From a bacterium (lineage in GTDB: Bacteria; Hinthialibacterota; Hinthialibacteria; Hinthialibacterales; Hinthialibacteraceae), in contig WGLV01000011.1 of NCBI GenBank assembly GCA_016125385.1, positions 62,001 through 126,000 on the forward strand: 64,000 nucleotides of DNA. Direction: 5' to 3'. Positions 1 to 64,000 of this stretch are shown here, in pieces. Both the position numbers and the translations under genes were made by a program. The notes beneath the pieces are model-generated. The model did not search any database, was not told where the DNA came from, and was given only the letters and a program-made list of their open reading frames with translations. Numbering within the stretch: the stretch's first letter is position 1; the number at the start of each line of letters is the position of its first letter.

Positions 1-265
1 CGACCCGGGCGCCGTTGCGGGCGGCGGCGATCGACGCGCAGACTCCCGCCATGCCTCCGCCGATGACGACGACGTCGGTTTCGAGCAGATAACGGCTTAC
101 CACGCCGCTTTTGCCGAGCGGGACCGCTTCGCTTTTCGCCTTGCGTTGGATCTCGGATGAGGGGGCGGCGGAAACGGGCGCGGCGCCCGCTACGGCGGCG
201 GCGCCCGCGGTTTGCATGAATCGGCGGCGCGAAAGCCCGCCAGTCAGTTCTTCAGGAGTCGGCAT
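1..265 (-). CDS. FAD-dependent oxidoreductase, Tat-exported (N-terminal part, cut by window edge)
   Basis: Only the first 88 codons are inside the window. The protein begins with a twin-arginine signal (SRRRFMQ followed by an Ala/Gly-rich hydrophobic stretch), so a folded flavoprotein is probably exported. After a short linker comes the Rossmann dinucleotide motif VVVIGGGMAGVCAS, typical of FAD-dependent oxidoreductases such as the FAD_oxidored or fumarate-reductase flavoprotein groups. The ATG is preceded by a GGGAGA ribosome site. The substrate cannot be judged because the catalytic part lies outside. The gene diverges from folE across about 700 nt of non-coding DNA. Confidence 0.8.
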   Translation of the reverse strand, partial: MPTPEELTGGLSRRRFMQTAGAAAVAGAAPVSAAPSSEIQRKAKSEAVPLGKSGVVSRYLLETDVVVIGGGMAGVCASIAAARNGARV

Positions 266-798
266 CGCGTACATCTCCCATTCAAGGATTCGACGGCAAA
301 TCAGAGGCTAAACCGAACGTATGGCTGAGTCTGGCTCTTATATTTGTTGCCAAAGTTATTTTCAGATTAACCGTGCCGAAAATCACGTTTCCTTGTGACT
401 TTCGGCGATTGTACCAAGGTCCAATACGAACATAATCCTGACAACCGCTATACAACTGTACTCATGGTATCAAATCGAGAACGATTTTCGAATATGCGGA
501 ATCGGGAAACTTCAGAGAGGGGAGCGGAAAGAGGATTGATAACGGATCTTCGTCAAATGACAGGCATGAGGTGTTGTTGTGGTTGTTATTTCATTCATTT
601 TTATTTTTCGACGATTGGAACAGCGACAGGATGCGGCGCCAGAGAGAAGGCTTGCGGTTTTTCATCTTTTTCAGAAAATCCTGATTTACGTCATGAGAAA
701 CCTGACGCCGTTTGCCGGATACCACGCGGAACGTCTCGTCTTTCATTCGATTGCTCCATTCACTGAACTGAAATAATTAAAAATTTTTGAACGTTTTT
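266..798. other. AT-rich intergenic region between divergent genes
   Basis: There is no convincing gene here. The longest open frame (about 395-766) has no ribosome site, no recognisable domain and unusual composition. The stretch contains one copy of an imperfect intergenic repeat (334-446) with an inverted repeat at 378-403, and leads into the probable folE promoter. A possible minus-strand -10 box (TATAAG, 342-337) would give a short leader for the flavoprotein gene, but no good -35 box was found for it. Confidence 0.5.
334..446. repeat. Intergenic repeat, copy A, with inverted repeat
   Basis: This segment resembles 5251-5363 without gaps. Over the best 69 nt (378-446) I count about 47 identical positions. 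Its core is an inverted repeat, GAAAATCAC (378-386) and GTGACTTTC (395-403), separated by 8 nt. Downstream both copies share ACGAAC and CTGACAAC at the same spacing. It lies about 110 nt upstream of the minus-strand flavoprotein start. Operator, structured leader and dispersed small repeat are all possible. Confidence 0.5.
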
Positions 799-827
799 TT
801 GTTCATTTTGTCTGGGCCGGGTATACT
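799..827 (+). promoter_or_regulatory. Probable sigma-70-type promoter for folE
   Basis: TTGTTC at 799-804 and TATACT at 822-827 are separated by 17 nt, a good match to housekeeping promoter spacing. The implied transcript would start near 834 and have a leader of about 140 nt before the folE start at 975. Confidence 0.5.
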
Positions 828-974
828 GTTATCATCGTCAGGGTTGATTCTATAAAATTCACCATAATAGTCAACTTGATATCTCGCATTTTTCATTCAA
901 TCCAACCTGTATCCACAACCATCGACCCTGAAACCGCGACTTTATCTTTGAGTTCCGTAGAAAGGCGTACTCCG

Positions 975-1577
975 ATGATCCACTTGCAATCCGCGGCGGC
1001 GGCCGCGCAAACCATACAGGAAGACCCGATCGAATTGATAACCCACGACCTGATCGCCGAAATCGGCGAAGACCCGGGCCGTGAAGGGCTGTTGCGTACG
1101 CCCCGGCGCGTGGCGAAGGCATGGCGCGACCTGACCGCCGGATACGATCAGGACCTGAACACCATACTGAACGGCGCGGTGTTTGAGGAAGCCGTCGACG
1201 AAATGGTGATTCTGACCGACATCTCGTTTTTCAGCCTGTGTGAACATCACCTGCTGCCGTTTTTCGGCCGGGCGCACGTGGCGTACATCCCCAACGGGAA
1301 GGTGGTCGGCCTGTCGAAGATTCCCCGCGTGGTGGAGATGTTCGCGCGGCGGCTGCAACTGCAGGAACGCCTGACTCAGCAGATCGCGCAGGCAATCGAC
1401 GAAGCGATCGAGCCGCGCGGCGTGGCGGTGGTTACGGAAGCCGAGCACATGTGTATGATGATGAGAGGCGTTCAGAAGACGGGCGTTGACACTCGCGCCA
1501 GCGCCATGCTGGGCGCGTTTCGAGACAACGCCTCGACGCGGTCTGAATTTTTGAGCATGCTGCCCAGGCGAACGTGA
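975..1577 (+). CDS. folE: GTP cyclohydrolase I
   Basis: This enzyme converts GTP to 7,8-dihydroneopterin triphosphate, the first step of folate, biopterin and queuosine routes. The 200-residue protein carries the family signature [10 protein letters not shown] (zinc ligand Cys about 89, His 91/92), GLSKIPRVV, and [11 protein letters not shown] with the third zinc ligand Cys about 160. The frame opens earlier from a TTG at 876, but the ATG at 975 follows GAAAGG at proper spacing and gives the usual length. It is followed after 10 nt by an SDR and then a PTPS-family gene, so it probably leads a pterin operon. Confidence 0.95.
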
Positions 1578-1587
1578 TAACCATATT

Positions 1588-2313
1588 ATGACGCAACGTT
1601 TACTCGACCTCACAGCGATCATCACCGGCGGCGGCCGCGGCATCGGCGCCGCGACCGCCCGGTTATTCGCGCGTCACGGCGCGCGGGTTATGGCCGTCAG
1701 CCGGACGGAAAGCGAACTCCAGCAAACCGTCAATGAGATCAGGGATGAATGCGGGCCGGATCGCGCCGCGTATTGCATCGCGGACGTAAGCGACCCCGGC
1801 GACGTTCAGCGGTTGTTCGATGAGACCGGCCAGCGTTTCGGCCCGGTTGACATTCTGGTGAACAACGCGGGCGTGGCGATCGTCAAACCGTTCGACGAAC
1901 TGACTCTGGACGACTGGGAACGGACGATGGCGGTCAACCTGCGCGCGCTGTTTTTATGCAGCCAGCAGGCGTTCCGCCTTATGAAAGATCGCGGCGGCTG
2001 CATTATTCATATCAGTTCGCTGGCGGGCATTCGCGGGACGGAGAAGTTCGCCGGGATGAGCGCCTACGTCGCCAGCAAGCACGGCGTGATCGGACTGACG
2101 GAAAGCCTGAGCGTTGAAGGGCGTCCGCATGGCATCCGAGTGAATTGCGTGGCGCCCGGCGCGGTTGATACGCGCATGCTGAGAGAGGCGGCGCCTCACC
2201 TGAAGACGGAAACCACGCCGGACGATCTCGCGCAAACGCTGCTTTATCTCGCCGACCCGGCGCAGGCGGCGAAGATCACCGGCGCCATCGTTGAAGTGCA
2301 TAGCAACGCGTGA
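1588..2313 (+). CDS. Short-chain dehydrogenase/reductase, possibly pteridine/dihydrofolate reductase-like
   Basis: A classical 241-residue SDR: N-terminal TGGGRGIG nucleotide motif, NNAG at the end of beta-4, a catalytic Ser (HISS) and YVASK. This is a complete Ser-Tyr-Lys set. The family reduces or oxidises carbonyls with NAD(P)H. It lies between folE and a PTPS-III-like gene and overlaps the latter's open frame, so a role in pterin reduction (as in FolM or sepiapterin reductase, both SDRs) is an attractive inference. The sequence itself reads like generic FabG-type SDR, so substrate is not shown. Confidence 0.85.
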   Translation: MTQRLLDLTAIITGGGRGIGAATARLFARHGARVMAVSRTESELQQTVNEIRDECGPDRAAYCIADVSDPGDVQRLFDETGQRFGPVDILVNNAGVAIVKPFDELTLDDWERTMAVNLRALFLCSQQAFRLMKDRGGCIIHISSLAGIRGTEKFAGMSAYVASKHGVIGLTESLSVEGRPHGIRVNCVAPGAVDTRMLREAAPHLKTETTPDDLAQTLLYLADPAQAAKITGAIVEVHSNA

Positions 2314-2351
2314 TCCGCGGGCGAGAACAAAGCGGAGCAAGGGGGGGCATC

Positions 2352-2837
2352 GTGGGGTTTCTGCTGCGGATTGAAAAACAATACCTCAAGTTTTCATCGG
2401 CTCATTTCACCCTGTTTCCAAATTCACGCGAGCGTCTGCATGGACATAACTACGCCGTGACGCTCGAAGTGGAAGCGATGAAGTTGAAAGACGGCATGGT
2501 GGTCGATTTCGCCCCGTTGAAACGGGCGGCGCGCGAGGCATGCTCCGGATTTGACGAGAAGATATTGCTTCCGTCGTCGGAACGGGTTCAGTGCGAGGAA
2601 ACGGACGGCCGCATGCGAGTCACGCTCGACGACGGCTCGGCGTACGAGTTTCCCCGGGATGAAGTGGTGGTTCTCACCATCAACAATGTTACCTGTGAAG
2701 CGCTGGCCTGGCTGGTTTCGAGATCGCTTGTCGAGCGGCGTCAGGAATGGGATCAAGAACAGCGAATCGCTCGTTTGCGGGTCTGGGTGGCGGAAAGCCC
2801 CGGACAGCAGGGCGGGTACGAAACGCGGTTTGACTGA
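2352..2837 (+). CDS. 6-pyruvoyl-tetrahydropterin synthase family protein, PTPS-III-like
   Basis: COG0720 family. Zinc-binding histidines are visible in SSAHF and LHGHNY. The catalytic Cys of QueD (C-x3-HGH) is absent. Instead the motif reads E-R-L-H-G-H, matching the E-x2-HGH pattern described for PTPS-III. PTPS-III makes 6-hydroxymethyl-dihydropterin from dihydroneopterin triphosphate and so bypasses FolB. The open frame begins at GTG 2310, overlapping the SDR stop, but GTG 2352 follows a strong purine run (AAGGGGGGG, 2339-2347) and gives a 161-residue protein starting just before the first beta strand. I therefore prefer 2352. Neighbours folE and the SDR fit a folate role. Confidence 0.8.
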   Translation: MGFLLRIEKQYLKFSSAHFTLFPNSRERLHGHNYAVTLEVEAMKLKDGMVVDFAPLKRAAREACSGFDEKILLPSSERVQCEETDGRMRVTLDDGSAYEFPRDEVVVLTINNVTCEALAWLVSRSLVERRQEWDQEQRIARLRVWVAESPGQQGGYETRFD

Positions 2838-2911
2838 TTTGATTGAATCAGGCGCAGGACTTGGATGCGACTGTCTCTTTTTCTCCCCCCAGAAATCATT
2901 CATTCACGACT

Positions 2912-5116
2912 TCACCCGATGCGGTTGGATTGTTCGAGCAGGGTGATGGGCTCACGTAGTTTGGCGTGGCGCTGGATGAGAATGCTGAATACCGAGCCTT
3001 CGCCCAGCCGGCTGTCAACGACCAGATCATACCCCATCAACTGACACAGCGAGCGGGAAATCGCGAGACCGAGACCGGTTCCGCCGTACTTGCGGGCGGT
3101 GGTGTTGTCGGCCTGCTGAAACGACTCGAAAATCACGTTGAGGCGATCGGGCGCGATGCCGATTCCGCTGTCGATCACGTCGATGCGCGCCGCCTGCCGC
3201 AGGCCCTCGGCGGTCGATACGCGAACGATCACGCCGCCCTCTTCGGTGAATTTCACCGCGTTGCTGACCAGATTCATCAAAACCTGGAAGAGTTTGGCCG
3301 AGTCGGTGCAGAGCGGTTCGAGTCCCTCGGGGGTATCGATCTCCAAGTCAATGTTTTTCTGGCGAACCTGGCCTTCGAACTGAGAAGCGAGCGTTTTGAG
3401 CATTGGTTCCAGCGGAATCTCTTTCATGTCGAGTTCCATACGCCCCGCCTCGATCTTGGAGAGATCGAGGAGATCGTTGATGAGCGAAAGCAGATGGAGG
3501 CCGCTGCCGAGAATGCGGGTAATGTAATCGAGGTCCTGATCGATCAGGTTGTCGTACTTGTTTTTGAGCAGGAGTTTGGAAAAGCCGATGATCGAATTGA
3601 GCGGGGTGCGCAACTCGTGGCTCATGGTGGCGAGAAAGCGGCTTTTGGTCAGGTTGGCCAGTTCGGCTTCTTCTTTCGCTCGAATCAGCGCGGTCTCGGC
3701 CCGCTTGCTTTCGGTGACGTCGCGGAAGATGTTTCGAGCGACGACGGCCACGCCGTCTTCAAAGCGGCAGTTGACGTTGCCTGCGGCCTGGATGCGAGCG
3801 CCGTTTTTGGAAACGAATACGGTATCGAGATTATCGATGGCCTCGCCTTCAAGCAGGCGCTGATAGGCGAGAAAGAACGCTTCGCGATAATCCGGATCGA
3901 TGGCTTCGAAGACGGTCATGCCGGCGATTTCCGATTCGGAATAGCCGAGTTTGTTGAGCCACGCCCGGTTCACATACATCAGAGAGCCGTCAATCGAGGC
4001 GCTGAAGATCATATCATTGGCGTTATCGAATAAATCCTGCAGGCGCTCTTCGCTCTCCTGCAAGGCTTTTTCCGCGTTTTTGCGTTCTGTGATGAATTCG
4101 ACGAACATCATGATGCCGCCGACTTCCTGATTGGGCAGATACCAGGGTTGCGCCTCCCAACGGAGCCATTCGACTTCGCCTGCGCTGGTGAGAAAGCCTT
4201 CTTCCTCCTCGCCCTGTTCCATCGCGCCGGAGAGGCATGAGTTTTTGATATATTCCCACCGCATGCGAAGCTGGGGGAACATCTCGAAGCGGGTGGGCTT
4301 ATTCATGTCTTCCGCGGTGAGGTGGAAGGCGTCCATCCAGCGCCGGCTGTACAGGACGTAATTCATCCCGCGATCGAACATGGCGATGGGCGCGGGCGCG
4401 TTGCTGACGTATTGTTGCAGCAGGCTTTCGAAATGACGCCGGTCTTCCGCTTCTTTGCGAAGGTCTTCGGTGGAGATCTCGAGCTGGCGGGTTTTTTCCA
4501 TCAGCCGCCGTTGCGTAGCTTCAAGAATCAACCGCTGGCGCGCTTCCTGCGCGTGCGTGCTCAACCGGAGTGAAAGGACGAGCCATGATAAACCGCAAAC
4601 GATGGCGAAAACAAAAAAGAAATACTGGCCTTCTTCGGTCGAGATTCGCTCACGGCCCAGGACAAGCAATACAAAAAAAGCAAATGCGACTACGATCAGA
4701 AAGTAGCGCCGGGATAACAGAACGCAGGCGCAGGCCAGAATCACCATCGCGAAATCGAGCACGTGAGTCGGCTGATTGACAAGAATCAGTCCCGGGACGC
4801 AATTGAGAACCGCCAGCAAGGCGTACAGGCAGGAAATCGGGTGAGCCCATTTCACGGAGAGAGGCCAGAGCCGGAGAATCAGATAGCCAGAGAGAAGAAA
4901 CCCGGTCATGCCGAGATCGTTCAGAACGAACAGCCACCAGTATTCGCGTGGGAATAAAAACGGGTCGGCGAAACAGAGCGCGGCGAAGAACACGCTGATC
5001 ATCAGGATCAAGCGCGGCAGAATCGCGTGAAACGATCGCTCAACCGCCGCCCGGATTTCACTCTCCGCCGGATTTTTCGTTTCCGTTTCAGAAACCGTTT
5101 TCGATAACAATGACAT
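2912..5116 (-). CDS. Membrane-bound PAS-domain sensor histidine kinase
   Basis: 734 residues. Residues about 33-185 form six or so hydrophobic membrane segments, followed by a coiled coil (190-230). Two PAS domains follow (about 235-345 and 352-470, each ending in a PAC-like D/E-x-T/F-E-R/S-K segment). HisKA has the phospho-acceptor in MSHELRTPLN (His500). The HATPase carries an N-box near 615 (NLVSNAVKF), G1 DSGIGIA (649) and G2 GGTGLGLAIS (678). There is no receiver domain and no adjacent response regulator, so the partner is encoded elsewhere. The signal is unknown. Confidence 0.92.
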   Translation of the reverse strand: MSLLSKTVSETETKNPAESEIRAAVERSFHAILPRLILMISVFFAALCFADPFLFPREYWWLFVLNDLGMTGFLLSGYLILRLWPLSVKWAHPISCLYALLAVLNCVPGLILVNQPTHVLDFAMVILACACVLLSRRYFLIVVAFAFFVLLVLGRERISTEEGQYFFFVFAIVCGLSWLVLSLRLSTHAQEARQRLILEATQRRLMEKTRQLEISTEDLRKEAEDRRHFESLLQQYVSNAPAPIAMFDRGMNYVLYSRRWMDAFHLTAEDMNKPTRFEMFPQLRMRWEYIKNSCLSGAMEQGEEEEGFLTSAGEVEWLRWEAQPWYLPNQEVGGIMMFVEFITERKNAEKALQESEERLQDLFDNANDMIFSASIDGSLMYVNRAWLNKLGYSESEIAGMTVFEAIDPDYREAFFLAYQRLLEGEAIDNLDTVFVSKNGARIQAAGNVNCRFEDGVAVVARNIFRDVTESKRAETALIRAKEEAELANLTKSRFLATMSHELRTPLNSIIGFSKLLLKNKYDNLIDQDLDYITRILGSGLHLLSLINDLLDLSKIEAGRMELDMKEIPLEPMLKTLASQFEGQVRQKNIDLEIDTPEGLEPLCTDSAKLFQVLMNLVSNAVKFTEEGGVIVRVSTAEGLRQAARIDVIDSGIGIAPDRLNVIFESFQQADNTTARKYGGTGLGLAISRSLCQLMGYDLVVDSRLGEGSVFSILIQRHAKLREPITLLEQSNRIG

Positions 5117-5584
5117 TCCAACCTCGCCAGCCGCACTCGGCCGGGGCGCCCGAAATATTTCCCCCCGAAAACAATGTACTCGCGATCGTTTCCCCCTGAG
5201 TCAACGCTCTCTTGCGCGTCAAAAATCAATCGCGGCGATCTTCACGTTGCGATTCTATATTCGCCATCCAAGATAGGTCCCGATCCAGCGTTGCGAAAAT
5301 CACGGGTTCATGTGATTTTCAATGAGAGCACCCAAGTCTACAACGAACGGTTTGCTGACAACTACTTTATTTTTTTGCTTTTTCATTATAATGCCATGCG
5401 ATTGAAAACCATAAGCGAAAACAAGTTTTTTACGCGAGCGGCGAACCGGCGCCGGTTGAAAACTCATCGCCCATTCGTCTTTCCGGTTCGTTATACCTCC
5501 GGGCCGCACCCTGTCGTTTTTTTTAATTGGTTCTATGCTGAAAGAACCATTTGAACTCGAATTATTTCAATGAGGAAAACTGTT
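5117..5584. other. Intergenic region between divergent histidine kinase and ytxJ-like gene
   Basis: No gene is supported. The short open frames lack ribosome sites and domains. The region holds copy B of the intergenic repeat (5251-5363) with a perfect 9-bp inverted repeat (5295-5320), and a good -10-like TATAAT at 5387-5392 on the plus strand without a matching -35. Confidence 0.5.
5251..5363. repeat. Intergenic repeat, copy B, with perfect inverted repeat
   Basis: Ungapped relative of 334-446. The core is GAAAATCAC (5295-5303), 8-nt spacer, GTGATTTTC (5312-5320). Relative to copy A, one arm base has changed from C to T, which restores perfect pairing. It lies about 180 nt upstream of the histidine kinase start (minus strand) and about 265 nt upstream of the ytxJ-like gene. 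Confidence 0.5.
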
Positions 5585-5926
5585 ATGCCGCACCCTTTCG
5601 ATGAACGGTACGAACAAATCGGCTCCGCCGATGAGTGCATTGAACAAAGCCAGGCCCGGACGGTGGTCGTGTTCAAACACAGCTCAACCTGTCCGGTATC
5701 CACCTACGCCAAACGCGAGGTGGATTCGTGGTTGAAGAACAGCGGAGAGCGTGTGTACCTGGTTGTGGTTCAACAGGAGCGGCTGTTGTCAGGCGCCTTA
5801 GCTGAACGGCTGAGCGTCAGGCATGAAAGCCCCCAGGTTCTCTGCCTGAGTCAGGGGCAAGTTAAAGCTGTTTTCAATCATCATGAAATCACTGAAGCCG
5901 CGTTGAAATCCACCTTCGCGGTTTAA
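5585..5926 (+). CDS. ytxJ: YtxJ-like monothiol bacilliredoxin family protein
   Basis: 113-residue cytosolic thioredoxin-fold protein. The segment FKHSSTCPVS followed by AKREVDSWL, and the later ESPQVL with its cis-Pro, match the YtxJ/BrxC family, which acts on bacillithiol-mixed disulfides in Firmicutes and occurs in other phyla. A single conserved Cys in the active site fits monothiol chemistry. Two in-frame ATGs exist (5570, 5585). The second follows GAGGAAAA at 7 nt and is preferred. The gene stands alone, and no bacillithiol biosynthesis gene is visible. Confidence 0.8.
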   Translation: MPHPFDERYEQIGSADECIEQSQARTVVVFKHSSTCPVSTYAKREVDSWLKNSGERVYLVVVQQERLLSGALAERLSVRHESPQVLCLSQGQVKAVFNHHEITEAALKSTFAV

Positions 5927-5989
5927 ACGATCCGTGGAAACGCTCTGATACTTCATTATCAGGACGGTAAACCGGGATCCCCTTCTCTT

Positions 5990-7090
5990 ATGACTCATTC
6001 ACTCCCTCAATCCGTCGATTGCGCCGTTATCGGCGCGGGCGTTGTTGGAATGGCGGCGGCGCGTGAGCTGACGCGAACCGGCCTGAAGACGCTTGTCATT
6101 GACAAAGGTTCTCCCGGGATGGAGGCATCCTGGGCGGGCGGGGGAATTCTATCGCCGCTGGAACCGTGGGACCTGAACCCGGACGCCTGGGCGCTGGCGC
6201 ATCGCTCGATGAAGATGTATCCAGCGCTGGCGGAGGCGCTGAAAGAGGAAACCGGGATCGATCCCGAATGGCGGCGATGCGGCGTCCTGATCCGTGATCG
6301 GGGGATGGGCGAACACGCGTTGAATTGGGCGAAGCACGCCTGTTTTCAGGTGGAACGCGTAACCGGCGGCGCGGTTCGCGAGTTGGAGCCGGCGCTGCAT
6401 TCTGAATTCACGGACGCGTTATGGTTGAAAGACGTCGCGCAGATTCGGAATCCGCGCCTGATCCGCGCACTGAAACAGTCACTCAAGCAGAAAGGCGCGA
6501 TGCTGGCCGATCGATGCGAGGTCAAGAGCATCCGTACGGAAAACGGGCGCGTCACGGGCGTTGAAACCTCGGCGGGGGCGGTTAACACGCCGCTGGTTAT
6601 CGTAGCGGCGGGAGCCTGGACGCCCGCGTTGCTTATGCCTCTGGACATTAACCTCGCGATTGAGCCGGTTCGCGGGCAGATGCTGCTCTTTCAGGCGAAC
6701 CCCGGCCAATTGACTCATATCGTGATGGATCAGACCCGGTACGTCATTCCACGTGAGGATGGTTTGATTCTCGCGGGCAGTACGCTCGAACACGCCGGTT
6801 TCGACAAGCGCAACACCGAACAGGCTTGTGAACAGATCCGGACGTCGGCGGCGGGGATGGTTCCATTTCTGGAAACCAGGCCCGTCATCCGGCAATGGGC
6901 GGGGCTCAGACCCGGCTCTCCGCAGGGCGTTCCTTCCATCGGACCGGCGCCGGGAATCGAAGGGCTTTATGTCAACGCGGGGCATTTCCGTTATGGAATC
7001 ACCATGGCCCCCGCATCGGCGCGCCTGTTGATGGATTTGATTCAGCAGAATGAACCGGAGATCGATCCCGCGCCGTACCGCCTTTCCTGA
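5990..7090 (+). CDS. thiO: Glycine oxidase ThiO (thiazole branch of thiamine synthesis)
   Basis: 366-residue FAD enzyme of the DAO family. N-terminal VIGAGVVGMAAAREL binds FAD; EASWAGGGILSPLEPW is a strong ThiO signature; the C-terminal GHFRYGITMAPASARLL segment completes the FAD site. ThiO oxidises glycine to iminoglycine for thiazole formation. No thiG or thiS is adjacent, so the assignment rests on sequence signature rather than context. Confidence 0.85.
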   Translation: MTHSLPQSVDCAVIGAGVVGMAAARELTRTGLKTLVIDKGSPGMEASWAGGGILSPLEPWDLNPDAWALAHRSMKMYPALAEALKEETGIDPEWRRCGVLIRDRGMGEHALNWAKHACFQVERVTGGAVRELEPALHSEFTDALWLKDVAQIRNPRLIRALKQSLKQKGAMLADRCEVKSIRTENGRVTGVETSAGAVNTPLVIVAAGAWTPALLMPLDINLAIEPVRGQMLLFQANPGQLTHIVMDQTRYVIPREDGLILAGSTLEHAGFDKRNTEQACEQIRTSAAGMVPFLETRPVIRQWAGLRPGSPQGVPSIGPAPGIEGLYVNAGHFRYGITMAPASARLLMDLIQQNEPEIDPAPYRLS

Positions 7091-7193
7091 TTTGAATTGG
7101 TTGTATCAGGCTGTTTTGAATCCGAACGCCCTTTTTGAAAGCGTTCCAAATCCGCTTTCAACCTTCGGCGGGAATAAAGGCGGGCCAGTGAAA

Positions 7194-8156
7194 CTATGCG
7201 TAATAGACGCCGTCAAGCGTTTTCGCGCCCAGATAGCCCTGTTGAACCGCCAGCGCGGGCGGATGAACGCCGAAACAGGATGAGACGAAATCGGCGCAGG
7301 ACGACAACCCGATTCCATGCCCGCCCCGAGTGAATCCACCGAGGAACAAGTCATCCAACTTTCCGCCCAGTTTATCATTCAACCATGCGGCCTGGCTCTG
7401 ATCGATCGCGTTCGCGACCACGAAGCGAACCAGCTCTTCATTGACCGACTGGATGTAGACGCGAATGGCTCCGTCGGCGGTGAACCGGGCGGCGTTGTTG
7501 AGATAGTTGTACAGAATCCGGTCGATGGCCGATGTCTCAAGGCACCGGTTTGAGATCATCCCGTGAAAGTCGCTCTCAATCTCGATCCGGACCGAACCTT
7601 CAGCGGCGGGTAACGGACATTCGCGGAGTTTTTCGATGAAGTCTTCTATGGAATGGGCTTTTTCCGATTCGTCGTTGCGGCGGACTTCCATATCGAGATC
7701 ATGCACGGCGTTGCGCATCATCTTGGCGTGATCGCGCGCCAGAAACACCGCCTTGCGCACATACACGTCATTGCCGCCGCGCGAGCGCAACAACTGGGCG
7801 AACCCCAGCAGGCCGGTCAGCCCACCGCCGCGAATGTCATGCAGGGTTTTGCTCATCAACGGGTTCGGCTCGCCCGGCTGAAGACTGGAAGCCCCCAGGT
7901 CTTTCACGGTTCGAATGATCTCGTCATCATCGAAACCGCATGTCATTTTACTCAGGCGTTTCCAATCCGGCGCGTCTTTCGCTTTCAGCCATTCGTCATA
8001 GAGCGCCTTGACCCATCGATAAATCTTCTGGACGCGGACGGCATCTTTCTCGCCGAAGTCGCTCAGCGAGACGCTGAATCCGCCGCCGTCGTACCGGTCC
8101 GATCGTCTCATGGTCAAATCGGGCGATGATAGCGACTGCAAGGCATCAGGAAACAC
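7194..8156 (-). CDS. Sensorless histidine-kinase-like protein (HisKA/HATPase only)
   Basis: 320 residues with no membrane segment. Residues 101-125 resemble an H-box (KTLHDIRGGGLTGLLGF, His106). Residues 212-226 resemble an N-box (RILYNYLNNAARFT), and 278-285 a G2 box (GGHGIGLS). The G1 box is poorly conserved (VVANAID). It may be a soluble kinase, a phosphotransfer protein or a degenerate HATPase. The GTG at 8156 is used; ATG 8111 is an alternative start that removes 15 residues. Convergent with thiO and divergent from fumC. Confidence 0.6.
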   Translation of the reverse strand: MFPDALQSLSSPDLTMRRSDRYDGGGFSVSLSDFGEKDAVRVQKIYRWVKALYDEWLKAKDAPDWKRLSKMTCGFDDDEIIRTVKDLGASSLQPGEPNPLMSKTLHDIRGGGLTGLLGFAQLLRSRGGNDVYVRKAVFLARDHAKMMRNAVHDLDMEVRRNDESEKAHSIEDFIEKLRECPLPAAEGSVRIEIESDFHGMISNRCLETSAIDRILYNYLNNAARFTADGAIRVYIQSVNEELVRFVVANAIDQSQAAWLNDKLGGKLDDLFLGGFTRGGHGIGLSSCADFVSSCFGVHPPALAVQQGYLGAKTLDGVYYA

Positions 8157-8374
8157 GTGTGTTGAATCCCTTTCGTTTGATGAGGATCAGTTCTCTCTAT
8201 TAAAACCTCGCCTGGCGGAAAATTTCAATACTGAAAACCGCATGACGCGCCCACCCGCTGGACGGGGTATTCGCCCATGTTACACTTTAGCGGTTGGGGG
8301 AGGGCGCCGCGCGATCGACCCCTCTCGGAATCCATTCATTTCATCATTCGAGCGAAACGACAGGAGCGACAATC

Positions 8375-9769
8375 ATGGGTTATCGGATTGAAAAAGACAC
8401 CATGGGCGAAGTGCGGGTCCCCGAAGAGGCGTATTACGGCGCGCAATCGGGCCGATCGCTGGAGAATTTCAACATTGGAATCGAGACCATGCCGCCCGAG
8501 TTGATCGAGGCGTTCGCGATTCTGAAAAAAGCCTGTGCGCTGGTCAATTTCGAGATCGGCGTATTGCCGGAAGACAAGAAAAACCTCATCGTACAGGCGT
8601 CGGACGAGATCATCGCCGGGAAGCTGGACGGCCATTTTCCTCTGCGTATCTGGCAGACGGGCAGCGGCACCCAGACCAATATGAACGTCAATGAAGTGAT
8701 TTCGAACCGCGCCAATGAAATCGCCGGTCAGCCTCGCGGAACGAAGTCGCCCATTCACCCCAACGACGACGTTAACAAGTCGCAATCGTCGAACGACACG
8801 TTTCCAGCCGCGATGCACATCGCCGCCGCGATGCAGGTCAACCGCGCGCTGATTCCCGCCGTCACCAAACTGATGGAGACGTTGCAAGAGAAGCAGAAGG
8901 CGTTTGAAGGCGTCATCAAGATCGGCCGCACTCACCTGATGGACGCGACGCCGCTGACGCTGGGGCAGGAGTTTTCAGGTTACGTCACTCAGCTACGCCA
9001 CGGCCTCAAGCGCATCGTTAACGCCTTGCCCCACCTGTACGAACTCGCGCTGGGCGGGACGGCGGTTGGCACCGGGCTGAACGCGCCGGTGGGGTACGCG
9101 GAAAAAGCCGCCGATCAGATCGCCATGTTGACCGGGCTGCCCTTTGTCAGCGGCGAAAACAAGTTTGAGGGCCTGTCGGCCCACGACGCCATTGTCGAGG
9201 CGAGCGGAGCGCTCAAGACGCTGGCGTGTTCGCTGTTCAAGATCGCCAACGATGTGCGCTTTTACGCTTCCGGCCCGCGTTGCGGCATCGGCGAACTGCT
9301 CATCCCCGAAAACGAGCCGGGTTCGAGCATCATGCCGGGCAAGGTCAACCCCACCCAGTGCGAAGCGATGACGCAGGTCGCCGTGCAGGTGATGGGCAAC
9401 GACGCCGCCATCAGCTTCGCCGGCGCCAGCGGCAACTTTCAGCTGAACGTCTTCAAGCCGGTGATGATCTATAACCTGCTGCAATCGATCCGGCTGCTGG
9501 CCGACGCCTGCGTGGCGTTTAACGACAAGTGCGCGGTGGGCATTGAGGCGAATACGAAGAGCATCGAGAAGAACCTCCACAATTCGTTGATGCTGGTCAC
9601 GGCGCTCAATACCACTATCGGCTACGACAAGGCGGCGAGCATCGCGAAAAAGGCGCACAAGGAAGGCCTGACGCTGAAAGAAGCCGCGACGCAACTGGGT
9701 TATCTCAGCGCGGAGGAATTCGACAAGATCGTCCGGCCCGAGACGATGATCGGCCCCAAGAAAGCATAA
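8375..9769 (+). CDS. fumC: Class II fumarate hydratase (fumarase C)
   Basis: 464 residues, close to the E. coli FumC length. Characteristic segments: [49 protein letters not shown] and the flexible signature loop [16 protein letters not shown]. The PGKVNPTQ form favours fumarase over aspartase. It hydrates fumarate to malate in the TCA cycle. The frame opens at 8294, but AGGAG precedes the ATG at 8375 and that start gives the normal N-terminus. A terminator lies directly downstream, so the gene is probably monocistronic. Confidence 0.95.
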
Positions 9770-9795
9770 ACGAAGAAGTTATTCTGGATATCAAG

Positions 9796-9832
9796 ACTCC
9801 CCGTCAACAACATTTGGCGGGGAGTTTTTTTT
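9796..9832 (+). terminator. Rho-independent terminator of fumC
   Basis: ACTCCCCG (9796-9803) pairs with CGGGGAGT (9818-9825), followed by a T-run to 9832. Confidence 0.9.
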
Positions 9833-10037
9833 GTCGATTTTTATTTCAAAATTGTTGATAGCATTCGAGAAGGCGATCAAAGTCAACCGGAGTATTTAAG
9901 GAACGATATTTTCCCCGCACGGGATCATCCCGGGAAAATTTCGGTTGAATGTTGATCATTCTGGTTTACAATCCCCCCTCAAGTTACACATCCGGGAAGC
10001 CGCACAATCAAAAAAACGGGATGACAAGGATCGAAGC

Positions 10038-11291
10038 ATGAATCAACGCAAGAATAATCCGGTGGAAATAAAACGGCTTACGTGGTTTTCTCAGCGCCTT
10101 GTCTGGAGCGTCTTCTGTGTTCTGGGGATGGCGGCCGTTCCCTGCGAGGCGGAAGACTGGCCTGAGTATCATGGCCCCAACCGCGATCGTATCTCCAGCG
10201 AAACCGGCTGGATGACCTCGTGGGAGGGCGAAGGGCCCCAGGCCCTGTGGCGCGCCCGGCTCGGCCCCGGGTATTCTTCATTCGCGGTCGTTGACGGCAA
10301 AGCCTATACGATGGGCTATGACGTCAAAAACGGAGAAGACAACGTCTTCTGTTTCAACGCCGCCGATGGAACGGAAATCTGGAAGAAGGCGTACAAGTGC
10401 GAGCGAATTAATAACATGCACGAGGGCGGCCCCGGCGCGACGCCCACCGTCAACGACGGAAAAGTTTATACCATGAGCAAAGAGGCTCACTTCCGTTGTT
10501 ATAACGCCGAAGACGGCGAGCTAATCTGGGCGAAAGACCTGAAAGCGGAGATCGGCGCCAAAACGCCGACGTGGGGCTTCGCCGGATCGCCACTGGTATT
10601 GGGCGACGTTATTTTCGTGGACGTGGGCGTCATCGCGGCGTTTAACAAAACCAGCGGCGAGTTGATCTGGAAGACGAAGGATTACAACGCCGGGTATGGA
10701 ACCCAGGTCGCCTTCGAGCTGAACGGTGAAACCTGCATCGCCAACATCGACGGATTCGGTCTGGTTGTGGTCAAGGCCAAAGACGGCGCGGAAGTCTGTA
10801 CATACCGGTGGGATACGAATTACGACATCAACGCCGCCACTCCGCTGATCGACGGCGACCGCATTTTTATCTCATCCGGTTACAACAAGGGATGCGCGAT
10901 GGTGAAAATCGGCCCGGACGGCAAAACGGAAACCCTCTGGAGCAACAAGCGCATGCGTAACCACTTCAACGCTTCCGTCCTCTGGAAGGGGCATCTGTAC
11001 GGCTTTGATGAAGATGAACTCGTCTGTCTCGACGCGGAAACGGGAGAAGAAAACTGGCGGCAGAGCGGCCTGGGGAAAGGTTCGCTCATCATTGCCAGCG
11101 GGGAAATGGTGATTCTCGGGGGACGCGGCGAACTGGTTATCGCGCCCGCCGATCCATCCGGATTCAAAGCCTCAGGGCGGCAACAGATTCTTGGCGGAAC
11201 CTGCTGGACCTGCCCGGTACTGGTTGATGGACGGCTGTACGCCCGAAACGCGAAGGGCGACATGATCTGTCTGAATATGAAATCCAACTAG
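10038..11291 (+). CDS. Secreted PQQ-like beta-propeller protein (paralogue 1)
   Basis: 417 residues with a Sec signal peptide (hydrophobic LVWSVFCVLGMAAV, cleavage likely after CEA). The mature protein opens with DWPEYHGPNRDRISSETG, the start typical of outer-membrane PQQ/YVTN-like repeat proteins. Propeller blades with GKVYT and DAETGEENW-type turns then repeat. These folds are often scaffolds and need not bind PQQ. ATG 10038 follows AAGGA; the longer open frame from 9945 lacks a ribosome site. It is first of four tandem paralogues and has its own terminator. Confidence 0.85.
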   Translation: MNQRKNNPVEIKRLTWFSQRLVWSVFCVLGMAAVPCEAEDWPEYHGPNRDRISSETGWMTSWEGEGPQALWRARLGPGYSSFAVVDGKAYTMGYDVKNGEDNVFCFNAADGTEIWKKAYKCERINNMHEGGPGATPTVNDGKVYTMSKEAHFRCYNAEDGELIWAKDLKAEIGAKTPTWGFAGSPLVLGDVIFVDVGVIAAFNKTSGELIWKTKDYNAGYGTQVAFELNGETCIANIDGFGLVVVKAKDGAEVCTYRWDTNYDINAATPLIDGDRIFISSGYNKGCAMVKIGPDGKTETLWSNKRMRNHFNASVLWKGHLYGFDEDELVCLDAETGEENWRQSGLGKGSLIIASGEMVILGGRGELVIAPADPSGFKASGRQQILGGTCWTCPVLVDGRLYARNAKGDMICLNMKSN

Positions 11292-11315
11292 TTGATATGA
11301 TTGTTGTTATTTAAG

Positions 11316-11348
11316 CCACCGGCGCGGAGCCATCGCGCCGGTGGTTTT
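11316..11348 (+). terminator. Terminator after first propeller gene
   Basis: An 11-bp stem, CCACCGGCGCG (11316-11326) with CGCGCCGGTGG (11334-11344), followed by TTTT. The rest of the 319-nt gap to the next gene shows no other feature that I can support. Confidence 0.8.
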
Positions 11349-11610
11349 GATTGAGTTATGATTGATATGTTCAAATGAAAATGATAAAATGACTTAAATT
11401 ATTTAGATAGTCTGGAACAAAAATCAAATCAAGTTGGACTATTCTAACTAACGCCCGGGTCCGTCCGGTTCCTTCATCGACGAAAAATCCATCACTGCAT
11501 ACACGGCAAAAACCGATTGACGCAAAACGCCAACGCGGTCGATGTATCGCCGTATCAACTGGAATTAACTGGCTTTTCAGACTCGATACAAATTGGTAGA
11601 GAGGGATGTC

Positions 11611-12849
11611 ATGCCGCTGATGAAGATCAAAACAACGATAATCGCATGGGGTGTACTTTTCATTTGTTTCGCCCCTTTCATACCGCAAGCCTCTTCCGCT
11701 GACTGGCCTACGCGCCGGGGACTGGATCAGAACGGTTTTTCAAGTGAAACCGGCCTCATCGCCGAGTTTCCCCAGGAAGGTCCCAACGTATTGTGGCGTC
11801 AACGTATCGGAACGGGATTTTCATCAATCACGATCGCGGATGGAAAACTGTTCACCATGGGGTACATCAAAGGGAACGACGTGATTTTTTGCTTCGATCC
11901 CGTGACCGGCGACCCACAATGGACTTATGAATACCCCACCGACATTTTTGATAAATCCCATGAGGGCGGGCCCTCAACCACGCCGGTATACGCTGATGGT
12001 CGGGTCTACGCCCTGAGCCGGATCGGCCTCTTTCAGTGCGTCGACGCCGGCAACGGAGAAAAACTCTGGTCGCATGACATGGTGAAAGAGTTTGGCGCCG
12101 AGATTCCTCAGTGGGGTTTTTCAGGCTCGGCGTTCGTTGACGGCGGCCGGGTCATTATCGGGGCGGGCGTCATCGCGGCGTTCGACGCCAAAACCGGCGA
12201 TCTTGTCTGGAAGACGGACGATTACAAGTCCGGTTATTCAACGCCCAAGCCGATGACCATTCACGGCCGCCGCGTACTGGCGTTATTCGCCGGTTACGGC
12301 CTGGTTTTTGTCGACCTCAAAACCGGCGCCGAAATATCGAAGTTCAAGTGGCCCACCAAATTTGAAGTCAACGCCTGTCTGCCCCTGCTTGAAGGCGATC
12401 GCGTCTTCATTTCATCCGAGTACGGCATGGGATCGGCCATGTTGCAGGTCAATGAAGACTTTTCACTGAAAACGCTGTGGGAAACCAAAGACTTTTCCAA
12501 TCATTTTAACGGTTCGATCTGGCTTGACGGTTATCTGTATGGATACAGCGGCCACTATGGACGCAACGACGTCGATTTCCGCTGCGTTGACGCGGGGTCG
12601 GGCGATGTGATCTGGAAGGAGCCCACGGTCTCGCGCGGTTCGGTTCTTCACGCCGATGGGCGGCTGATCGCGCTGACCGGCGAGGGAGAACTGGTGCTGG
12701 TGCATCCGACGCCGGAAGGGTTTACGGAAATCTCCCGCTCTCACCTGCTGGGCGGCAAATGCTGGACCGAGCCCGCGCTCTCCAACAAAAAACTGTACAT
12801 GCGAAACGCACAGGGCGTGTTGATGTGCGTCGATCTCGGCGCCGCCTGA
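11611..12849 (+). CDS. Secreted PQQ-like beta-propeller protein (paralogue 2)
   Basis: 412 residues. A signal peptide (IIAWGVLFICFAPFIPQASSA) is followed by DWPTRRGLDQNGFSSETG. It is clearly paralogous to the preceding gene: both share the order HEGGP-PTV/TTPVY, WGFSGS and GVIAAF, and both end with a LLGGKCWT/ILGGTCWT blade and CxD/N closing strand. Those two Cys positions suggest a conserved disulfide. ATG 11611 is chosen because AGAGGGA lies just upstream; an earlier TTG in frame has no ribosome site. Confidence 0.85.
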   Translation: MPLMKIKTTIIAWGVLFICFAPFIPQASSADWPTRRGLDQNGFSSETGLIAEFPQEGPNVLWRQRIGTGFSSITIADGKLFTMGYIKGNDVIFCFDPVTGDPQWTYEYPTDIFDKSHEGGPSTTPVYADGRVYALSRIGLFQCVDAGNGEKLWSHDMVKEFGAEIPQWGFSGSAFVDGGRVIIGAGVIAAFDAKTGDLVWKTDDYKSGYSTPKPMTIHGRRVLALFAGYGLVFVDLKTGAEISKFKWPTKFEVNACLPLLEGDRVFISSEYGMGSAMLQVNEDFSLKTLWETKDFSNHFNGSIWLDGYLYGYSGHYGRNDVDFRCVDAGSGDVIWKEPTVSRGSVLHADGRLIALTGEGELVLVHPTPEGFTEISRSHLLGGKCWTEPALSNKKLYMRNAQGVLMCVDLGAA

Positions 12850-12934
12850 ATGAATGAACTCGCTCAGGACGCATTGTCAGAGGTGCGCCCGGAATGATCG
12901 TATGGAATCGGAAATAACCAGAGAAGGAAAGATC

Positions 12935-15259
12935 ATGAAACGATTTGCGGTAACACTCAGTGTGGTATGGATGGTAATCGGCCTGATGACGCCGATTCAC
13001 GCGGCGCGCGCCGCGGAAGGATGGCTTGACTGGCGCGGCCCCAATCAGAACGGGACTTCGCCTGAAACCGGTTTGCCCGACGATGTCTCCGCCGAAGGCG
13101 GAAACCTGCTCTGGACCTTCGACATGCAGGGGCGGGGAACTCCCGTCCTGGCGAACGGAACCCTCTACGTCTGGGGATATAAAGGCGCCGGCGTGACGGA
13201 AGAAAGCGCCGCCGGCCCAACTCAGCCCCGCGCCGCCCAGGCGGATCTCCGCGAATTTCTCGTCGCGCTTGATCCCTCAACCGGCGAGGAGCACTGGCGG
13301 CATGCTTTTAACGACTTTCTCAGCGATACCATCTATGAACGCTACAGCATCGGCAGCCCGGCGGTCGATCCTGAAACCGGCGATATCTTTCTGTTGACCA
13401 CGGCGGGCGAGATGGCCGCCTTCACCCCCGGCGGCGAGATGATCTGGAAAGTCTCCATGATGGAAGATTACGGCCGCCTGACCTTCCCGAATGGACGCAT
13501 CGGCGCGCCGGTGATCGAGGGCGATCTGGTGATCGTGCATGGAATCACCTCCAACTGGGGATCCGACGGTCCCGCCCGCGACCGCTTTTACGCCTATGAC
13601 AAACGCAATGGCCAACTGGTCTGGTCATCCACGCCGGGCACTCAACCCACCGACAGCTCGTTTTCGACGCCGACCATTGAAACCCGCAACGGCAAGCGCG
13701 TGTTTTACGCGGGCACGGGTTGTGGAAACATCGTCTGCGTCAACGCGCTCACCGGCGACCCCATCTGGCGGTACGAAATTTCAAACGGCGGCGTCAACTC
13801 GGGCGTACTGATCTATAAAGACTCGCTCATCGCGCTGCACGGCAACGAAAACCTCGACAACACCACCATGGGGCGCATGATCGCTATTAAACTCGGCGCC
13901 GAGCCCGGCCCCGGTGAAGAAGCCCCCAAAGTTCTCGATAAGTCTTATGAACTCTGGCGAAACGACGCGATCAGTCATTTCACCAGTTCGCCGGTGCTGG
14001 TCGGCGACAAGATCTATATGGTGGTTGAGACCGGCGAGCTGTATTGCGTCGACGCCAATAACGGCAAGACGCTATGGACGCTGAAACTCGCGAACGGTCA
14101 GTTGCACGCATCGCCGCTTTACGCGGACGGCAAACTGTATATCCCCATCGAGAACGGGACCTTCTACATCCTCAAGCCGGGAGAAAAAGGTTGTGAGATT
14201 CTCGATAAGGAACAACTCGACGGACTCTGCATCGGTTCACCGATGGCGTACGACGGCAAGATCTACGTCCATACCACCAAAAAACTCTACTGCTTCGGCG
14301 ACAGAGACGGTCATGGATTCAAACTGACCTGGCCCGAGCCCCAATGGCCCAAGCCCGGCAAGGCGGTCGCGCTTCAGATCGAACCCTCTGAAGTCATTCT
14401 TGAACCCGGTGAGACTCAGCGATTCAGCGTCAATGAGATCGACGCCAATGGGTACCCCGTGAAAGTGGCTGAGCACGTGGCGTGGGAATCGTTCGTTCCG
14501 CCCACCGCGAAAGTAAAAGCGCACATGGACGCCGCCTTCAATGATCAGGGTGAACTGGCGGCGGGCGATGACGCCAAAGTCTCAGCCGGCGCGTATCTCG
14601 CTCAAGCCGACGGGCTCAAGGGGACCATCCGCGGCCGTATTCTTCCCAAACTGCCTTTTTCGGAAAACTTCGATTCGTTCGAATTATCCGTGCCTCACGC
14701 GACTGAAAAAGACGTCAAGTTCGCGTATCCCCCGTTGCCGTGGATCGGCGCCCGCTTCAAGTGGGAGATCCGCGACCGTGAAGGGGAAAAGGTTCTGGCG
14801 AAAACGCTCGACAACAACCTGTTTCAGCGCGCCATCACGTTCATCGGCCCGCCCGAGGCGTCTAATTACACCGTGCAGGCGGATGTGCTGACCGATGGAA
14901 ACCGCCGCATGATGTCGAGCGCGGGCGTGATCAATCAACGGTACATCATCGCGCTGGTCGGCAACTGGCGCATCATCGAGGTCAGTTCAAATCACGAGCG
15001 CCTCAAGGTCAGCGCGCCTTTTGACGTGAAGCCCAACACGTGGTACACCATCAAGTCGCGCGTCGACATTAACCCCGACGGTTCGGGGGTGATTCGCGGC
15101 AAAGCCTGGCCTCGCGGTGAGGCCGAGCCGGAAGCCTGGACGATTGAGGTCCCTCACAAACACGCTCATACCGAGGGCGCGCCCGGGCTGTACGGCTTTT
15201 CGCCGCAGAGCCGGTTCCGCGTCTACGTCGACAACGTGTCGGTCACGCCGAACGAATAA
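12935..15259 (+). CDS. Secreted PQQ-like beta-propeller with C-terminal LamG-like domain (paralogue 3)
   Basis: 774 residues, nearly twice its neighbours. Signal peptide (MKRFAVTLSVVWMVIGLMTPIHA) then GWLDWRGPNQNGTSPETG and propeller repeats to about residue 470. An Ig-like linker follows (IEPSEVILEPGETQRF). The last ~200 residues form a concanavalin/laminin-G-like domain (FSENFDSFE start, NTWYTIKSRVDI, VYVDNVSV end), similar in plan to the protein at 34929. AGAAGGAAA precedes the ATG. Likely periplasmic or surface-exposed; the ligand is unknown. Confidence 0.82.
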   Translation: MKRFAVTLSVVWMVIGLMTPIHAARAAEGWLDWRGPNQNGTSPETGLPDDVSAEGGNLLWTFDMQGRGTPVLANGTLYVWGYKGAGVTEESAAGPTQPRAAQADLREFLVALDPSTGEEHWRHAFNDFLSDTIYERYSIGSPAVDPETGDIFLLTTAGEMAAFTPGGEMIWKVSMMEDYGRLTFPNGRIGAPVIEGDLVIVHGITSNWGSDGPARDRFYAYDKRNGQLVWSSTPGTQPTDSSFSTPTIETRNGKRVFYAGTGCGNIVCVNALTGDPIWRYEISNGGVNSGVLIYKDSLIALHGNENLDNTTMGRMIAIKLGAEPGPGEEAPKVLDKSYELWRNDAISHFTSSPVLVGDKIYMVVETGELYCVDANNGKTLWTLKLANGQLHASPLYADGKLYIPIENGTFYILKPGEKGCEILDKEQLDGLCIGSPMAYDGKIYVHTTKKLYCFGDRDGHGFKLTWPEPQWPKPGKAVALQIEPSEVILEPGETQRFSVNEIDANGYPVKVAEHVAWESFVPPTAKVKAHMDAAFNDQGELAAGDDAKVSAGAYLAQADGLKGTIRGRILPKLPFSENFDSFELSVPHATEKDVKFAYPPLPWIGARFKWEIRDREGEKVLAKTLDNNLFQRAITFIGPPEASNYTVQADVLTDGNRRMMSSAGVINQRYIIALVGNWRIIEVSSNHERLKVSAPFDVKPNTWYTIKSRVDINPDGSGVIRGKAWPRGEAEPEAWTIEVPHKHAHTEGAPGLYGFSPQSRFRVYVDNVSVTPNE

Positions 15260-15280
15260 TACAAGTTGAAAGAGGTTGAA

Positions 15281-16804
15281 ATGATGATTAATACCGCCTT
15301 ACGGCTTTCATGCCTGATCGCATTCGCCGCGCTTTCCGCCGCCGCGGACGACTGGCCCATGTGGGGCCGCACCGTGGACCGCGTGATGTTCTCTCCCGCG
15401 ACGCACGTAACGCTGGATTTCATTCCCGGCGACCTGAAAGAAGACAGCGATGAAGTTGACATGACCACCACCAAAAACGTGCTGTGGGTCGCCAAACTCG
15501 GCTCGCAGGCGTATGGCAACGCCACCGTCTCGGGCGGAAAGGTCTTCGTCGGCACCAATAACGAATCGCCGCGCGATCCCCGTCATCAGGGCGACCGGGG
15601 CGTCGTCATGTGTTTTGACGAAAAGACCGGCGAGTTTCTCTGGCAACTGGTCGTCCCCAAACTCGGCGCCGGCAAGGTCAGCGACTGGGAATATCTCGGC
15701 GTGTGTTCTTCGCCCACCATCGACGGTGACGTGGGATACGTCGTGACCAACCGCTGCGAGGTGGTGTGTTTTGACGTCGACGGTCTCAAAGACGGCAACG
15801 ACGGCCCCTTCCAGGAAGAAGGGCAGTATATGGCCGGCCCCGGCAACCCGCCGATGGAAGTTGACCCCAACACCGACGGCGACATCATCTGGCGCTATGA
15901 CATGCGCGATGAGCTCGGCGTTTTTCCTCACAACATCACCAGCAGCTCCACCCTGCTCGCCGATGGCCGGCTCTACGCCACGACCTCCAACGGGCAGGAC
16001 TGGTCGCATATCAATATTCCTTCGCCATTCGCTCCCGTATTGATCGTGCTTGATCCCAAAACCGGCGAACTGATCGGTGAAGAAGCCTCCGGCATCGGTC
16101 AGCGCATGTTTCACTGCAACTGGTCGTCGCCCTCGTATGGCGTCTTCGGCGGCAAACCGCAGGTGATCTTCGGCGCCGGCGACGGCTTCTGCTACGGATA
16201 CGATCCCGCCCCCGTCAAGGATGACGAAGGCTATCTGGTCTTGAAAGAACTTTGGAAATACGACTGCAATCCACCTGAATACAAGATGAAAGACGGGCAG
16301 CCCATGCGGTACCCGGCGCCGGAAGGCCCCAGCGAGATCATCGGTACTCCCGCCATTTATAACGGGAAGGTATACGTCAACATCGGGCAGGACCCGGAAC
16401 ACGGCGAAGGCGTCGGCGCGTTGCAGTGCATCGATCCCACCACCGGCAAGGGCGTGTGGACGTATAAGAAAATCCATCGTTCCATCTCGACGCCGGCCAT
16501 CGTGGACGGGTTGGTATTCGAGTCGGACTTCAGCGGTATTCTGCATTGTCTCGACGCGGAGACCGGGGAAGTGTACTGGACCTACGACACCCTCAGCCAT
16601 ATCTGGAGCTCGCCTCTCGCGGTGGATGGAAAAATTCTTATCGGCAATGAAGACGGCATTCTTACCGTGCTCGAGGCCGCCAAGGAAAAGAAAGTGGTGA
16701 AGGAAATCGAGTTCAACGCGCCGATTTACTCTACGCCCATCGTGGCGGACGGCGTGCTGTTCATCGCCACGCAGTCTCACCTCTACGCCATCGGCGGAAA
16801 CTGA
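15281..16804 (+). CDS. Secreted PQQ-like beta-propeller protein (paralogue 4)
   Basis: 507 residues. Short signal peptide (LSCLIAFAALSAAA) followed by DDWPMWGRTVDRVMFSP. Repeats with DEKTGEFLW, DPTTGKGVW and DAETGEVYW turns mark blades. The WGRT opening and the insert around NITSSSTLLADGRLYATTSNGQDW set it apart from the other three; similar proteins are annotated as pyrrolo-quinoline quinone-like dehydrogenase relatives. Only 21 nt separate it from the previous gene, so these two are probably co-transcribed. AGAGG precedes ATG 15281. Confidence 0.82.
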   Translation: MMINTALRLSCLIAFAALSAAADDWPMWGRTVDRVMFSPATHVTLDFIPGDLKEDSDEVDMTTTKNVLWVAKLGSQAYGNATVSGGKVFVGTNNESPRDPRHQGDRGVVMCFDEKTGEFLWQLVVPKLGAGKVSDWEYLGVCSSPTIDGDVGYVVTNRCEVVCFDVDGLKDGNDGPFQEEGQYMAGPGNPPMEVDPNTDGDIIWRYDMRDELGVFPHNITSSSTLLADGRLYATTSNGQDWSHINIPSPFAPVLIVLDPKTGELIGEEASGIGQRMFHCNWSSPSYGVFGGKPQVIFGAGDGFCYGYDPAPVKDDEGYLVLKELWKYDCNPPEYKMKDGQPMRYPAPEGPSEIIGTPAIYNGKVYVNIGQDPEHGEGVGALQCIDPTTGKGVWTYKKIHRSISTPAIVDGLVFESDFSGILHCLDAETGEVYWTYDTLSHIWSSPLAVDGKILIGNEDGILTVLEAAKEKKVVKEIEFNAPIYSTPIVADGVLFIATQSHLYAIGGN

Positions 16805-16871
16805 TATTCAGGGAGGCGGATGATGCGTTTTGGGTCCGCCCCGGCTCATTGTTGAAACGGAAAGGTTCTTT

Positions 16872-17117
16872 ATGAAATCGCGAACCGTGATCTGGACGCT
16901 GGCCGTAGTGCTCGCCGTTCTTCATCAGGATTTCTGGTATTGGGACGACCGCTCGCTGTGGTTCGGTTTTATTCCGGTTGGACTCGGTTATCACATGCTG
17001 TACTCGCTAGCCACCGCCGCGTTGTGGGCGGCGGCGGTCGTCTGGGCCTGGCCTTCTGAAGTCGAAGAGGAAGTCGATGCGTATCTGAAGGCTCATCCCG
17101 AGGGAGGCGAAGCGTAA
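16872..17117 (+). CDS. DUF3311-like small membrane subunit of a sodium:solute symporter
   Basis: 81 residues with two membrane helices (about 4-20 and 33-58) around a WYWDDRSLWFGFIPVGLGYH loop, the hallmark of small DUF3311-type proteins encoded beside SSS-family symporters. Its stop overlaps the symporter start by one base, so translation is probably coupled. AAAGG precedes the ATG. Its presumed job is to assist assembly or activity of the transporter. Confidence 0.75.
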   Translation: MKSRTVIWTLAVVLAVLHQDFWYWDDRSLWFGFIPVGLGYHMLYSLATAALWAAAVVWAWPSEVEEEVDAYLKAHPEGGEA

Positions 17118-18652
17118 TGATATCCGTCGCGATTATCGCCGCGTACCTCGCGTTGCTGCTCGGGCTGGGCGTGATGAGCCAGAGGCTGAACAAGGGAACT
17201 TCGGAGGATTTTTTCGTCGCCAGCCATTCCATTGGGCCGATTCTGCTGTTGATGTCGATCTTCGGCACCACCATGACGGCTTTCGCCATGGTGGGGTCCA
17301 CCGCCGAGGCGTTTGAGTCCGGCGTGGGCGTATACGGCAAGATGGCGTCCTGGTCGGGCCTGGTTCACTCGGCGGTGTTCTTTCTGGTCGGCATCAAACT
17401 CTGGGGCATTGGCCGCCGTTATGGTTATGTGACTCAGATTCAGTATTTTCGCGACCGTTTTGAGAGCGGCGCGTTCGGTTATCTTTTGTTCCCGGTGCTG
17501 GTCGGGCTGGTGATTCCGTATCTGCTGGTCGGTCTGCTGGGCGCGGGCACGGTTGTACGCCAGGTCACCACCGGCGCGTTTCCCGGTTTGTTTCCCGCGA
17601 CGAACGGGGGCGTGCCGCACTGGGTGTCAGCCGCCGTCATCAGCGGCGTGGTCCTGACGTATGTTTTTATCGGGGGATTGCGCGCCGCCGCCTGGGCCAA
17701 CACCTTTCAGACCATCGTCTTCATGGCGATTGGCTGTGTGACGTTTTATCTGATTTCACAACGGCTGGGCGGAGCGGCGGAGGCCATTAAAATGGCCGAT
17801 CCGGTCAAACTTGCCCGCGAGGGGCTTGTCGAGCCGAGTCAGTTCTTGTCTTACGCGCTGATCCCGTTATCGGTGGGTATGTTTCCTCACCTCTTTCAAC
17901 ACTGGCTCACCGCCAAGTCGGCCAAAACCTTCCGGCTGACCGTGATCGCTCACCCCATCTTCATCATGATCGTCTGGACGCCCTGCATTCTGATCGGGCT
18001 CTGGGCCACCGGCGCGGTGATGGATACGCCGACCGGGCTGCATCGTATCGTGCCCGAGGGCGCCAACCCGAACGCCGTGTTGGGCATGATGGTGAATAAA
18101 CTGACCGGCGACGCGATGGGCGGGTTTCTCACGGCGGGTATTCTCGCCGCCATCATGTCGTCGCTCGATTCACAGTTCATGTGTCTGGGCACGATGTTCA
18201 CCAACGACGTTGTGGTTCACTTTTGCGGCGAAAAACGATTTACCGACAGACAGAAGATCTTTATGGCGCGCGCCTTTATCGTCGCCATCGTGGTGATTAC
18301 CTATCTGCTTTCGCTGGCCGAACCGCGCAGCGTTTTCGCGCTGGGCATCTGGTGTTTCACCGGTTTCGCCGCCTTGTTCCCGCTGGTCTTCGCGGCGGTG
18401 TACTGGAAACGCGCCACGCGCGCCGCCGCCTTCGCCACCGTGATCGTCACCGCGGCGACGTGGTTCTGGCTCTTCCGCGCCTCGAATTATGGGCTCGATC
18501 GCGACGTACTGATCTTCGGGATGATGCCGGTGGCGGTGATTCTCGCCGCGTCCGCCGTCACCATGATCGTGGTTTCGCTGATTACCGCGCCGCCTTCGCG
18601 CGAGACCCTCGACAAGTTTTTTCCGCCCCGGCTGGCGGACGCTTCAAATTGA
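17117..18652 (+). CDS. Sodium:solute symporter (SSS family)
   Basis: 511 residues with about 13 hydrophobic helices. Family features include the DFFVASHSIGPILL segment after the first helix, GLRAAAWANTFQ after helix 5, and SSLDSQFMCLGTMFTNDV in the TM8-9 region. These resemble PanF and other organic-acid or solute carriers. The substrate is not readable from sequence. Pairing with DUF3311 and position behind four exported propellers suggests uptake of a product handled outside the membrane, which is inference. Confidence 0.88.
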   Translation: MISVAIIAAYLALLLGLGVMSQRLNKGTSEDFFVASHSIGPILLLMSIFGTTMTAFAMVGSTAEAFESGVGVYGKMASWSGLVHSAVFFLVGIKLWGIGRRYGYVTQIQYFRDRFESGAFGYLLFPVLVGLVIPYLLVGLLGAGTVVRQVTTGAFPGLFPATNGGVPHWVSAAVISGVVLTYVFIGGLRAAAWANTFQTIVFMAIGCVTFYLISQRLGGAAEAIKMADPVKLAREGLVEPSQFLSYALIPLSVGMFPHLFQHWLTAKSAKTFRLTVIAHPIFIMIVWTPCILIGLWATGAVMDTPTGLHRIVPEGANPNAVLGMMVNKLTGDAMGGFLTAGILAAIMSSLDSQFMCLGTMFTNDVVVHFCGEKRFTDRQKIFMARAFIVAIVVITYLLSLAEPRSVFALGIWCFTGFAALFPLVFAAVYWKRATRAAAFATVIVTAATWFWLFRASNYGLDRDVLIFGMMPVAVILAASAVTMIVVSLITAPPSRETLDKFFPPRLADASN

Positions 18653-18686
18653 TCAAACCCATCAGGAATCTGGAGGACGCCGTTTT

Positions 18687-19766
18687 ATGAGCGTTGTGGT
18701 GGAAAGCGCCTTGACCGAGGCGAATGAAAAACGGAACCAGCATTTGCGCGAGATCATCGACTGGCATTTCTCGCCCGAAACCGGCTGTCCCTACTGGCTT
18801 GAATGGGCGCGCCGGGCGGGCTGGGACCCGCGAGAGGAAATCAAAACGTACGATGATATCGTCCGTTTTCCTCATTTCGATGACGAGACCCTGCGCAATG
18901 AGCCGCATGAGGTCTGGATACCCCGCGAGTATCAAGGCAAGCCGTATAAAATTTTCGAAACCGGCGGAACCACCGGGTTGCCCAAACAGCGCATCAGCTG
19001 GACGGACCACGAATACGATTACACCGAGTTCGCCGAGACGCTCGATCCCGAACATTTTCCGCGCGGCGGAAACTGGCTGATGATGGGGCCCACCGGTCCG
19101 CGCCGGCTGCGCCTCACCATTGAGCACCTCGCCAACGTGCTGGGCGGTTCGTGTTATCATCTCGATCTCGACCCGCGCTGGGTGAAAAAGGTGATCGCCC
19201 AGGGCCGTCCCGCCGAGGCGCGCGCCTATATGGAGCACGTCGTCGATCAGGCGGTTCCCATTCTCAAGCATCGCAACGTCAGTTGTCTTTTCACCACGCC
19301 CAAGCTGCTCGAAGCGCTGGGCGATAAAATCAACGTGCCCAACGCGGGCGTGCGCGGCGTGTTTCTCGGCGGAACGTCGATGACCAACCAGGTCGTGCGC
19401 TTTCTCGTCGAGGAGGTGCTTGAAAATCGCGCCCGTCTCGTACCGACGTATGGCAACACGCTGATGGGGCTGGCGTGCAGCAAGCCGCTATCGGCGGAGG
19501 AAGGCTACGCGCTGACCTATTACGCGCCTCAGCCGCGCGCGGTGTTGCGCGTCGTCGACCCCGATGACACGGCCCGCACGGTTGAGTACGGCGAGTGGGG
19601 ACGCGTGGAACTGACCACCATGACCCGGGAGTTTTTCATGCCCCGTTTTCTTGAGCGGGACGAAGCCGTGCGGCGCGAGCCGTGGGGCCGGTTCGCCTGG
19701 GACGGCGTCGGTGAAGTCAGACCTTTCCGCGCCGAACAGAACAAGGTCGTCGAGGGCGTGTATTGA
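18687..19766 (+). CDS. PaaK/LuxE-like acyl-adenylate or CoA ligase
   Basis: 359 residues, shorter than phenylacetate-CoA ligases (about 430). The adenylate-binding loop reads ETGGTTGLPKQR. Later a Y-G-N-T motif (VPTYGNTLMGLA) corresponds to the A5 core, and the C-terminus WDGVGEVRPF replaces the usual TGD. The compact length and immediate downstream aldehyde dehydrogenase and Fe-alcohol dehydrogenase suggest activation of a carboxylic acid that is then reduced. GGAGGAC precedes the ATG. The substrate is unknown. Confidence 0.7.
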   Translation: MSVVVESALTEANEKRNQHLREIIDWHFSPETGCPYWLEWARRAGWDPREEIKTYDDIVRFPHFDDETLRNEPHEVWIPREYQGKPYKIFETGGTTGLPKQRISWTDHEYDYTEFAETLDPEHFPRGGNWLMMGPTGPRRLRLTIEHLANVLGGSCYHLDLDPRWVKKVIAQGRPAEARAYMEHVVDQAVPILKHRNVSCLFTTPKLLEALGDKINVPNAGVRGVFLGGTSMTNQVVRFLVEEVLENRARLVPTYGNTLMGLACSKPLSAEEGYALTYYAPQPRAVLRVVDPDDTARTVEYGEWGRVELTTMTREFFMPRFLERDEAVRREPWGRFAWDGVGEVRPFRAEQNKVVEGVY

Positions 19767-19779
19767 TGGAGCCGATGCC

Positions 19780-21219
19780 ATGACCGTCGCAACCGCTTTG
19801 CCCCACGTCCCTGTACTGCGGCGTGGAGAACCCTATATCAGCCTCGACAAAGGCGCGCTTCTCGATCATCGAGGCGGCGAGCCGGTCGCTGAAATGAGCC
19901 TGGCCAACGCGGGCTTGATTCGCCGCGACATCCGCCGGATCGGCGAGGCGTTCGACGTATTGCAGAGCGTCTCAAGCAGCCGCATGCTTGAAATCTGCCG
20001 CGGCGCGGGCGATCTGTTCATGAACGCCAGTCTGCCATTCGGCGATGGCGAAACGCAATCGCCCGCCGATTACGTTCAAAATCTGTCGTCGACCACGGGC
20101 CTGCCTCACGCGCTCGTGCGGCGAAACATGGCCAAAGTGTATGAGGTCTTCACTCGAATGGAGACCATTCTGCGAGGATTGACGCGCGGACTCGATCTTA
20201 CCGCGCTGGATGGAGGTCTCGGCGAACAGGAAAGTGCGCTGGTCAGTTTTTATGCCGCCGCGCGTTGCATGGGCGTGGTTTTGCCCAGCAACTCGCCGGG
20301 GGTGAACTCGATCTGGATGCCCGCCGTCGCGTTACGGATTCCGGTCGTGCTCAAACCCGGGCGGGAAGAACCCTGGACTCCCTATCGCATCATTCAGGCT
20401 TTCATCGCGGCGGGGTGCCCGCCCGAAGCCTTTTCGTTTTATCCCACCGATCATGAAGGCGCGAACGTGATTCTCGATCAGTGCGATCGCGGCATCATTT
20501 TCGGCGATGAAAAAACCGTTTCGCGGTACGCGAATAACCCGGCTGTTCAGGTGCATGGCCCGGGGTGGAGCAAAATTCTGATCGGGGCCGACAAGGCCGA
20601 TCACTGGCCGGACCTGATCGATGTGATCGTCCGTTCGGTGTCAGACAACGGCGGCCGCAGTTGCGTAAACGCCTCCACCGTTCTGACTCACGCCCACGGG
20701 CCTGAGATCGCCGAAGCCATCGCCGAGCGGCTGGCGAAGATCGTTCCCTGCGAGGTGGATGACCCCGACGCGCTGCTGTGCGGGTTCGCCAATCCCCGAT
20801 TCGCCGAGTATTTCGATTCCGCCATCGAAGAGGGATTGAAGACGCCCGGCGCGGAAGACGTCACCGCCCGGTTTCGCACCGGACCGCGCCGCATTGAACG
20901 CGGCTCCAGCGTCTACATGGCGCCCACCGTGGTGTATTGCGAGTCGTTCGATCACCCCCTCGCCAACCGCGAGTTTCTCTTTCCATACGTCAGCGTCGTC
21001 GAGGTTCCACAAGACCGGATGCTGGAGGTGATGGGGCCGTCGCTGGTCGTAACCGCCATCACCGCCGATCCCGTTTTTATGAAGCAGGTTTTGCGCTGCC
21101 GGTCGATCGAACGCCTCAATCTGGGCGCGTTACCCACGTCCCGCGTTCAGTGGGACCAGCCTCATGAGGGCAATCTGTTCGAGTTTCTCTACAAGCGCCG
21201 CGCCATTCAGGCCGCCTGA
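19780..21219 (+). CDS. Aldehyde dehydrogenase family protein
   Basis: 479 residues. The catalytic Cys lies in SDNGGRSCVNAST, and a C-terminal E-F-L-F-P-Y-V-S-V segment matches the family's EIFGPV-type motif. The N-terminal NAD site reads VLPSNSPGVNSIWMPAVALR. The protein is atypical, nearer to acyl-CoA-reducing or LuxC-like members than to classical ALDHs by eye. Within this operon it could reduce an activated acyl group to an aldehyde. Start ATG 19780, 13 nt after the ligase stop; the open frame runs further upstream but inside the ligase gene. Confidence 0.78.
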   Translation: MTVATALPHVPVLRRGEPYISLDKGALLDHRGGEPVAEMSLANAGLIRRDIRRIGEAFDVLQSVSSSRMLEICRGAGDLFMNASLPFGDGETQSPADYVQNLSSTTGLPHALVRRNMAKVYEVFTRMETILRGLTRGLDLTALDGGLGEQESALVSFYAAARCMGVVLPSNSPGVNSIWMPAVALRIPVVLKPGREEPWTPYRIIQAFIAAGCPPEAFSFYPTDHEGANVILDQCDRGIIFGDEKTVSRYANNPAVQVHGPGWSKILIGADKADHWPDLIDVIVRSVSDNGGRSCVNASTVLTHAHGPEIAEAIAERLAKIVPCEVDDPDALLCGFANPRFAEYFDSAIEEGLKTPGAEDVTARFRTGPRRIERGSSVYMAPTVVYCESFDHPLANREFLFPYVSVVEVPQDRMLEVMGPSLVVTAITADPVFMKQVLRCRSIERLNLGALPTSRVQWDQPHEGNLFEFLYKRRAIQAA

Positions 21220-21236
21220 GCCGCGGCATATCGATT

Positions 21237-22433
21237 ATGGATATCGAAACCATCGAGTTTGATTCGATTCAGCGTACCCGCGTCGTCTTTGGAGCGGGCG
21301 TCATCCATCGCCTGGGCGAGCTCGTCCGTGAACTGGGCGGGAGCCGCGTTCTGTTAGTGACCGATCCGGGCCTGACTCATGCCGGTCATCCGCAAAAGGC
21401 GGAGCGGATCTTGCGCGCCGCCGGACTTGAACTCGCCCTCTTTGACCGTGTGGAAGAGAACCCGACCACGGATTGTATTGACGCCTGCGTGGAAACCGCC
21501 CGCGCCTTCAATGTGGATTGCATCGCCGGTCTTGGCGGCGGAAGCAGCCTCGATACCGCCAAGGGGTGTAATTTTGTGCTGACTAACGGCGGCCGAATGC
21601 ACGATTATTGGGGGTATGGTAAAGCGGCCAAACCCATGCTGCCACTGATCGCCATCCCCACCACCGCCGGAACCGGCAGTGAGTGTCAGTCGTTCGCGCT
21701 GATCTCCGACGCCCAGACGCATGTCAAAATGGCCTGCGGCGACCCCAAGGCCGCGCCTCGCATCGCATTGCTCGACCCGGAACTGACGTTGACCCAGCCC
21801 CGCTCGGTTACGGCGAATACCGGGATCGACGCCATCGCCCATGCCGTCGAAACCGCCGTCACCCGCAAGCGAAACGCCGTTTCGCAGCTTTACTCGCGCG
21901 AGGCGTTTCGCCTGTTGCAGGCGAACTTTTCCCGCGTGCTGGCCGATCCAGGCGATTTACCGGCGCGGTCCGCGATGCTGCTGGGCGCCGCGTGGGCGGG
22001 CGTCGCGATTGAAAACAGCATGCTGGGTGGAGCGCACGCTCTGGCCAATCCATTGACCGCCCGCCACGGGGTGGTTCACGGGCAGGCGGTTGGGATGATG
22101 TTGCCTCACGTCGTCCGCTACAATGCACAAGACCCGATTTCACGCCGGTTGTACGCCGAACTGGCGGGCTGCGCCGGGCTGGCGGCGCCGGGGGATGATG
22201 AAGGGGACGCCTCCGAAGCGCTGGCCTCCCGTCTGGAAGAACTGCTCGACGCCGCCGGGATGCCGCGCGCTCTCGCCGAACTGAACGTGCCTGAAGACGG
22301 CGTCGCGGCGCTGGCGCAAGACGCCGCCCGTCAATGGACGGCGAATTTTAACCCGCGTGAATTGACGCCCGGCGACTTTGAATCGATGTACGCCGGCGCC
22401 ATGCGGTGCGGCAGGGCTCCCGCCGGGTCCTGA
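21237..22433 (+). CDS. Iron-containing alcohol dehydrogenase
   Basis: 398 residues, group III ADH. The NAD site is GLGGGSSLDTAKG, followed by IPTTAGTGSE. Metal-ligand histidines appear in DAIAHAVE, GGAHALANPLTARHGVVHGQAVGMMLPHV. It interconverts aldehydes and alcohols. As the third gene after a ligase and an ALDH, it could finish a carboxylate-to-alcohol reduction, or the set could run in the oxidative direction. Confidence 0.88.
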   Translation: MDIETIEFDSIQRTRVVFGAGVIHRLGELVRELGGSRVLLVTDPGLTHAGHPQKAERILRAAGLELALFDRVEENPTTDCIDACVETARAFNVDCIAGLGGGSSLDTAKGCNFVLTNGGRMHDYWGYGKAAKPMLPLIAIPTTAGTGSECQSFALISDAQTHVKMACGDPKAAPRIALLDPELTLTQPRSVTANTGIDAIAHAVETAVTRKRNAVSQLYSREAFRLLQANFSRVLADPGDLPARSAMLLGAAWAGVAIENSMLGGAHALANPLTARHGVVHGQAVGMMLPHVVRYNAQDPISRRLYAELAGCAGLAAPGDDEGDASEALASRLEELLDAAGMPRALAELNVPEDGVAALAQDAARQWTANFNPRELTPGDFESMYAGAMRCGRAPAGS

Positions 22434-22599
22434 AATTGGGACGCAGCGGCTTGAATGTGTAAATTTGAATCACCGGAAATGAAGCGCGGTTTCGGGTAAA
22501 TTCCAGAAACACGCGTATTTTCAGGATGTTGTGAATTGGAACAGCGGTTGCTCTTTTGTTTGAGGAGAAATAAACCACCTCCACGGCAAGAGGGCGATC

Positions 22600-22686
22600 G
22601 TGAACGAAACAAAACGATTTGACTGGTTGGGCATCATGCTGGGGTATGCGTTTGGCCTGGCTCTTCTCTGGATCGTCATCACCTGA
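22600..22686 (+). CDS. Candidate 28-residue single-pass membrane microprotein
   Basis: A GTG-started ORF (GTG 22600, TGA 22684-22686) preceded by AAGAGGG. It encodes a short polar N-terminus (NETKRFDW) followed by one continuous hydrophobic helix (LGIMLGYAFGLALLWIVI). The segment lies alone in the gap between the alcohol dehydrogenase and the propeller gene. No homologue is recognised. The charge pattern and helix length are what one expects of a genuine membrane microprotein, but a chance ORF cannot be excluded. Confidence 0.45.
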   Translation: MNETKRFDWLGIMLGYAFGLALLWIVIT

Positions 22687-22738
22687 ACCCGCCTCCCTCG
22701 TCCCCCCCGCGCGGCGCCCAAACCGTGTAAAGGACGAG

Positions 22739-23890
22739 ATGCGTTTGCAACAGTATTTCTTCTCTCATGCGTTTTACTGGATGATGCTGGCTCTCCTGCT
22801 TGCAGCGCCGCATCCCTCTGCCCGCGCGGCGGAAGAGCCCGACTGGCCGCTGTTTCGCGGCGGCCCCAGCCAGACCGGAGTGGCTCAGGGAACCCTGCCG
22901 GATTCGCTCGCTCTCAAATGGACCTTCACGACGGAACGCCCCATTACTTCCTCCGCCGTCATCAATCACGGCAACGTCTATTTCGGATCGCAGGATGGTT
23001 TCGTCTACGCGGTCGATCTGATCACCGGAAAAAGAGTCTGGTCGTATGAAACCGGCGACGCGGTCGAGTCGCCGCCGGCCGCCATCGGAGGCCGCGTCTA
23101 TGTGGGCTCTTCCGACTTCAACCTCTACTGTCTCGACGCCGCCGATGGAACCTTGCATTGGAAATTCGAGACCAATGATAAAGTGATGGGCTCGCCCATC
23201 CTGATCGACGCGCCCGGCGGCGGATCCCAACGCGTCGTTTTCGGCAGCTACGATAGCCGCCTGTATTGCCTCGACGCCCGGTCGGGCGAAAAAATCTGGG
23301 ACTACTCCACCGATAACTACATCAACGGCTCTCCCGCGATTGAAGATGACAAAATCGTCGTCGGCGGCTGCGACGCCTATATTCATGTCGTGTCGGCCAC
23401 GGACGGCGCCGAGATTGAAGAGGTCGACGCGGAAGCCTACGTCGCCGCCACCGTCGCCGTTGAAGACGGCTTCGCCTACGTCGGCAATTATGGCAACGAG
23501 TTTCTCTGTATCGATCTGAATCAGCGTAAAGTCGCATGGCGGTTCAAGGATCGAAACTTTCCCTACTTTTCTTCCGCCGCGCTGACCGGCGACCGGGTGA
23601 TCTTTGGCGGACGCGACCGCCGCGTACATTGTCTCGACAGGAAGACCGGCGAACCGATCTGGGAGTTCCGCACGCGCGGCAAGGTGGACAGCTCGCCCGT
23701 TGTAGTGGGCGATCGCCTGATCGTCGGATCGGAAGATCGAAAATTGTACATGCTTCGCGTCAGCGATGGCGGCGAGATCTGGTCGTCTGAACTGGGAGAG
23801 GGCGTAATCGCCTCACCCGCCGTCGCGGGAGGCTGGGTGGTGATCGGCGCGGTCGACGGCGTTCTCTACGCCTTTGGGCCGGAGACTTGA
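22739..23890 (+). CDS. Secreted PQQ-like beta-propeller protein (paralogue 5)
   Basis: 383 residues with a signal peptide (FYWMMLALLLAAPHPSARA) then DWPLFRGGPSQTGVA. About seven very regular blades follow (VYFGSQDGFVYAVD, VYVGSSDFNLYCLD, VVFGSYDSRLYCLD, and so on). They are BamB-like in regularity and shorter than the four-gene array at 10-16.8 kb. AAAGGA precedes ATG 22739; the longer frame from 22619 overlaps the microprotein region. It sits inside the biosynthesis-like series, perhaps as a periplasmic scaffold. Confidence 0.85.
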   Translation: MRLQQYFFSHAFYWMMLALLLAAPHPSARAAEEPDWPLFRGGPSQTGVAQGTLPDSLALKWTFTTERPITSSAVINHGNVYFGSQDGFVYAVDLITGKRVWSYETGDAVESPPAAIGGRVYVGSSDFNLYCLDAADGTLHWKFETNDKVMGSPILIDAPGGGSQRVVFGSYDSRLYCLDARSGEKIWDYSTDNYINGSPAIEDDKIVVGGCDAYIHVVSATDGAEIEEVDAEAYVAATVAVEDGFAYVGNYGNEFLCIDLNQRKVAWRFKDRNFPYFSSAALTGDRVIFGGRDRRVHCLDRKTGEPIWEFRTRGKVDSSPVVVGDRLIVGSEDRKLYMLRVSDGGEIWSSELGEGVIASPAVAGGWVVIGAVDGVLYAFGPET

Positions 23891-23942
23891 CGCCTTGTAA
23901 CGCGCGCTGGATCGCCCCGAATCGAACAAGGAGGAGAAAAGC

Positions 23943-25265
23943 ATGACGGCTGAGGCTCAACCCAAAAACAAAACCACGGCGGGCAGCTATTTCGTATCCA
24001 ATTATCCGCCGTTCTCCGTCTGGACGTCCGACAAAGCGCCCGAGGCTCACGCCGCCATCCAGCGGCTGCCTCATCCAGAAACGCCGCTGGGCGTCTATCT
24101 GCATATTCCGTTCTGCCGAAAACGCTGCCATTTCTGTTACTTCAAAGTCTATACCGACAAAAATTCATCAGAAATTCGCCGTTATCTCGATGGCCTCACT
24201 CGCGAATTCGACATGTACGCCGATTCGCCCATCATCGGCGGCCGCAAACCCAAGTACATTTATTTCGGCGGCGGGACGCCCTCGTTTCTCTCGCCTCACC
24301 AGCTGACCGGTCTCGTCGAGACCATGCATAAAAAACTGCCGTGGGACGAGGCGGAGGAGATCACCTTCGAATGCGAACCCGGTACGCTCACCGAGGCCAA
24401 GCTGAGCGCCATTCGTGAGATTGGCGTCACCCGTCTCAGTCTTGGCATCGAAAACTTCAACGACGAGATTCTCGAACTGAATAACCGCGCCCACCGTTCG
24501 AAAGAAATACAGCGCGCCTACGACTTCGCCCGGTCTATCGAGTTCCCTCAGATCAACATCGACCTCATCGCCGGCATGGTTGGCGAAACTGATGAAAACT
24601 GGAGCCGCTGCGTCGAACAGGCGGTTGCGATGGAACCGGACAGCATCACCATTTACCAGATGGAGGTGCCGTTCAATACCACCATTTACCGGGAAATGAT
24701 GAAAGAGAAGGGAACCGAGATCGCGCCCGTCGCGGAATGGGACGTCAAGCGCCGCTGGGTTGACGAAGCTTTCAGGGCGCTGGAAGAACGGGGTTATACG
24801 ATCACCAGCGCTTATACCGCGGTGAAGAATCCCGATTCAACCCGCTTCGTATACCGCGACCGGTTGTGGGCCGGCGCCGACATGCTGGGGCTGGGCGTCG
24901 CGTCGTTTGGGCACCTCAACGGCGTCCACGTACAGAATCAGAAAGACATGGGACCGTACCTCGAAAAGGTCGAAGCCGGCGAGTTTCCTATTTACCGCGC
25001 GCACACGCTGAGCGGCGAAGAACGCCTGATCCGTGAATTCGCATTGCAACACAAACTGGGCCGGGTCAACCGCCGCTATTTTCAAGACAAATTCGACGTT
25101 GACGTATACGAGCGTTTCGCCGGGGCGATGCGCTCGCTTCAGGACGAAGGCGCGCTCAGCGCCGATGATGAGTGGATCACGCTGTCGCGAGCGGGGCTGT
25201 TGCGCGTCGATGAATGCCTGCAGCGATACTTTCTGCCTGAACATCAGGCGATCCGTTATACCTGA
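23943..25265 (+). CDS. HemW-like radical SAM protein
   Basis: 440 residues. The [4Fe-4S] motif is C-x3-C-x2-C in HIPFCRKRCHFCYF, preceded by GVYLHIPF as in HemW/HemN. FGGGTPSFLSPHQL, ECEPGTL and RLSLGIENF follow, and the C-terminal HemN domain (LIREFALQHKLG) is present. Such proteins include the heme chaperone HemW and class C radical SAM methyltransferases, which use two SAM molecules. The N-terminal 40 residues are extra compared with HemW. Its place in a biosynthesis-like series and the absence of other heme genes favour a tailoring role. A strong GGAGGAG ribosome site precedes the ATG. Confidence 0.8.
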   Translation: MTAEAQPKNKTTAGSYFVSNYPPFSVWTSDKAPEAHAAIQRLPHPETPLGVYLHIPFCRKRCHFCYFKVYTDKNSSEIRRYLDGLTREFDMYADSPIIGGRKPKYIYFGGGTPSFLSPHQLTGLVETMHKKLPWDEAEEITFECEPGTLTEAKLSAIREIGVTRLSLGIENFNDEILELNNRAHRSKEIQRAYDFARSIEFPQINIDLIAGMVGETDENWSRCVEQAVAMEPDSITIYQMEVPFNTTIYREMMKEKGTEIAPVAEWDVKRRWVDEAFRALEERGYTITSAYTAVKNPDSTRFVYRDRLWAGADMLGLGVASFGHLNGVHVQNQKDMGPYLEKVEAGEFPIYRAHTLSGEERLIREFALQHKLGRVNRRYFQDKFDVDVYERFAGAMRSLQDEGALSADDEWITLSRAGLLRVDECLQRYFLPEHQAIRYT

Positions 25266-25310
25266 TCGGCGCGGGCCCATATGAGTGAACGCCGTATTTT
25301 TGGAGACGCG

Positions 25311-25892
25311 ATGAATCAGGCCGCCGGCATGCTTCATTCGATCGAAAAGCCGTTCGTGCCGTTTCACCAGATGTATCAGCGGCACGGTTTCGCCGTGCGG
25401 CTGATGACGCCGGTGGAGCCGGACGCCATCCCCGCTCCGTATCACGATCTGCTGGTGCATGAGCGCGACATGACCAACACCCTCGCCGCCTGGTTCAATA
25501 TGCGGATTCATCTACGGGTGATTCACATGGCGGTCGATGGCGACGTTCTCTCGCGCATGGTGACGTTGGAGCTCGATTCGGATAACCGGCCGGTTGAGTT
25601 CGGTGCGATTCAGATCGATTTGTCGTTGCTCGATCCGACGCCCCGGCGGCTGGTGGAAGAGGCGCGTATGCCGTTCGGCGGCATTCTGAATGAGTTCGCC
25701 GTTGAATACCTCAGCCAGCCCGCGTTTTTCTTTCGCGCCGAGTCGGATTCGCTGATGCAGAAGGTTTTTTCAATTTCCGCCGGTCCCGGTCTCTATGGCC
25801 GCTGCAACACGCTCAGCGTACCGTCAGGCCGTGCGTTGGCTCATGTGATTGAGATTCTGCCCCCGATGACGGATGGAAATGGAGGCGTTTAA
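25311..25892 (+). CDS. Chorismate-lyase-like protein
   Basis: 193 residues. The segment LLVHERDMTNTLAAWF, then IHLRVIHM, EFGAIQIDL, FGGILNE and a closing YGRCNTL-x-VIEILPP resemble proteins of the chorismate pyruvate-lyase (UbiC) superfamily, which release 4- or 3-hydroxybenzoate. I am confident about the resemblance but not the activity. ATG 25311 follows TGGAGA; an in-frame ATG at 25281 lacks a ribosome site. The stop overlaps the next start by one base. Confidence 0.55.
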   Translation: MNQAAGMLHSIEKPFVPFHQMYQRHGFAVRLMTPVEPDAIPAPYHDLLVHERDMTNTLAAWFNMRIHLRVIHMAVDGDVLSRMVTLELDSDNRPVEFGAIQIDLSLLDPTPRRLVEEARMPFGGILNEFAVEYLSQPAFFFRAESDSLMQKVFSISAGPGLYGRCNTLSVPSGRALAHVIEILPPMTDGNGGV

Positions 25893-27145
25893 TGATGGAT
25901 GCGTATGAAACCCTGATTATTGGCGGCGGCCCGGCCGGCGCCATGACCGCCGCCGTACTGGCCCGGCGCGGCCGTCGCGTACTGGTGATCGAAAAAGAGA
26001 AGTTTCCCCGGTATCACATCGGCGAATCGATGTTGCCTTATTGTTATTTTCCCATGCAGCGCGTAGGTTTTCTCGACAAGATGAAGAACTCGCGCTTCGT
26101 CAAAAAATACAGCGTGCAGTTCGTCAGCCCGAACGGGAAAATTTCCGCGCCGTTTTATTTTACCCAGCACATGGATCATGAAGCGGCGCAGACCTGGCAG
26201 GTTCCACGCGCCGAGTTCGACGCCCTGCTGCTCGATCATGCTCTCGAGTCTGGCGCGGAGGTGATCGAAGACACCGCCGTGAAGGATTTTCTGGTGGAGG
26301 ATGGCCGCGTCGTGGGGCTGGCCGTGCGCGGCGCGGACGGCGCCGAGCGCGAGTTGCGCGCGCCCATGACCGTCGACGCCAGCGGCCGGGCGTCGCTGGC
26401 GATCTCGCGGTTCCGCTGGCGCAAGATGGACCCCGTGCTCAACAAGGCCGCCGTGTGGACTCAGTATAAAGGCGCCATGCGCGACGAGGGCCTCGACGAA
26501 GGCGCCACCACAGTGGCGTACATCCCCGATAACGGCTGGTTCTGGTACATTCCCCTGCCGGACGACATTGTCAGCGTGGGCGTGGTGGCCGAACGCGAAT
26601 ACCTCTATCGCGACGGCCGCGATCTGGAAACGATCTTCCATCGCGAAGTGAAAGAGAATCCATGGATCGCCGAACACCTCGCGCCCGGAGTTCGTCATAC
26701 CGATTTTCTGGCCACCGGCGAATACTCGTATCGTTCTGAATTCTGCGCCATCGACGGTCTGACGCTTGCCGGAGACGCGTTCGCTTTTCTCGATCCGGTG
26801 TTTTCGTCCGGTCTCTTTCTCGCGTTACGCGGGGGAGAGATGGCGGGCGAGGCGGTCGACGCCGCCCTGACCGCCGGCGATGTTTCAGCCGCGCGATTCT
26901 CCGCCTATGGCGAGGAACTCTGCGCGATGATGGAGACCATGCGCAAGCTGGTCTACGCCTTTTACGATACTGAATTCCGCTTTAAGGACTTTCTGATGAA
27001 ATATCCCGAGCTGCGCGGCGACCTGACCGACTGTCTGATCGGCTATCTCGAAAAAGATTTCAACCCGCTCTTCAACGCCATCGCCGAGTTCGTCGACTTG
27101 CCTCAGCCGCTGGCGCATGGCCGCCCGCTGGTTCCGTGCCCATGA
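25892..27145 (+). CDS. FAD-dependent oxidoreductase of the halogenase/geranylgeranyl-reductase fold
   Basis: 417 residues. N-terminal FAD motif LIIGGGPAGAMTAAVLARRG, then FPRYHIGESMLP. A WFWYIP segment (about residue 212) matches the W-x-W-x-I-P motif of flavin halogenases. The second FAD signature is LTLAGDAFAFLDPVFSSG, with a Ser in the F-x-D-P-x-F-S-S-G region also typical of these. Halogenation, hydroxylation or reduction of an aromatic product are all possible. Coupled to the chorismate-lyase-like gene upstream and to the glycosyltransferase downstream by overlaps. Confidence 0.75.
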   Translation: MMDAYETLIIGGGPAGAMTAAVLARRGRRVLVIEKEKFPRYHIGESMLPYCYFPMQRVGFLDKMKNSRFVKKYSVQFVSPNGKISAPFYFTQHMDHEAAQTWQVPRAEFDALLLDHALESGAEVIEDTAVKDFLVEDGRVVGLAVRGADGAERELRAPMTVDASGRASLAISRFRWRKMDPVLNKAAVWTQYKGAMRDEGLDEGATTVAYIPDNGWFWYIPLPDDIVSVGVVAEREYLYRDGRDLETIFHREVKENPWIAEHLAPGVRHTDFLATGEYSYRSEFCAIDGLTLAGDAFAFLDPVFSSGLFLALRGGEMAGEAVDAALTAGDVSAARFSAYGEELCAMMETMRKLVYAFYDTEFRFKDFLMKYPELRGDLTDCLIGYLEKDFNPLFNAIAEFVDLPQPLAHGRPLVPCP

Positions 27146-28452
27146 GAATCGTTCAGATCACGCCCGGGACTGGGACGTTTTATTGCGGCAACTGCGTTCG
27201 AGATAACGCCCTGGTGCGAACCCTTCGCGCCATGGGCCATGACGCCGTGATGTTGCCCATGTATCTGCCTCTCATGACGGAAGGCGATGATACTTCCGAC
27301 GGCGCGCCGCTTTTTCTCGGCGGCGTCAACGTCTATCTGCAACAGCACGTCCCGTTGTTTCGCTATACCCCGCGCTGGATCGACCGCTGGTTCGATTCGC
27401 GCGGCCTGCTGCTTGAGGCCTCCAAAAAAGCGGGAATGACCAAGGCGCGCGACCTGGGCGAGATGACGCTGTCATCATTGTCAGGGGAGAATGGCCCCCA
27501 GCGCAAGGAGATTAACCGTCTGACGCAATGGCTGAAAGAAACGCCCCGGCCCGACGTGATCTGTCTCTCGAACGCGTTGTTGATGGGCCTGGCGCCCGCG
27601 TTGCGCCGGGAACTGCGATGCCCGGTGGTATGCACGCTTCAGGGCGAAGACGGCTTTCTCGATTCATTGCCCGCGCCGTTCAACGAACAATGCTGGGCGA
27701 AACTGCGCGATCTGGTGAGCGACATCGGCGGCTTCATCCCCGTCAGCCGCTACTACGCGGGCGTGATGCGCGATCGGATGCGCATTCCCGATGAGAAAAT
27801 CTTCGTCGTCCCCAATGGCATCGCGCTGGAGGGCTATCGCGACGCCGAGCGTCCCGGCGATTCGCGTTCAATCGGCTACCTGGCGCGTATGTGCCCCGAC
27901 AAAGGGCTGCACGAGCTGGTTGACGCGTTTATTCTGCTCAAACAGAAAGACGGTTTTCACGATCTTCAACTGCGCGCCGCCGGAACCGTCACCGCCGGCG
28001 ATGAGGAATTTCTCGGCGAACAACGCAAAAAGCTGGAACGGCACGGTTTTCATGAACACGCCGAGTTTCGCCCCAACGTCAGCCGCGATGAAAAACTGGA
28101 GATGCTTCACTCCATCCATCTGTTTTCCGCGCCCGCGCGGTACGGCGAGGCCTTCGGGCTGTACGTGATCGAAGCGATGGCGGCGGGCGCGCCGGTGGTT
28201 CAGCCCCGCCACGCCGGTTTTATCGAGATCATAGAATCGACCGGCGGCGGCGTGTTGTACGACGGCGATGAGCCGCATCATCTCGCCGCCGCGCTGGAAG
28301 AACTGCTGCTCGACCTGGAGCGGGTCCGAGCGCTGGGCGAGCGCGGGCGCCGCTCGGTGATGGAGCTGTTTTCGATTGAGCGCATGGCCAAAGAAGTGCT
28401 GGAGGCTTATCATGCGATTTGCGCCGCGCATGCACCGGCGTTGGGATTTTAA
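27142..28452 (+). CDS. Family 4 glycosyltransferase
   Basis: 437 residues. N-terminal ITPGTGTFYCGNCVRDNALVRTLRAMGH is the C-G-N-C variant seen in a GT4 subgroup. The donor-binding half has VPNGIALEGY, GYLARMCPDKGLHELVDAF and FGLYVIEAMAAGAPVVQPRHAG with the E-x7-E pair. It transfers a sugar from a nucleotide donor, cytoplasmic. ATG 27142 overlaps the previous stop (ATGA); GTG 27136 is an alternative. Confidence 0.85.
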   Translation: MRIVQITPGTGTFYCGNCVRDNALVRTLRAMGHDAVMLPMYLPLMTEGDDTSDGAPLFLGGVNVYLQQHVPLFRYTPRWIDRWFDSRGLLLEASKKAGMTKARDLGEMTLSSLSGENGPQRKEINRLTQWLKETPRPDVICLSNALLMGLAPALRRELRCPVVCTLQGEDGFLDSLPAPFNEQCWAKLRDLVSDIGGFIPVSRYYAGVMRDRMRIPDEKIFVVPNGIALEGYRDAERPGDSRSIGYLARMCPDKGLHELVDAFILLKQKDGFHDLQLRAAGTVTAGDEEFLGEQRKKLERHGFHEHAEFRPNVSRDEKLEMLHSIHLFSAPARYGEAFGLYVIEAMAAGAPVVQPRHAGFIEIIESTGGGVLYDGDEPHHLAAALEELLLDLERVRALGERGRRSVMELFSIERMAKEVLEAYHAICAAHAPALGF

Positions 28453-28492
28453 TTCACAGCACGTATGAATTCACCACGGGAGATCAAACAGC

Positions 28493-28918
28493 ATGGTAAG
28501 CGAATTCGTTCATCGCCGTCTTGTCGAGTTTTCTGACACCGATCTGGCCGGCATCGTTCACTGGTCGCGCTATTTCGTCTTTATGGAATCCTGCGAACAC
28601 GCGTTTTACCGATCCGTCGGCTGGTCGGTTCATCGCGAAAACGGCGAGCGCACCATCGCCTTGCCGCGCGGCGAGGTGACCTGCCGCTACGCCAAGCCGC
28701 TGAAATTTGAAGATGAAGTCGAGATTCACCTTTTCGTGCGTGAAATCCGCGAAAAGACGATTCGATATGAGTTTCAGTTCCGCCGGGTCAAGCCCGAACC
28801 GGTGGAAGACGTCGCGCGCGCACTGCTCACCGTGGTGTGCGTCGGCGTGGAGGATGGCCGGATGAAATCCATCCCCATCCCGGAGGAATTTCGAAGCAAG
28901 ATCGAAATCGCGTCCTGA
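28493..28918 (+). CDS. Hotdog-fold acyl-CoA thioesterase (4HBT/YbgC-like)
   Basis: 141 residues, a single hotdog domain. The catalytic region VEFSDTDLAGIVHWSRYFVFME carries the conserved Asp (DTD) of 4-hydroxybenzoyl-CoA thioesterase and YbgC relatives. It hydrolyses an acyl- or aroyl-CoA. Together with the two PaaK-like ligases and the chorismate-lyase-like protein it fits CoA-thioester handling of an aromatic acid, though the substrate is inferred from context only. GGGAGA precedes the ATG. Confidence 0.85.
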   Translation: MVSEFVHRRLVEFSDTDLAGIVHWSRYFVFMESCEHAFYRSVGWSVHRENGERTIALPRGEVTCRYAKPLKFEDEVEIHLFVREIREKTIRYEFQFRRVKPEPVEDVARALLTVVCVGVEDGRMKSIPIPEEFRSKIEIAS

Positions 28919-28986
28919 CCGGAAAGTCAAACGCCGGCTTTGCGCGGTTCGATTCACCATAATGAAACATGGGAGATGGTTGATTC

Positions 28987-29562
28987 ATGAATCCAACTGC
29001 GCAAACCCCGAATTTGACCTGGTTGATTTTCGCCCTGCTTACCGTCGCCAACTGGGGCGTGTACGGCGTGTTTCTTCATTCCGGACAGGCGGCCATGGCC
29101 GATCCTGAAAATGGGAGATACAAGGCCTATCTGTTTGTCGGGGTGGCGTACTTCATCACCGCCGTTCTGGCGCCGCTGGCGCTGCTTGCGATGAACGGCG
29201 CCAGCTGGCACTTTCCCGCCGGCGGGGTGCTCTGGTCGCTGCTGGCGGGCACGGTGGGCGCGATCGGCGCGTTTTGCGTGCTGCTGGCGTTCGGAGCGAA
29301 AGGCTCGCCCGCCGTGGTGATGGCCATCGTATTCGCCGGCGCTCCGGTGGTGAACGCGGTGGTCGCTCTGGCGATGCACCCGCCCGCCGGTGGATGGGCC
29401 ACGCTACGCTGGCAGTTCGTACTGGGGATGATGTTCGCCGCGTTGGGAGGCATGATGGTCACGTTGTACAAACCGGGGCCCGCCCCCGCCAAGCCCGCGC
29501 TGCACGTTCAGGCGCCGGCGCCGGTTCAGGCCGAGTCTCCACTGGAAACGAAGGATCAATGA
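28987..29562 (+). CDS. EamA-like membrane protein (half-size)
   Basis: 191 residues with about five hydrophobic helices: 11-31, 50-68, 78-98, 103-122 and 137-155. It ends in a Pro/Ala-rich cytoplasmic tail (residues 160-180). GTVGAIGAFCVLLAFGAKGSPAVVM resembles half of an EamA/DMT transporter, so it may act as a dimer. The start follows GGGAGA. Its stop overlaps the next start (ATGA), indicating translational coupling to the ligase. Confidence 0.65.
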   Translation: MNPTAQTPNLTWLIFALLTVANWGVYGVFLHSGQAAMADPENGRYKAYLFVGVAYFITAVLAPLALLAMNGASWHFPAGGVLWSLLAGTVGAIGAFCVLLAFGAKGSPAVVMAIVFAGAPVVNAVVALAMHPPAGGWATLRWQFVLGMMFAALGGMMVTLYKPGPAPAKPALHVQAPAPVQAESPLETKDQ

Positions 29563-30860
29563 ACCCGATCGCTCATCTCGGCCGCGCTGAGATCGAAACT
29601 CTTCAGTTGCGGCGGGTGAATGAACTGTTCGCCGCCATTCTGCCCGCGAATCCATTTTACGATCGAAAGTATCGCGATCCGGCGTCGCGGGGGCCGTTCG
29701 CATCGCTGGATGAGTTTCGCGCGCGGGTTCCTTTCACGGTCAAAAGCGACCTGATCGAAGACCAGCTCGCCGCGCCGCCGTATGGAACCAACCTCACCGA
29801 ACCGATCGAACGCTTTACCCGGTATTGCCAGACCAGCGGCACCACCGGCGAGCCGTTGCGCTGGCCCGATACGCCCGAGAGCTGGTCGTGGATGGTGGAT
29901 AACTGGGTTCAGATCTATCGCGAAATGGGCGTAACCGCCAATGACCGCGTCTTCTTCGCGTTCTCGTTCGGCCCGTTTCTTGGCTTCTGGACCGCCTTCG
30001 ACGCGGCCGAACGCCTTGGCTGTCTGTGCATCTCAGGCGGCGGCATGAGCAGCATGGGCCGTTTGCAAACCATGATCGCCAATCAAACCACCGTGCTCTG
30101 TTGTACGCCGACCTACGCCCTGCGGCTGGCCGAAGCCGCACTGGAGGAGGGAATCGATCCCGCCTCGGCGGGCGTACATAAAATCGTCGTCGCCGGCGAA
30201 CCCGGCGCCAGCGTCGAAGGCGTACGTGCGCGTATCGGAAGCCTGTGGAACGGGGCGCGGCTCTTCGATCACCACGGGATGACCGAAATCGGGCCGGTCA
30301 CGTTTGAGTCGGCGCATCACCCCGGTGTTTTGCATCCGCTCGAACAGTCGTACATTATCGAGGTCATCGATCCGGAGACGACCCGGCCCGTGGATTCAGG
30401 CGAGACGGGCGAATTGATTCTGACCAACCTGGGCCGCGCCGCCCGTCCGTTGATCCGATACCGCACCGGCGACGCGGTGCGCGTATCATGGGAGGGAGCG
30501 GCGAGATACGGACGAAATGAAGCCGCCTTTATCGGAGGCATCGTGGGCCGCTATGATGATATGGTGATCGTACGAGGCGTCAATCTGATCCCGAGCGCGG
30601 TCGATGACGTGATCCGGCGGTGCGGCGGCGTGGCGGAATACCGCGTTCTGATCGCGGAAACCAGCGCGCTCGCCGAAGTCGAGGTCGTAATTGAAACCGC
30701 GCCCGATTGCCGCGACTCGGGGAGCCTGCCCGAGCGCCTGAGCGGCGAACTGTACAAGGCGTTCAATCTTCGCATCCCCGTCCGCCGGGCGCCCGAAGGC
30801 GCTCTGCCTCGATTTGAAATGAAAGCCAAACGATGGATACGGACGAATAATCATGAATGA
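29559..30860 (+). CDS. PaaK-like phenylacetate/aryl-CoA ligase family protein
   Basis: 433 residues, the normal PaaK size. N-terminal NPFYDRKYRD region; adenylate loop QTSGTTGEPLRW; A5 motif HHGMTEIGPV; A7 motif RYRTGDAVRV; and a GRYDDMVIVRGVNLIPSAVDDVI hinge. These point to an active adenylate-forming ligase on an aryl or acyl acid. It is distinct from the shorter paralogue at 18687. It overlaps the membrane protein upstream (4 nt) and the ABC ATPase downstream (8 nt). Confidence 0.85.
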   Translation: MNPIAHLGRAEIETLQLRRVNELFAAILPANPFYDRKYRDPASRGPFASLDEFRARVPFTVKSDLIEDQLAAPPYGTNLTEPIERFTRYCQTSGTTGEPLRWPDTPESWSWMVDNWVQIYREMGVTANDRVFFAFSFGPFLGFWTAFDAAERLGCLCISGGGMSSMGRLQTMIANQTTVLCCTPTYALRLAEAALEEGIDPASAGVHKIVVAGEPGASVEGVRARIGSLWNGARLFDHHGMTEIGPVTFESAHHPGVLHPLEQSYIIEVIDPETTRPVDSGETGELILTNLGRAARPLIRYRTGDAVRVSWEGAARYGRNEAAFIGGIVGRYDDMVIVRGVNLIPSAVDDVIRRCGGVAEYRVLIAETSALAEVEVVIETAPDCRDSGSLPERLSGELYKAFNLRIPVRRAPEGALPRFEMKAKRWIRTNNHE

Positions 30861-31551
30861 AACCCACCCAGTCATCCTGCTCGACGGCGTGATCAAACGC
30901 TATGAAGACGACCCCGCCGCGCGGCCCGTGTTGAACGGGCTGTCGCTGAAAGCGGCGCCGGGAGAGACGCTTTCGGTGGTCGGCCCCTCCGGTTCTGGAA
31001 AGACCACGCTGCTCAATCTGATCGGCGCGCTCGACCGCCCCAGCGAGGGCAAGGTCTTCGTCGATGGACTCGACCTGGCCGAGCAATCCGACGCCGATCT
31101 GGCTCGATTGCGCAACCGGAGAATCGGTTTTGTTTTTCAACTTCATTTTCTGTTGCCGCAACTCACCGTGCTTGAAAACGTGCTGTTGCCTTCGCTGGCG
31201 GCGGGAACGAACTCTGAACAGGCTGAAAACCGCGCCATCCGTCTGTTGAACCGCGTCGGTCTTCAGGACCGCCTTCACTACCGCCCCGCGAATATATCGG
31301 GCGGAGAACGCCAACGCGCCGCCGTGGTGCGCGCGCTGATCAATGAGCCCGCCGTTCTGCTCGCCGATGAGCCCACCGGTTCGCTGGACCGCGCTTCCGC
31401 CGATTCGCTCACCGAGTTGTTGCTCGAACTGAACCGCGAAGAAGGCGTCGCGCTGGTGGTCGTCACTCACGCCGAAAATCTGGCGGAGCGCATGGGCCGC
31501 GTACTGGAGTTGCGCGATGGGCGGCTGATTGGGAAGGAGCCGGTTTCGTGA
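30853..31551 (+). CDS. ABC transporter ATP-binding protein, LolD/MacB type
   Basis: 232 residues. Walker A GPSGSGKTT, Q-loop FQLHFLLPQL, signature ISGGERQRAAVVRAL, Walker B VLLADEPTG and the switch VTHA are all present. This subfamily powers FtsX-type permeases that move lipids, lipoproteins or peptides by mechanotransmission. Overlaps the permease start by 4 nt (GTGA). Confidence 0.93.
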   Translation: MNETHPVILLDGVIKRYEDDPAARPVLNGLSLKAAPGETLSVVGPSGSGKTTLLNLIGALDRPSEGKVFVDGLDLAEQSDADLARLRNRRIGFVFQLHFLLPQLTVLENVLLPSLAAGTNSEQAENRAIRLLNRVGLQDRLHYRPANISGGERQRAAVVRALINEPAVLLADEPTGSLDRASADSLTELLLELNREEGVALVVVTHAENLAERMGRVLELRDGRLIGKEPVS

Positions 31552-34500
31552 ACGGCTGGTCGCTTTCATGGCGGAGTTTTCAGTATTACTGGCGTTCGCA
31601 ACTGGGCGTGCTGTTGGGCGCGGCGTTGAGCGTTATGGTGTTGACCGGGGCGCTGCTGGCGGGCGATTCGGTGAACCAGACGCTCGTCGATCAGTCGCTG
31701 GCCCGCGTGGGGCGGGCTGATTTCATCTTTAACTCGGGCGAGCGTTTCGTGCGCGAACAACTCGCCGCCGATCTCATGACGGAAGCCGTCGTCGACACAG
31801 CGCCCGTCATGCGGCTTGACGCCTCAGCCGCGATGCCCGACGGAAAACGCCGCGCCAACCAGGTTCAGGCGTTTGGAGTTGATGATCGCTTCTGGAATCT
31901 GAATGGGGTCGATTCCGCCGCGATGGGCGATGATGACGACCCCGGCGTCGCGATCAACGAGCGGCTGGCGAGAACGCTGGGCGTTGACGTGGGCGACGCC
32001 ATTTTGCTGCGCGTCGAAAAACCCAGCCTGTTGTCACGCGATGCGCCGCTCTCCACGGCGGGCGATTCGACCGCCGGGTATCGGCTCACTGTGCGCGCTG
32101 TGCTGGGCGACGCCCAGATGGGACGCTTTGACTTGCGCGCTAACCAGATTCCGCCGCATAACGCTTTCGTCCCGCTGCATTGGCTGCAGTCGCGGGTGGA
32201 ACGCCCGGGCCGCGTCAATCTGATCCTTGTCAAAAACCATGAAGATAACTCCCTTGGCGCGGCGGATCTCAACGCCGCGTTGAAAAAGACGTGGAAACTC
32301 GATGACGCCGAGCTGGAGACCGTTGAAGTTGCCAATCAGCCATGGACCGAGTTGCGTGGAGGCCGCATCTTTATCGATCCGCCCGCCGCGTCGGTCGCGG
32401 CCGAGCTGTCGCCGCGCGCCATCGGCGTTTTGTCTTATATGGCGAACATTCTTGAAGCGAATGGAAACCGGACGCCCTATTCGATCGTCTCGGCGATCGG
32501 TCCGCTTCATTCGCAAGGCGCCGCGCCCGAGTGGGTGCCTTCTTCAACGGGCGCCGTGAACGTAAATCAATGGCTCGCCGACGATCTGGGCCTGCATTCC
32601 GGCGATTCGCTTGAAATGACTTATTTCGTTTTCGGCCCCATGCGTAACCTGGTTGAGCGAGCGCGCACGTTCACCGTCGGCGAGATTCTGTCCATGTCGG
32701 GGCCGAATCTCGATCGATCGCTAATGCCGGACTTCCCCGGCATCTCCAACGCCGAAAACTGCCGCGACTGGGACCCCGGCTTTCTGATCAACATCGAAGC
32801 CATCCGCGATAAGGACGAAGACTACTGGAACCAGTACAAGGGCGCGCCCAAGGCGATCTTCGCCCTGCGGGCGGGGCAAGAAATGTGGAGCAACCGTTTC
32901 GGTTCGCTCACCGCGATCCGAGTCCCCTCCGATGAATTCGCTCCCGATCAATTCGCCCAACGCCTGCGCGACGCGCTCGACCCCGCCTCGCTGGGATTTT
33001 TCTTTACGCCGTTTCGCGCGCCCGCGTTATCGGCCAGCCGCCTGGCGATGGATTTTGGTTCGCTGTTCATCGGGCTCAGTTTCTTTCTTATTCTCGCCGC
33101 ACTGATATTGCTGGGCCTGCTGTTCGTTTTTTCCGTGGAACAACGCGGGAGAGAAACCGGCCTGTTGCTCGCGGTGGGCTTTTCACCGCGCGCGGTTCGC
33201 CGCTTTTACCTTCGCGAAGGCGTTTTCTTTTCGTTGCTGGGGGGCGTAATCGGCGCCGCCGCGGCGATTGTGTATACCCGCGTGATACTCTGGGCGTTGT
33301 CAACCGTATGGAGCGGCGCGGTCGCTTCGGCGCAGATCCATTTTCACGCCTCCAGCCGAGCGCTTTTGACCGGCGTGATCGGCGGGGTGTTAATGAGCCT
33401 GCTCGCCATCCTGTTCGCCGTGCGTAAACAGGCGTCCGTTCCCGCGCGCGAGCTGTTGAACGCGGGGCTCGACGCCGGCGCCGGTGGAACGGTCTCGCGT
33501 ATGCGGCGCGGTTGGCTGACTCTTGCCGCCGCGATTCTTTCCGCACTGGGCGCCGTGGGGATGGCCTTCACCGCCGACGTTCACAACGCCGAACAGGCGG
33601 CGGGCGTCTTTTTTGGCGTCGGCTCGTTGCTGTTGATCTCGATTCTCGCCTGCGTGCGCTTGCTGATCTCTTCACTGGAGCGTTCCAGCCGTCTGGCCGC
33701 GCGTTCGATCGCCGCGCTGGCGTTGAGCAACGCGGCGCGCCGGCCAGGGCGAAGCCTCGCCGCCGTCGCGCTGCTGGCGTGCGGCGCCTTCATGGTGATC
33801 GCGGTCGGCGCCAACCGTCAGAATCCGCTGCAAAACGCCGAAGAACGCGAATCGGGCACGGGCGGCTATGCGCTGTACGCCGATACCGCGCTTCCGCTGG
33901 TATACGACCTCAATACCGAGAGCGGTCTCAACCAGTTCGCGTTGACGCGCGACGACGTCGGGACCATCCGCGTTACCGCCATGCGACGTCACGACGGCGA
34001 TGAAGCCAGTTGCCTCAATCTCAACCGCGCGCAAACGCCGCGCCTGCTGGGCGTCGATCCGGAGGAATTCGCGTTTCGCGGGGCGTTCAGCTTCGCCGGC
34101 GTGATGCCGGATATGCCGGATGACAATCCGTGGCGGCTGTTGAACCAGACGTTTGAAGACGGCGCGATTCCCGCTATCGCCGATCAGAAGTCGATGATGT
34201 GGGCGATGGGCAAGTCGCTCGGCGATACTGTGGAGTACATCGACGGGGAGGGAGAACCATTTAAGGTGCGCCTCGTCGCCGCGTTGAATAACACCGTCCT
34301 GCAGGGAAGCATCGTTATCGCGGAAGAACCCTTTTTACGGAAATATCCCTTTGAAACCGGATATCACGTTTTACTGATCGACGCGCCTTTCAGCCGGGCG
34401 GATGAATTGAAGATTCTCCTGAATGATTACCTGAGCGACGTGGGCATCGAAGCGATGACCACCCGCGAGCGTCTCGCCGCGTTCACCGCCGTCGAAAATA

Positions 34501-34880
34501 CCTACCTGCGCATCTTTCTCGCGCTGGGCGGCCTCGGGCTGCTGCTTGGTACGGCGGGGCTGGCGGTGATCGTTTTGCGCAATGTTCTTGAACGTCGCGG
34601 CGAGCTCGGCCTGTTGAGGGCGGTTGGATTCACGCGAAGCGAAGTGCGCCGCATGTTGCTGGTCGAACACGCCTTTCTGTTGGCGGCTGGACTGGCGGGT
34701 GGAGGCCTGGCCGGGTTGGCGGCGGCGTTGCCCAGTTTGCGCGCGATGGGCGCTCAGGCGCCGGTGGGCGAGTTGACCTTCGCGCTGGCGGGCTTGCTGG
34801 CCGCGGGATTGTTTTTCGTCTGGCTGGCATCGCGAGCGGCGATGCGGGGCGAGTTTTACGCCGCGCTGCGAAACGAGTAG
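31548..34880 (+). CDS. FtsX-family ABC permease, double-domain
   Basis: 1110 residues. One N-terminal helix (15-37) is followed by a ~450-residue periplasmic MacB_PCD-like domain. A first FtsX module follows (helices about 502-525, 555-580, 605-625), then a central region of several helices, a second periplasmic part, and a final FtsX module near 990-1100 (LLGTAGLAVIVLRNVLERRGELGLLRAVGFTRSEVRRML). The size and duplication resemble YbbP/AttFG-type permeases. The start is a GTG overlapping the ATPase stop. It probably exports the product of the locus or acts in envelope lipid handling. Confidence 0.88.
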   Translation: MNGWSLSWRSFQYYWRSQLGVLLGAALSVMVLTGALLAGDSVNQTLVDQSLARVGRADFIFNSGERFVREQLAADLMTEAVVDTAPVMRLDASAAMPDGKRRANQVQAFGVDDRFWNLNGVDSAAMGDDDDPGVAINERLARTLGVDVGDAILLRVEKPSLLSRDAPLSTAGDSTAGYRLTVRAVLGDAQMGRFDLRANQIPPHNAFVPLHWLQSRVERPGRVNLILVKNHEDNSLGAADLNAALKKTWKLDDAELETVEVANQPWTELRGGRIFIDPPAASVAAELSPRAIGVLSYMANILEANGNRTPYSIVSAIGPLHSQGAAPEWVPSSTGAVNVNQWLADDLGLHSGDSLEMTYFVFGPMRNLVERARTFTVGEILSMSGPNLDRSLMPDFPGISNAENCRDWDPGFLINIEAIRDKDEDYWNQYKGAPKAIFALRAGQEMWSNRFGSLTAIRVPSDEFAPDQFAQRLRDALDPASLGFFFTPFRAPALSASRLAMDFGSLFIGLSFFLILAALILLGLLFVFSVEQRGRETGLLLAVGFSPRAVRRFYLREGVFFSLLGGVIGAAAAIVYTRVILWALSTVWSGAVASAQIHFHASSRALLTGVIGGVLMSLLAILFAVRKQASVPARELLNAGLDAGAGGTVSRMRRGWLTLAAAILSALGAVGMAFTADVHNAEQAAGVFFGVGSLLLISILACVRLLISSLERSSRLAARSIAALALSNAARRPGRSLAAVALLACGAFMVIAVGANRQNPLQNAEERESGTGGYALYADTALPLVYDLNTESGLNQFALTRDDVGTIRVTAMRRHDGDEASCLNLNRAQTPRLLGVDPEEFAFRGAFSFAGVMPDMPDDNPWRLLNQTFEDGAIPAIADQKSMMWAMGKSLGDTVEYIDGEGEPFKVRLVAALNNTVLQGSIVIAEEPFLRKYPFETGYHVLLIDAPFSRADELKILLNDYLSDVGIEAMTTRERLAAFTAVENTYLRIFLALGGLGLLLGTAGLAVIVLRNVLERRGELGLLRAVGFTRSEVRRMLLVEHAFLLAAGLAGGGLAGLAAALPSLRAMGAQAPVGELTFALAGLLAAGLFFVWLASRAAMRGEFYAALRNE

Positions 34881-34928
34881 ATACAACCGAACTATTTAAT
34901 GATTGAGATGAATAAGGAGCGACGCACG

Positions 34929-35597
34929 ATGAAAGTTTTGAAATTTCCCCTGCTGATTCTCGCTTTCGCCCTGCCTATCGGCGCGGCGGAAGAGAACGCG
35001 GAAAAAACGGAAGAAACCACGAAAAAAGACGCCATCTACGCGATGGATTTCAGCGAGGAAGACGAAGGTTTTTATCCGCTCGACTTTCTCGTGCTGGAGG
35101 GCGATTTTGAAGTCGTCGATCTCGATGGCGACAAGGCGCTGATGCTGCCCGGTATGCCGCTGAGTACGATGGGTTTTCTTTATGGCCCCACGGAATATGA
35201 AAACCGCCGCGTCTCGGCGCGCATCAAAGGCGAAAATGAAAAGCGCCGATACCCCCGATTTGGAATCGGCCTCTGCGGCGTCAATGGATATAAACTGCGC
35301 GTCACGCCCTCCAAGCGCGCGCTCGAACTCTACAAGGGCGATGAAGTCATCGCCGAAACGCCTTACAAATGGACGACGGGCAAGTGGACGAACCTGGTTA
35401 TTCAACTTCGCCGCGATGGCGCAGGGTGGGTCGTCGAAGCCAGCGCCTGGCAGGAGGAAACGGAGCGCCCCGAAGACTGGATGATCCGTTTTGAGTCGAG
35501 CGACGAGCCTATCAATGGCCGCCCCACCGCATGGGGAACCCCGTACTCCGGACACCCCATTTACTTTGACGATCTAATACTCAGCGAAGCGGAATAA
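34929..35597 (+). CDS. Exported LamG/DUF1080-like protein
   Basis: 222 residues. Signal peptide MKVLKFPLLILAFALPIGA, acidic spacer, then one beta-rich domain (FYPLDFLVLEGDFEV to PIYFDDLILSEAE). The fold order (KGENEKRR..RFGIGLCG, GKWTNLVIQLRR, PIYFDDLILS) matches the C-terminal domain of the 774-residue propeller protein at 12935. AAGGAG precedes ATG 34929; the frame opens at 34899 without a ribosome site. It closes the long plus-strand series and is followed by a terminator. Confidence 0.7.
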   Translation: MKVLKFPLLILAFALPIGAAEENAEKTEETTKKDAIYAMDFSEEDEGFYPLDFLVLEGDFEVVDLDGDKALMLPGMPLSTMGFLYGPTEYENRRVSARIKGENEKRRYPRFGIGLCGVNGYKLRVTPSKRALELYKGDEVIAETPYKWTTGKWTNLVIQLRRDGAGWVVEASAWQEETERPEDWMIRFESSDEPINGRPTAWGTPYSGHPIYFDDLILSEAE

Positions 35598-35660
35598 TCA
35601 TTTGCGGTTTCAGTACTCCACGGATTCATCGTGGCGACAATCATATTTTCTTTCAAGCAA

Positions 35661-35695
35661 AAACGGGACGGCCAGCGCCGTCCCGTTTCGTTTTT
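35661..35695. terminator. Bidirectional terminator between convergent genes
   Basis: AAACGGGACGG (35661-35671) pairs with CCGTCCCGTTT (35678-35688), 11 bp, with TTTCGTTTTT on the plus-strand side and A-rich sequence on the other, serving both the 35597 and the 35714 gene ends. Confidence 0.85.
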
Positions 35696-35713
35696 CGAAT
35701 GGATTGCACTGCT

Positions 35714-36661
35714 TTACTTCGCGCCGAGGATCGCTTCCCGCGCCGTCTTCCAGAACGCGGCGACGTCTTTGGGCGGTTTTGTTAACACCATCACGCAACG
35801 CCCGCACGGCGCAGCGATGATTTTGCCCTGATAGGAGGTTTCGGCTCTGAAGCCGCCTTTACCCAGGTCCGGCGCGTCCGCTGCGGAACCGGATTTTTCA
35901 AGAAAAGCCCGGAATTTCGCCGCGCGTTCGTTCGCCGCGTTTTCCGATTCCGCGATGGAGATGAACAACTCGCTCGGTTCGTCGCCCAGAGCGTATTCAG
36001 CACGCCACGCGGGCGACATGAACTGAAAGCCCAGAGGCGCACCCACGATCCACTTTTCTGAATTTTCGACGATGCGGTACGTGGGCAGAATCGTTTTTTC
36101 TTCAGGCAGCGATTTGTCTTTTCCGATTCGTTTCGACAGATCGGCCGCCGACGCTTTCATCAACGCCGCGCCGGCTTCATCGGGGCCGAAGTAGGACAAT
36201 TTGACGTAATAACGCCCCTGCACGAAATTGAGGATGTATTTACCGATATAGCCCTGAGCCCCCACCTCGATGAAATCGTTATTCGGCGATCGTTCCATCG
36301 AATACATTCCGAACGCGTTGAGCGGAGATCCCATGTCGTAGACGTCGACGGTTAACTCGCGGTCGCCGTTTTTCATATCGGCGTGTCCTACCGCGCTGAC
36401 GCCGTATTGTTCGAAGATCGAGGCCGCGCCGTCGATGTATTCATATAGCGTCGAGCGGCTGTAGTACGCGGGGTCTCCATCCAATTCGAGTTTCAGCGCC
36501 GGGTCGAGCGCGATCAGTTTTTCCAATTGCGCTTTCAACTCGGGCGGCACGGGTTTTTCTTCCACCGCCGGTTCGTCGCTGAATTCTTCCTGAGCGAGAA
36601 GGGGCTGCGTCCATGCGCCGATCGTCAGGGCGATACAGGCCATCCATATAAATCGTGACAC
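35714..36661 (-). CDS. Exported DUF6599-like protein
   Basis: 315 residues. Signal peptide SRFIWMACIALTIGAWTQPLLAQ. The body contains LYEYIDGAASIFEQYGV, VDVYDMGSPLNAFGMYS, GQGY-like GYIGKYILNFVQGRYYVKLSYFG and a final KPPKDVAAFWKTA. This resembles the uncharacterised DUF6599 family, found with redox modules in several phyla. GTG 36661 follows AAGGAG and leaves 11 nt after the aldo/keto reductase; the longer frame to 36763 would overlap that gene. Last gene of the iron-sulfur module. Confidence 0.7.
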   Translation of the reverse strand: MSRFIWMACIALTIGAWTQPLLAQEEFSDEPAVEEKPVPPELKAQLEKLIALDPALKLELDGDPAYYSRSTLYEYIDGAASIFEQYGVSAVGHADMKNGDRELTVDVYDMGSPLNAFGMYSMERSPNNDFIEVGAQGYIGKYILNFVQGRYYVKLSYFGPDEAGAALMKASAADLSKRIGKDKSLPEEKTILPTYRIVENSEKWIVGAPLGFQFMSPAWRAEYALGDEPSELFISIAESENAANERAAKFRAFLEKSGSAADAPDLGKGGFRAETSYQGKIIAAPCGRCVMVLTKPPKDVAAFWKTAREAILGAK

Positions 36662-36672
36662 GGTTTGACTCC

Positions 36673-37821
36673 TTATACGAACAACCGCTCCGCCGACGCC
36701 AGGCGATCGACGATTTTGATTCCGTTGGGGCAGATTTCTTCGCACTGCGCGCAGTCGTAACATGCTGAACCGCCGCGCTGATTCGAGGCCAGCTCCTGGT
36801 AGGTTTCATACGCGGTGCGATAGTCGCCCTCCTGCCCATAGTAATAATCGTTACAGCGCAACACGGTCGAGACGCGCACGCCTTGCGGGCATACCCGGCC
36901 GCACTCATCGCACATCATGCAGTTGTTGGCGCGGTTCGACTGCGCGAAGCGGTACAGCGCGCGATCTTCCTGACTGGTGAGCGTTTCATTGACGGCGGTC
37001 TGATAGGCGTCAAACATTTCGATCGAGCCGATGCCCTTCAGCACGGTGGTGACCGCCGGATTCGCGAGAATCTTCTTTAAATAAGCGATCTGGAGTTTCA
37101 GTTCTTCGGCCTTGTCGTCTTTTTCGAGGCCTTTCATGGTTTTCATCGCCATGACGCCGATGTTTTTGTTTTGCGCGGACTGCAATTCGGTTTGCAGGGA
37201 TTCAAGCGCGGGCTGGTTGAGAACCGGCATGACCAGCGAGTACATCCCGCTGTCGATGCCCGCCGCGGTGGTTTCTTTCACTTCGCCGTGGGTGGTGAGG
37301 CCGCAGTGGCGAACCTTGCCCATCTTTTTCAACGCTTCAAACGTTTCCTGAATTTTGGGGTCGGACGCCGATTTCGGATCGTGTCGGTTGAACATGAAAA
37401 AGTCGACGTAGTCGGTGTTAAGCGTCTTGAGCACTTCGTCGATCGCGCTGAGGTCATCGCGTAAAAAATTGTCCTTCAACGCGATGTAAACCTGGTCGCG
37501 GCGCGTCTTCATGACTTCGCCAAGCGTCTTGATCGATTCGCCGCCCAGGTAACTGGTCGAAATATGCACCAGGTTGACGCCCTGATCGATGCCGTAGTGA
37601 AGCGTGGGCACGTCGCTGACCAGTCCGCCCAGCGAGATCACACTGACCGGCAGGCCGCTTGAACCCATCACGCGGTATTTCATCTTTTCGTTGTAATTCA
37701 GCACCGATTTGGGATCGATGGCCGCCGTCGCGGTTCCTGACATGGCGCCCAACGCCGCGCCCGCCGCCAAACCGCTCTGTAAAAATGACCGACGATTGAG
37801 ACCTTGCATCGATTCCTTCAT
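36673..37821 (-). CDS. Tat-exported aldo/keto reductase with C-terminal [4Fe-4S] domain
   Basis: 382 residues. Tat signal NRRSFLQSGLAAGAALGA, then an AKR barrel (YRVMGSSGLPVSVISLGG start; DNFLRDDLSAIDEVLKTL; YVDFFMFNRHD; KKMGKVRHCGLTTH). The canonical AKR Asp-Tyr-Lys-His tetrad looks altered. The last ~90 residues carry C-x2-C-x2-C-x3-CP twice (CMMCDECGRVCP and CYDCAQCEEICP), so two clusters are likely. An AAGGAGAGG site precedes the ATG. Export of a ferredoxin-fused AKR next to NapGH-like proteins suggests an extracytoplasmic redox reaction of unknown substrate. Confidence 0.85.
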   Translation of the reverse strand: MKESMQGLNRRSFLQSGLAAGAALGAMSGTATAAIDPKSVLNYNEKMKYRVMGSSGLPVSVISLGGLVSDVPTLHYGIDQGVNLVHISTSYLGGESIKTLGEVMKTRRDQVYIALKDNFLRDDLSAIDEVLKTLNTDYVDFFMFNRHDPKSASDPKIQETFEALKKMGKVRHCGLTTHGEVKETTAAGIDSGMYSLVMPVLNQPALESLQTELQSAQNKNIGVMAMKTMKGLEKDDKAEELKLQIAYLKKILANPAVTTVLKGIGSIEMFDAYQTAVNETLTSQEDRALYRFAQSNRANNCMMCDECGRVCPQGVRVSTVLRCNDYYYGQEGDYRTAYETYQELASNQRGGSACYDCAQCEEICPNGIKIVDRLASAERLFV

Positions 37822-37887
37822 ATCACCCTCTCCTTACTCCCCGTTGTGTTTGGTTGCTTCTTGTTGATCCAGACGCGCGCGTCCGGT

Positions 37888-38676
37888 TTATCCGCCGTAA
37901 GGGTCTCCGCCTCCGCCGTACGGATCGCTCGTTGCCTCGCCGGATCCGCCGAACAGTCCGCTTCCGCTTTCCAGCAGCATCTGGTTTCCGGGGTGCCGCG
38001 ATTCGCCCACGCTGGTCACGTAGACGCCGGGCTCATCCTTGATGGGGCATACCGAATGGCAGATGCCGCATCCCGTGCAGAGAACGGCGTCCACGTGCGG
38101 CTGTTTGACGGTGACTTTGCTCCCGTCGCGGCGAGTAACTTCGATCTCCTGAAACCAGATCGCCTTGTTGCTGACCGGGCAGTGTTCTTCGCACACGATG
38201 CACGAGCGTTCAAACGCCCAGGGCAGGCAGCGGTTACGGTCGAAAAACGCCTGGCCGATGCGGATTTTTTTCTTTTCTTCCAGCGTCAGCTGCCGGATGG
38301 CGCCGGTGGGGCAGACCTGGCCGCAGAGCGTGCATTCATGTTCGCAATAGCTCACGTTCATGTTCAGCGCCGGCGTCCAGAAGCCTTCCACGCCCGCTTC
38401 GGTCTGGGCGGGCTGGATGACGTTGGTGATACAGACCTTCATACATTCGCCGCACCGCACGCAACGCGCCAGAAATTCATCTTCAGCCAGCGCCCCAGGC
38501 GGGCGGATGAGACCGGGGCTGTATTTTTCGCTTTCGGCGCGAGGAGAGACGCGGAACAGCAAGCCGCCCGTCACCCCCGCCATCGCGCTCGCCAGCAGGC
38601 CACGCCGGCCCAGATTGAGGCGCTCTTCTTTCGGTGGAGACACGAATCGTTTCAGCCAGCGTAAGACCGCGTTCAT
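37888..38676 (-). CDS. NapG-like polyferredoxin, Tat-exported
   Basis: 262 residues. Tat-like signal (LGRRGLLASAMAGVTGG). Four [4Fe-4S] motifs: CVRCGECMKVC, CEHECTLCGQVCP, C-x8-CIVCEEHCP and CTGCGICHSVCP, the arrangement of NapG/MauM. The C-terminus is an unusual Gly-rich repeat (DPYGGGGDPYGG). Overlaps the NapH-like stop by 4 nt; AAGGAGG precedes the ATG. It should carry electrons from the membrane quinone-oxidising NapH-like protein toward a periplasmic acceptor. Confidence 0.85.
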   Translation of the reverse strand: MNAVLRWLKRFVSPPKEERLNLGRRGLLASAMAGVTGGLLFRVSPRAESEKYSPGLIRPPGALAEDEFLARCVRCGECMKVCITNVIQPAQTEAGVEGFWTPALNMNVSYCEHECTLCGQVCPTGAIRQLTLEEKKKIRIGQAFFDRNRCLPWAFERSCIVCEEHCPVSNKAIWFQEIEVTRRDGSKVTVKQPHVDAVLCTGCGICHSVCPIKDEPGVYVTSVGESRHPGNQMLLESGSGLFGGSGEATSDPYGGGGDPYGG

Positions 38677-39623
38677 CGTTTCTCCTCCTTATCATTCGAG
38701 ACGATCCGGATGGAATTCGAAGGACAGGCCGAAACGCAGTTGTAGCAGTAGAAGCATTCCGTGGGTTTCCATCCGCCGGTGACGTGAGGATTCGCGCCGC
38801 CCTGGCAATCGGCCGCGCACAGGTTGCACCCGTTGCAATGATCTTCATCTTTCTGTACGCGCACGATGGGGTTCTTGCCGGTCACGCCCAGCAGAGCGCC
38901 CAGAGGACAGATGTAGCGGCACCAGAACCGCACCCGGAACAGGTTGAGCGCCACAATGGCGATGAACAGGACGCCGATCAGAAAGCCGCCCTGATAAAAA
39001 TACGGTTCGGGATCGAGAAAACGTTCGCGTAACACCGAGTAGACCGGTTCGGTGACGGAGGTCAGCCTGGCTGACCCCACGCCGGGGTCGGTTTCATACG
39101 CCCAGGTGAAAAAGCCGGTCAGACCGTGATTGATCGCGGGCAGGATGGATGTTGAAAACGAGCGGTAAAAAAACGAGAACGGATCGAGCCAGCCCACCGC
39201 GTTAACGCCGAGAATTCCTCCCGTCAGAAAGGCGATCAGCACGTAATACTTGGCTTTGTTCCAGCGGGTATAGCCGCCGTGGAGGATGCGGTCTTTGCGC
39301 TTCCAGTCGCGCAGGCTGGTGAAAAAGTTGTGCAGGGCGCCGAAGGGGCACGCCCAGCCGCAGAACCACCGCCCGAAGAGCAGCGTCACGCCCATTACGA
39401 TCAGCGAGAGCAGCAACGCCGCCGGAACGGTATGAGCGGCGATGAATGTGGAGATCATCACCAGCGGATCGAGTTCGAAGAAAAACGTGACCGGCCCCCC
39501 GACCTTGTCGATCGGGTGGAACGTCGTCTCCAGCAGCAGATCGAAAAAGAGGAACAGAAAAAACGTCTGGACCAGCCGGCGCAGCCAGACCACGGGATGC
39601 GTTTTCGCAAAGATGTTCGCCAT
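38673..39623 (-). CDS. NapH-like membrane ferredoxin
   Basis: 316 residues with about four to five membrane helices. CGWACPFGALHNF and CRYICPLGALLG are the C-x3-CP motifs characteristic of NapH/MauN/RdxA-type quinol-linked proteins. Two C-terminal [4Fe-4S] motifs (CNGCNLCAADC, CFYCYNCVSACP) face the cytoplasm in relatives. It likely passes electrons between quinol and the NapG-like partner. No nitrate reductase (napA) is present, so the pathway is not nitrate respiration. Confidence 0.87.
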   Translation of the reverse strand: MANIFAKTHPVVWLRRLVQTFFLFLFFDLLLETTFHPIDKVGGPVTFFFELDPLVMISTFIAAHTVPAALLLSLIVMGVTLLFGRWFCGWACPFGALHNFFTSLRDWKRKDRILHGGYTRWNKAKYYVLIAFLTGGILGVNAVGWLDPFSFFYRSFSTSILPAINHGLTGFFTWAYETDPGVGSARLTSVTEPVYSVLRERFLDPEPYFYQGGFLIGVLFIAIVALNLFRVRFWCRYICPLGALLGVTGKNPIVRVQKDEDHCNGCNLCAADCQGGANPHVTGGWKPTECFYCYNCVSACPSNSIRIVSNDKEEKR

Positions 39624-39657
39624 GATGCCTTGCGCTTCCTGAAGTGGTGAACGCCGA

Positions 39658-40587
39658 TCAGACGGTGACTTCGACCGGTTTGAGCGAGGCGTAGTCCATC
39701 GTGCCCAACCCGCGCTTAGCGGCTTCGGCCACGTAGCCGATGTCTTCGGGCTTGAAGCCCAGCTGCTCGGCTCCGAAGGCGTCGAGCGCGACCTGGTCGG
39801 TTCCCGCCGCGATGACGTCTTTGCGTTCGACGTCGTCGAGGTTGCCGCCCACCGGGCCGTTGGCCTTCAACACGCGAATCGCGTCGATGATGATCAGGTC
39901 GGGTTTTACAAAGGCGGCCAGGTCGACGAGCGTATTGGTGATATCCTGGTGATACTGGTTGCGGGAGCCGCCGATGATTCCCATCAGGTTTTTCATGCTC
40001 AGCGTCGCCTGGCTCAGGCCGTGATGTTTGACGATAGGCACGTTGATCAGCTTGTCGGCTTTGAGAATGTCTTCATAAATTTCCCATTCCTTCAAAACCT
40101 TGCCGTTGATGGGGGCTTTTTTCTTGAGTTTGCGGTCATCCATAAAGTAAACGCGCGCTCCGGCTTTTTCAGCGGCGGTCTGAATGCCCGACCGGGCGAA
40201 GGTTCGCCGCGCTTCATTGCAGGAGTTGTCGGTGACATGTACTTCTTTCGCGCCCGACTTCAGGCACATTTCAACCACCGCCGCGACCACGTCGGGGTTG
40301 GTGTTGGCCGCCTGTTCCGGCGTCCGGTCCCAGCCGATGTTCGGTTTGACGAAAACGACGTCGCCCTTCGCGATGAAGCGGTCCATGCCGCCGAGCGCCT
40401 CAATGGCTTTGCGAGTCAATTCGCCGGCCTTGGCGGGCAGTTCGTCGTCGCCTGGCGAAGCCGAGAAACGGGCGATGCTCATGCTGGGCTGGCCGGCTGA
40501 AAAAGCGATGCGCGGCGCATAGAGGCTGGCGCTGAGCAATCCACATTGAATGGCGAAAGAACGTCGGTCGATGGGGCGTTGAGTCAT
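39658..40587 (-). CDS. DUF362-domain protein, Tat-exported
   Basis: 309 residues. Tat signal DRRSFAIQCGLLSASLYA, then DUF362: KGDVVFVKPNIGWDR, VHVTDNSCNE, LKADKLINVPIVKHHGLSQATLSMKNLMGIIGG, and DAFGAEQLGF. DUF362 proteins are often fused or linked to ferredoxin-type proteins; their activity is unsettled. First gene of the module, with GAGGTGAT before the ATG and a near-palindrome 45 nt upstream. Confidence 0.85.
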   Translation of the reverse strand: MTQRPIDRRSFAIQCGLLSASLYAPRIAFSAGQPSMSIARFSASPGDDELPAKAGELTRKAIEALGGMDRFIAKGDVVFVKPNIGWDRTPEQAANTNPDVVAAVVEMCLKSGAKEVHVTDNSCNEARRTFARSGIQTAAEKAGARVYFMDDRKLKKKAPINGKVLKEWEIYEDILKADKLINVPIVKHHGLSQATLSMKNLMGIIGGSRNQYHQDITNTLVDLAAFVKPDLIIIDAIRVLKANGPVGGNLDDVERKDVIAAGTDQVALDAFGAEQLGFKPEDIGYVAEAAKRGLGTMDYASLKPVEVTV

Positions 40588-41058
40588 GGCTGAATCACCT
40601 CGGATGAGTTGGCGTGAATGATAGTTTTGTTATGAAAATTCGATTGTCATCTGCCGAAACTTACTTGATTGACCACCAATATATGAATTATTTCACAAAT
40701 AGCGATGAACGCAACCCTTGTTTATAAAATGCCTGATAAAACGCCCGATATACTTTATTAAAATGATAATATATATATTCTTATTTATATTCCAATCCGT
40801 GCATGCCTTCTGTTATATAATGGTAGTCGTAAGTCATCTGATGAAGGTTCCTTTGAGCATGAAAACGGTGAAGTCTCCTGTTTTGTAACGGTTCAACAAA
40901 AATGCGCGTATGCAGTTTTAAACTATACCATTTTTATCGTGTTTTCATCTCTATGTAGAATCCGGTTTGTGTCATGCCGTCTTTTTTGATAGTCTGTGGT
41001 GTTCCACGATCAAAGCCATCTGGTTTTGATCTGATTTGAGTGTCTCGAAGGAGAGTAA
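40588..41058. other. AT-rich divergent intergenic region
   Basis: 471 nt with no gene. It contains a near-palindrome at 40632-40650 next to the DUF362 start and a 15-mer (40914-40928) repeated with two changes upstream of hdrC. AT-richness around 40740-40820 suggests promoter activity, but I could not assign a clear -35/-10 pair. Confidence 0.5.
40632..40650. promoter_or_regulatory. Near-palindromic operator candidate upstream of DUF362 module
   Basis: ATGAAAAT (40632-40639), 3-nt spacer, ATTGTCAT (40643-40650), with 7 of 8 positions paired. A similar sequence lies upstream of the ferredoxin gene at 49585-49604. It resembles Fur-type half-sites (TGA-A-AAT) but with a longer spacer. Confidence 0.35.
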
Positions 41059-42060
41059 ATGATGCCGATCCGTTTACGACTCGCAGCAGCCGTGTTTGCG
41101 GCGATGATGTTGTCTTTGGTTACCCATGGGGCCGATTACCCCAGCGTGACGCTGAATAACGGCTCGCTGGAGATGTTACTGTATCCGCCCGACGCCGCCA
41201 GCGGCTATTACCGGGGCTCGCGTTTTGAGTGGTCGGGCGTGATTCAACAGGTGAAATACGCGGGGTATACCGTTTTCGGAGACTGGAAGGCTACTCACGA
41301 CCCGCGCAACCACGACGACGTCAACGGCCCCGTCGGTGAGTTCGGCATGAAAACGCCGCTTGGTTATACCGACGCTTCGGTGGGCGGACCATTTCTGAAA
41401 ATCGGCATCGGGCTGCTGACAAAAAAAGATCGCAACGCCTACTCGTTTGCTGGAAACCACGCCCTCAAACAGGTCTATGACTGGTCGGTCGAACACGGCG
41501 ATGACTGGATCGCGTATCGCCAGGACGCTCCCGATTTTAACGGGTGGAAGTATGAATACGTCAAGCGGATCGAACTGGAAAGCGGTTCGCCCGTGTTTAC
41601 CATAAGCCATCAATTAAAAAACACGGGTGAGAAACCCATCGACACCGATTATTATTGCCATAACTTCACGATACTGGATGACGAACCCATCGGCCCCTCG
41701 TATGAACTGACGTTCAGTTTCACGCCTCAATTCACGCAATCGTTTAACGGGTACGCTCGCGCCGAAGGAAATAAGATCATCTTTCTGAAGGCGTTAAAGA
41801 ACACCAGCACTTACGTTGAATTTACGGGATATCCTGTGACGCCCGAATCCACCCGCGTGACCATCCATAACAAAAACGCCGGCGTCGCGTTGAAGATCGA
41901 GGGCGACTACCCCGCGTATGATTTTCATTTCTGGTCGACCACGCTGGCGACCTGTCCGGAGCCATTTATCAAGATCGATCTCGCTCCCGGCGAATCGATG
42001 GAATGGACCGACCGATACACCGTCGCCGCCGATTCTAAAATTGAAGACGATATGCGATAA
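41059..42060 (+). CDS. Exported galactose-mutarotase-like protein
   Basis: 333 residues. Signal peptide (LRLAAAVFAAMMLSLVTHGA), then a beta-sandwich resembling the aldose-1-epimerase superfamily: GSLEMLLYPPDAASGYYRGSRFEWSG, the mid-protein HQLKNTGEKPIDTDYYCHNF and the closing FIKIDLAPGESMEWTDRYT. The usual His/Glu catalytic set is not certain, so sugar-binding or lyase-related roles are possible. AAGGAGAG precedes the ATG. It is followed by the DUF1080 gene with 51 nt between, probably one operon. Confidence 0.7.
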   Translation: MMPIRLRLAAAVFAAMMLSLVTHGADYPSVTLNNGSLEMLLYPPDAASGYYRGSRFEWSGVIQQVKYAGYTVFGDWKATHDPRNHDDVNGPVGEFGMKTPLGYTDASVGGPFLKIGIGLLTKKDRNAYSFAGNHALKQVYDWSVEHGDDWIAYRQDAPDFNGWKYEYVKRIELESGSPVFTISHQLKNTGEKPIDTDYYCHNFTILDDEPIGPSYELTFSFTPQFTQSFNGYARAEGNKIIFLKALKNTSTYVEFTGYPVTPESTRVTIHNKNAGVALKIEGDYPAYDFHFWSTTLATCPEPFIKIDLAPGESMEWTDRYTVAADSKIEDDMR

Positions 42061-42111
42061 TCAATCGTGCGCGGATCGGGTCCACGCCGACTACTTGATG
42101 AGGGAGAACGA

Positions 42112-42870
42112 ATGATGATGCGATTTCGAAATTGGGCGGGCCTCATACTGGCGATCGCCGCCGTCGCGCTGCCGGGTTGGACGGACGTACCTGAGGGACG
42201 GCGCGTGGGCAAGACGATTGAACTGTTCAACGGCAAAAATCTCGATGGCTGGAAAGGGCTTGGCGAGCCCAACCGCTGGCTGGTGGCGAGCGCGGTGACG
42301 CTGGGCGAAGGGAATGACTCCGTCTTCGTGGTGACCACCGGCGAGGGAATCATGGTGAACAGCCTTGAAGGCCGTACCGTGAATATCGCCACCGAACATC
42401 AGCATGGCGATTGTCATCTCTCCATCGAATTCGTCGTGCCTAAAGGCTCCAACTCGGGCGTCTACCTGCAGGGGTTGTACGAAATTCAGGTATTCGACAG
42501 TTATGGCAAGGAGAAGGAAAGTTTCTCGGACTGCGGCGGCATCTACGCCCGCTACAACTCTCAAAATGACACCACCTATGAAGGCCATGCGCCGAAGGTG
42601 AACGCCAGCCGGGCGCCCGGCGAGTGGCAGTCGTTTGAAGCCGTCTTCCGTGCGCCCCGTTTCGACTCGAACGGAAAAAAGACCGAAAACGCCCGCTTTC
42701 TGTGGGTCAAACATAACGGCGTGCTGGTACAGGAAAACGTCGAAGTGACCGGGGGAACCCGCGCGCATATGAATCGCGATGAGGCTCCAACCGGCCCCCT
42801 CATGCTGCAGGGCGATCATGGCCCGGTGGCGTATCGCAACATCCGGATGACGCCGCTAAAGCTGGATTGA
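42112..42870 (+). CDS. DUF1080 (3-keto-disaccharide hydrolase-type) exported protein
   Basis: 252 residues. Signal peptide (MMMRFRNWAGLILAIAAVALPGW) then IELFNGKNLDGWKG, the classic DUF1080 opening. It continues with HQHGDCHLSIEFVVPKGSNSGVYLQGLYEIQVFDSYG, the KVNASRAPGEWQSFEAVFRAPRF segment and the final GPLMLQGDHGPVAYRNIRM. Family members bind or hydrolyse modified disaccharides. GAGGGAGAA precedes ATG 42112; the longer frame from 42067 is not supported. Confidence 0.88.
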   Translation: MMMRFRNWAGLILAIAAVALPGWTDVPEGRRVGKTIELFNGKNLDGWKGLGEPNRWLVASAVTLGEGNDSVFVVTTGEGIMVNSLEGRTVNIATEHQHGDCHLSIEFVVPKGSNSGVYLQGLYEIQVFDSYGKEKESFSDCGGIYARYNSQNDTTYEGHAPKVNASRAPGEWQSFEAVFRAPRFDSNGKKTENARFLWVKHNGVLVQENVEVTGGTRAHMNRDEAPTGPLMLQGDHGPVAYRNIRMTPLKLD

Positions 42871-42908
42871 TCGGCGAAAGCGGGTACGCTATTGAAGGAC
42901 GAACATCA

Positions 42909-42940
42909 AAGGGCGGCGGTTTCGCCGCCCTTCTCGTTTT
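42909..42940 (+). terminator. Terminator after the DUF1080 gene
   Basis: AAGGGCGGCG (42909-42918) and CGCCGCCCTT (42923-42932) with a GTTT loop, followed by CTCGTTTT. Confidence 0.8.
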
Positions 42941-42981
42941 CACCCTGACGCGCGCGCCGCGTCATTCACGGAGACGTAACA

Positions 42982-43572
42982 ATGGATAACATGGATAATC
43001 TGGACGCGCTCGAAGGCGTCGATGACGTAATTTATTCACGCGAGCTGGAAAACAAGCAGCTCATGGAAATCATTCAGGATGTCTATGACGAGTTGTATGA
43101 GGAATACGAAATCCTGATTCCGCCCGATAACGATTACGGCATCTTCAAATACATCGGCTCCAGCCCGCAAGCCCAGTTTTACATCAACAAGGTGTGCCGC
43201 CGCCGCGAGGTTCAGCGGCCGGGGCTGGGCTTCGTCATCCGACGCGCCGAGTTGCCCGACTATTTCCGCGTCTCGCTTGACATCGAGGTCTCGAAAGAAG
43301 TCACCCGCAAAGATCCCAGCCTGTTCGTCGAGATGATGCGCCAATACGCCTATTCGCAGATTCAGGGGCAGGCTCCGGAATTCATCGTCTACATACACCC
43401 GGTGCACAGCGGTAAACGCAACTGGTCGGACAAGGTGTTTGTTGGAATCGAAATTCAGGTGACGGATAAGGAATTTCAGAAGCTGGACCGGGTGTTGAAA
43501 AAAATCGTGGATAACGCCCGCAAGCTGTTTCACGCGGTCGATTTCGCTCTTACAAACGAAGCCGGAGGATAA
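42982..43572 (+). CDS. Conserved-looking hypothetical protein, acidic N-terminus
   Basis: 196 residues, cytosolic, no signal peptide or membrane segment. I do not recognise the family. The N-terminal 35 residues are strongly acidic. The central part (PPDNDYGIFKYIGSSPQAQFYINKVCRRREVQRPGLGFVIRRAELPDYFRVSLDIE) and the lysine-rich helical C-terminus (FQKLDRVLKKIVDNARKLFHAV) look like a folded domain. GGAGACG precedes the ATG. It is convergent with trmJ, whose stop lies only 4 nt away. Confidence 0.7.
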   Translation: MDNMDNLDALEGVDDVIYSRELENKQLMEIIQDVYDELYEEYEILIPPDNDYGIFKYIGSSPQAQFYINKVCRRREVQRPGLGFVIRRAELPDYFRVSLDIEVSKEVTRKDPSLFVEMMRQYAYSQIQGQAPEFIVYIHPVHSGKRNWSDKVFVGIEIQVTDKEFQKLDRVLKKIVDNARKLFHAVDFALTNEAGG

Positions 43573-43576
43573 CGCG

Positions 43577-44323
43577 TTATTCTTCTTCGCCGGAGCGGCG
43601 GCGGCGCTTCAATCCGCGCAGGGCGCGGAGCGCGCCCATGACGGTGGGGAACTCTTCATCGGCGAGTTCGACGCGCTGAATCAGATCGCGGATGGCGTTT
43701 TCCTGATATTCTTCGCGGCCGGTTTTGAAAAATCCCTTTTCGTACAGCAACTCGATCGCCTCATCCACCAGCCGGGCGCTGTGGGCCTTGTCGACCGGTT
43801 TGGGTTGGCGAATCGAAACCACCGGATCGATGGCGCCCCGGGTGAGTTCATACAACGCGACTGTCACGGCGTGTGAAAGATTGAGGCTGAGCGTCGGGCA
43901 GTGCATGGGTATCTCCACCACGCCGTCGCACAGGCTCAGGTCTTCATTGGTGAGGCCCGCGTCTTCCGGCCCAAACAGCAGCGCGGTTCGTGCGCCGTCT
44001 TCCCGATTCGCCATTTCGTTGCGCCAGCCGCAAAGCGTATACTGCTTGCGGTGAATCTGATGTTCGCGCCGTGAAAAACCGAACGCACGGTGACAGTCAG
44101 CGACGGCTTCTTCCACGCTCTCGAATACCGCCATGTTCAGCAGCCGGTCTTCCGCGCCGCTCGCCGTCCGGAAGGCGGGGGATGACAGCCCCCACTCGCC
44201 CGGATCGCCGACGATACGCAGGTCGTCAAAGCCGAACGCTTTCATCGACCGCGCCGCGAAGCCGGCGTTTTCAGGAATTTGGGGGCGAACCAGAACGATG
44301 GCGAATGAACGGGCGTGTTCCAT
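43577..44323 (-). CDS. RNA methyltransferase, TrmJ/TrmH (SPOUT) family
   Basis: 248 residues. N-terminal AIVLVRPQIPENAGFAARSMKAFGF and the SPOUT knot motifs LLFGPEDAGLTNEDL and IPMHCPTLSLNLSHAVTVALYEL are diagnostic of TrmJ-like tRNA (Cm/Um32) 2'-O-methyltransferases; some relatives act on rRNA. The C-terminal ~80 residues form the TrmJ-type helical extension. ATG 44323 follows GGAG; the frame begins at 44380 but that leaves a non-homologous 19-residue lead. Confidence 0.87.
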   Translation of the reverse strand: MEHARSFAIVLVRPQIPENAGFAARSMKAFGFDDLRIVGDPGEWGLSSPAFRTASGAEDRLLNMAVFESVEEAVADCHRAFGFSRREHQIHRKQYTLCGWRNEMANREDGARTALLFGPEDAGLTNEDLSLCDGVVEIPMHCPTLSLNLSHAVTVALYELTRGAIDPVVSIRQPKPVDKAHSARLVDEAIELLYEKGFFKTGREEYQENAIRDLIQRVELADEEFPTVMGALRALRGLKRRRRSGEEE

Positions 44324-44499
44324 CTCGTCTCCGTGCGATTTACCTGACTGGAGAGTATCGAGCCGCCGCTCCCCGATCAAGTGAACGCTCGCTCCTCTTG
44401 GCCACGTGACTGAACGGGTATAATGACGATGTGTAATTCGCCGCGCGTTCTATCACGCGGATCGGACGTCATCTCAATTCTCCCTCCAGGATTCATCTC

Positions 44500-45273
44500 A
44501 TGAAATTCTACGATCAACTCGCTTTCAGTTACGACGCTTTCATTGATTGGGACGCGCGCATCAAGCGTGAAGACCCTTTCTATCAGCATATTTTCCGCGA
44601 ACGCCTCGCTACGTCGATTCTCGACGCGGGCTGCGGCTCAGGCGGACACGCGCTTCACTGGGCCGGCATGGGCTATAACGTGGTGGGCGTCGACAGTTCG
44701 CCCGAAATGATCCGTAAAGCGCGCGAGGGCGCCGAGCGTGAAGAACTCGACGCGGAATTCGACTGCCTTCAGTTAACCGATTTCGCCTCGCGGCTTCAGA
44801 CGCGCTTCGACGCGGTGGTTTGCGTGGGCAACACGTTGTCGCACATTCTTAATGAAGAAAACATGCTGCGCTTTTTTCGTGAATCGGCCGCCAGCCTGAA
44901 AGACACCGGAGCCGCCATATTTCACTGCCACAACTTCCAGCGCATTCTTGACGTGAAAAAGCGCGATTTTCCGGTGCGGACGCGTCAGCTCGACGGGAAG
45001 GAATACGTCTTCTGCCGTTTTTACGATTTCGGCCCCCGGTATCTCGAATTCAACATGGTGGTCGCCGCGCGCGATCTTGAAAGCGGCGAATGGGCTTCGC
45101 GCAGCATGCAGATGCTGCATTATCCGTGGGTGAAGGATGAACTGCTGGCGCTGTTGAAGCAGGCGGGCTTTACCCAGGTGATGTGTTACGGCGGATTCGA
45201 TTTCAGCGAGTTCGAGCTCGACAAAAGCAACGATCTGATCATGGTGTGCGAGTTCGGCGAGACCGACGAATAA
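44500..45273 (+). CDS. Class I SAM-dependent methyltransferase
   Basis: 257 residues. Motif I is LDAGCGSGGHALHWAGMGYNVVGVDSSPEMI, followed by motif II-like FDAVVCVGNTLSHI. The N-terminus FYDQLAFSYDAFIDWDARI resembles small-molecule methyltransferases. The target is unknown. The stop lies inside the antisense tail of the HepT-like ORF. CCAGGA precedes the ATG. Confidence 0.87.
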   Translation: MKFYDQLAFSYDAFIDWDARIKREDPFYQHIFRERLATSILDAGCGSGGHALHWAGMGYNVVGVDSSPEMIRKAREGAEREELDAEFDCLQLTDFASRLQTRFDAVVCVGNTLSHILNEENMLRFFRESAASLKDTGAAIFHCHNFQRILDVKKRDFPVRTRQLDGKEYVFCRFYDFGPRYLEFNMVVAARDLESGEWASRSMQMLHYPWVKDELLALLKQAGFTQVMCYGGFDFSEFELDKSNDLIMVCEFGETDE

Positions 45274-45976
45274 GGGGACCAGTCCTGTAGTGACACTTGC
45301 TGAAATATTTCGTTTCCAAGTTGAAATTTTCGACAGGGAAAGCGCTTGAATTTCCCCGATTTTTTTCTTGACATTTCTTTTCCGGCTCTGCTACAGTTTG
45401 ATCAGCGCGGAAAGGAGGTGGTCCACTTGATGCAAGACGATAAACCCGGTTGTAGACGTTGTAGCGCAGGTGGCTGCGGAGGTGTGGGGAGCTGATTTTG
45501 ACGCGGGTCTGACGAGCAGGCCCCATGCGTCCGATACACCAAACGCGACGTTTTTTCGGACGCGCCGGCTTTCCAGACTCTCCAATCCAAACAGCTGACC
45601 GAGACGCGGGTGGTTGATCGCTCAACCACCCGCGTTTTTTGTTTTGCTCCAGAATACGGGAGATTTCTTCGAAAATGGGAGGGATATTTTCCGTTACGGT
45701 TTTCCAGACGATTGAAAGATTAATGTCAAAATAACCGTGGATCAGGCGGTTCCGCATACGAACCATCTGTTTCCAGGGAATCATGGAGTATTGAGTTTGA
45801 ATTTCCGGAGAAATCTTTGCTGCGGCTTTACCGATAATTTCCACCAGCTTGATCGCGGTGAACATCAGAAAACGATTGGTTTCCAAGTCTTCCCGGCGTC
45901 GATCTCGCGTAATTTCAATCAATTCATCCGCGGCCCGCTGGATGTGCTGCAAACGAATCCAGTCACTCTTCTTCAT
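45239..45976 (-). CDS. HepT-like (DUF86) toxin-family protein with abnormal C-terminal run-on
   Basis: Residues 1 to about 107 are a HepT/DUF86 domain: DWIRLQHIQRAADELIEITRD, AIKLVEIIGKAAAKIS and RMRNRLIHGYFDI, holding the R-x4-H-x-Y motif of HepT RNase toxins. Family proteins normally end there. This ORF continues for about 138 more residues of low-complexity, Arg/Ser/Pro-rich sequence that is antisense to the orphan unit and crosses into the methyltransferase end. The native stop therefore appears lost. ATG 45976 overlaps the MntA-like gene by 14 nt, the usual module arrangement. Confidence 0.65.
   Translation of the reverse strand: MKKSDWIRLQHIQRAADELIEITRDRRREDLETNRFLMFTAIKLVEIIGKAAAKISPEIQTQYSMIPWKQMVRMRNRLIHGYFDINLSIVWKTVTENIPPIFEEISRILEQNKKRGWLSDQPPASRSAVWIGESGKPARPKKRRVWCIGRMGPARQTRVKISSPHLRSHLRYNVYNRVYRLASSGPPPFRADQTVAEPEKKCQEKNRGNSSAFPVENFNLETKYFSKCHYRTGPLIRRSRRTRTP
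45368..45397 (+). promoter_or_regulatory. Strong sigma-70-type promoter of the orphan small unit
   Basis: A perfect TTGACA (45368-45373), 18-nt spacer, TACAGT (45392-45397). The predicted transcript starts near 45404, directly ahead of the ribosome site at 45411. Confidence 0.7.
45430..45495 (+). CDS. Candidate 21-residue Cys/Gly-rich peptide
   Basis: An ORF from ATG 45430 to TGA 45493-45495. The peptide starts MQDDKPGCRRCSAGGCGG, with a C-x2-C-x4-C spacing reminiscent of metal-binding or redox peptides. The Shine-Dalgarno AGGAGG ends 11 nt upstream; in-frame GTG 45418 and TTG 45427 are alternative starts. A second short ORF (45525-45617) follows but has a poor ribosome site and ends in the terminator stem. 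It is either a true small protein or a leader peptide. Confidence 0.45.
   Translation: MQDDKPGCRRCSAGGCGGVGS
45605..45640 (+). terminator. Strong terminator of the orphan unit
   Basis: A perfect 13-bp stem, CGCGGGTGGTTGA (45605-45617) with TCAACCACCCGCG (45622-45634), TCGC loop, then TTTTTT (45635-45640). Confidence 0.92.
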
Positions 45977-46283
45977 AGAGGACCTTGGCGGTGGAGAGCA
46001 CGTCATCCCTGAAATACCGGCTCAAATCTTCCGCTGTGCGCATATCGACTTCCTGACCGAATCGTCCGCTCAATTCGATTTCCATATCCGCCAGATCAAT
46101 CAGCCCCGGTTCTTTTCCGGGGTGAAACTCCACCAGGAGATCGATGTCGCTATCGGCCCGGTCTTGTCCATGCAAGACCGAGCCGAATAACGATAATTTT
46201 CTGATTTAGTGTTTACGGCGGAAATCTCTCATGTCCTCAGGAGAGATGTTGAGCGTTTTTTCACCGTGAACGATCGCGCTCAT
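45963..46283 (-). pseudogene. MntA-like nucleotidyltransferase antitoxin, interrupted by an in-frame stop
   Basis: From ATG 46283 (AATAAGG upstream) the frame reads MSAIVHGEKTL, then NISPEDMRDFRRKH, a TAA at 46208-46206, and then IRKLSLFGSVLHGQDRADSDIDLLVEF. The GSV-x9-D-x-D nucleotidyltransferase motif is intact, but a nonsense codon separates it from the N-terminal helix that belongs to the same domain. The remaining frame downstream of the stop has only a TTG inside the GS motif as a start. A sequencing error is possible. It pairs with the HepT-like gene. Confidence 0.65.
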
Positions 46284-46342
46284 GCCTTATTCACGTTTTC
46301 TTCGATCCGTTTTGATTCCGCTCCCTATTATACCCTTGCGGC

Positions 46343-49039
46343 TTACAGTTTCGAAACAAATCGGTACTGACCCGCGCCGGTCTGGAAGGCGACGAAGCCG
46401 TCGTACTTTGAATCGATCTGCTTGGTTCCGTCGCCCTGTACGGTCGAGGGGCTGCTGGTCGGGACGTACACCGTCGCCGAGGTGTTGGGCGGAACCGTGA
46501 CGTCAAGCACGAACTGTTCGTCATTGATTCGCCAGTGGCTTTTGATGGTTCCGTATTCCGAATCGTACTCGGCGCGCACTTTTTTGATCGGGTTATTCGC
46601 AAGCACGGCCGGTTTGACGACGAACGACTGGTAGCCCGGTTCGTCGCCCGCCTTGATGCCGCCCAGCCCTTCGATGAACCAGTAGCCCACGTACAAATAC
46701 GAGCTGTGCAGCAGCGACTGGCGCGCTTCCCAGTCTTCCCAGATGGTGGTGGCGCCCTGTTTGATCATGTAGCCCCAGCCGGGGTAATCTTCTTTTGAAA
46801 CCATGGTGTAGATCAGGTCGTCGCGATCTTCGGAGGTCAGCGCCTTGAAGAGAAACGCGCCGCCGGTGATGCCCGCCCATACGTGTCCCTGACGGTGGAC
46901 GAGGATTTCATCTTCGAGCCGGTTCCAGACGCCGGGGCGTTCCTGTTCGGTGGGCAGGCCCGCGTACAGCGCGAGGGCGAGATACATTTCAAACCCGTTG
47001 GCGTAACTGTGATCGGTTGAGTAATAAAACTCTTTGTTGATCGCCTTGCGCGCGTCGCCGGCGCGCAGCCGCCACATCATCGCGTAATTCTGATAGCCCA
47101 GCGCTTCGGCGGCTTTGGCGGCGGTTTCCAGGTTGTAGACCCAGTACGCATTGTTAAAGAACAGCGACTCGCGGGTGTAGCTGTTCACGCCCTTCGCGCC
47201 CGGCCACAGCCAGTCGCCGAGAAAATCCCAGTCGCCTCCCCAGCGGCGTAGAATATCGCCCTGTTGTTTCGTTTCCAGAAACTCCAGCCAGCGCTTCATC
47301 ATGGGGAAATTCGCTTTCAGAACGCCCAGGTCGCTGTACTGGCGGTACATCTCCCACGGCAGGGTGATGCAGATTCCACCCCAGCCGGGGCCGCCGCCGC
47401 CCCAATAAGTCGGAGCGGTGTGGGGAAGCGAGCCGTCTTCTTCCTGCGTGTCGCGCCAGTCCTGCAACCACTTGGTGTACATCGCGCCGGTTCGGTAGTT
47501 GAGCAGCCCGGTGTTGGTGGTGGCGTGGGCGTCGCCGCCGTAGCCCATGCGTTCGCGTTGGGGGCAGTCGACCACGTATCCGCCCAGACTGAGGTTTTCG
47601 TAGGTCCACAGGGTGGTTTCATAGATTTTATTCAACAGGTCGTCGTCGCATTCAAACCGCCCCGCGCGCTGATAATCGGTTCGGATGAAATAGCCCCGGA
47701 TATCGTCGAGCGCCGGCTCGGTTGAGACTCCTTCGATGTAGACCCACCGGCCCGAGCCGTAATTAAAGCGGTTGCGGAATACGCCATCGCCGCTGGGGCC
47801 GATGATATACGCGCTGTGAAGACGGTGAGTCATCAACTGGTCTTCGCGTTCGGATATCTGGATGTCGACGCGGTCTCCGGGTTTACCCTTCAGGTGAATC
47901 TGGAGATACCCCACAAAGTTGACGCCCATGTCGACCCGCCAGCCTTTGTCTTTCTTGTCGATCTTGACCGGAACGATCTCTTTCTCGATACGGTTCGGTT
48001 CGCACAGCGCGGGCGAGAGGACGACCTCCGGCGTGCGAATGGTGACCGGAGTCCAGTTGGAGTCGTCGAAATCGGCTTGATTCCAGTTGGGAATTTCTTT
48101 GTTGGCATCGTATAGTTCGCCGCCGTAGTGCATGAAATCCCACGCGCCCAGCAGGGTGTTGGGGCTGGGGTGCGTCTTCCATGTCCCGTCGGTGACGATG
48201 CTGGTTTTCGAGCCGTCGCCGAGGGTGATGTCAGCCTGCGCGATGAACATCGGCGTCCGGGGTTTCGATTCAGTTTCGTATTGAGAAAAGATCGACCACG
48301 ATAGCCCCATCCATACGGCGATGACGTTGTCGCCTTCATGCAACTGACTGGTGATGTCATAGGTCATATAGCGCGCCCGAACGCGATGCGTCGCCACGTT
48401 GGGCGCGAGCACGGCGTCGCCGATTTTTTGACCATTGACGTACAGCTCGTGATAGCCGATCGAAGCCAGCGAGATCAGCGCGCGTTTGGGCGCCGATTTC
48501 AGAGTGAATGCTTTTCGGAACCAGGGATCGGGGATGTCGTTGTCGGGAGGCGGCCAGCCCGGCTTACGGGCGAAGATCGCGTCGATTCCGATCCACTGGC
48601 CTTTCCAGTCGCCCGGCTGCAACAACCCCATGCGCCATTGTTGCGGCGCGCTCCAGGCTGACCATGCGCCTTTTTCATCGCGCACGCGCACCTCCCAGTA
48701 ACAGTCCTGGCTGGAGGCGAGTTCGGAGCCGCCGTATTCGATCAGAAAACAATCGCTCGATTCCACTTCGCCGCTGTTCCACAGATCGCCCGCGCCGTTT
48801 TTCAATTTATCCAGGCTTGACGCCACAAGAATCTGATACGCGGTCTGCGCCTGTCCTTTGCCGCCCGGATCGGTCGCGTCGAGCCGCCATGAAAACCTCG
48901 GCGCTGGCGTTTCGACCGCCAGCGGGTTGACTTGGTATTCGCAACGCGGATCGGCGGGCTGTATGGCGGCGGCGTGTACATGCAGGGCCGCGCCACAGAG
49001 GATGACGAACAAAAATGGCGTTCTCCATGTGAATCTCAT
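46343..49039 (-). CDS. Alpha-L-rhamnosidase, GH78, exported
   Basis: 898 residues. Signal peptide (TPFLFVILCGAALHVHAA), N-terminal fibronectin-like and Bac_rhamnosid_N domains (DRCEYQ-like RCEYQVNPLAVETPAPRFSWRL; YHELYVNGQKIGDAVLAPN). The (alpha/alpha)6 catalytic barrel contains DCPQRERMGYGGDAHATT, EEDGSLPHTAP and WGGDWDFLGDWLWP, and a C-terminal beta domain ends the protein. The acid/base and water-activating Glu/Asp set of GH78 fits these segments. It removes terminal L-rhamnose from plant, algal or bacterial glycans. AAGGAG precedes ATG 49039; the frame runs on to 49363 but without a signal peptide. Confidence 0.92.
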   Translation of the reverse strand: MRFTWRTPFLFVILCGAALHVHAAAIQPADPRCEYQVNPLAVETPAPRFSWRLDATDPGGKGQAQTAYQILVASSLDKLKNGAGDLWNSGEVESSDCFLIEYGGSELASSQDCYWEVRVRDEKGAWSAWSAPQQWRMGLLQPGDWKGQWIGIDAIFARKPGWPPPDNDIPDPWFRKAFTLKSAPKRALISLASIGYHELYVNGQKIGDAVLAPNVATHRVRARYMTYDITSQLHEGDNVIAVWMGLSWSIFSQYETESKPRTPMFIAQADITLGDGSKTSIVTDGTWKTHPSPNTLLGAWDFMHYGGELYDANKEIPNWNQADFDDSNWTPVTIRTPEVVLSPALCEPNRIEKEIVPVKIDKKDKGWRVDMGVNFVGYLQIHLKGKPGDRVDIQISEREDQLMTHRLHSAYIIGPSGDGVFRNRFNYGSGRWVYIEGVSTEPALDDIRGYFIRTDYQRAGRFECDDDLLNKIYETTLWTYENLSLGGYVVDCPQRERMGYGGDAHATTNTGLLNYRTGAMYTKWLQDWRDTQEEDGSLPHTAPTYWGGGGPGWGGICITLPWEMYRQYSDLGVLKANFPMMKRWLEFLETKQQGDILRRWGGDWDFLGDWLWPGAKGVNSYTRESLFFNNAYWVYNLETAAKAAEALGYQNYAMMWRLRAGDARKAINKEFYYSTDHSYANGFEMYLALALYAGLPTEQERPGVWNRLEDEILVHRQGHVWAGITGGAFLFKALTSEDRDDLIYTMVSKEDYPGWGYMIKQGATTIWEDWEARQSLLHSSYLYVGYWFIEGLGGIKAGDEPGYQSFVVKPAVLANNPIKKVRAEYDSEYGTIKSHWRINDEQFVLDVTVPPNTSATVYVPTSSPSTVQGDGTKQIDSKYDGFVAFQTGAGQYRFVSKL

Positions 49040-49205
49040 GAGAGGGCTCCTTCGGTGGGTTGACGGACGCGCGATCGGCGGATCGAACACGATTCGCGGA
49101 GGCTGCGCGGCGTTACCACTATAAAACAAGCCCGCATCCCGATGGAAGCGGAGCGCACGGGCCGGTGAGGGATTGGATGTGAGCGGGAAGAGGTATACGG
49201 GGTGA

Positions 49206-49237
49206 AAATAACAACGCCCCGCCGGTATGGCGGGGCG
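49206..49237 (-). terminator. Terminator of the small ferredoxin gene
   Basis: CGCCCCGCC (49215-49223) and GGCGGGGCG (49229-49237). Read on the minus strand it is followed by TTGTTATTTT. Confidence 0.75.
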
Positions 49238-49260
49238 CTGGATACGGCTGAGAGAAAGCC

Positions 49261-49494
49261 TTACTCGCCGTCGTCGCCGATCGAGCCCGTGGGGCACGCG
49301 TCGATGGCGTTTTTCAACGATTCGGCTTCGGCGTCGTTTGAGGCCTGCTTGAAGACGATGCAATGATCGCCGTCGTCGCTTTCCTTGATGTTGTCGGGAG
49401 CTTCATCAATGCAGACGGAACAAAAAGCGCACGTCTTATCGATGTAATGTTTCCCGGGAGCGTTGTCTTCGTATCGTTCGCTGACGTCTGCCAT
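49261..49494 (-). CDS. Single-cluster ferredoxin
   Basis: 77 acidic residues. Cys ligands in CAFCSVC (C-x2-C-x2-C) and a distant DACPTGSIG (C-P) indicate one [4Fe-4S] cluster of the compact bacterial ferredoxin type. It is a plausible low-potential electron partner for the hdr-mvh complex encoded to its right on the opposite strand, but this is inference. GAGGTGAG precedes the ATG. Confidence 0.87.
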   Translation of the reverse strand: MADVSERYEDNAPGKHYIDKTCAFCSVCIDEAPDNIKESDDGDHCIVFKQASNDAEAESLKNAIDACPTGSIGDDGE

Positions 49495-49584
49495 AATCTC
49501 ACCTCATGCTGTCGTTATTGATTAGTGTGCGGCACTGTTATACATCGTATTTGATCCCCCGCCGAATTGTCAACTACGCCGATC

Positions 49585-49604
49585 ATGAAAATTTGTATTT
49601 TCAT
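49585..49604. promoter_or_regulatory. Palindromic operator candidate upstream of the ferredoxin gene
   Basis: ATGAAAAT (49585-49592), TTGT, ATTTTCAT (49597-49604): eight paired positions with a 4-nt spacer, 91 nt upstream of the ferredoxin start. Confidence 0.4.
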
Positions 49605-50044
49605 CCAGATACTGGTGGTTTGCCCGATCCTCGCATGATTGTTTGTTTTCTTGTATTGGTTAAATGCTCATAATGTTGAATTGAGGCTCTTTTTGACCGC
49701 AATTGGATGAGTCTTGTTGTGTTGGTTAAATAATAATCTTGTAATCGGGGGCTGTATTGAACATCCATTCATAGCTAATTGGTTATTCAGTTGTTTGTCT
49801 AATCTTGTTATATAAAGGGTGAAGAGGGTCGCTGGTGGAGTTGGCTTATTAGAAATTTTTTTTGTATAAAACTAATGTTATTAGTTAGTATTGTTATTAA
49901 TGACGGCATTGAAAAGGGCTCCATGCGTATGGTTTTATAAATGAATTGCGTGACGAGTATTACAAATTAAGTCATGCTTTGAGTGTGGCGTTTTTTTTCT
50001 TAAATTAGACAAAAATTTCTCTATCGGCATTGACGAAAATAAGG

Positions 50045-50071
50045 CTGTACATGTAGTCTAAAACTATACAG
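50045..50071. promoter_or_regulatory. Dyad and repeated 15-mer upstream of the hdr operon
   Basis: CTGTA (50045-50049) and TACAG (50067-50071) flank AGT (50055-50057) and ACT (50063-50065). The right part AGTCTAAAACTATAC (50055-50069) recurs with two changes at 40914-40928. It may be an activator or repressor site for the hydrogenase operon. Confidence 0.3.
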
Positions 50072-50247
50072 TCTGATTCTTTTTCGCTTTTTTCATCAAT
50101 CTGGATCGGCAACCTGGGAGCGAAAGGACGCTTACACCGCCCCGATAGCCCCGTTACACATTTCGAACACGCACTTACTTACCCGATCGTTGTGGGCTCA
50201 CCGGCTCAGTTCGCCATAGCCCCGCGCACACCAAGGAGCTTGCGGCC

Positions 50248-50847
50248 ATGTATGAGTGGGGACGACGCAGAATTAAATATGAATCGGAACTCGACCCGGC
50301 CTTCTGTCAGACGCTGATTGAAAAAACCGGCAACGACAGTATTCGAAATTGCATCCAGTGTGGGACGTGCAGTTCGACCTGCCCGGTCAGCCTGTATATG
50401 GACTTTACGCCTCGCCGCCTGGTCGCCATGGCGCGCGAAGGCTTTCACGATGAAGTACTCCACAGTTTTACCCCGTGGATCTGCGCCTCGTGCTACTCCT
50501 GTACGGTCGAATGCCCCAAGGAAGTCAAAATCACCGAGACCATGTACGCCATTAAACAGATGGCGATGGACAAAGGCGTTCATCCCGCCCGCTTTCCCGT
50601 TCCGGTGCTGGCCCGGGAGTTCTACCACCAGGTCAAAGCCAACGGCCGCACCAACGAGGGGCGGCTGATCACGCAACTGTTTCTGAAGACCAACCCCTTC
50701 AAGCTGATCAAACAGAGCAAGATCGGCATGAAACTGTTTTTCAGCGGCCGCCTCGACGTGATCCCGCAGAAAATCAAAAACATCACCCAACTGCGCACGT
50801 TGCTCAAAGCCGTGAACGGCAATGGCGGCGGCCGGGCGCATTCGTAA
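50248..50847 (+). CDS. hdrC: Heterodisulfide reductase subunit C-like (HdrC)
   Basis: 199 residues. Two [4Fe-4S] motifs: CIQCGTCSSTCP (about residue 35) and CASCYSCTVECP (about 75), followed by KEVKITETMYAIKQMAM. HdrC relays electrons from HdrA to HdrB. The gene starts the hdrCBA-mvhDGA operon. The C-terminal third is basic and lacks motifs. Bacterial copies of this complex occur outside methanogens, where the disulfide acceptor is usually not CoM-S-S-CoB. Confidence 0.9.
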   Translation: MYEWGRRRIKYESELDPAFCQTLIEKTGNDSIRNCIQCGTCSSTCPVSLYMDFTPRRLVAMAREGFHDEVLHSFTPWICASCYSCTVECPKEVKITETMYAIKQMAMDKGVHPARFPVPVLAREFYHQVKANGRTNEGRLITQLFLKTNPFKLIKQSKIGMKLFFSGRLDVIPQKIKNITQLRTLLKAVNGNGGGRAHS

Positions 50848-50868
50848 CGGGAAGAAGGGGACGACATC

Positions 50869-51750
50869 ATGACCTATCTGTACTATCCCGGATGCTCGCT
50901 CAAAGGAACCGGCAAAGCCTACGATGAATCGCTGCTGGCCGTGATGAAAAAGCTCGGCGTGGAACAGCAGGAAATCGACGACTGGAACTGCTGCGGCGCC
51001 ACCGCCTACATGGCGGTCGATCAGGACCGCGCCTACGCCCTCGCCTCGCGCAACCTCGCGCTGGCCGAAGCCCAGGGCCGCCCCAACGGGAAGCCGGTTG
51101 AGGTTCTCACACCCTGTAACGCCTGTTATCTCGTGTTGCTCAAAGCGCAGAAACGGCTTGAAGAAGACGCGCTCGGCAAACGCAAACTGGCGGGCGCGCT
51201 GGAATCGGCCGGGCTGAATTACGAAGGCAAGGTCAGCGTGCGTCATCCGCTCGATATCTTCGTGAACGAGCTGGGCCTCGACGCGTTGAAAGAGAAGACG
51301 GTGAATCCGCTCAACGGGCTGAAGGTGGCCTGCTATTACGGATGTCAGATCGTTCGGCCCTATTCGACCTTCGACGATCAGTACGACCCCGTCGCTATGG
51401 ATCAGGTGTTGGAAGCGATGGGCGCCGAGACGCTGAAATGGCCGCTCAAGACGCGCTGCTGCGGCGGTTCCATGACCGGGACCATCCCCGAAGTGGGCAT
51501 GCGGCTCAGCTTCATCATCCTCAAGGAAGCCAAAAAGCGTGGAGCGGACGTCATCGCCACCGCCTGCCCGCTCTGTCAGTTCAATCTTGAATGCTATCAG
51601 AACGAGATGAGAGAGGAATTCGGCGAAGCGGTCGATATTCCGGTGGTGTACTTCTCTCAATTGATGGGCAAAGCGATGGGCCTGTCCGATCGGGAACTGG
51701 GCATGCAACGGCTGTTCGTTCCTTTCGCGGTCCCGGCCGCGTCGAAATAA
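50869..51750 (+). CDS. hdrB: Heterodisulfide reductase subunit B-like (HdrB)
   Basis: 293 residues with two complete CCG domains. The first is C9 ... NCCGATAYMA ... CNACY; the second is ACYYGCQIVRP ... RCCGGSMTGTIPEVG ... CPLCQFNLE. These Cys sets bind the two non-cubane [4Fe-4S] clusters that cleave disulfides in Methanothermococcus HdrB. All ligand cysteines appear present, so the site should be functional. It lies 21 nt behind hdrC. Confidence 0.92.
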   Translation: MTYLYYPGCSLKGTGKAYDESLLAVMKKLGVEQQEIDDWNCCGATAYMAVDQDRAYALASRNLALAEAQGRPNGKPVEVLTPCNACYLVLLKAQKRLEEDALGKRKLAGALESAGLNYEGKVSVRHPLDIFVNELGLDALKEKTVNPLNGLKVACYYGCQIVRPYSTFDDQYDPVAMDQVLEAMGAETLKWPLKTRCCGGSMTGTIPEVGMRLSFIILKEAKKRGADVIATACPLCQFNLECYQNEMREEFGEAVDIPVVYFSQLMGKAMGLSDRELGMQRLFVPFAVPAASK

Positions 51751-51760
51751 GGAGACCCTC

Positions 51761-53767
51761 ATGAGCAACAATGGCAACGGACGCACCAATGGTTCTCCGC
51801 GCATCGGCGTCTATATCTGCCACTGCGGAATCAACATCGCGGCCAAGGTCGACGTCGAACGCGTTACTCGCTTCGCCGAAACCCTTCCGGGCGTCGTCGT
51901 CTCGAAGGAATACAAGTTCATGTGTTCCGACCCGGGGCAGGAACTGATTCAGAAAGACATCCGCGAACACGATCTGAACCGGATCGTCGTGGCTTCGTGC
52001 TCTCCGTTGATGCACGAAGAAACCTTCCGCAAGGCGACCGCCAACGCCGGGCTGAATCCATTTTATTTTCAGATGGCGAATATCCGCGAACACGTCAGCT
52101 GGGTGACGAAAGATAAAGACCTCGGCACGGAAAAAGCCAAGGCGCTGGTCGCGGGCGCCGTGCGCCGGGTCTCGCTGCATCAGGCGCTGGAGAAAAAGCG
52201 CGTCGACGTTCATCCCGACGTGTTGATCGTGGGCGGCGGCATCGCGGGCATCCACGCCGCGCTGACCATCGCCAACTCGGGCCGCAAGGTGCTGCTGGTC
52301 GAGCGCGAACCCACCATCGGCGGCCACATGGCGATGTTCGATAAAACCTTCCCCACGCTCGACTGCGCCGCCTGCATCCTGACGCCCAAGATGTCGCAGG
52401 TGAAAGACCATCCCAACATCACTCTGTGGAGTTATTCGGAGGTGACGAAGGTCGACGGCTTCGCCGGCAACTTTACGATTCAGGTCACCCGCAAGCCGCG
52501 TTACGTCAATGAAGACGAGTGCGTGGGCTGCATGCTCTGCATCGACAGTTGCGTGTACAAGCAGGCGCGCGTCGACGACGAGTTCAACCAGGGCCTCAGC
52601 AAGCGCAAGCCGATTTATATTCCTTTTCCGCAGGCGACCCCGCCGGTGGTGGTGATCGACCCGGAAACCTGCATGCAGCTCAGCAAGGGCAAATGCAAAC
52701 AGCTCTGCGCCGAGGCTTGCGAAAAACACGCCATCGATTTCAACCAGAAAGAGGAAGTCATCGAGGTTCAGGCCGGCGCCATCATTCTCGCCACCGGTTT
52801 CAAAACGTTTAATCCGATGCGCATCCCCGAATACGGCTATGGCCGGTATCTCAACGTTTACACCAGCCTTGAGGTCGAGCGCCTGGTGAACGCCTCCGGA
52901 CCCACCGGCGGCGAAGTGGTGTTGCGCGATGGAAGCAAACCGAAATCGATCGCGATCATTCATTGCGTCGGCTCGCGCGATCACAAAACCAACAAATACT
53001 GCTCGCGCGTCTGCTGTATGTATTCGCTCAAACTGGCTCACCTGATGAAAGAGCGCAGCAACGCCGAGGTGTACAACTTCTATATCGATATGCGAACTCC
53101 CGGCAAAGGCTATGAGGAGTTCTACGACAAACTGCTTGAAGAAGGGACGCACTTCATCCGAGGCCGCGTGGCCGAAGTCACCGACTGGGCGCTCACCGAC
53201 GCCGAAGAAGGCAAGATGATCGTTCGCGTTGAAGACACCCTCGTCGGCATGCCGCGACGCATCCCGGTCGACATGGTGATTCTCTCCGTCGGTCTGGAAG
53301 CCCAACCCGACGCCGACGACGTGCGCCGCCTCTTCGGCGTGTCGTGCAGCAAGCAGGGCTGGTTCACCGAGCGTCATCCCAAGCTGGCCCCGGTTTCCAC
53401 CGCCACCGACGGCGTGTTTCTCGCGGGCGCCTGTCAAGGACCGAAAGACATTCCCGACACCGTCGCGCAGGCGGGCGCCGCCGCGGCCGAGGCGCTGGCC
53501 ATGATCGACAAGGGCTTCGTCGAGCTGGAGCCCAACACCGCCTTTATCGATGAAGAGGTCTGTTCGGGCTGCAAGAGCTGCATCCCGATGTGCCCGTACA
53601 CCGCCATCAAACGCGATGACGAGAAGAAGGTCGCCGTGATCAACGAGGCGCTCTGCAAGGGATGCGGCACCTGCGTCGCCACCTGTCCGTCGGGCGCCGC
53701 ACAGCAGAACTTGTTCCTGGACGAACAGATTTACGAGGAGATCGAGGGGGTTCTGAACTATGTCTGA
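51761..53767 (+). CDS. hdrA: Heterodisulfide reductase subunit A-like (HdrA), electron-bifurcating flavoprotein
   Basis: 668 residues. N-terminal domain with C20/C22 (YICHCGINIA), C55 (FMCSDPG) and C80 (VASCSPLMHE). The FAD-binding thioredoxin-reductase-like domain starts at VLIVGGGIAGIHAAL (about 155). A central ferredoxin reads ECVGCMLCIDSCV (about 252), and two C-terminal clusters read CSGCKSCIPMCP and CKGCGTCVATCP (about 600-650). HdrA bifurcates electrons from H2 (via MvhD) to ferredoxin and HdrB. An ATG with the Shine-Dalgarno AAGGAGA precedes it. It overlaps mvhD by 8 nt. Confidence 0.93.
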   Translation: MSNNGNGRTNGSPRIGVYICHCGINIAAKVDVERVTRFAETLPGVVVSKEYKFMCSDPGQELIQKDIREHDLNRIVVASCSPLMHEETFRKATANAGLNPFYFQMANIREHVSWVTKDKDLGTEKAKALVAGAVRRVSLHQALEKKRVDVHPDVLIVGGGIAGIHAALTIANSGRKVLLVEREPTIGGHMAMFDKTFPTLDCAACILTPKMSQVKDHPNITLWSYSEVTKVDGFAGNFTIQVTRKPRYVNEDECVGCMLCIDSCVYKQARVDDEFNQGLSKRKPIYIPFPQATPPVVVIDPETCMQLSKGKCKQLCAEACEKHAIDFNQKEEVIEVQAGAIILATGFKTFNPMRIPEYGYGRYLNVYTSLEVERLVNASGPTGGEVVLRDGSKPKSIAIIHCVGSRDHKTNKYCSRVCCMYSLKLAHLMKERSNAEVYNFYIDMRTPGKGYEEFYDKLLEEGTHFIRGRVAEVTDWALTDAEEGKMIVRVEDTLVGMPRRIPVDMVILSVGLEAQPDADDVRRLFGVSCSKQGWFTERHPKLAPVSTATDGVFLAGACQGPKDIPDTVAQAGAAAAEALAMIDKGFVELEPNTAFIDEEVCSGCKSCIPMCPYTAIKRDDEKKVAVINEALCKGCGTCVATCPSGAAQQNLFLDEQIYEEIEGVLNYV

Positions 53768-54239
53768 CGCCGCGGCTTTTGAACCGAGAATCGTCGCGTT
53801 TTTCTGCAACTGGTGTACATACACCGCGGCCGACCTGACCGGCGTGTCGCGTATGGCGTATGAGCCGAACGTACGCGTGATCCGCGTGATGTGTTCGGGA
53901 CGCATCGACCCCGAGTTCATCCTCGCCGCGTTGCGTGAAGGCGCCGACGGCGTGTTGATCGGCGGTTGTCACCCCGGCGATTGCCACTACATCGAAGGCA
54001 ATTACAAGATGCTGCGCCGCTATCGCCTGCTGCTCAAATATCTGCGCGCGATGGGAGTCGACGAACGCCGCGTTCGCCTCGAATGGATCGCCGCTTCAGA
54101 GGGCGACAAGGTGCAGCGCGTGGTGAACGAGCTGACGTGGACCATCCGTGAACTGGGGCCGCTGGCGTTGCCCGTCATGCCTCAGCCCGAGGGGGCCGGG
54201 GCGAGTGAGGAATCGGCTCTGGCGGAAGCGAACGCATAG
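53760..54239 (+). CDS. mvhD: MvhD-like [2Fe-2S] electron-transfer subunit
   Basis: 159 residues. FFCNWCTYTAADLTG at the N-terminus, then RVMCSGRIDPEFILAALREGADGVLIGGCHPGDCHYIEGNY. These cysteines are the MvhD/FrhD set that binds the [2Fe-2S] cluster linking the hydrogenase to HdrA. The C-terminus is extended and Ala/Glu-rich. Overlap with hdrA supports a fixed stoichiometry in one complex. Confidence 0.92.
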   Translation: MSDAAAFEPRIVAFFCNWCTYTAADLTGVSRMAYEPNVRVIRVMCSGRIDPEFILAALREGADGVLIGGCHPGDCHYIEGNYKMLRRYRLLLKYLRAMGVDERRVRLEWIAASEGDKVQRVVNELTWTIRELGPLALPVMPQPEGAGASEESALAEANA

Positions 54240-54299
54240 CATAGGGAAGGAACGCGCCCGGTCAGGCGCACGGGTTGAAAACAGCGTGGAGGAACATCG

Positions 54300-55265
54300 A
54301 TGAGCAAGCCCAAAGCCGGCTTTAACTGGTTCGCCTCATGCGGCGGTTGTGAAGAAGCGGTGGTCGATCTGCATGAAGCCATTCTCGACGTTGTCGCGGC
54401 GGTCGATATTGTCTTCTGGCCCTGCGCGATGGATTTTAAAAAGGACGACGTGCGCGCCATGCGGGACGGCGAGATGGACGTCTGCTTCATCAACGGCGCC
54501 ATCCGCACATCGGAAGAAGAAGAGATCGCGCACCTGCTTCGCCGGAAGACGAAAATCGTCATCGCCTTCGGCAGCTGCTCCCACATGGGCGGCATCCCGG
54601 GGCTGGGCAATCTCTTCACCCGCGACGAAATACTCGAGCACGATTTCACCCAGTCGTTCAGCGTGGTGAATCCGGAAAAAACCTATCCGCAAGAAGTGAC
54701 GAAAGTGCCCGAGGGCGAAGTAGAACTGCCGCGCTTTCTGGATTACGTCCGCTCGCTCAATCAGGTGATCGACGTCGATTATTACCTGCCCGGCTGCCCG
54801 CCGCCGGTCGCGTTGCTGCGGAACGCCGTCCAGGCGGTGCTCAGCGGCGAGCTGCCCCCCAGGGGAACCGTGCTCGCGCCCGACAAGGCGCTCTGTCAGG
54901 AATGCCCCCGGCTCGATTCCAAGCCCGACGATCTGGCGATCACTGAGTTCAAGCGCCCGCAGGAAATCATCATCGATGAAGAAAAATGCCTGCTCGCTCA
55001 AGGCCTGCTCTGTCTCGGCCCCGCGACCCGGTCGGGCTGCGGCGCGCCCTGCGTCAACGGCAACATGCCCTGCACGGGATGCCTTGGCCCCACCAGCCGC
55101 GTGAAAGATTACGGATTGTCGACGATGACGGTCTTCGCGTCGCTGTTTGAGAGCAAAGACGAAAAAGAGATCGACGAACTCGTCGACAAGATCGTCGATC
55201 CGGTGGGTTCGTTTAACCGATACAGCTTGCCCTCCACGTTTCTTCATCGTAAAGCCAACGTCTGA
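54300..55265 (+). CDS. mvhG: [NiFe] hydrogenase small subunit, MvhG-like (group 3c)
   Basis: 321 residues without a Tat signal, as expected for a cytoplasmic group 3 enzyme. The proximal cluster ligands appear in WFASCGGCEEAV, AFGSCSHMGG and LPGCPPP. The medial and distal cluster cysteines cluster around CLAQGLLCLGPATRSGCGAPC and MPCTGCLGPT. A strong GGAGGAAC site precedes the ATG. Confidence 0.92.
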   Translation: MSKPKAGFNWFASCGGCEEAVVDLHEAILDVVAAVDIVFWPCAMDFKKDDVRAMRDGEMDVCFINGAIRTSEEEEIAHLLRRKTKIVIAFGSCSHMGGIPGLGNLFTRDEILEHDFTQSFSVVNPEKTYPQEVTKVPEGEVELPRFLDYVRSLNQVIDVDYYLPGCPPPVALLRNAVQAVLSGELPPRGTVLAPDKALCQECPRLDSKPDDLAITEFKRPQEIIIDEEKCLLAQGLLCLGPATRSGCGAPCVNGNMPCTGCLGPTSRVKDYGLSTMTVFASLFESKDEKEIDELVDKIVDPVGSFNRYSLPSTFLHRKANV

Positions 55266-55280
55266 GAAAGGGGCGCGCCG

Positions 55281-56744
55281 ATGAGCCGTACCATTCACAT
55301 TGATCCCATCACCCGTCTCGAAGGTCACGGGAAAATCGATATCTTTCTGAACGACGCGGGCGACGTCGACCGCGCGTATTTTCAGGTGCCGGAACTGCGC
55401 GGGTTTGAAAAATTCGCCGAAGGGCGCGCGTGTGAAGACATGCCTCAAATCACCTCGCGCATCTGCGGCGTGTGCCCGATGGCCCATCACATGGCCGCCG
55501 CCAAGGCGCTCGACGATTTGTACAAGGTCGATCCGCCGGCGCCGGCGAAAAAACTGCGTGAACTGATCTATAACATCTTCACCGTTGAAGATCACGCTCT
55601 GCATTTTTATTTTCTCGGCGGCCCCGATTTCGTGGTTGGACCCGGCGCGCCCAAGGCCGAACGAAATATTCTCGGCGTGATCGGCAAGGTCGGGCTTGAG
55701 GTCGGCAAGCAGGTCATCGCCGCGCGCAAAGAGTTGCGCGAGTTGATCAACCGCATGTGCGGCAAGGTGATTCACCCCGTCTTCGGTCTGCCGGGCGGCG
55801 TCTCAAAACCGATGAAGAAAGAAGAACAGCAACTGTTTATCGACGCCGCCGACCGCGCGGTCGAATTCGGCAAATTCAGTCTGAAGGTATTCGACGACAT
55901 CGTGCTGGCCAACTCGCAATACGTCGACTGGATCGTTTCCGACACCTACACCCACAAGACGTATTACATGGGGCTGGTCGATGAAAACAACAAGGTCAAT
56001 TTCTACGACGGCAAGCTGCGCGTAGTGAAACCGGACGGTTCTGAATACGTCAAATTCAATCCGGGCGATTATCTCGATCACGTGGCCGAGCATGTTGAGC
56101 CGTGGAGTTATATCAAATTCTGTTATCTGAAGAACGTCGGCTGGAAGGGCTTTGAAGACGGCGAACAGAGCGGCGTGTACAGCGTGGCGCCTCTGGCGCG
56201 GCTTAACGCATCGACGGGGATGGCGACGCCGCTGGCGCAGGAAGCGTATGAGAAGATGTTCGCGACGCTGGGCGGCAAGCCGGTTCATCATACTCTCGCC
56301 AATCACTGGGCGCGGCTGGTCGAGTTGCTCTACGCCGCCGAGCGCATGAAGGAACTCGCCAACGATCCCGAGATCGCCGATCCCAACGTTCGCGCGATTC
56401 CAAAAAACAAGCCGGCGGAAGGCGTCGGCGTGGTCGAAGCGCCGCGCGGAACGCTTTTTCATCATTACAAAACCGATGATCGCGGCGTGATGACGCACGC
56501 CAACCTGATCGTTGCGACGCAGAACAACGCGGCGCGTATCGCGCTTTCCGTCGATAAGGCGGCGAAAGGGCTGATTAAGAAAGGCGAAGTGAACGACGCG
56601 CTGCTGAACATGGTCGAGATGGCGTTTCGCGCCTACGACCCGTGTCACGGCTGCGCTACTCACGCGCTGCCTGGTCAGATGCCGCTGGTGGTGCGCCTGC
56701 ACGACAGCGGGATGAACGTTGTGTCCGAGGTCAAACGAAACTGA
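55281..56744 (+). CDS. mvhA: [NiFe] hydrogenase large subunit, MvhA-like (group 3c)
   Basis: 487 residues. The N-terminal Ni ligand motif is SRICGVCPMAHH and the C-terminal one DPCHGCATHAL, which provide all four Ni cysteines. The ~25 residues after the His form the peptide normally removed by a maturation protease, whose gene follows with a one-base overlap. The subunit activates H2 and feeds MvhD and HdrA. Confidence 0.93.
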   Translation: MSRTIHIDPITRLEGHGKIDIFLNDAGDVDRAYFQVPELRGFEKFAEGRACEDMPQITSRICGVCPMAHHMAAAKALDDLYKVDPPAPAKKLRELIYNIFTVEDHALHFYFLGGPDFVVGPGAPKAERNILGVIGKVGLEVGKQVIAARKELRELINRMCGKVIHPVFGLPGGVSKPMKKEEQQLFIDAADRAVEFGKFSLKVFDDIVLANSQYVDWIVSDTYTHKTYYMGLVDENNKVNFYDGKLRVVKPDGSEYVKFNPGDYLDHVAEHVEPWSYIKFCYLKNVGWKGFEDGEQSGVYSVAPLARLNASTGMATPLAQEAYEKMFATLGGKPVHHTLANHWARLVELLYAAERMKELANDPEIADPNVRAIPKNKPAEGVGVVEAPRGTLFHHYKTDDRGVMTHANLIVATQNNAARIALSVDKAAKGLIKKGEVNDALLNMVEMAFRAYDPCHGCATHALPGQMPLVVRLHDSGMNVVSEVKRN

Positions 56745-57226
56745 TGAAAACGCTCATTCTGGGCCTGGGCAATGATTTCATCGCCGACGATGGCGCCGGC
56801 GTCGAAGCGGCGCGTCTGCTCGAAGGAGAGTTGCGCGGTCTTGATGACGTCGAGGTGATGGAATGCGCGCTCTCTGGAGCGGCGTTGCTCGATATTCTGA
56901 TCGATTACGATCGCGTCATCCTGATCGATGCGGTCAAGACCGGTCAGGTCAAACCGGGAACCATCAGCGAGCTGTGGCTTGAAGACCTGGGCGAAGTCAT
57001 CGCGCCATCGCCGCATTACGCCGGGCTGCCCGAACTGCTGGCTCTGGCCCGTCAGCTGGAACTGAATTTCCCCCGTGAATTCGTTATTTTCGCGGTTGAG
57101 ACGGAAGACCCGTACACCATTGGCGGCGCCATGACCGAGCCGGTGCGCGCCGCGTTGCCTGAGGTGGTTTCGGTTGTGTTGAAGCGGCTCGCGCTCTGGC
57201 GCACGGCTCAACCCTGCGCCGTGTAG
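56744..57226 (+). CDS. Hydrogenase maturation protease (HycI/HyaD family)
   Basis: 160 residues. LILGLGNDFIADDGAG contains the conserved nickel-binding Asp of the family, followed by DRVILIDAVKTG with the second conserved Asp. It cleaves the C-terminal peptide of MvhA after nickel insertion. ATG 56744 overlaps the mvhA stop; the longer frame from 56642 lies within mvhA. Ends the operon. Confidence 0.9.
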   Translation: MKTLILGLGNDFIADDGAGVEAARLLEGELRGLDDVEVMECALSGAALLDILIDYDRVILIDAVKTGQVKPGTISELWLEDLGEVIAPSPHYAGLPELLALARQLELNFPREFVIFAVETEDPYTIGGAMTEPVRAALPEVVSVVLKRLALWRTAQPCAV

Positions 57227-57313
57227 CCATCCGCCGGTTTTGTGTTCGCCCGGCGCATCCAAAAAAGTCACTCCACGCGTCCCGCCCGTCGGGATGCGTA
57301 CTTGTTTCGCTCC

Positions 57314-57343
57314 CCGCCTTCTCCGGAAGGCGGTTTTTTTTTT
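57314..57343 (+). terminator. Terminator of the hdr-mvh operon
   Basis: CCGCCTTC (57314-57321), TCCG loop, GAAGGCGG (57326-57333), then ten T residues. Confidence 0.92.
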
Positions 57344-57446
57344 GCCGCCAGCCTGGATCGCCGGACGGGGAGTAGCGGCTCAAACGCCGATGGGGTAGGA
57401 TGAAATTCATCTGAATCCTGAATCCGCTTGTCCGTGGGAGGATGCA

Positions 57447-58757
57447 ATGAGCACCAATCAATCGTCTCGCCGTACTTTCATCAAACAATCGGGCGCGGGC
57501 GCCGCCGCTCTGGCGGCCGCTCCCGCCGTGCTCGCCGCCGGTCCATCGCCGAACGACGTCATTCGCGTGGGCTGCATCGGCCTGGGCGTTCGCGGGGGAA
57601 CCCTGAACCGGCTGGTGACGCGAGTTGAGGGCGTCCGCGTCGATTACGTCTGCGACGTCTACAAGCCGCATGTCGAAAAAGGCGTTCGCCAGAGTCAGAA
57701 CCCCAACATCAAAACCACCGTCGATTATCAGGAAGTACTCGCCGACAAAGACATCGACGCCGTGGTGATCGCCACCCCCGACCACTGGCATTCCAAAATG
57801 CTGATCGACGCCGCCAACGCAGGCAAGGACGTCTATATCGAAAAAGGCTGGACGCGAACCATCGCTGAAGCCAAGGCCATGCGCGAAGCCGTGAAGAAAA
57901 ACAACATCGTCATGCAGCTCGGTCACCAGAGCCGCGCTCAACCCGCCGGCGTTCAGGCGCGAGAGCTCATCGAACAGGGTATCCTCGGCCCAATCACGCT
58001 GGTGCGAGTGGGCCGTATGGAAAACAACCCGATGGGCAAAAACATCTGGCGGTGGTATGGATGGTATGACAAATACGACCATCCCGATCCCAACCAGGTT
58101 ATCAAGGAACTCGATTGGAATCGCTGGCTGGGTTCGCTTGAAAAACGTCCCTTCAACGAGCGCCATTTCTGGCACTGGCGCTGTTATTGGGATTACGGCA
58201 CCGGCATCGCGGGCGATCTGTTGTCGCATGAGATCGACTTCGTCCATTCCGTGTTGCGTCACGGCATCCCCAGTTCGTGCGTGTGCATGGGGCTGAACAC
58301 GCTGCTGCACGATGACCGCGAAGTACCCGATACCTGGAACACGATTTATAACTTCGACGAACACGACCGGCAGGTCACTTTCATGTGCAGCATGAACAGC
58401 GCCGAGCTCGGCCAGCCACCGGAATTCCGCGGCAAGGACGCCGTCTTGCGTTTCGATCAGATCGCGCAATCCGTCAGCGATTTTGAAGTCGTCCCCGAAC
58501 GTAAAATCCCCCGTTATGGCGACAAGATCGAAAGCGGCGAGCTCAAGGCGGGCGAGCCGATGCTGAAGTTCGACCCCTCGAAAACCGAAGTTCCAACCCA
58601 CATGGACGACTTCTTTAATTGCGTGCGCAGCCGCAAAAAAACGCAATGCAATGAAGACGAGGCCTTCGTTGAAGCCGCGACGATTCTGATGTCGGTCGCC
58701 GCCTACAAGGAAAACCGGTGCGTGAAGTGGGATAAAGCGAAAGAAGATTTCGTATAA
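57447..58757 (+). CDS. Gfo/Idh/MocA-family oxidoreductase, Tat-exported
   Basis: 436 residues. Tat signal SRRTFIKQSGAGAAALAA, then the Rossmann domain VGCIGLGVRGGTLNRL, DYQEVLADKDIDAVVIATPDHWHSKM and the YIEKG loop (EKP variant). The C-terminal domain has the GHQSRAQPAG and LDWNRWLG segments common in planctomycete-type members. These enzymes oxidise or reduce sugars with NAD(P), and exported members may carry the cofactor tightly bound. GGGAGG precedes the ATG. Confidence 0.9.
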   Translation: MSTNQSSRRTFIKQSGAGAAALAAAPAVLAAGPSPNDVIRVGCIGLGVRGGTLNRLVTRVEGVRVDYVCDVYKPHVEKGVRQSQNPNIKTTVDYQEVLADKDIDAVVIATPDHWHSKMLIDAANAGKDVYIEKGWTRTIAEAKAMREAVKKNNIVMQLGHQSRAQPAGVQARELIEQGILGPITLVRVGRMENNPMGKNIWRWYGWYDKYDHPDPNQVIKELDWNRWLGSLEKRPFNERHFWHWRCYWDYGTGIAGDLLSHEIDFVHSVLRHGIPSSCVCMGLNTLLHDDREVPDTWNTIYNFDEHDRQVTFMCSMNSAELGQPPEFRGKDAVLRFDQIAQSVSDFEVVPERKIPRYGDKIESGELKAGEPMLKFDPSKTEVPTHMDDFFNCVRSRKKTQCNEDEAFVEAATILMSVAAYKENRCVKWDKAKEDFV

Positions 58758-58786
58758 GCGCTATTCGGTGAATTCATCTTCACATC

Positions 58787-58821
58787 GCCCCGCCGTGAAA
58801 CCTTCTCGGCGGGGCGTTTTT
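58787..58821 (+). terminator. Terminator after the Gfo/Idh/MocA gene
   Basis: CGCCCCGCCG (58787-58796) with CGGCGGGGCG (58807-58816), followed by TTTTT. Confidence 0.88.
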
Positions 58822-58911
58822 GATTTCTCCGGAAGAGACGATTGAAAAACTCGCCGCCTCGTTGCATGATGGAGCCATCCGATTGACTCAACTCACGATG
58901 AGGGAGACGAC

Positions 58912-60426
58912 ATGCGACGAGTATTTTCCGCGCCTGGTTTTTTATTGGCTTTGTGCTGGATGACGGCCGCCTTCGCGCAGGCCGGCGCGCCTCCGCTTTA
59001 CCCCGTACCCACGGCTCAACAGGCCGCTTGGCAGGAGATGGAGTTCGTGGTTTTCGCTCATTTCGGCGTGAACACTTTCACCGACCGCGAATGGGGCGAG
59101 GGAACCGAAGACCCCGCCATCTTTAACCCCACCGAATTTGACGCGCGGCAGTGGGTGAGCGCGATCAAGGACGCGGGCGCCAAGCTGCTTATTCTGACGT
59201 GCAAACACCATGACGGCTTCTGCCTGTGGCCCAGCGCGTACACCGAACACTCCGTCAAAAACAGCCCCTGGCGCGGGGGAAAGGGCGACGTCGTCAAAGA
59301 GGTCTCTACCGCCTGCCATGAGGCGGGAATCAAATTCGGCGTATACCTGTCGCCGTGGGATCGTCATGAAAAAACCTATGGCGACTCGCCGCGATACAAT
59401 CAGCATTTTCTCAATCAGTTGCGCGAATTGTTGACCAAGTACGGCGAGGTCGCCGAAGTCTGGTTTGACGGCGCCAACGGCGAAGGCCCCAACGGAAAAC
59501 GGCAGGAATACGATCTGACGGCGTATTATTCGCTGATCCGCGAACTGCAACCCAATGCGGTGATCGCCATCATGGGACCCGACGTTCGCTGGGTCGGCAA
59601 CGAATCGGGCGTCGCCGCCGAAACCGAGTGGAGCGTCCGCGTCGTATCAGCCAAGGGGCTCGACGATCCGCGCACCGTGTTTAACAAGACGGTATGCGAG
59701 GGGCCCGTTCAATATTTGCTGGATGGGAACAAACTGCAAAAAGACGTGTCTTTCAGCCATCTGACGGGCGACGCATCCAATCTGGGCGAGCGGGCTCCGT
59801 TGATGTGGTATCCCGCCGAGACGGACGTTTCGATCCGCCCCGGCTGGTTTTATCACGCCAAAGAAGACGACAAGGTCAAATCGCTCGACCATCTGCTCGA
59901 TATCTATTACAACTCCATCGGCCGCAACAGCGTGTTGTTGCTCAATATTCCGCCGGACCGCCGCGGCCTCATGCACGAGAACGACGTCAAACGCTTGAAG
60001 GAATGGCGCGGCGCGATCGATAAAACCTTCAAAACCAATCTGGCCGCGAAGGGCGAAGTCAAAACCGGCGGGATTTTGTCAGATGGCTTCGGCGGCGGCA
60101 AGTTGATCGATGATAACAACGCGACGTACTGGGCGCCCGAGTATGGCGCTCAAGGCCCTTCGTTCGAAATCGAATTACCCGCCCCGGTACGGTTTGACGT
60201 GATCGAATTGCGCGAGCCCATTCGCCTGGGGCAGCGCGTGGCGGGCTTTACCGTTGAGGCATGGCTCGGCGATGAGTGGAAGACTATCGCGGAGGGAACA
60301 ACGGTGGGCTATAAGCGCCTGATGCGCGTCGACCCGGTCGAGACCGCGAAGGTTCGCGTGACGATCGGCAAATCGCGCGGGCTGCCGCTGCTGAGCCAGT
60401 TCGGTTTGTACAAGCAGCCGGAGTAG
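58912..60426 (+). CDS. Alpha-L-fucosidase, GH29, exported
   Basis: 504 residues. Signal peptide FLLALCWMTAAFAQA. GH29 features: FAHFGVNTFTDREWGEG, LTCKHHDGFCLWPS (His99/100), GVYLSPWDRH, and the nucleophile in AEVWFDGANG (Asp186). The acid/base Glu is variable in this family and not assigned. Residues after about 375 form an F5/8-type (discoidin-like) module (AAKGEVKTGGILSDGFGGGKLIDDNNATYW ... FDVIELREPIRLGQRV). It cleaves terminal alpha-L-fucose. With the GH78 gene it suggests degradation of deoxy-sugar-rich glycans. Confidence 0.92.
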   Translation: MRRVFSAPGFLLALCWMTAAFAQAGAPPLYPVPTAQQAAWQEMEFVVFAHFGVNTFTDREWGEGTEDPAIFNPTEFDARQWVSAIKDAGAKLLILTCKHHDGFCLWPSAYTEHSVKNSPWRGGKGDVVKEVSTACHEAGIKFGVYLSPWDRHEKTYGDSPRYNQHFLNQLRELLTKYGEVAEVWFDGANGEGPNGKRQEYDLTAYYSLIRELQPNAVIAIMGPDVRWVGNESGVAAETEWSVRVVSAKGLDDPRTVFNKTVCEGPVQYLLDGNKLQKDVSFSHLTGDASNLGERAPLMWYPAETDVSIRPGWFYHAKEDDKVKSLDHLLDIYYNSIGRNSVLLLNIPPDRRGLMHENDVKRLKEWRGAIDKTFKTNLAAKGEVKTGGILSDGFGGGKLIDDNNATYWAPEYGAQGPSFEIELPAPVRFDVIELREPIRLGQRVAGFTVEAWLGDEWKTIAEGTTVGYKRLMRVDPVETAKVRVTIGKSRGLPLLSQFGLYKQPE

Positions 60427-60440
60427 GAAAGTTCGCGCGC

Positions 60441-60902
60441 ATGAATGAACTCACTCACGTCGACCGTGATGGAAACGCCCGCATGGTGGACGTCAGCGCC
60501 AAGCCTCCGCTCAAGCGCACCGCGCGCGCCGAGGGATCGATCACGCTCGCGCCGGAGACGCTCAGGCTTATCGCCGAAAACCAGATCAAAAAGGGCGACG
60601 TGCTTACCGTGGCAGAGTTGGCGGGCGTGCAGGCGGCCAAGCGCACATTTGAGTTGATCCCGCTGTGTCACGTGATTGAGCTGACCGAAGTGCGCGTCGT
60701 CGCTTCGTTGGGTGACGACGGCGTGCGCGTTGAGGCGCGCGCCTCGTGCGTCGGGCGGACGGGCGTCGAAATGGAGGCTCTGACCGCCGTCAGCGCGGCG
60801 CTGCTGACCGTGTACGATATGTGCAAGGCAGTCGATAAAACCATGTCGATCGGCGGCATCCGCCTGATTGAGAAAATCAAGCAGGAAATCGGCGCGGATT
60901 GA
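60441..60902 (+). CDS. moaC: Cyclic pyranopterin monophosphate synthase accessory protein MoaC
   Basis: 153 residues. MVDVSAKPPLKRTARAEG, KRTFELIPLCHVIELTEV and ALTAVSAALLTVYDMCKAVDKTM are the conserved MoaC segments. MoaC converts the MoaA product to cyclic pyranopterin monophosphate in molybdenum-cofactor synthesis. It leads a tightly packed Mo-cofactor cluster; moaA is not in view. The start ATG lies 14 nt behind the fucosidase stop, so read-through transcription is possible. Confidence 0.94.
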   Translation: MNELTHVDRDGNARMVDVSAKPPLKRTARAEGSITLAPETLRLIAENQIKKGDVLTVAELAGVQAAKRTFELIPLCHVIELTEVRVVASLGDDGVRVEARASCVGRTGVEMEALTAVSAALLTVYDMCKAVDKTMSIGGIRLIEKIKQEIGAD

Positions 60903-60942
60903 GCCATCGTATTGTTGAACTTTGATTGTGTAGGGAAGGACG

Positions 60943-61845
60943 ATGCTAATGGGACGAATCGCGGAGATTCACGTATCGAGCCAGACGGGAAGCGATTGTG
61001 AAGCGGTTGCGGAAATTGTTGTGAACGATCGCGGATTCGCCGGCGACGCGCATGAAGGCGCGCGCCGGTGTCAGGTCAGCCTGCGGGCGATCGATCCATC
61101 CTGTACGGCCTCTCCCTTCGGCGCCGATTATGAAAATCTGCTCACCGAGGGGATCGATCTGAGCCGGGTTGGACTGCTCGATAAGATTCGCGTAGGTGAG
61201 GTGATTCTGGAGGCGGCGGAAATTCTTCATCCCGCCTCCGGCGGACCGGCGGGCGCCTTTGGCGTGTATTGCCGCGTTCTACATGGCGGGCTGATTCGCC
61301 TGAACGACGAGGCCGAACATATCCCCCGTCTGTTGCGCGTCAAAATCATCACGCTTTCCGACCGCGCGTTTTCGGGTCAGTATGAAGATCGCGGCGGCCC
61401 CAAAATCCGCGAGCGGCTCGAAACGTTTTTTCACAGCCGGCCCTGGCGCGTCTCGATTCAGACGATGATTCTGCCCGACGAGCAGGAAATGCTGATCCAG
61501 GAACTGGAAAACGCCCAGCTTGATGGGGTCGACGCTGTGTTCACCACCGGCGGTACCGGTGTGGGACCGCGTGACGTAACGCCCGAAGCGGTGTTGGCGC
61601 TGGCCGATAAAACCATCCCGGGACTGATGGAATACATCCGCGTGAAATATGGCGAAAAGCATCCCGCCGCGCTGCTCAGCCGCTCCATCGCGGCTGTCGC
61701 GGGAAAGACGCTGATCTTCACTTTGCCGGGCTCGGTGGGCGCGGTGGAAGATTATATGGCCGAACTGATAAAAACCTTTGAACACCTGATCTATATGATC
61801 AACGACATTGATGCTCACCCCGCGCCGGTTTCATCGCTTTCATGA
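60943..61845 (+). CDS. MOSC-MogA/MoaB fusion protein
   Basis: 300 residues. Residues 1 to about 125 are a MOSC domain (GRIAEIHVSS, AEIVVNDRGFAGDAHEG, and a Cys in GVYCRVLHGGLIRL as in sulfur-carrier MOSC proteins). Residues about 130-290 are a MogA/MoaB domain (IITLSDRAFSGQYEDRGG, FTTGGTGVGPRDVTPEAVLAL, LPGSVGAVEDYM), which adenylates molybdopterin. The fusion joins adenylation and a MOSC step in one polypeptide. ATG 60943 or 60949 may be the start. It overlaps the next gene by 4 nt. Confidence 0.85.
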   Translation: MLMGRIAEIHVSSQTGSDCEAVAEIVVNDRGFAGDAHEGARRCQVSLRAIDPSCTASPFGADYENLLTEGIDLSRVGLLDKIRVGEVILEAAEILHPASGGPAGAFGVYCRVLHGGLIRLNDEAEHIPRLLRVKIITLSDRAFSGQYEDRGGPKIRERLETFFHSRPWRVSIQTMILPDEQEMLIQELENAQLDGVDAVFTTGGTGVGPRDVTPEAVLALADKTIPGLMEYIRVKYGEKHPAALLSRSIAAVAGKTLIFTLPGSVGAVEDYMAELIKTFEHLIYMINDIDAHPAPVSSLS

Positions 61846-62459
61846 TGGACGCGGCGGTATCATTCGGCGCGATCATTCTGGCGGCTGGTTTTTCAAGCCG
61901 CATGGGCGAACCCAAGCCTCTGCTGCCATTGGGCGAGAGCGTTTTTCTGGAGCGCGTTCTCAACCACCCGTTCCTGCGGGGGCCTCGTGTGTTTCCCGTC
62001 GTGGTGTTGGGGCATGAGGCGGAGGCGATTCGCGCCGCCGTCGATCCCGCTTTTCCCGTCGTCGTCAATGACGATGTCGAACGAGGCCGCACGGGCAGCG
62101 TGCAATGTGGTCTGGGCGCCTTGCCCGAGGTGAGCGGGGCGTTCATCTGGCCGGTCGATTGCCCCTCCGTGTCTGAAAAGGTTCTTACCGGTCTCGCCGA
62201 TGCGTTCGTGGATGAACGCTCGATCTGCATCCCGAGTCACAAGCATCGGCGTGGACATCCTCCATTGATCGGCGCCGCGTATTTTGCTGAAATCATGAAG
62301 ATGGCGCCCGATCAGCCATTACGCGATCTGTATCAAGGGGCCGGCGGCCATATCATTCACGTGGAGACCGATGACGAATCGGTTTTATGGAATATCAATA
62401 CGCCGGAAGACTACCGGCTGCTGATCGAACGCTGGCGCCGGAAAGAGATGGAGTCATGA
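61842..62459 (+). CDS. mocA: MocA-like molybdenum-cofactor nucleotidyltransferase
   Basis: 205 residues. The NTP-transferase signature IILAAGFSSRMGEPKPLLPLG, then NDDVERGRTGSVQCGLG, WPVDCPSVS and WNINTPEDY. The MobA/MocA family adds CMP or GMP to molybdopterin. MocA (CTP) is favoured by the xdhC neighbour, since cytidylated cofactor serves xanthine-dehydrogenase-type enzymes. Overlaps both neighbours by 4 nt. Confidence 0.85.
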   Translation: MMDAAVSFGAIILAAGFSSRMGEPKPLLPLGESVFLERVLNHPFLRGPRVFPVVVLGHEAEAIRAAVDPAFPVVVNDDVERGRTGSVQCGLGALPEVSGAFIWPVDCPSVSEKVLTGLADAFVDERSICIPSHKHRRGHPPLIGAAYFAEIMKMAPDQPLRDLYQGAGGHIIHVETDDESVLWNINTPEDYRLLIERWRRKEMES

Positions 62460-63247
62460 AAGGAATATTCGGGTTGGCGCAACAGGCCATCGACGCGGGA
62501 CGCGCCGCCGTGATGGCGGTGGTGGTGGAGTCGAAAGGCTCGACGCCGCGCAAGGCGGGCGCCCGCATGTTGATATACGCGGACGGGGACATTGAGGGTT
62601 CGATCGGCGGCGGACGCATGGAAAAACTGGTGATCGAAGCCGCCATGCCGCTATTTGAATCAGGCGGATGTCAGTTATTACGTTTCGATCTCGATTACGA
62701 GTCGTCGCACGGCGCGGCGGCTTGCGGCGGCGCCACGCTGGTCTTTATTGAACGCATCGGCTCGCCCGCCCGCTTGCTGATATTCGGCGCCGGGCACGTA
62801 GGCCGCGCGCTGGCGCGATTCGCTTGTGAAATGGAGTTTCAGGTGATTGTGTATGACGATCGGGTGGAATACGCCGATTCAAAATACTTTCCTGATTCCG
62901 TTCAGGTGATACATGGCGCGATGGAGGAGGGAATCGCGTCATTAAAACCCGCCGGGCGGGATTGCGTCGCCATCATGACCTATGACTATCGCCACGATCA
63001 GAAATTGCTGGAGGCGGCGATGCAAACGCCCGCGCGCTACATTGGCATGATCGGCAGCCGCTCCAAAAGCAAGGTGATCCGTCAGAATCTGCTAGCCGCT
63101 GGTGTATCGCAGGAAAGCCTTGAACGGATACATGCGCCCATCGGCCTCGACATCGGCGCGCACACCCCAGCCGAGATCGCGGTCAGCGTTCTGGCGGAGA
63201 TCATTCAACACACCCAAGCGCAACCGCCGGAAGATTCAGACGGATAG
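62456..63247 (+). CDS. xdhC: XdhC-family molybdenum-enzyme maturation factor
   Basis: 263 residues. VVVESKGSTPRKAGARMLIYADGDIEGSIGGGRMEKLVI with Rossmann-like LLIFGAGHVGRALARFACEMEF, YDYRHDQKLLEAAM, YIGMIGSRSK and LDIGAHTPAEIAVSVLAEI. XdhC proteins bind the cofactor, help its sulfuration and insert it into xanthine dehydrogenase-type enzymes. ATG 62456 overlaps mocA; the structural xdhA/B genes are not in view. The longer frame from 62387 lies inside mocA. Confidence 0.92.
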   Translation: MKGIFGLAQQAIDAGRAAVMAVVVESKGSTPRKAGARMLIYADGDIEGSIGGGRMEKLVIEAAMPLFESGGCQLLRFDLDYESSHGAAACGGATLVFIERIGSPARLLIFGAGHVGRALARFACEMEFQVIVYDDRVEYADSKYFPDSVQVIHGAMEEGIASLKPAGRDCVAIMTYDYRHDQKLLEAAMQTPARYIGMIGSRSKSKVIRQNLLAAGVSQESLERIHAPIGLDIGAHTPAEIAVSVLAEIIQHTQAQPPEDSDG

Positions 63248-63255
63248 GCGGCGCG

Positions 63256-64000
63256 TCAGATCACCCCGATGCAGTGCTTAAGCAGATTCTGATCGAGTAT
63301 GGGGTCAGGCGGATCGTTCAGAAACTCGTTCAGGCGTTCAGGTTCGATCGGTTCGGTCGCGCCCGATTGCGTCGCCACCAGCGCGCCCAGCGCGTTGCCT
63401 TTGCGGCAGCATTCCGCAAGCGGTTGTCCGTTCAGCCATGCGTCCAGAAACGCGGCGGTGAACGCGTCGCCCGACCCGCAGGGATCGTTCATCTCGACCT
63501 TGTAGCCAGGTTGATACGCGCGATCGCCCGAGGCGCAAACCGCGAAGGCGCCCCGGTCGCCCAGCGTCACCACGCAGGCTTTCAGGCCCCATCGCTCAAC
63601 CAGCGCGTTGGCGGTTTCGATCAGCCCCGGCGAATGCAAGGTAAACATCTCGTTCAGCTCGCCCGCTTCGTCTTCATTCAGCTTTACCAACCCCGCGCGC
63701 TGCATCGATGCCTGGATAATCTCTCTGGTATAGCAATTCTTGCGAAGGTTGATGTCGTACAACTTCAGGGCGTTCGGCGCCGCGTTCAACAGGCGGTTCA
63801 ACGCGGAACGTGAAGCCGCCGAGCGTTGACCGAGCGTCCCGTAACAGATGCATTCCATCCGGGAGGCTTCCTGAAGCGTTTCTTCACCGCATTCGATGAA
63901 GTCGTACGCGACGTCTGGATTGATGGTATAGTCAGGCTGCCCGTTGTTATCCAGTTTGACGTCGACGGTTCCGGTGGGGCGTTGTGGATCGCGTTCGATA
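63256..64000 (-). CDS. PfkB-family carbohydrate kinase (5' end cut by window edge)
   Basis: The stop is TGA at 63258-63256 and the frame stays open to the window end, so the N-terminus is missing. Visible segments: PTGTVDVKLDNNGQPDYTI, CYGTLGQRSAASR, LKLYDINLRKNCYT, LKACVVTLGDRGAF and NDPCGSGDAFTAAFLDAWL with the catalytic Asp. These fit the PfkB ribokinase/fructokinase family. An ATG at 63858 lies within the domain and is not the true start. Convergent with xdhC, with 8 nt between the stops. Confidence 0.87.
   Translation of the reverse strand, partial: IERDPQRPTGTVDVKLDNNGQPDYTINPDVAYDFIECGEETLQEASRMECICYGTLGQRSAASRSALNRLLNAAPNALKLYDINLRKNCYTREIIQASMQRAGLVKLNEDEAGELNEMFTLHSPGLIETANALVERWGLKACVVTLGDRGAFAVCASGDRAYQPGYKVEMNDPCGSGDAFTAAFLDAWLNGQPLAECCRKGNALGALVATQSGATEPIEPERLNEFLNDPPDPILDQNLLKHCIGVI

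Follow-up and report, generated by a model that had tools for sequence, protein, structure and literature searches.

A recurrent partnership of an exported DUF362 protein, predicted to have a LarA fold, with NapH/NapG-like polyferredoxins in a five-gene iron–sulphur module

The window analysed here is a stretch of 64,000 nucleotides from a genome of 5.5 Mb, where it lies on a contig of 211 kb; 14 genomes of the same phylum, probably Candidatus Hinthialibacterota, were examined, and relatives from this phylum have been deposited as Candidatus Omnitrophota MAGs. All five open reading frames of the module were confirmed on the minus strand, with the coordinates and families that a first-pass annotation had assigned (Table 1), and the reading frames, their order and their Pfam or profile matches agree with its description of a five-gene iron–sulphur module. 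From 5' to 3' the genes run DUF362, NapH-like, NapG-like, aldo/keto reductase (AKR)-ferredoxin and DUF6599, separated by narrow gaps and with a 4 bp overlap between the NapH and NapG reading frames. Twin-arginine motifs are present in three of the five products, as had been claimed. A terminator scan returned no more sites overall than shuffled sequences did, the stem downstream of the DUF6599 stop being much the longest.

Table 1. Features of the module, in window positions, and key residues of the DUF362 protein.
Feature	Position	Strand	Description
DUF362 protein	39658..40587	-	309 aa; Tat (RR8-9); predicted LarA fold; Pfam 3.5e-55
NapH-like membrane polyferredoxin	38673..39623	-	316 aa; roughly four hydrophobic segments; two CxxxCP motifs; two [4Fe-4S] (CxxCxxCxxxC) motifs
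NapG-like ferredoxin, Tat-exported	37888..38676	-	262 aa; RR24-25; four [4Fe-4S] motifs; Gly-rich tail
AKR-fold protein, Tat-exported	36673..37821	-	382 aa; RR10-11; two C-terminal [4Fe-4S] motifs; Aldo_ket_red 3.7e-14
DUF6599 protein	35714..36661	-	315 aa; GTG start (revised); probable Sec signal; Pfam 2.5e-39
12-bp stem-loop, possible transcription terminator	35661..35688	not set	directly after the DUF6599 stop
Key residues of the window DUF362			K81, R88, D120, D178, K187, H189, K199, N200, R209, H213, D235

The start of DUF6599 is very probably the GTG at 36661 rather than the position 36763, because an AAGGAG Shine–Dalgarno sequence overlaps the TAA stop codon of the AKR gene. The protein has no Tat signal and by appearance of its sequence is Sec-exported, and several of its relatives resemble lipoproteins. 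Its AlphaFold2 model had a pLDDT of 93; a structure search of this model against the PDB gave no chain at E<=1e-3 and top matches with poor TM-scores, so no fold is claimed. A literature search found no paper on DUF6599 and none covering DUF362 and NapH together. DUF6599 is an accessory of the module, probably exported.

The two polyferredoxins have the expected layouts, with several transmembrane segments in the NapH-like protein and a Tat signal with four [4Fe-4S] motifs in the NapG-like protein. Domain layout, Fe-S motifs and Tat export of NapG are common to this pair and to the NapGH of periplasmic nitrate reductase; the window pair differs, however, in its partners (DUF362, AKR and DUF6599) and in scoring below the NCBI equivalog cut-offs (NapG-like versus PRK09476, 1.2e-28 and 100 bits against a cut-off of 269; NapH-like versus PRK09477, 2.2e-23 and 82.8 bits against 234). 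Given these scores, and with no nitrate reductase (napA) among the scanned open reading frames of the window, where its absence had already been remarked upon, electron supply to nitrate reductase was rejected. The DPYGGGG tail of the NapG-like protein, singled out in the first-pass annotation as unusual, is not conserved: it is long in relative L028, only a few residues in L029/L030 and absent in L037, and was discarded as a functional motif.

NapG relatives were found in 113 of 396 Acidobacteriota genomes, mostly as NapH–NapG fusions of ~500–600 amino acids, and 36 of 37 fused proteins from Acidobacteriota and Parabacteroides have, at the NapH–NapG junction, a twin-arginine motif that precedes the last transmembrane segment and is followed by a hydrophobic stretch. 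Dual Sec–Tat export of such a polytopic polyferredoxin is described as demonstrated experimentally for PFD (Q1NSB0) of the delta proteobacterium MLMS-1 (Tooke et al., 2017; PMC5449189), which has the same NapH-type membrane part and NapG-type Tat part. The likeness is one of layout, and of the junction motif and hydrophobic stretch in the fused relatives, rather than of sequence alignment to Q1NSB0; and in the window each half has a gene of its own. That paper treats targeting, and its account of the protein names no DUF362, AKR or DUF6599 partner.

Linkage of the five families was surveyed at 68 NapG-type loci, picked by NapG similarity, with one batch picked by LarC status, and never by the neighbours that were counted; the genomes surveyed are MAGs, some of them fragmented. 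Within 3 kb of these loci DUF362 was present at 58, DUF6599 at 25 and an AKR at 10, and on these counts the constant core is DUF362 with NapH/NapG, to which the AKR and DUF6599 are frequently added as accessories. Conserved linkage, as had been anticipated, was borne out by nine loci in three phyla where the full set of five components fits into 3 kb (the window, L037, L167, L168, L172, L174, L175 from Planctomycetes, L181 and L233), and chance clustering was rejected since the same genes recur together in three phyla. The earlier view that the electron chain is tied to both the AKR and DUF362 is modified in that DUF362 is the constant partner and the AKR a much rarer one; many Tat-exported AKRs have no NapHG neighbour. 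The DUF362–polyferredoxin pair is annotated in Parabacteroides distasonis too.

Four genomes of the window family (G003, G004, G005 and G006) each have the DUF362–NapH–NapG trio in the same order and the strict-clade AKR at a separate locus, where it is followed by DUF6599 in G003, G004 and G005; the more divergent Tat-AKRs of G005, G006 and G009 are likewise followed by DUF6599, making AKR–DUF6599 a recurring pair. Neither the trio nor a strict-clade AKR was found in G002, which is 96% complete. The parts do look quinone-linked, as first proposed, and have no napA nearby, but the accompanying claim that the pathway is complete is not supported, as relatives split the trio from the AKR–DUF6599 pair. 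The strict AKR was found in only two of the 396 Acidobacteriota genomes: in CSMAG_733 (L037) the five genes lie together with two sub-blocks in swapped order, and in the second genome the contig ends inside DUF6599. Both of these AKRs nest within the window-phylum AKR clade in the tree, which suggests that the cassette was transferred as a unit between the window phylum and Acidobacteriota.

The AKR-fold protein scores 52.9 bits against the Aldo_ket_red Pfam (cut-off 24), consistent with an AKR barrel, and the two [4Fe-4S] motifs ascribed to it were found as two CxxCxxCxxxCP motifs. An AKR barrel with a C-terminal two-cluster ferredoxin region is shared with the 4Fe-4S aldo/keto reductases, which we take to be COG1453-like; by comparison with these the window protein is Tat-exported and its clade has lost the D-Y-K-H tetrad. 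In the alignment the tetrad corresponds to H86-Y91-K116-N145 in the window protein, with two of the four residues lost, and all ten rows of its clade (support 99/93) are altered, the Asp being replaced by His, and the His by Asn, Pro, Glu or Gly (H-Y-K-E/G/P in the sisters); all eight cluster cysteines are retained across the clade. A check of the catalytic residues had been proposed at the outset, and its outcome is divided: they are replaced throughout the window clade but intact in most other aligned Tat-AKRs, including the NapHG-linked L167, L168, L175 and L181, with separate changes in L073/L074 and one of the L172 AKRs. Given the tetrad loss, the window protein is probably not a normal carbonyl-reducing AKR, and the label 'exported AKR' probably misjudged its chemistry; electron transfer or ligand binding is the more probable role, rather than NADPH-dependent reduction.

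The literature searched reported no function for DUF362, a large family. The window DUF362 protein scores 187.6 bits against PF04015 (cut-off 24), and its AlphaFold2 model, built with 38 homologues, had a mean pLDDT of 92. A Foldseek search of this model against the PDB returned 19 chains at E<=1e-3, and all 19 belong to the LarA family or are closely related to it in fold. They comprise lactate racemase, malate racemase, broad-spectrum LarA, LarA-like enzymes of the single-histidine type and Thermotoga 4nar, which itself matches LarA by sequence. TM-scores to LarA were moderate (0.35–0.50). The model thus predicts a LarA (lactate racemase) fold for the exported DUF362, which the first-pass annotation had missed. 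DUF362 and DUF2088 both belong to Pfam clan CL0471 (PMC11770544); the window protein matched only the DUF362 Pfam, with no match to the Lar_N/DUF2088 family.

Residues K81, P82, N83, D120, K187, H189, K199, N200, R209, H213 and D235 are invariant in all 42 exported DUF362 proteins and R88 is present in 40. In LarA the cofactor is bound by R75, K184 and H200, and the catalytic residues are D72, H108, H174 and K298 (PMC7583248). The H189-x9-K199 spacing of DUF362 is exactly that of LarA H174-x9-K184 (ten residues from His to Lys), placing K199 in ungapped register with K184; the following His is at +14 in DUF362 (H213) and at +16 in LarA (H200), so that the two lie near each other. R88 would match LarA R75, an assignment made from the sequences rather than by superposition. 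The DUF362 residues matched to the cofactor-tethering Lys, the nickel-ligand His and one catalytic His of LarA are therefore all conserved. No clear counterpart of H108 was seen in DUF362; a lone catalytic His is known from some LarA-like enzymes (PMC12611868). An unguided profile alignment (hhalign, 75 sequences) also paired H189 with the His of LarA and K199 with its Lys, at a P of ~0.07 that is not significant alone, and an earlier run with 38 sequences gave another register after the His. The window genome also encodes distant DUF362 paralogues that show the K-H-K-N pattern, a pattern that is therefore a trait of the whole family and not of this module alone. With the LarA superfamily (PDB 5huq, 6c1w, 9eia, 9q3j) the exported DUF362 has the predicted fold and the Lys/His/His positions in common; it differs in being Tat-exported, shorter (309 versus ~430 amino acids), without a clear H108 and tied to an electron-transfer chain.

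Our preferred reading, to which we give about an even chance, is that the module specifies an extracytoplasmic oxidoreductase, linked to quinone, in which the LarA-fold DUF362 is the constant catalytic partner of NapHG. The NapH-like protein would exchange electrons with the menaquinone pool, in the direction of quinol oxidation if the precedent of NapGH holds, and the four [4Fe-4S] clusters of the NapG-like protein would carry them at the periplasmic face. DUF362, Tat-exported, may hold a cofactor covalently on K199, its Tat export suggesting that the cofactor is loaded in the cytoplasm; the substrate may be of an organic hydroxy-acid or sugar type. The AKR-fold protein of the window clade, which has probably ceased to be an ordinary carbonyl reductase, could serve as an adaptor for substrate binding or electron transfer and DUF6599 as an exported accessory or binding subunit. 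The conserved linkage, the Sec–Tat layout of the fusions, the restriction of the DUF362 structure matches to the LarA family, the His–Lys spacing and the suggested joint transfer of the cassette speak for this reading. The AKR, NapHG and LarA families all consist of redox or hydride-transfer proteins, which we also counted in its favour; against it are the AKR near only 10 of the 68 NapHG loci, the many Tat-AKRs with no NapHG nearby, the moderate TM-scores to LarA, the lack of a clear H108 counterpart, the DUF362–LarA profile P of ~0.07 and the use of MAGs, some of them fragmented.

The likeness to LarA raises the question of the nickel-pincer nucleotide (NPN). Exported DUF362 proteins may, though we think it improbable, form a new class of NPN or other lysine-tethered-cofactor redox enzymes that trade hydride-derived electrons with the quinone pool via the dual Sec–Tat polyferredoxin. 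The stricter version, that DUF362 is a true NPN enzyme which is loaded by LarB/LarC/LarE in the cytoplasm, Tat-exported folded and carries out a net hydride-transfer oxidation or reduction with its electrons passing via NapHG, is similarly doubtful; such a protein would be the first NPN enzyme to be exported or coupled to an electron chain. The predicted fold argues for it, as does the match of R88, K199, H213 and H189 to LarA R75, K184, H200 and H174, conserved in nearly all close members, although the missing H108 counterpart does not. LarE–LarC–LarB directly adjoin NapHG–DUF6599–DUF362 in G405 and G362, but these genomes are related and the linkage perhaps reflects one event; LarC was found in all 14 window-phylum genomes, and the window genome has LarE as well, but canonical LarA also occurs in this phylum and alone could account for its Lar genes. 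Among Acidobacteriota LarC is present in 98 of 113 NapG-positive versus 183 of 283 NapG-negative genomes (Fisher p 8e-6, uncorrected for kinship). However, 13 of the 15 NapG-positive genomes without LarC also have no LarE above cut-off, and most of these 13 keep DUF362 with every motif residue; Planctomycetes G018 has all five components and no LarE above cut-off; and Bacteroides ihuae, a control, matches DUF362 and not LarC. Strict dependence on NPN is weakened by the 13 genomes, and DUF362 could possibly hold another cofactor on its lysine, or none.

Equally tentative is a role in periplasmic repair or maturation, in which quinol electrons passing through NapHG would maintain exported proteins or cofactors in their reduced state and no metabolic substrate would be involved (cf. 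MsrPQ, NosR/NapGH). The NapH-like protein scores with the NosR profile as well; the targeting work on MLMS-1 (PMC5449189) compares NapHG and the fused polyferredoxin, as Sec–Tat pairs, to MsrPQ; and the core sits in very varied neighbourhoods (tRNA-ligase, cell-envelope and housekeeping genes), unlike a pathway operon. Its DUF362 partner, however, has a predicted racemase-type enzyme fold, GH127 and a sodium-solute symporter are neighbours at some loci, and no repair-type enzyme was linked at the loci examined. A further reading, an ordinary reductive branch in which electrons from quinol would pass via NapHG to an exported, carbonyl-reducing AKR, with DUF362 and DUF6599 as auxiliaries, is very unlikely: a [4Fe-4S] AKR is indeed linked to NapHG at ten loci and several such proteins keep the tetrad, but its Asp and His are lost in the window clade, the constant partner is DUF362, and NADPH would be absent outside the cytoplasm unless bound before export.

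On our preferred reading, a quinone-linked oxidoreductase with DUF362 as catalytic partner, the module suggests an extracytoplasmic redox system of a kind not previously described. For the NapH–NapG polyferredoxin the export route was known but not the partner, and a conserved exported unit with DUF362 is now seen; as the pair is also found in a culturable gut bacterium, P. distasonis, its function is directly testable. A lysine-tethered cofactor would explain the need of DUF362 for Tat export and, were the NPN or lysine-cofactor reading true, NPN-type chemistry would move from racemisation to respiration and a widespread DUF would gain a function.

In two related Acidobacteriota genomes (loci L183 and L184), a NapHG-DUF6599-DUF362-DUF362 arrangement is directly adjoined by the nickel-pincer nucleotide biosynthesis genes larE-larC-larB; at L183 this region also encodes a GH127 glycosidase, along with a second DUF362 paralogue that is divergent. 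At L172, one of the nine loci with all five components, a Tat-exported AKR whose catalytic tetrad is very degenerate (H-W-I-H) adjoins DUF362, and beside it in the same cluster lies a second AKR that keeps the tetrad intact.

Other Tat-AKR neighbourhoods were named by eye. The AKR-DUF6599 pair is preceded by three genes that, on inspection by eye, resemble squalene/hopanoid HpnC-HpnD-HpnE, at L065 and L066 (genomes G003 and G004, from the family of the window); and a distinct Tat-AKR lineage in five Acidobacteriota genomes (L106, L107, L108, L110 and L112) has neighbours that resemble a DapA-type aldolase and a cobalamin adenosyltransferase, along with a small protein that is conserved.

NZ_OY725750.1 (L219), labelled as a Parabacteroides distasonis plasmid, holds tgt, lptF/G and other housekeeping genes, and may instead be a chromosome fragment.

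The window itself also encodes beta-propeller proteins and, 14 kb away from the five-gene module, a NuoB-like/NiFe-hydrogenase-like pair that forms a further redox module.

Coordinates of features in the window and at other loci
Feature	Location	Coordinates
PQQ_2/BamB-type beta-propeller proteins, four in tandem	window	9945-16804
One more PQQ_2/BamB-type beta-propeller protein	window	22619-23890
NuoB-like small subunit and adjoining NiFe-hydrogenase large-subunit-like protein	window	54300-56744
Tat-exported AKR, H-W-I-H	L172	3802-5031
larE-larC-larB adjoining NapHG-DUF6599-DUF362-DUF362	L183	3664-6690
larE-larC-larB adjoining NapHG-DUF6599-DUF362-DUF362	L184	9660-12570

What the first reader, a model, noticed from the sequence alone, without database searches (positions are those of the whole stretch)
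45368..45640. Orphan short transcription unit: consensus promoter, near-perfect Shine-Dalgarno, Cys-rich micro-ORF, structured RNA and strong terminator
Seen directly: TTGACA-18-TACAGT, AAAGGAGGTGGTCC, a 21-codon ORF with C-x2-C-x4-C spacing, an 8-bp stem, a possible competing stem, and a 13-bp terminator hairpin with six T. Every signal is stronger than those of most genes in the window, and no annotated gene explains it. It may encode a small metal- or redox-related peptide, a leader peptide, or a structured sRNA such as a ribosome-loading decoy. I recognise no Rfam-type family.
Basis: partly seen in the sequence, partly recalled or inferred. Interest (0 to 1): 0.75.

Follow-up and report, generated by a model that had tools for sequence, protein, structure and literature searches.

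The report
Self-translated structured small RNA, multi-phylum
This is a stand-alone small RNA gene whose folded shape and short translated reading frame are kept across several bacterial phyla while the encoded peptide is not; it is a distant, so far unrecognised relative of an actinobacterial RNA known as Ms_IGR-5.

Summary
The signals exist as described, and the unit is real. Copies occur in 12 of 14 genomes of the window's phylum, one per genome, with unrelated neighbours. A covariance model built only from other phyla (Acidobacteria, Eisenbacteria, Leptospiraceae, Binatia) finds the window copy at 35.8 bits (E about 1e-9). The same model finds a Nocardia copy that matches Rfam RF02471, Ms_IGR-5. 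RF02471 itself does not detect the window copy.

Three things are conserved. First, a Shine-Dalgarno stretch complementary to 15 nt of the 16S rRNA 3' end. Second, long-range helices joining the 5' end and the 3' tail to the end of the reading frame, with strong covariation. Third, a short open reading frame in 50 of 50 elements (shuffled: mean 10), ending at a fixed place in the structure. The same conserved RNA segment is read in different frames in different groups, so translation and its stop position seem to matter, not the peptide.

Best reading: a trans-acting structured RNA whose fold is remodelled by its own translation. Target and function are unknown. New variant of a known RNA kind.

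The parts
45368..45397 (+). sigma-70-type promoter, TTGACA-18-TACAGT
   Evidence: a TTGACA/TTGATT-type -35 and an AT-rich -10 lie at the same place in the relatives
45405..45408 (+). P1 5' strand (GCGC), at the presumed 5' end of the RNA
   Evidence: pairs with 45464-45467; covariation G-C/A-U and C-G/A-U in the phylum, 96/128 pairs against a shuffled mean of 55 and maximum of 76 over all groups; four pairs with two-sided changes
45411..45425 (+). extended Shine-Dalgarno AAAGGAGGTGGTCCA, complementary (one G-U) to the 16S 3' end UGGAUCACCUCCUUU
   Evidence: 16S 3' end read in five genomes of the phylum; computed duplex about -29 kcal/mol
45430..45495 (+). short ORF (21 codons, ATG to TGA); an in-frame TTG lies directly upstream at 45427
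   Evidence: the ORF is kept in 12/12 phylum copies and 50/50 copies overall; shuffled mean 10, maximum 21; 11 further loci all keep it
45464..45467 (+). P1 3' strand (GCGC), inside the ORF
45469..45476 (+). P2 5' strand GGTGGCTG (consensus GGTGRCTG), inside the ORF
   Evidence: pairs with CAG..ACC of the tail; 96-98% of cells paired, two-sided changes at three pairs
45478..45493 (+). P3/P4 5' strand (GGAG, then TGGGGAGCT running into the stop codon)
   Evidence: own partner better than the partners of other sequences: 5/20000 permutations in the phylum, 0/20000 in other groups
   Evidence: length and sequence differ between relatives; not conserved
45567..45583 (+). P4/P3 3' strand (GGCTTTCCA..CTCC)
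45584..45600 (+). conserved tail AATCCAAACAGCTGACC: unpaired AAUCCAAA, then the P2 3' strand (CAG..ACC)
   Evidence: consensus AATCCCANCAGNYCACC across phyla; CAATCCCAACAGATCACCG is identical in L010 (window phylum) and L071 (Acidobacteriaceae)
45601..45638 (+). intrinsic terminator
   Evidence: a GC-rich hairpin plus T-run follows the tail in the relatives

Best explanation
A free-standing gene for a small structured RNA of about 235 nt that carries and translates its own micro-ORF. Shown by comparison: a distant homologue of the Ms_IGR-5 RNAs, with a near-maximal SD, an ORF that always ends at one fixed place in the fold, and long-range helices (5' end x ORF, ORF end x 3' tail, stop-codon region x segment before the tail) each with a strand inside the ORF. 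Inferred: 30S subunits load on the SD; the elongating and terminating ribosome melts these helices and frees the conserved 3' tail (AAUCCNAACAG..CACC), which acts in trans by base pairing or protein binding. The RNA would thus report ribosome supply or translation status, and its peptide would be a by-product. My separate estimates: identity about 0.9, translation about 0.85, ribosome-gated trans action about 0.4.
For: Homology: a model from other phyla hits all 11 tested loci of the phylum, window 35.8 bits, E=1.3e-9, and the RF02471 member L085. Copy in 12/14 phylum genomes. P1 and P2 covariation; P4 partner permutation test. ORF kept in 50/50 with the stop at +16 (12 phylum), +5 (37) or +4 (1) after GGTGRCTG, and in 11 new loci. 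Different frames over the same RNA segment. No synteny. SD kept free of the tail: SD x tail is no better than shuffled (mean z +0.37), ORF end x tail is (mean z -1.7). Ms_IGR-5 carries ribosome reads in M. abscessus and M. smegmatis (PMC4974804) and is seen by RNA-seq in S. lividans (PMC8079986).
Against: No transcript or ribosome data exist here for this phylum. No target was sought or found. Thermodynamic folding of naked RNA gives P1 and P2 low probability in many copies, so the conserved fold may need co-transcriptional folding, protein or ribosome. A GGACC/GGUCC helix present in other groups is missing in the window phylum. Two of 14 phylum genomes show no copy (assemblies 84 and 90% complete).
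Confidence: 0.6

Rival explanations
1. The peptide is the product: a conserved microprotein mRNA whose RNA conservation is secondary.
For: ORF strictly kept...EV(A/T)xx* in most groups and ...GGCGG.. within families f1/f2 of the window phylum.
Against: The same RNA segment gives EVAxx in most groups but GGCGG or GGWEV in the window phylum and CGGGCS in Eisenbacteria L073; peptide length 11-30 with a variable N-terminal part; helices covary.
Confidence: 0.15
2. Ribosome sink or decoy: an abundant RNA that holds 30S subunits on a 15-bp SD/anti-SD duplex.
For: SD x 16S about -29 kcal/mol; consensus-like promoter and strong terminator.
Against: Does not by itself explain the fixed stop position, the ORF-tail helix or the conserved unpaired AAUCCCAA; titrating 30S would need abundance comparable to ribosomes, which is unmeasured.
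Confidence: 0.17
3. Self-limiting switch: the tail sequesters the SD after a ribosome opens the ORF end.
For: In several copies naked folding pairs SD and tail; GACCACC in L114/L124 complements GGUGGUC.
Against: Over 30 copies SD x tail is no better than shuffled tails (mean z +0.37), and placing a ribosome at the stop does not lower SD access consistently.
Confidence: 0.08
4. Cis-acting leader or attenuator of a neighbouring gene, including a Cys-sensing leader peptide.
For: Short Cys-containing ORF followed by a terminator.
Against: The downstream gene in the window is on the other strand (HepT); neighbours differ in every genus; Cys codons not conserved.
Confidence: 0.03

Closest known systems
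Ms_IGR-5 (Rfam RF02471, Actinobacteria sRNA)
   Same: Extended SD, short ORF, GAGGUGGCUG near the ORF end, AAUCC..CAG.CACC tail, terminator. Model R1 (other phyla) hits RF02471 members, and RF02471 hits an acidobacterial member of the R1 set.
   Different: The window copy is not detected by RF02471. It has an extra GGAGGUG segment after GGUGGCUG, the stop at +16 instead of +5, another reading frame over the conserved segment, a longer apical domain and no GGACC/GGUCC helix. As read from the printed consensus line, Rfam's structure lacks P1 and P2.
Dual-function sRNAs (e.g. SgrS/SgrT, RNAIII/hld; from memory)
   Same: Structured sRNA that is also translated.
   Different: Here the ORF lies in the core fold and the peptide is not conserved, whereas those peptides have functions of their own.
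Ribosome-sensing leader ORFs / attenuators (from memory)
   Same: Translation of a short ORF remodels the RNA; the peptide itself may matter little.
   Different: No co-oriented downstream gene, own terminator, no synteny: it would have to act in trans.
STAB-SD mRNA stabilisers (from memory)
   Same: Very strong SD near the 5' end.
   Different: No downstream mRNA to stabilise; a complete ORF and a conserved 3' tail.

Membership tests
RF02471 Ms_IGR-5 (as defined by Rfam) | covariance-model score at or above the gathering cut-off of 45 bits | tested here: not met
   no match in the window at gathering or up to E=10; 0 of 14 phylum genomes (its control genomes did not ring either)
Wider Ms_IGR-5-like superfamily (defined here) | significant match to a model built without any window-phylum sequence | tested here: met
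   R1: 35.8 bits, E=1.3e-9; 78 loci with the same SD/GGTGRCTG strings mostly score nothing
Wider Ms_IGR-5-like superfamily (defined here) | P1 helix: 5' end x ORF | tested here: met
   window GCGC x GCGC; 4/4 core pairs in all phylum copies, with compensatory changes
Wider Ms_IGR-5-like superfamily (defined here) | P2 helix: GGTGRCTG x CAG..ACC tail, and unpaired AAUCC.A | tested here: met
   present in the window with one mismatch
Wider Ms_IGR-5-like superfamily (defined here) | short ORF from the SD to a stop at a fixed distance | tested here: met
   stop at +16 in the phylum instead of +5
Wider Ms_IGR-5-like superfamily (defined here) | GGUCC x GGACC helix just upstream of the P1 3' strand (seen in most other groups) | tested here: not met
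   no GACC/GATC before the P1 3' strand in the phylum copies (sequences and alignments)
Dual-function sRNA | functional peptide | tested here: inconclusive
   frame over the conserved segment differs between groups, which speaks against it; no assay
Dual-function sRNA | regulation of targets in trans | not testable with these tools
   needs target capture or deletion transcriptomics

The most novel reading that the evidence does not exclude
A widespread class of RNA present in several phyla, in which a ribosome is loaded by a near-perfect anti-SD match and translates a peptide of no consequence in order to refold the RNA and expose a trans-acting tail: a direct reporter of free ribosomes or of translation termination.
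Probability: 0.35. Interest if true: 0.88.

Novelty: new variant of a known kind. Interest (0 to 1): 0.64.

Why it matters
An RNA catalogued as an actinobacterial sRNA turns out to belong to a much wider set (Acidobacteria, Leptospiraceae, Eisenbacteria, Binatia and the window's candidate phylum), with a universally kept short ORF and a covarying long-range fold that the Rfam consensus does not show. Such deep conservation of translation without conservation of the peptide suggests a link between ribosome activity and gene regulation. It can be tested at once in laboratory strains of Mycobacterium smegmatis or Streptomyces.

Tried and rejected
Metal/redox peptide: Cys positions are not conserved. 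Conserved 8-bp stem at 45527-45563: it lies in a variable loop. Cis leader: no synteny. SD sequestration by the tail: not better than shuffled tails. Known Rfam family for the window copy: none. Literature under the sequence AGGAGGTGGTCC: nothing relevant. A codon-usage look at the window ORF shows several rare codons (AGA, GCA, GGT), but this was not followed across genomes.

Full report
OBSERVATION. The promoter and terminator matches are not remarkable alone; the fold of 45403-45641 is (z -4.7). No larger gene explains the segment: upstream is a methyltransferase gene ending at 45273; downstream, on the other strand, is HepT.

CONSERVATION IN THE PHYLUM. A DNA search found the segment in the same family, order and class. 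With a covariance model, 12 of 14 held genomes of the phylum carry one convincing copy. Several of these genomes are public MAGs labelled Candidatus Omnitrophota, e.g. SURF_12 and Zod_Metabat.949; I believe the group is Hinthialibacterota, from memory and untested. Neighbouring genes differ in every genus, so this is a stand-alone gene.

A WIDER FAMILY. A pattern scan of genome contigs with the two most conserved strings returned, besides phylum members and chance hits, many loci in Acidobacteria, Acidimicrobiia and other Actinobacteria, Eisenbacteria, Binatia and Leptospiraceae with the same anatomy. Rfam scans showed that some of these are RF02471, Ms_IGR-5: Nocardia L085 at 112.6 bits, Acidimicrobiia L110 at 47.8, Acidobacteria L033 at 47.7, against a cut-off of 45. 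The window copy is not detected by RF02471 even at E=10. A model, R1, was built from 13 sequences, none of them from the window's phylum. It finds the window at 35.8 bits (E=1.3e-9) and all ten relatives, and Nocardia L085 at 44.1 bits. Caveat: R1's training loci were collected with strings taken from the window's phylum, so the SD and GGTGRCTG agreement is partly built in. Against this, 78 other loci selected by the same strings mostly do not match R1 (the few strong ones look like further members), and the tail, P1 and ORF were not part of the pattern. The 19-nt tail CAATCCCAACAGATCACCG is identical in L010 (window phylum) and L071 (Acidobacteriaceae). In a sample of 386 genomes R1 hits 32: 11 in the phylum and 21 elsewhere, in about 17 further families; a stricter string search found only two elsewhere.

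STRUCTURE. P1 joins the 5' end of the RNA (window 45405-45408) to the ORF just before A-GGUGRCUG (45464-45467). Over 32 unique pairs of strands, 96 of 128 pairs form, against a shuffled mean of 55 and maximum of 76 in 5000. P2 joins GGUGRCUG to CAG(n)NNACC in the tail. On the 42-sequence alignment the whole structure has 88.9% of cells paired, against 34-52% when slid, and a covariation score of 0.309 against 0.154 shuffled and about 0.05 slid; four P1 pairs and three pairs of P2 have changes on both sides (that alignment is fitted to the model and leans towards it). P3/P4 join the stop-codon region to the segment before the tail. The AAUCCNAA before the P2 3' strand is conserved and has no partner in this model. 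In other groups GGUCC of the SD can also pair with GGACC just before P1; the window phylum lacks this.

ORF. All 50 elements examined have a start codon (ATG, GTG, TTG or CTG) after the SD that stays open to one fixed stop: +16 nt after GGTGRCTG in 12/12 phylum copies, +5 in 37 others, +4 in one Eisenbacteria copy. Shuffling the middle keeps an ORF in 10 on average, 21 at most. Relatedness makes these counts non-independent, but phylum lengths of 18-30 codons show many in-frame length changes. Eleven loci found later by R1, whose model holds no ORF information, all keep it. The peptide is not kept: the conserved RNA reads as ..EVAxx* in most groups and ..GGCGGEES* or ..GGWEVTSG* in the phylum. 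The 16S 3' end in the phylum is GGCTGGATCACCTCCTTTCT, so AAAGGAGGTGGTCCA pairs over 15 nt with one G-U.

MECHANISM. Shown by comparison: conservation of SD strength, of an open frame to a fixed stop, and of helices whose strands lie inside the frame. Inferred: ribosomes melt P1, P2 and P4 when they pass, so fold and translation exclude each other, and the free tail acts in trans. A switch in which the tail hides the SD was tested and not supported. Published data fit translation: Ms_IGR-5 homologs carry ribosome reads in M. abscessus and M. smegmatis (PMC4974804; the authors note that classical ncRNAs can show footprints too). RNA-seq supports the transcript in S. lividans (PMC8079986) and S. 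avermitilis (PMC8780764), and the annotated IGR-5 overlaps an sRNA seen in M. smegmatis (PMC10454040). I found no functional study in the held library.

VERDICT. Real, conserved, and a new variant of a known RNA kind; the family is much wider than catalogued and very probably translated. What it regulates is unknown.

Noticed in passing
window 45951-46283, - strand: MNT-type nucleotidyltransferase partner of the HepT gene has an in-frame stop near its N-terminus (..DFRRKH*IRKLSLFGSVLHG..), so this HepT/MNT pair may have a broken antitoxin or a downstream TTG start.
   Followed up: partly
L087, L098, L128, L110 (Acidimicrobiia): After the stop codon these copies hold GGACCACCT, an exact complement of AGGTGGTCC in the SD, which could be a group-specific SD-sequestering element.
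   Followed up: no
   Followed up: no
L041, L052, L055, L068, L072, L087, L098, L110, L128: Acidimicrobiia copies appear to use CTG as start codon after the SD, in frame to the fixed stop.
   Followed up: partly
L129:3387-3562 (-), Sphingomonadales: A weaker R1 match (24.5 bits) with an extended SD and a GTG ORF (VSHCLTLRTGTMVAAVGIAAD); possibly a distant member in Alphaproteobacteria.
   Followed up: no
L010, L012, L013, downstream of the element: On the other strand downstream there appears to be the end of an rpsU (S21)-like gene; read by eye in this genus only and not checked with a family search.
   Followed up: no
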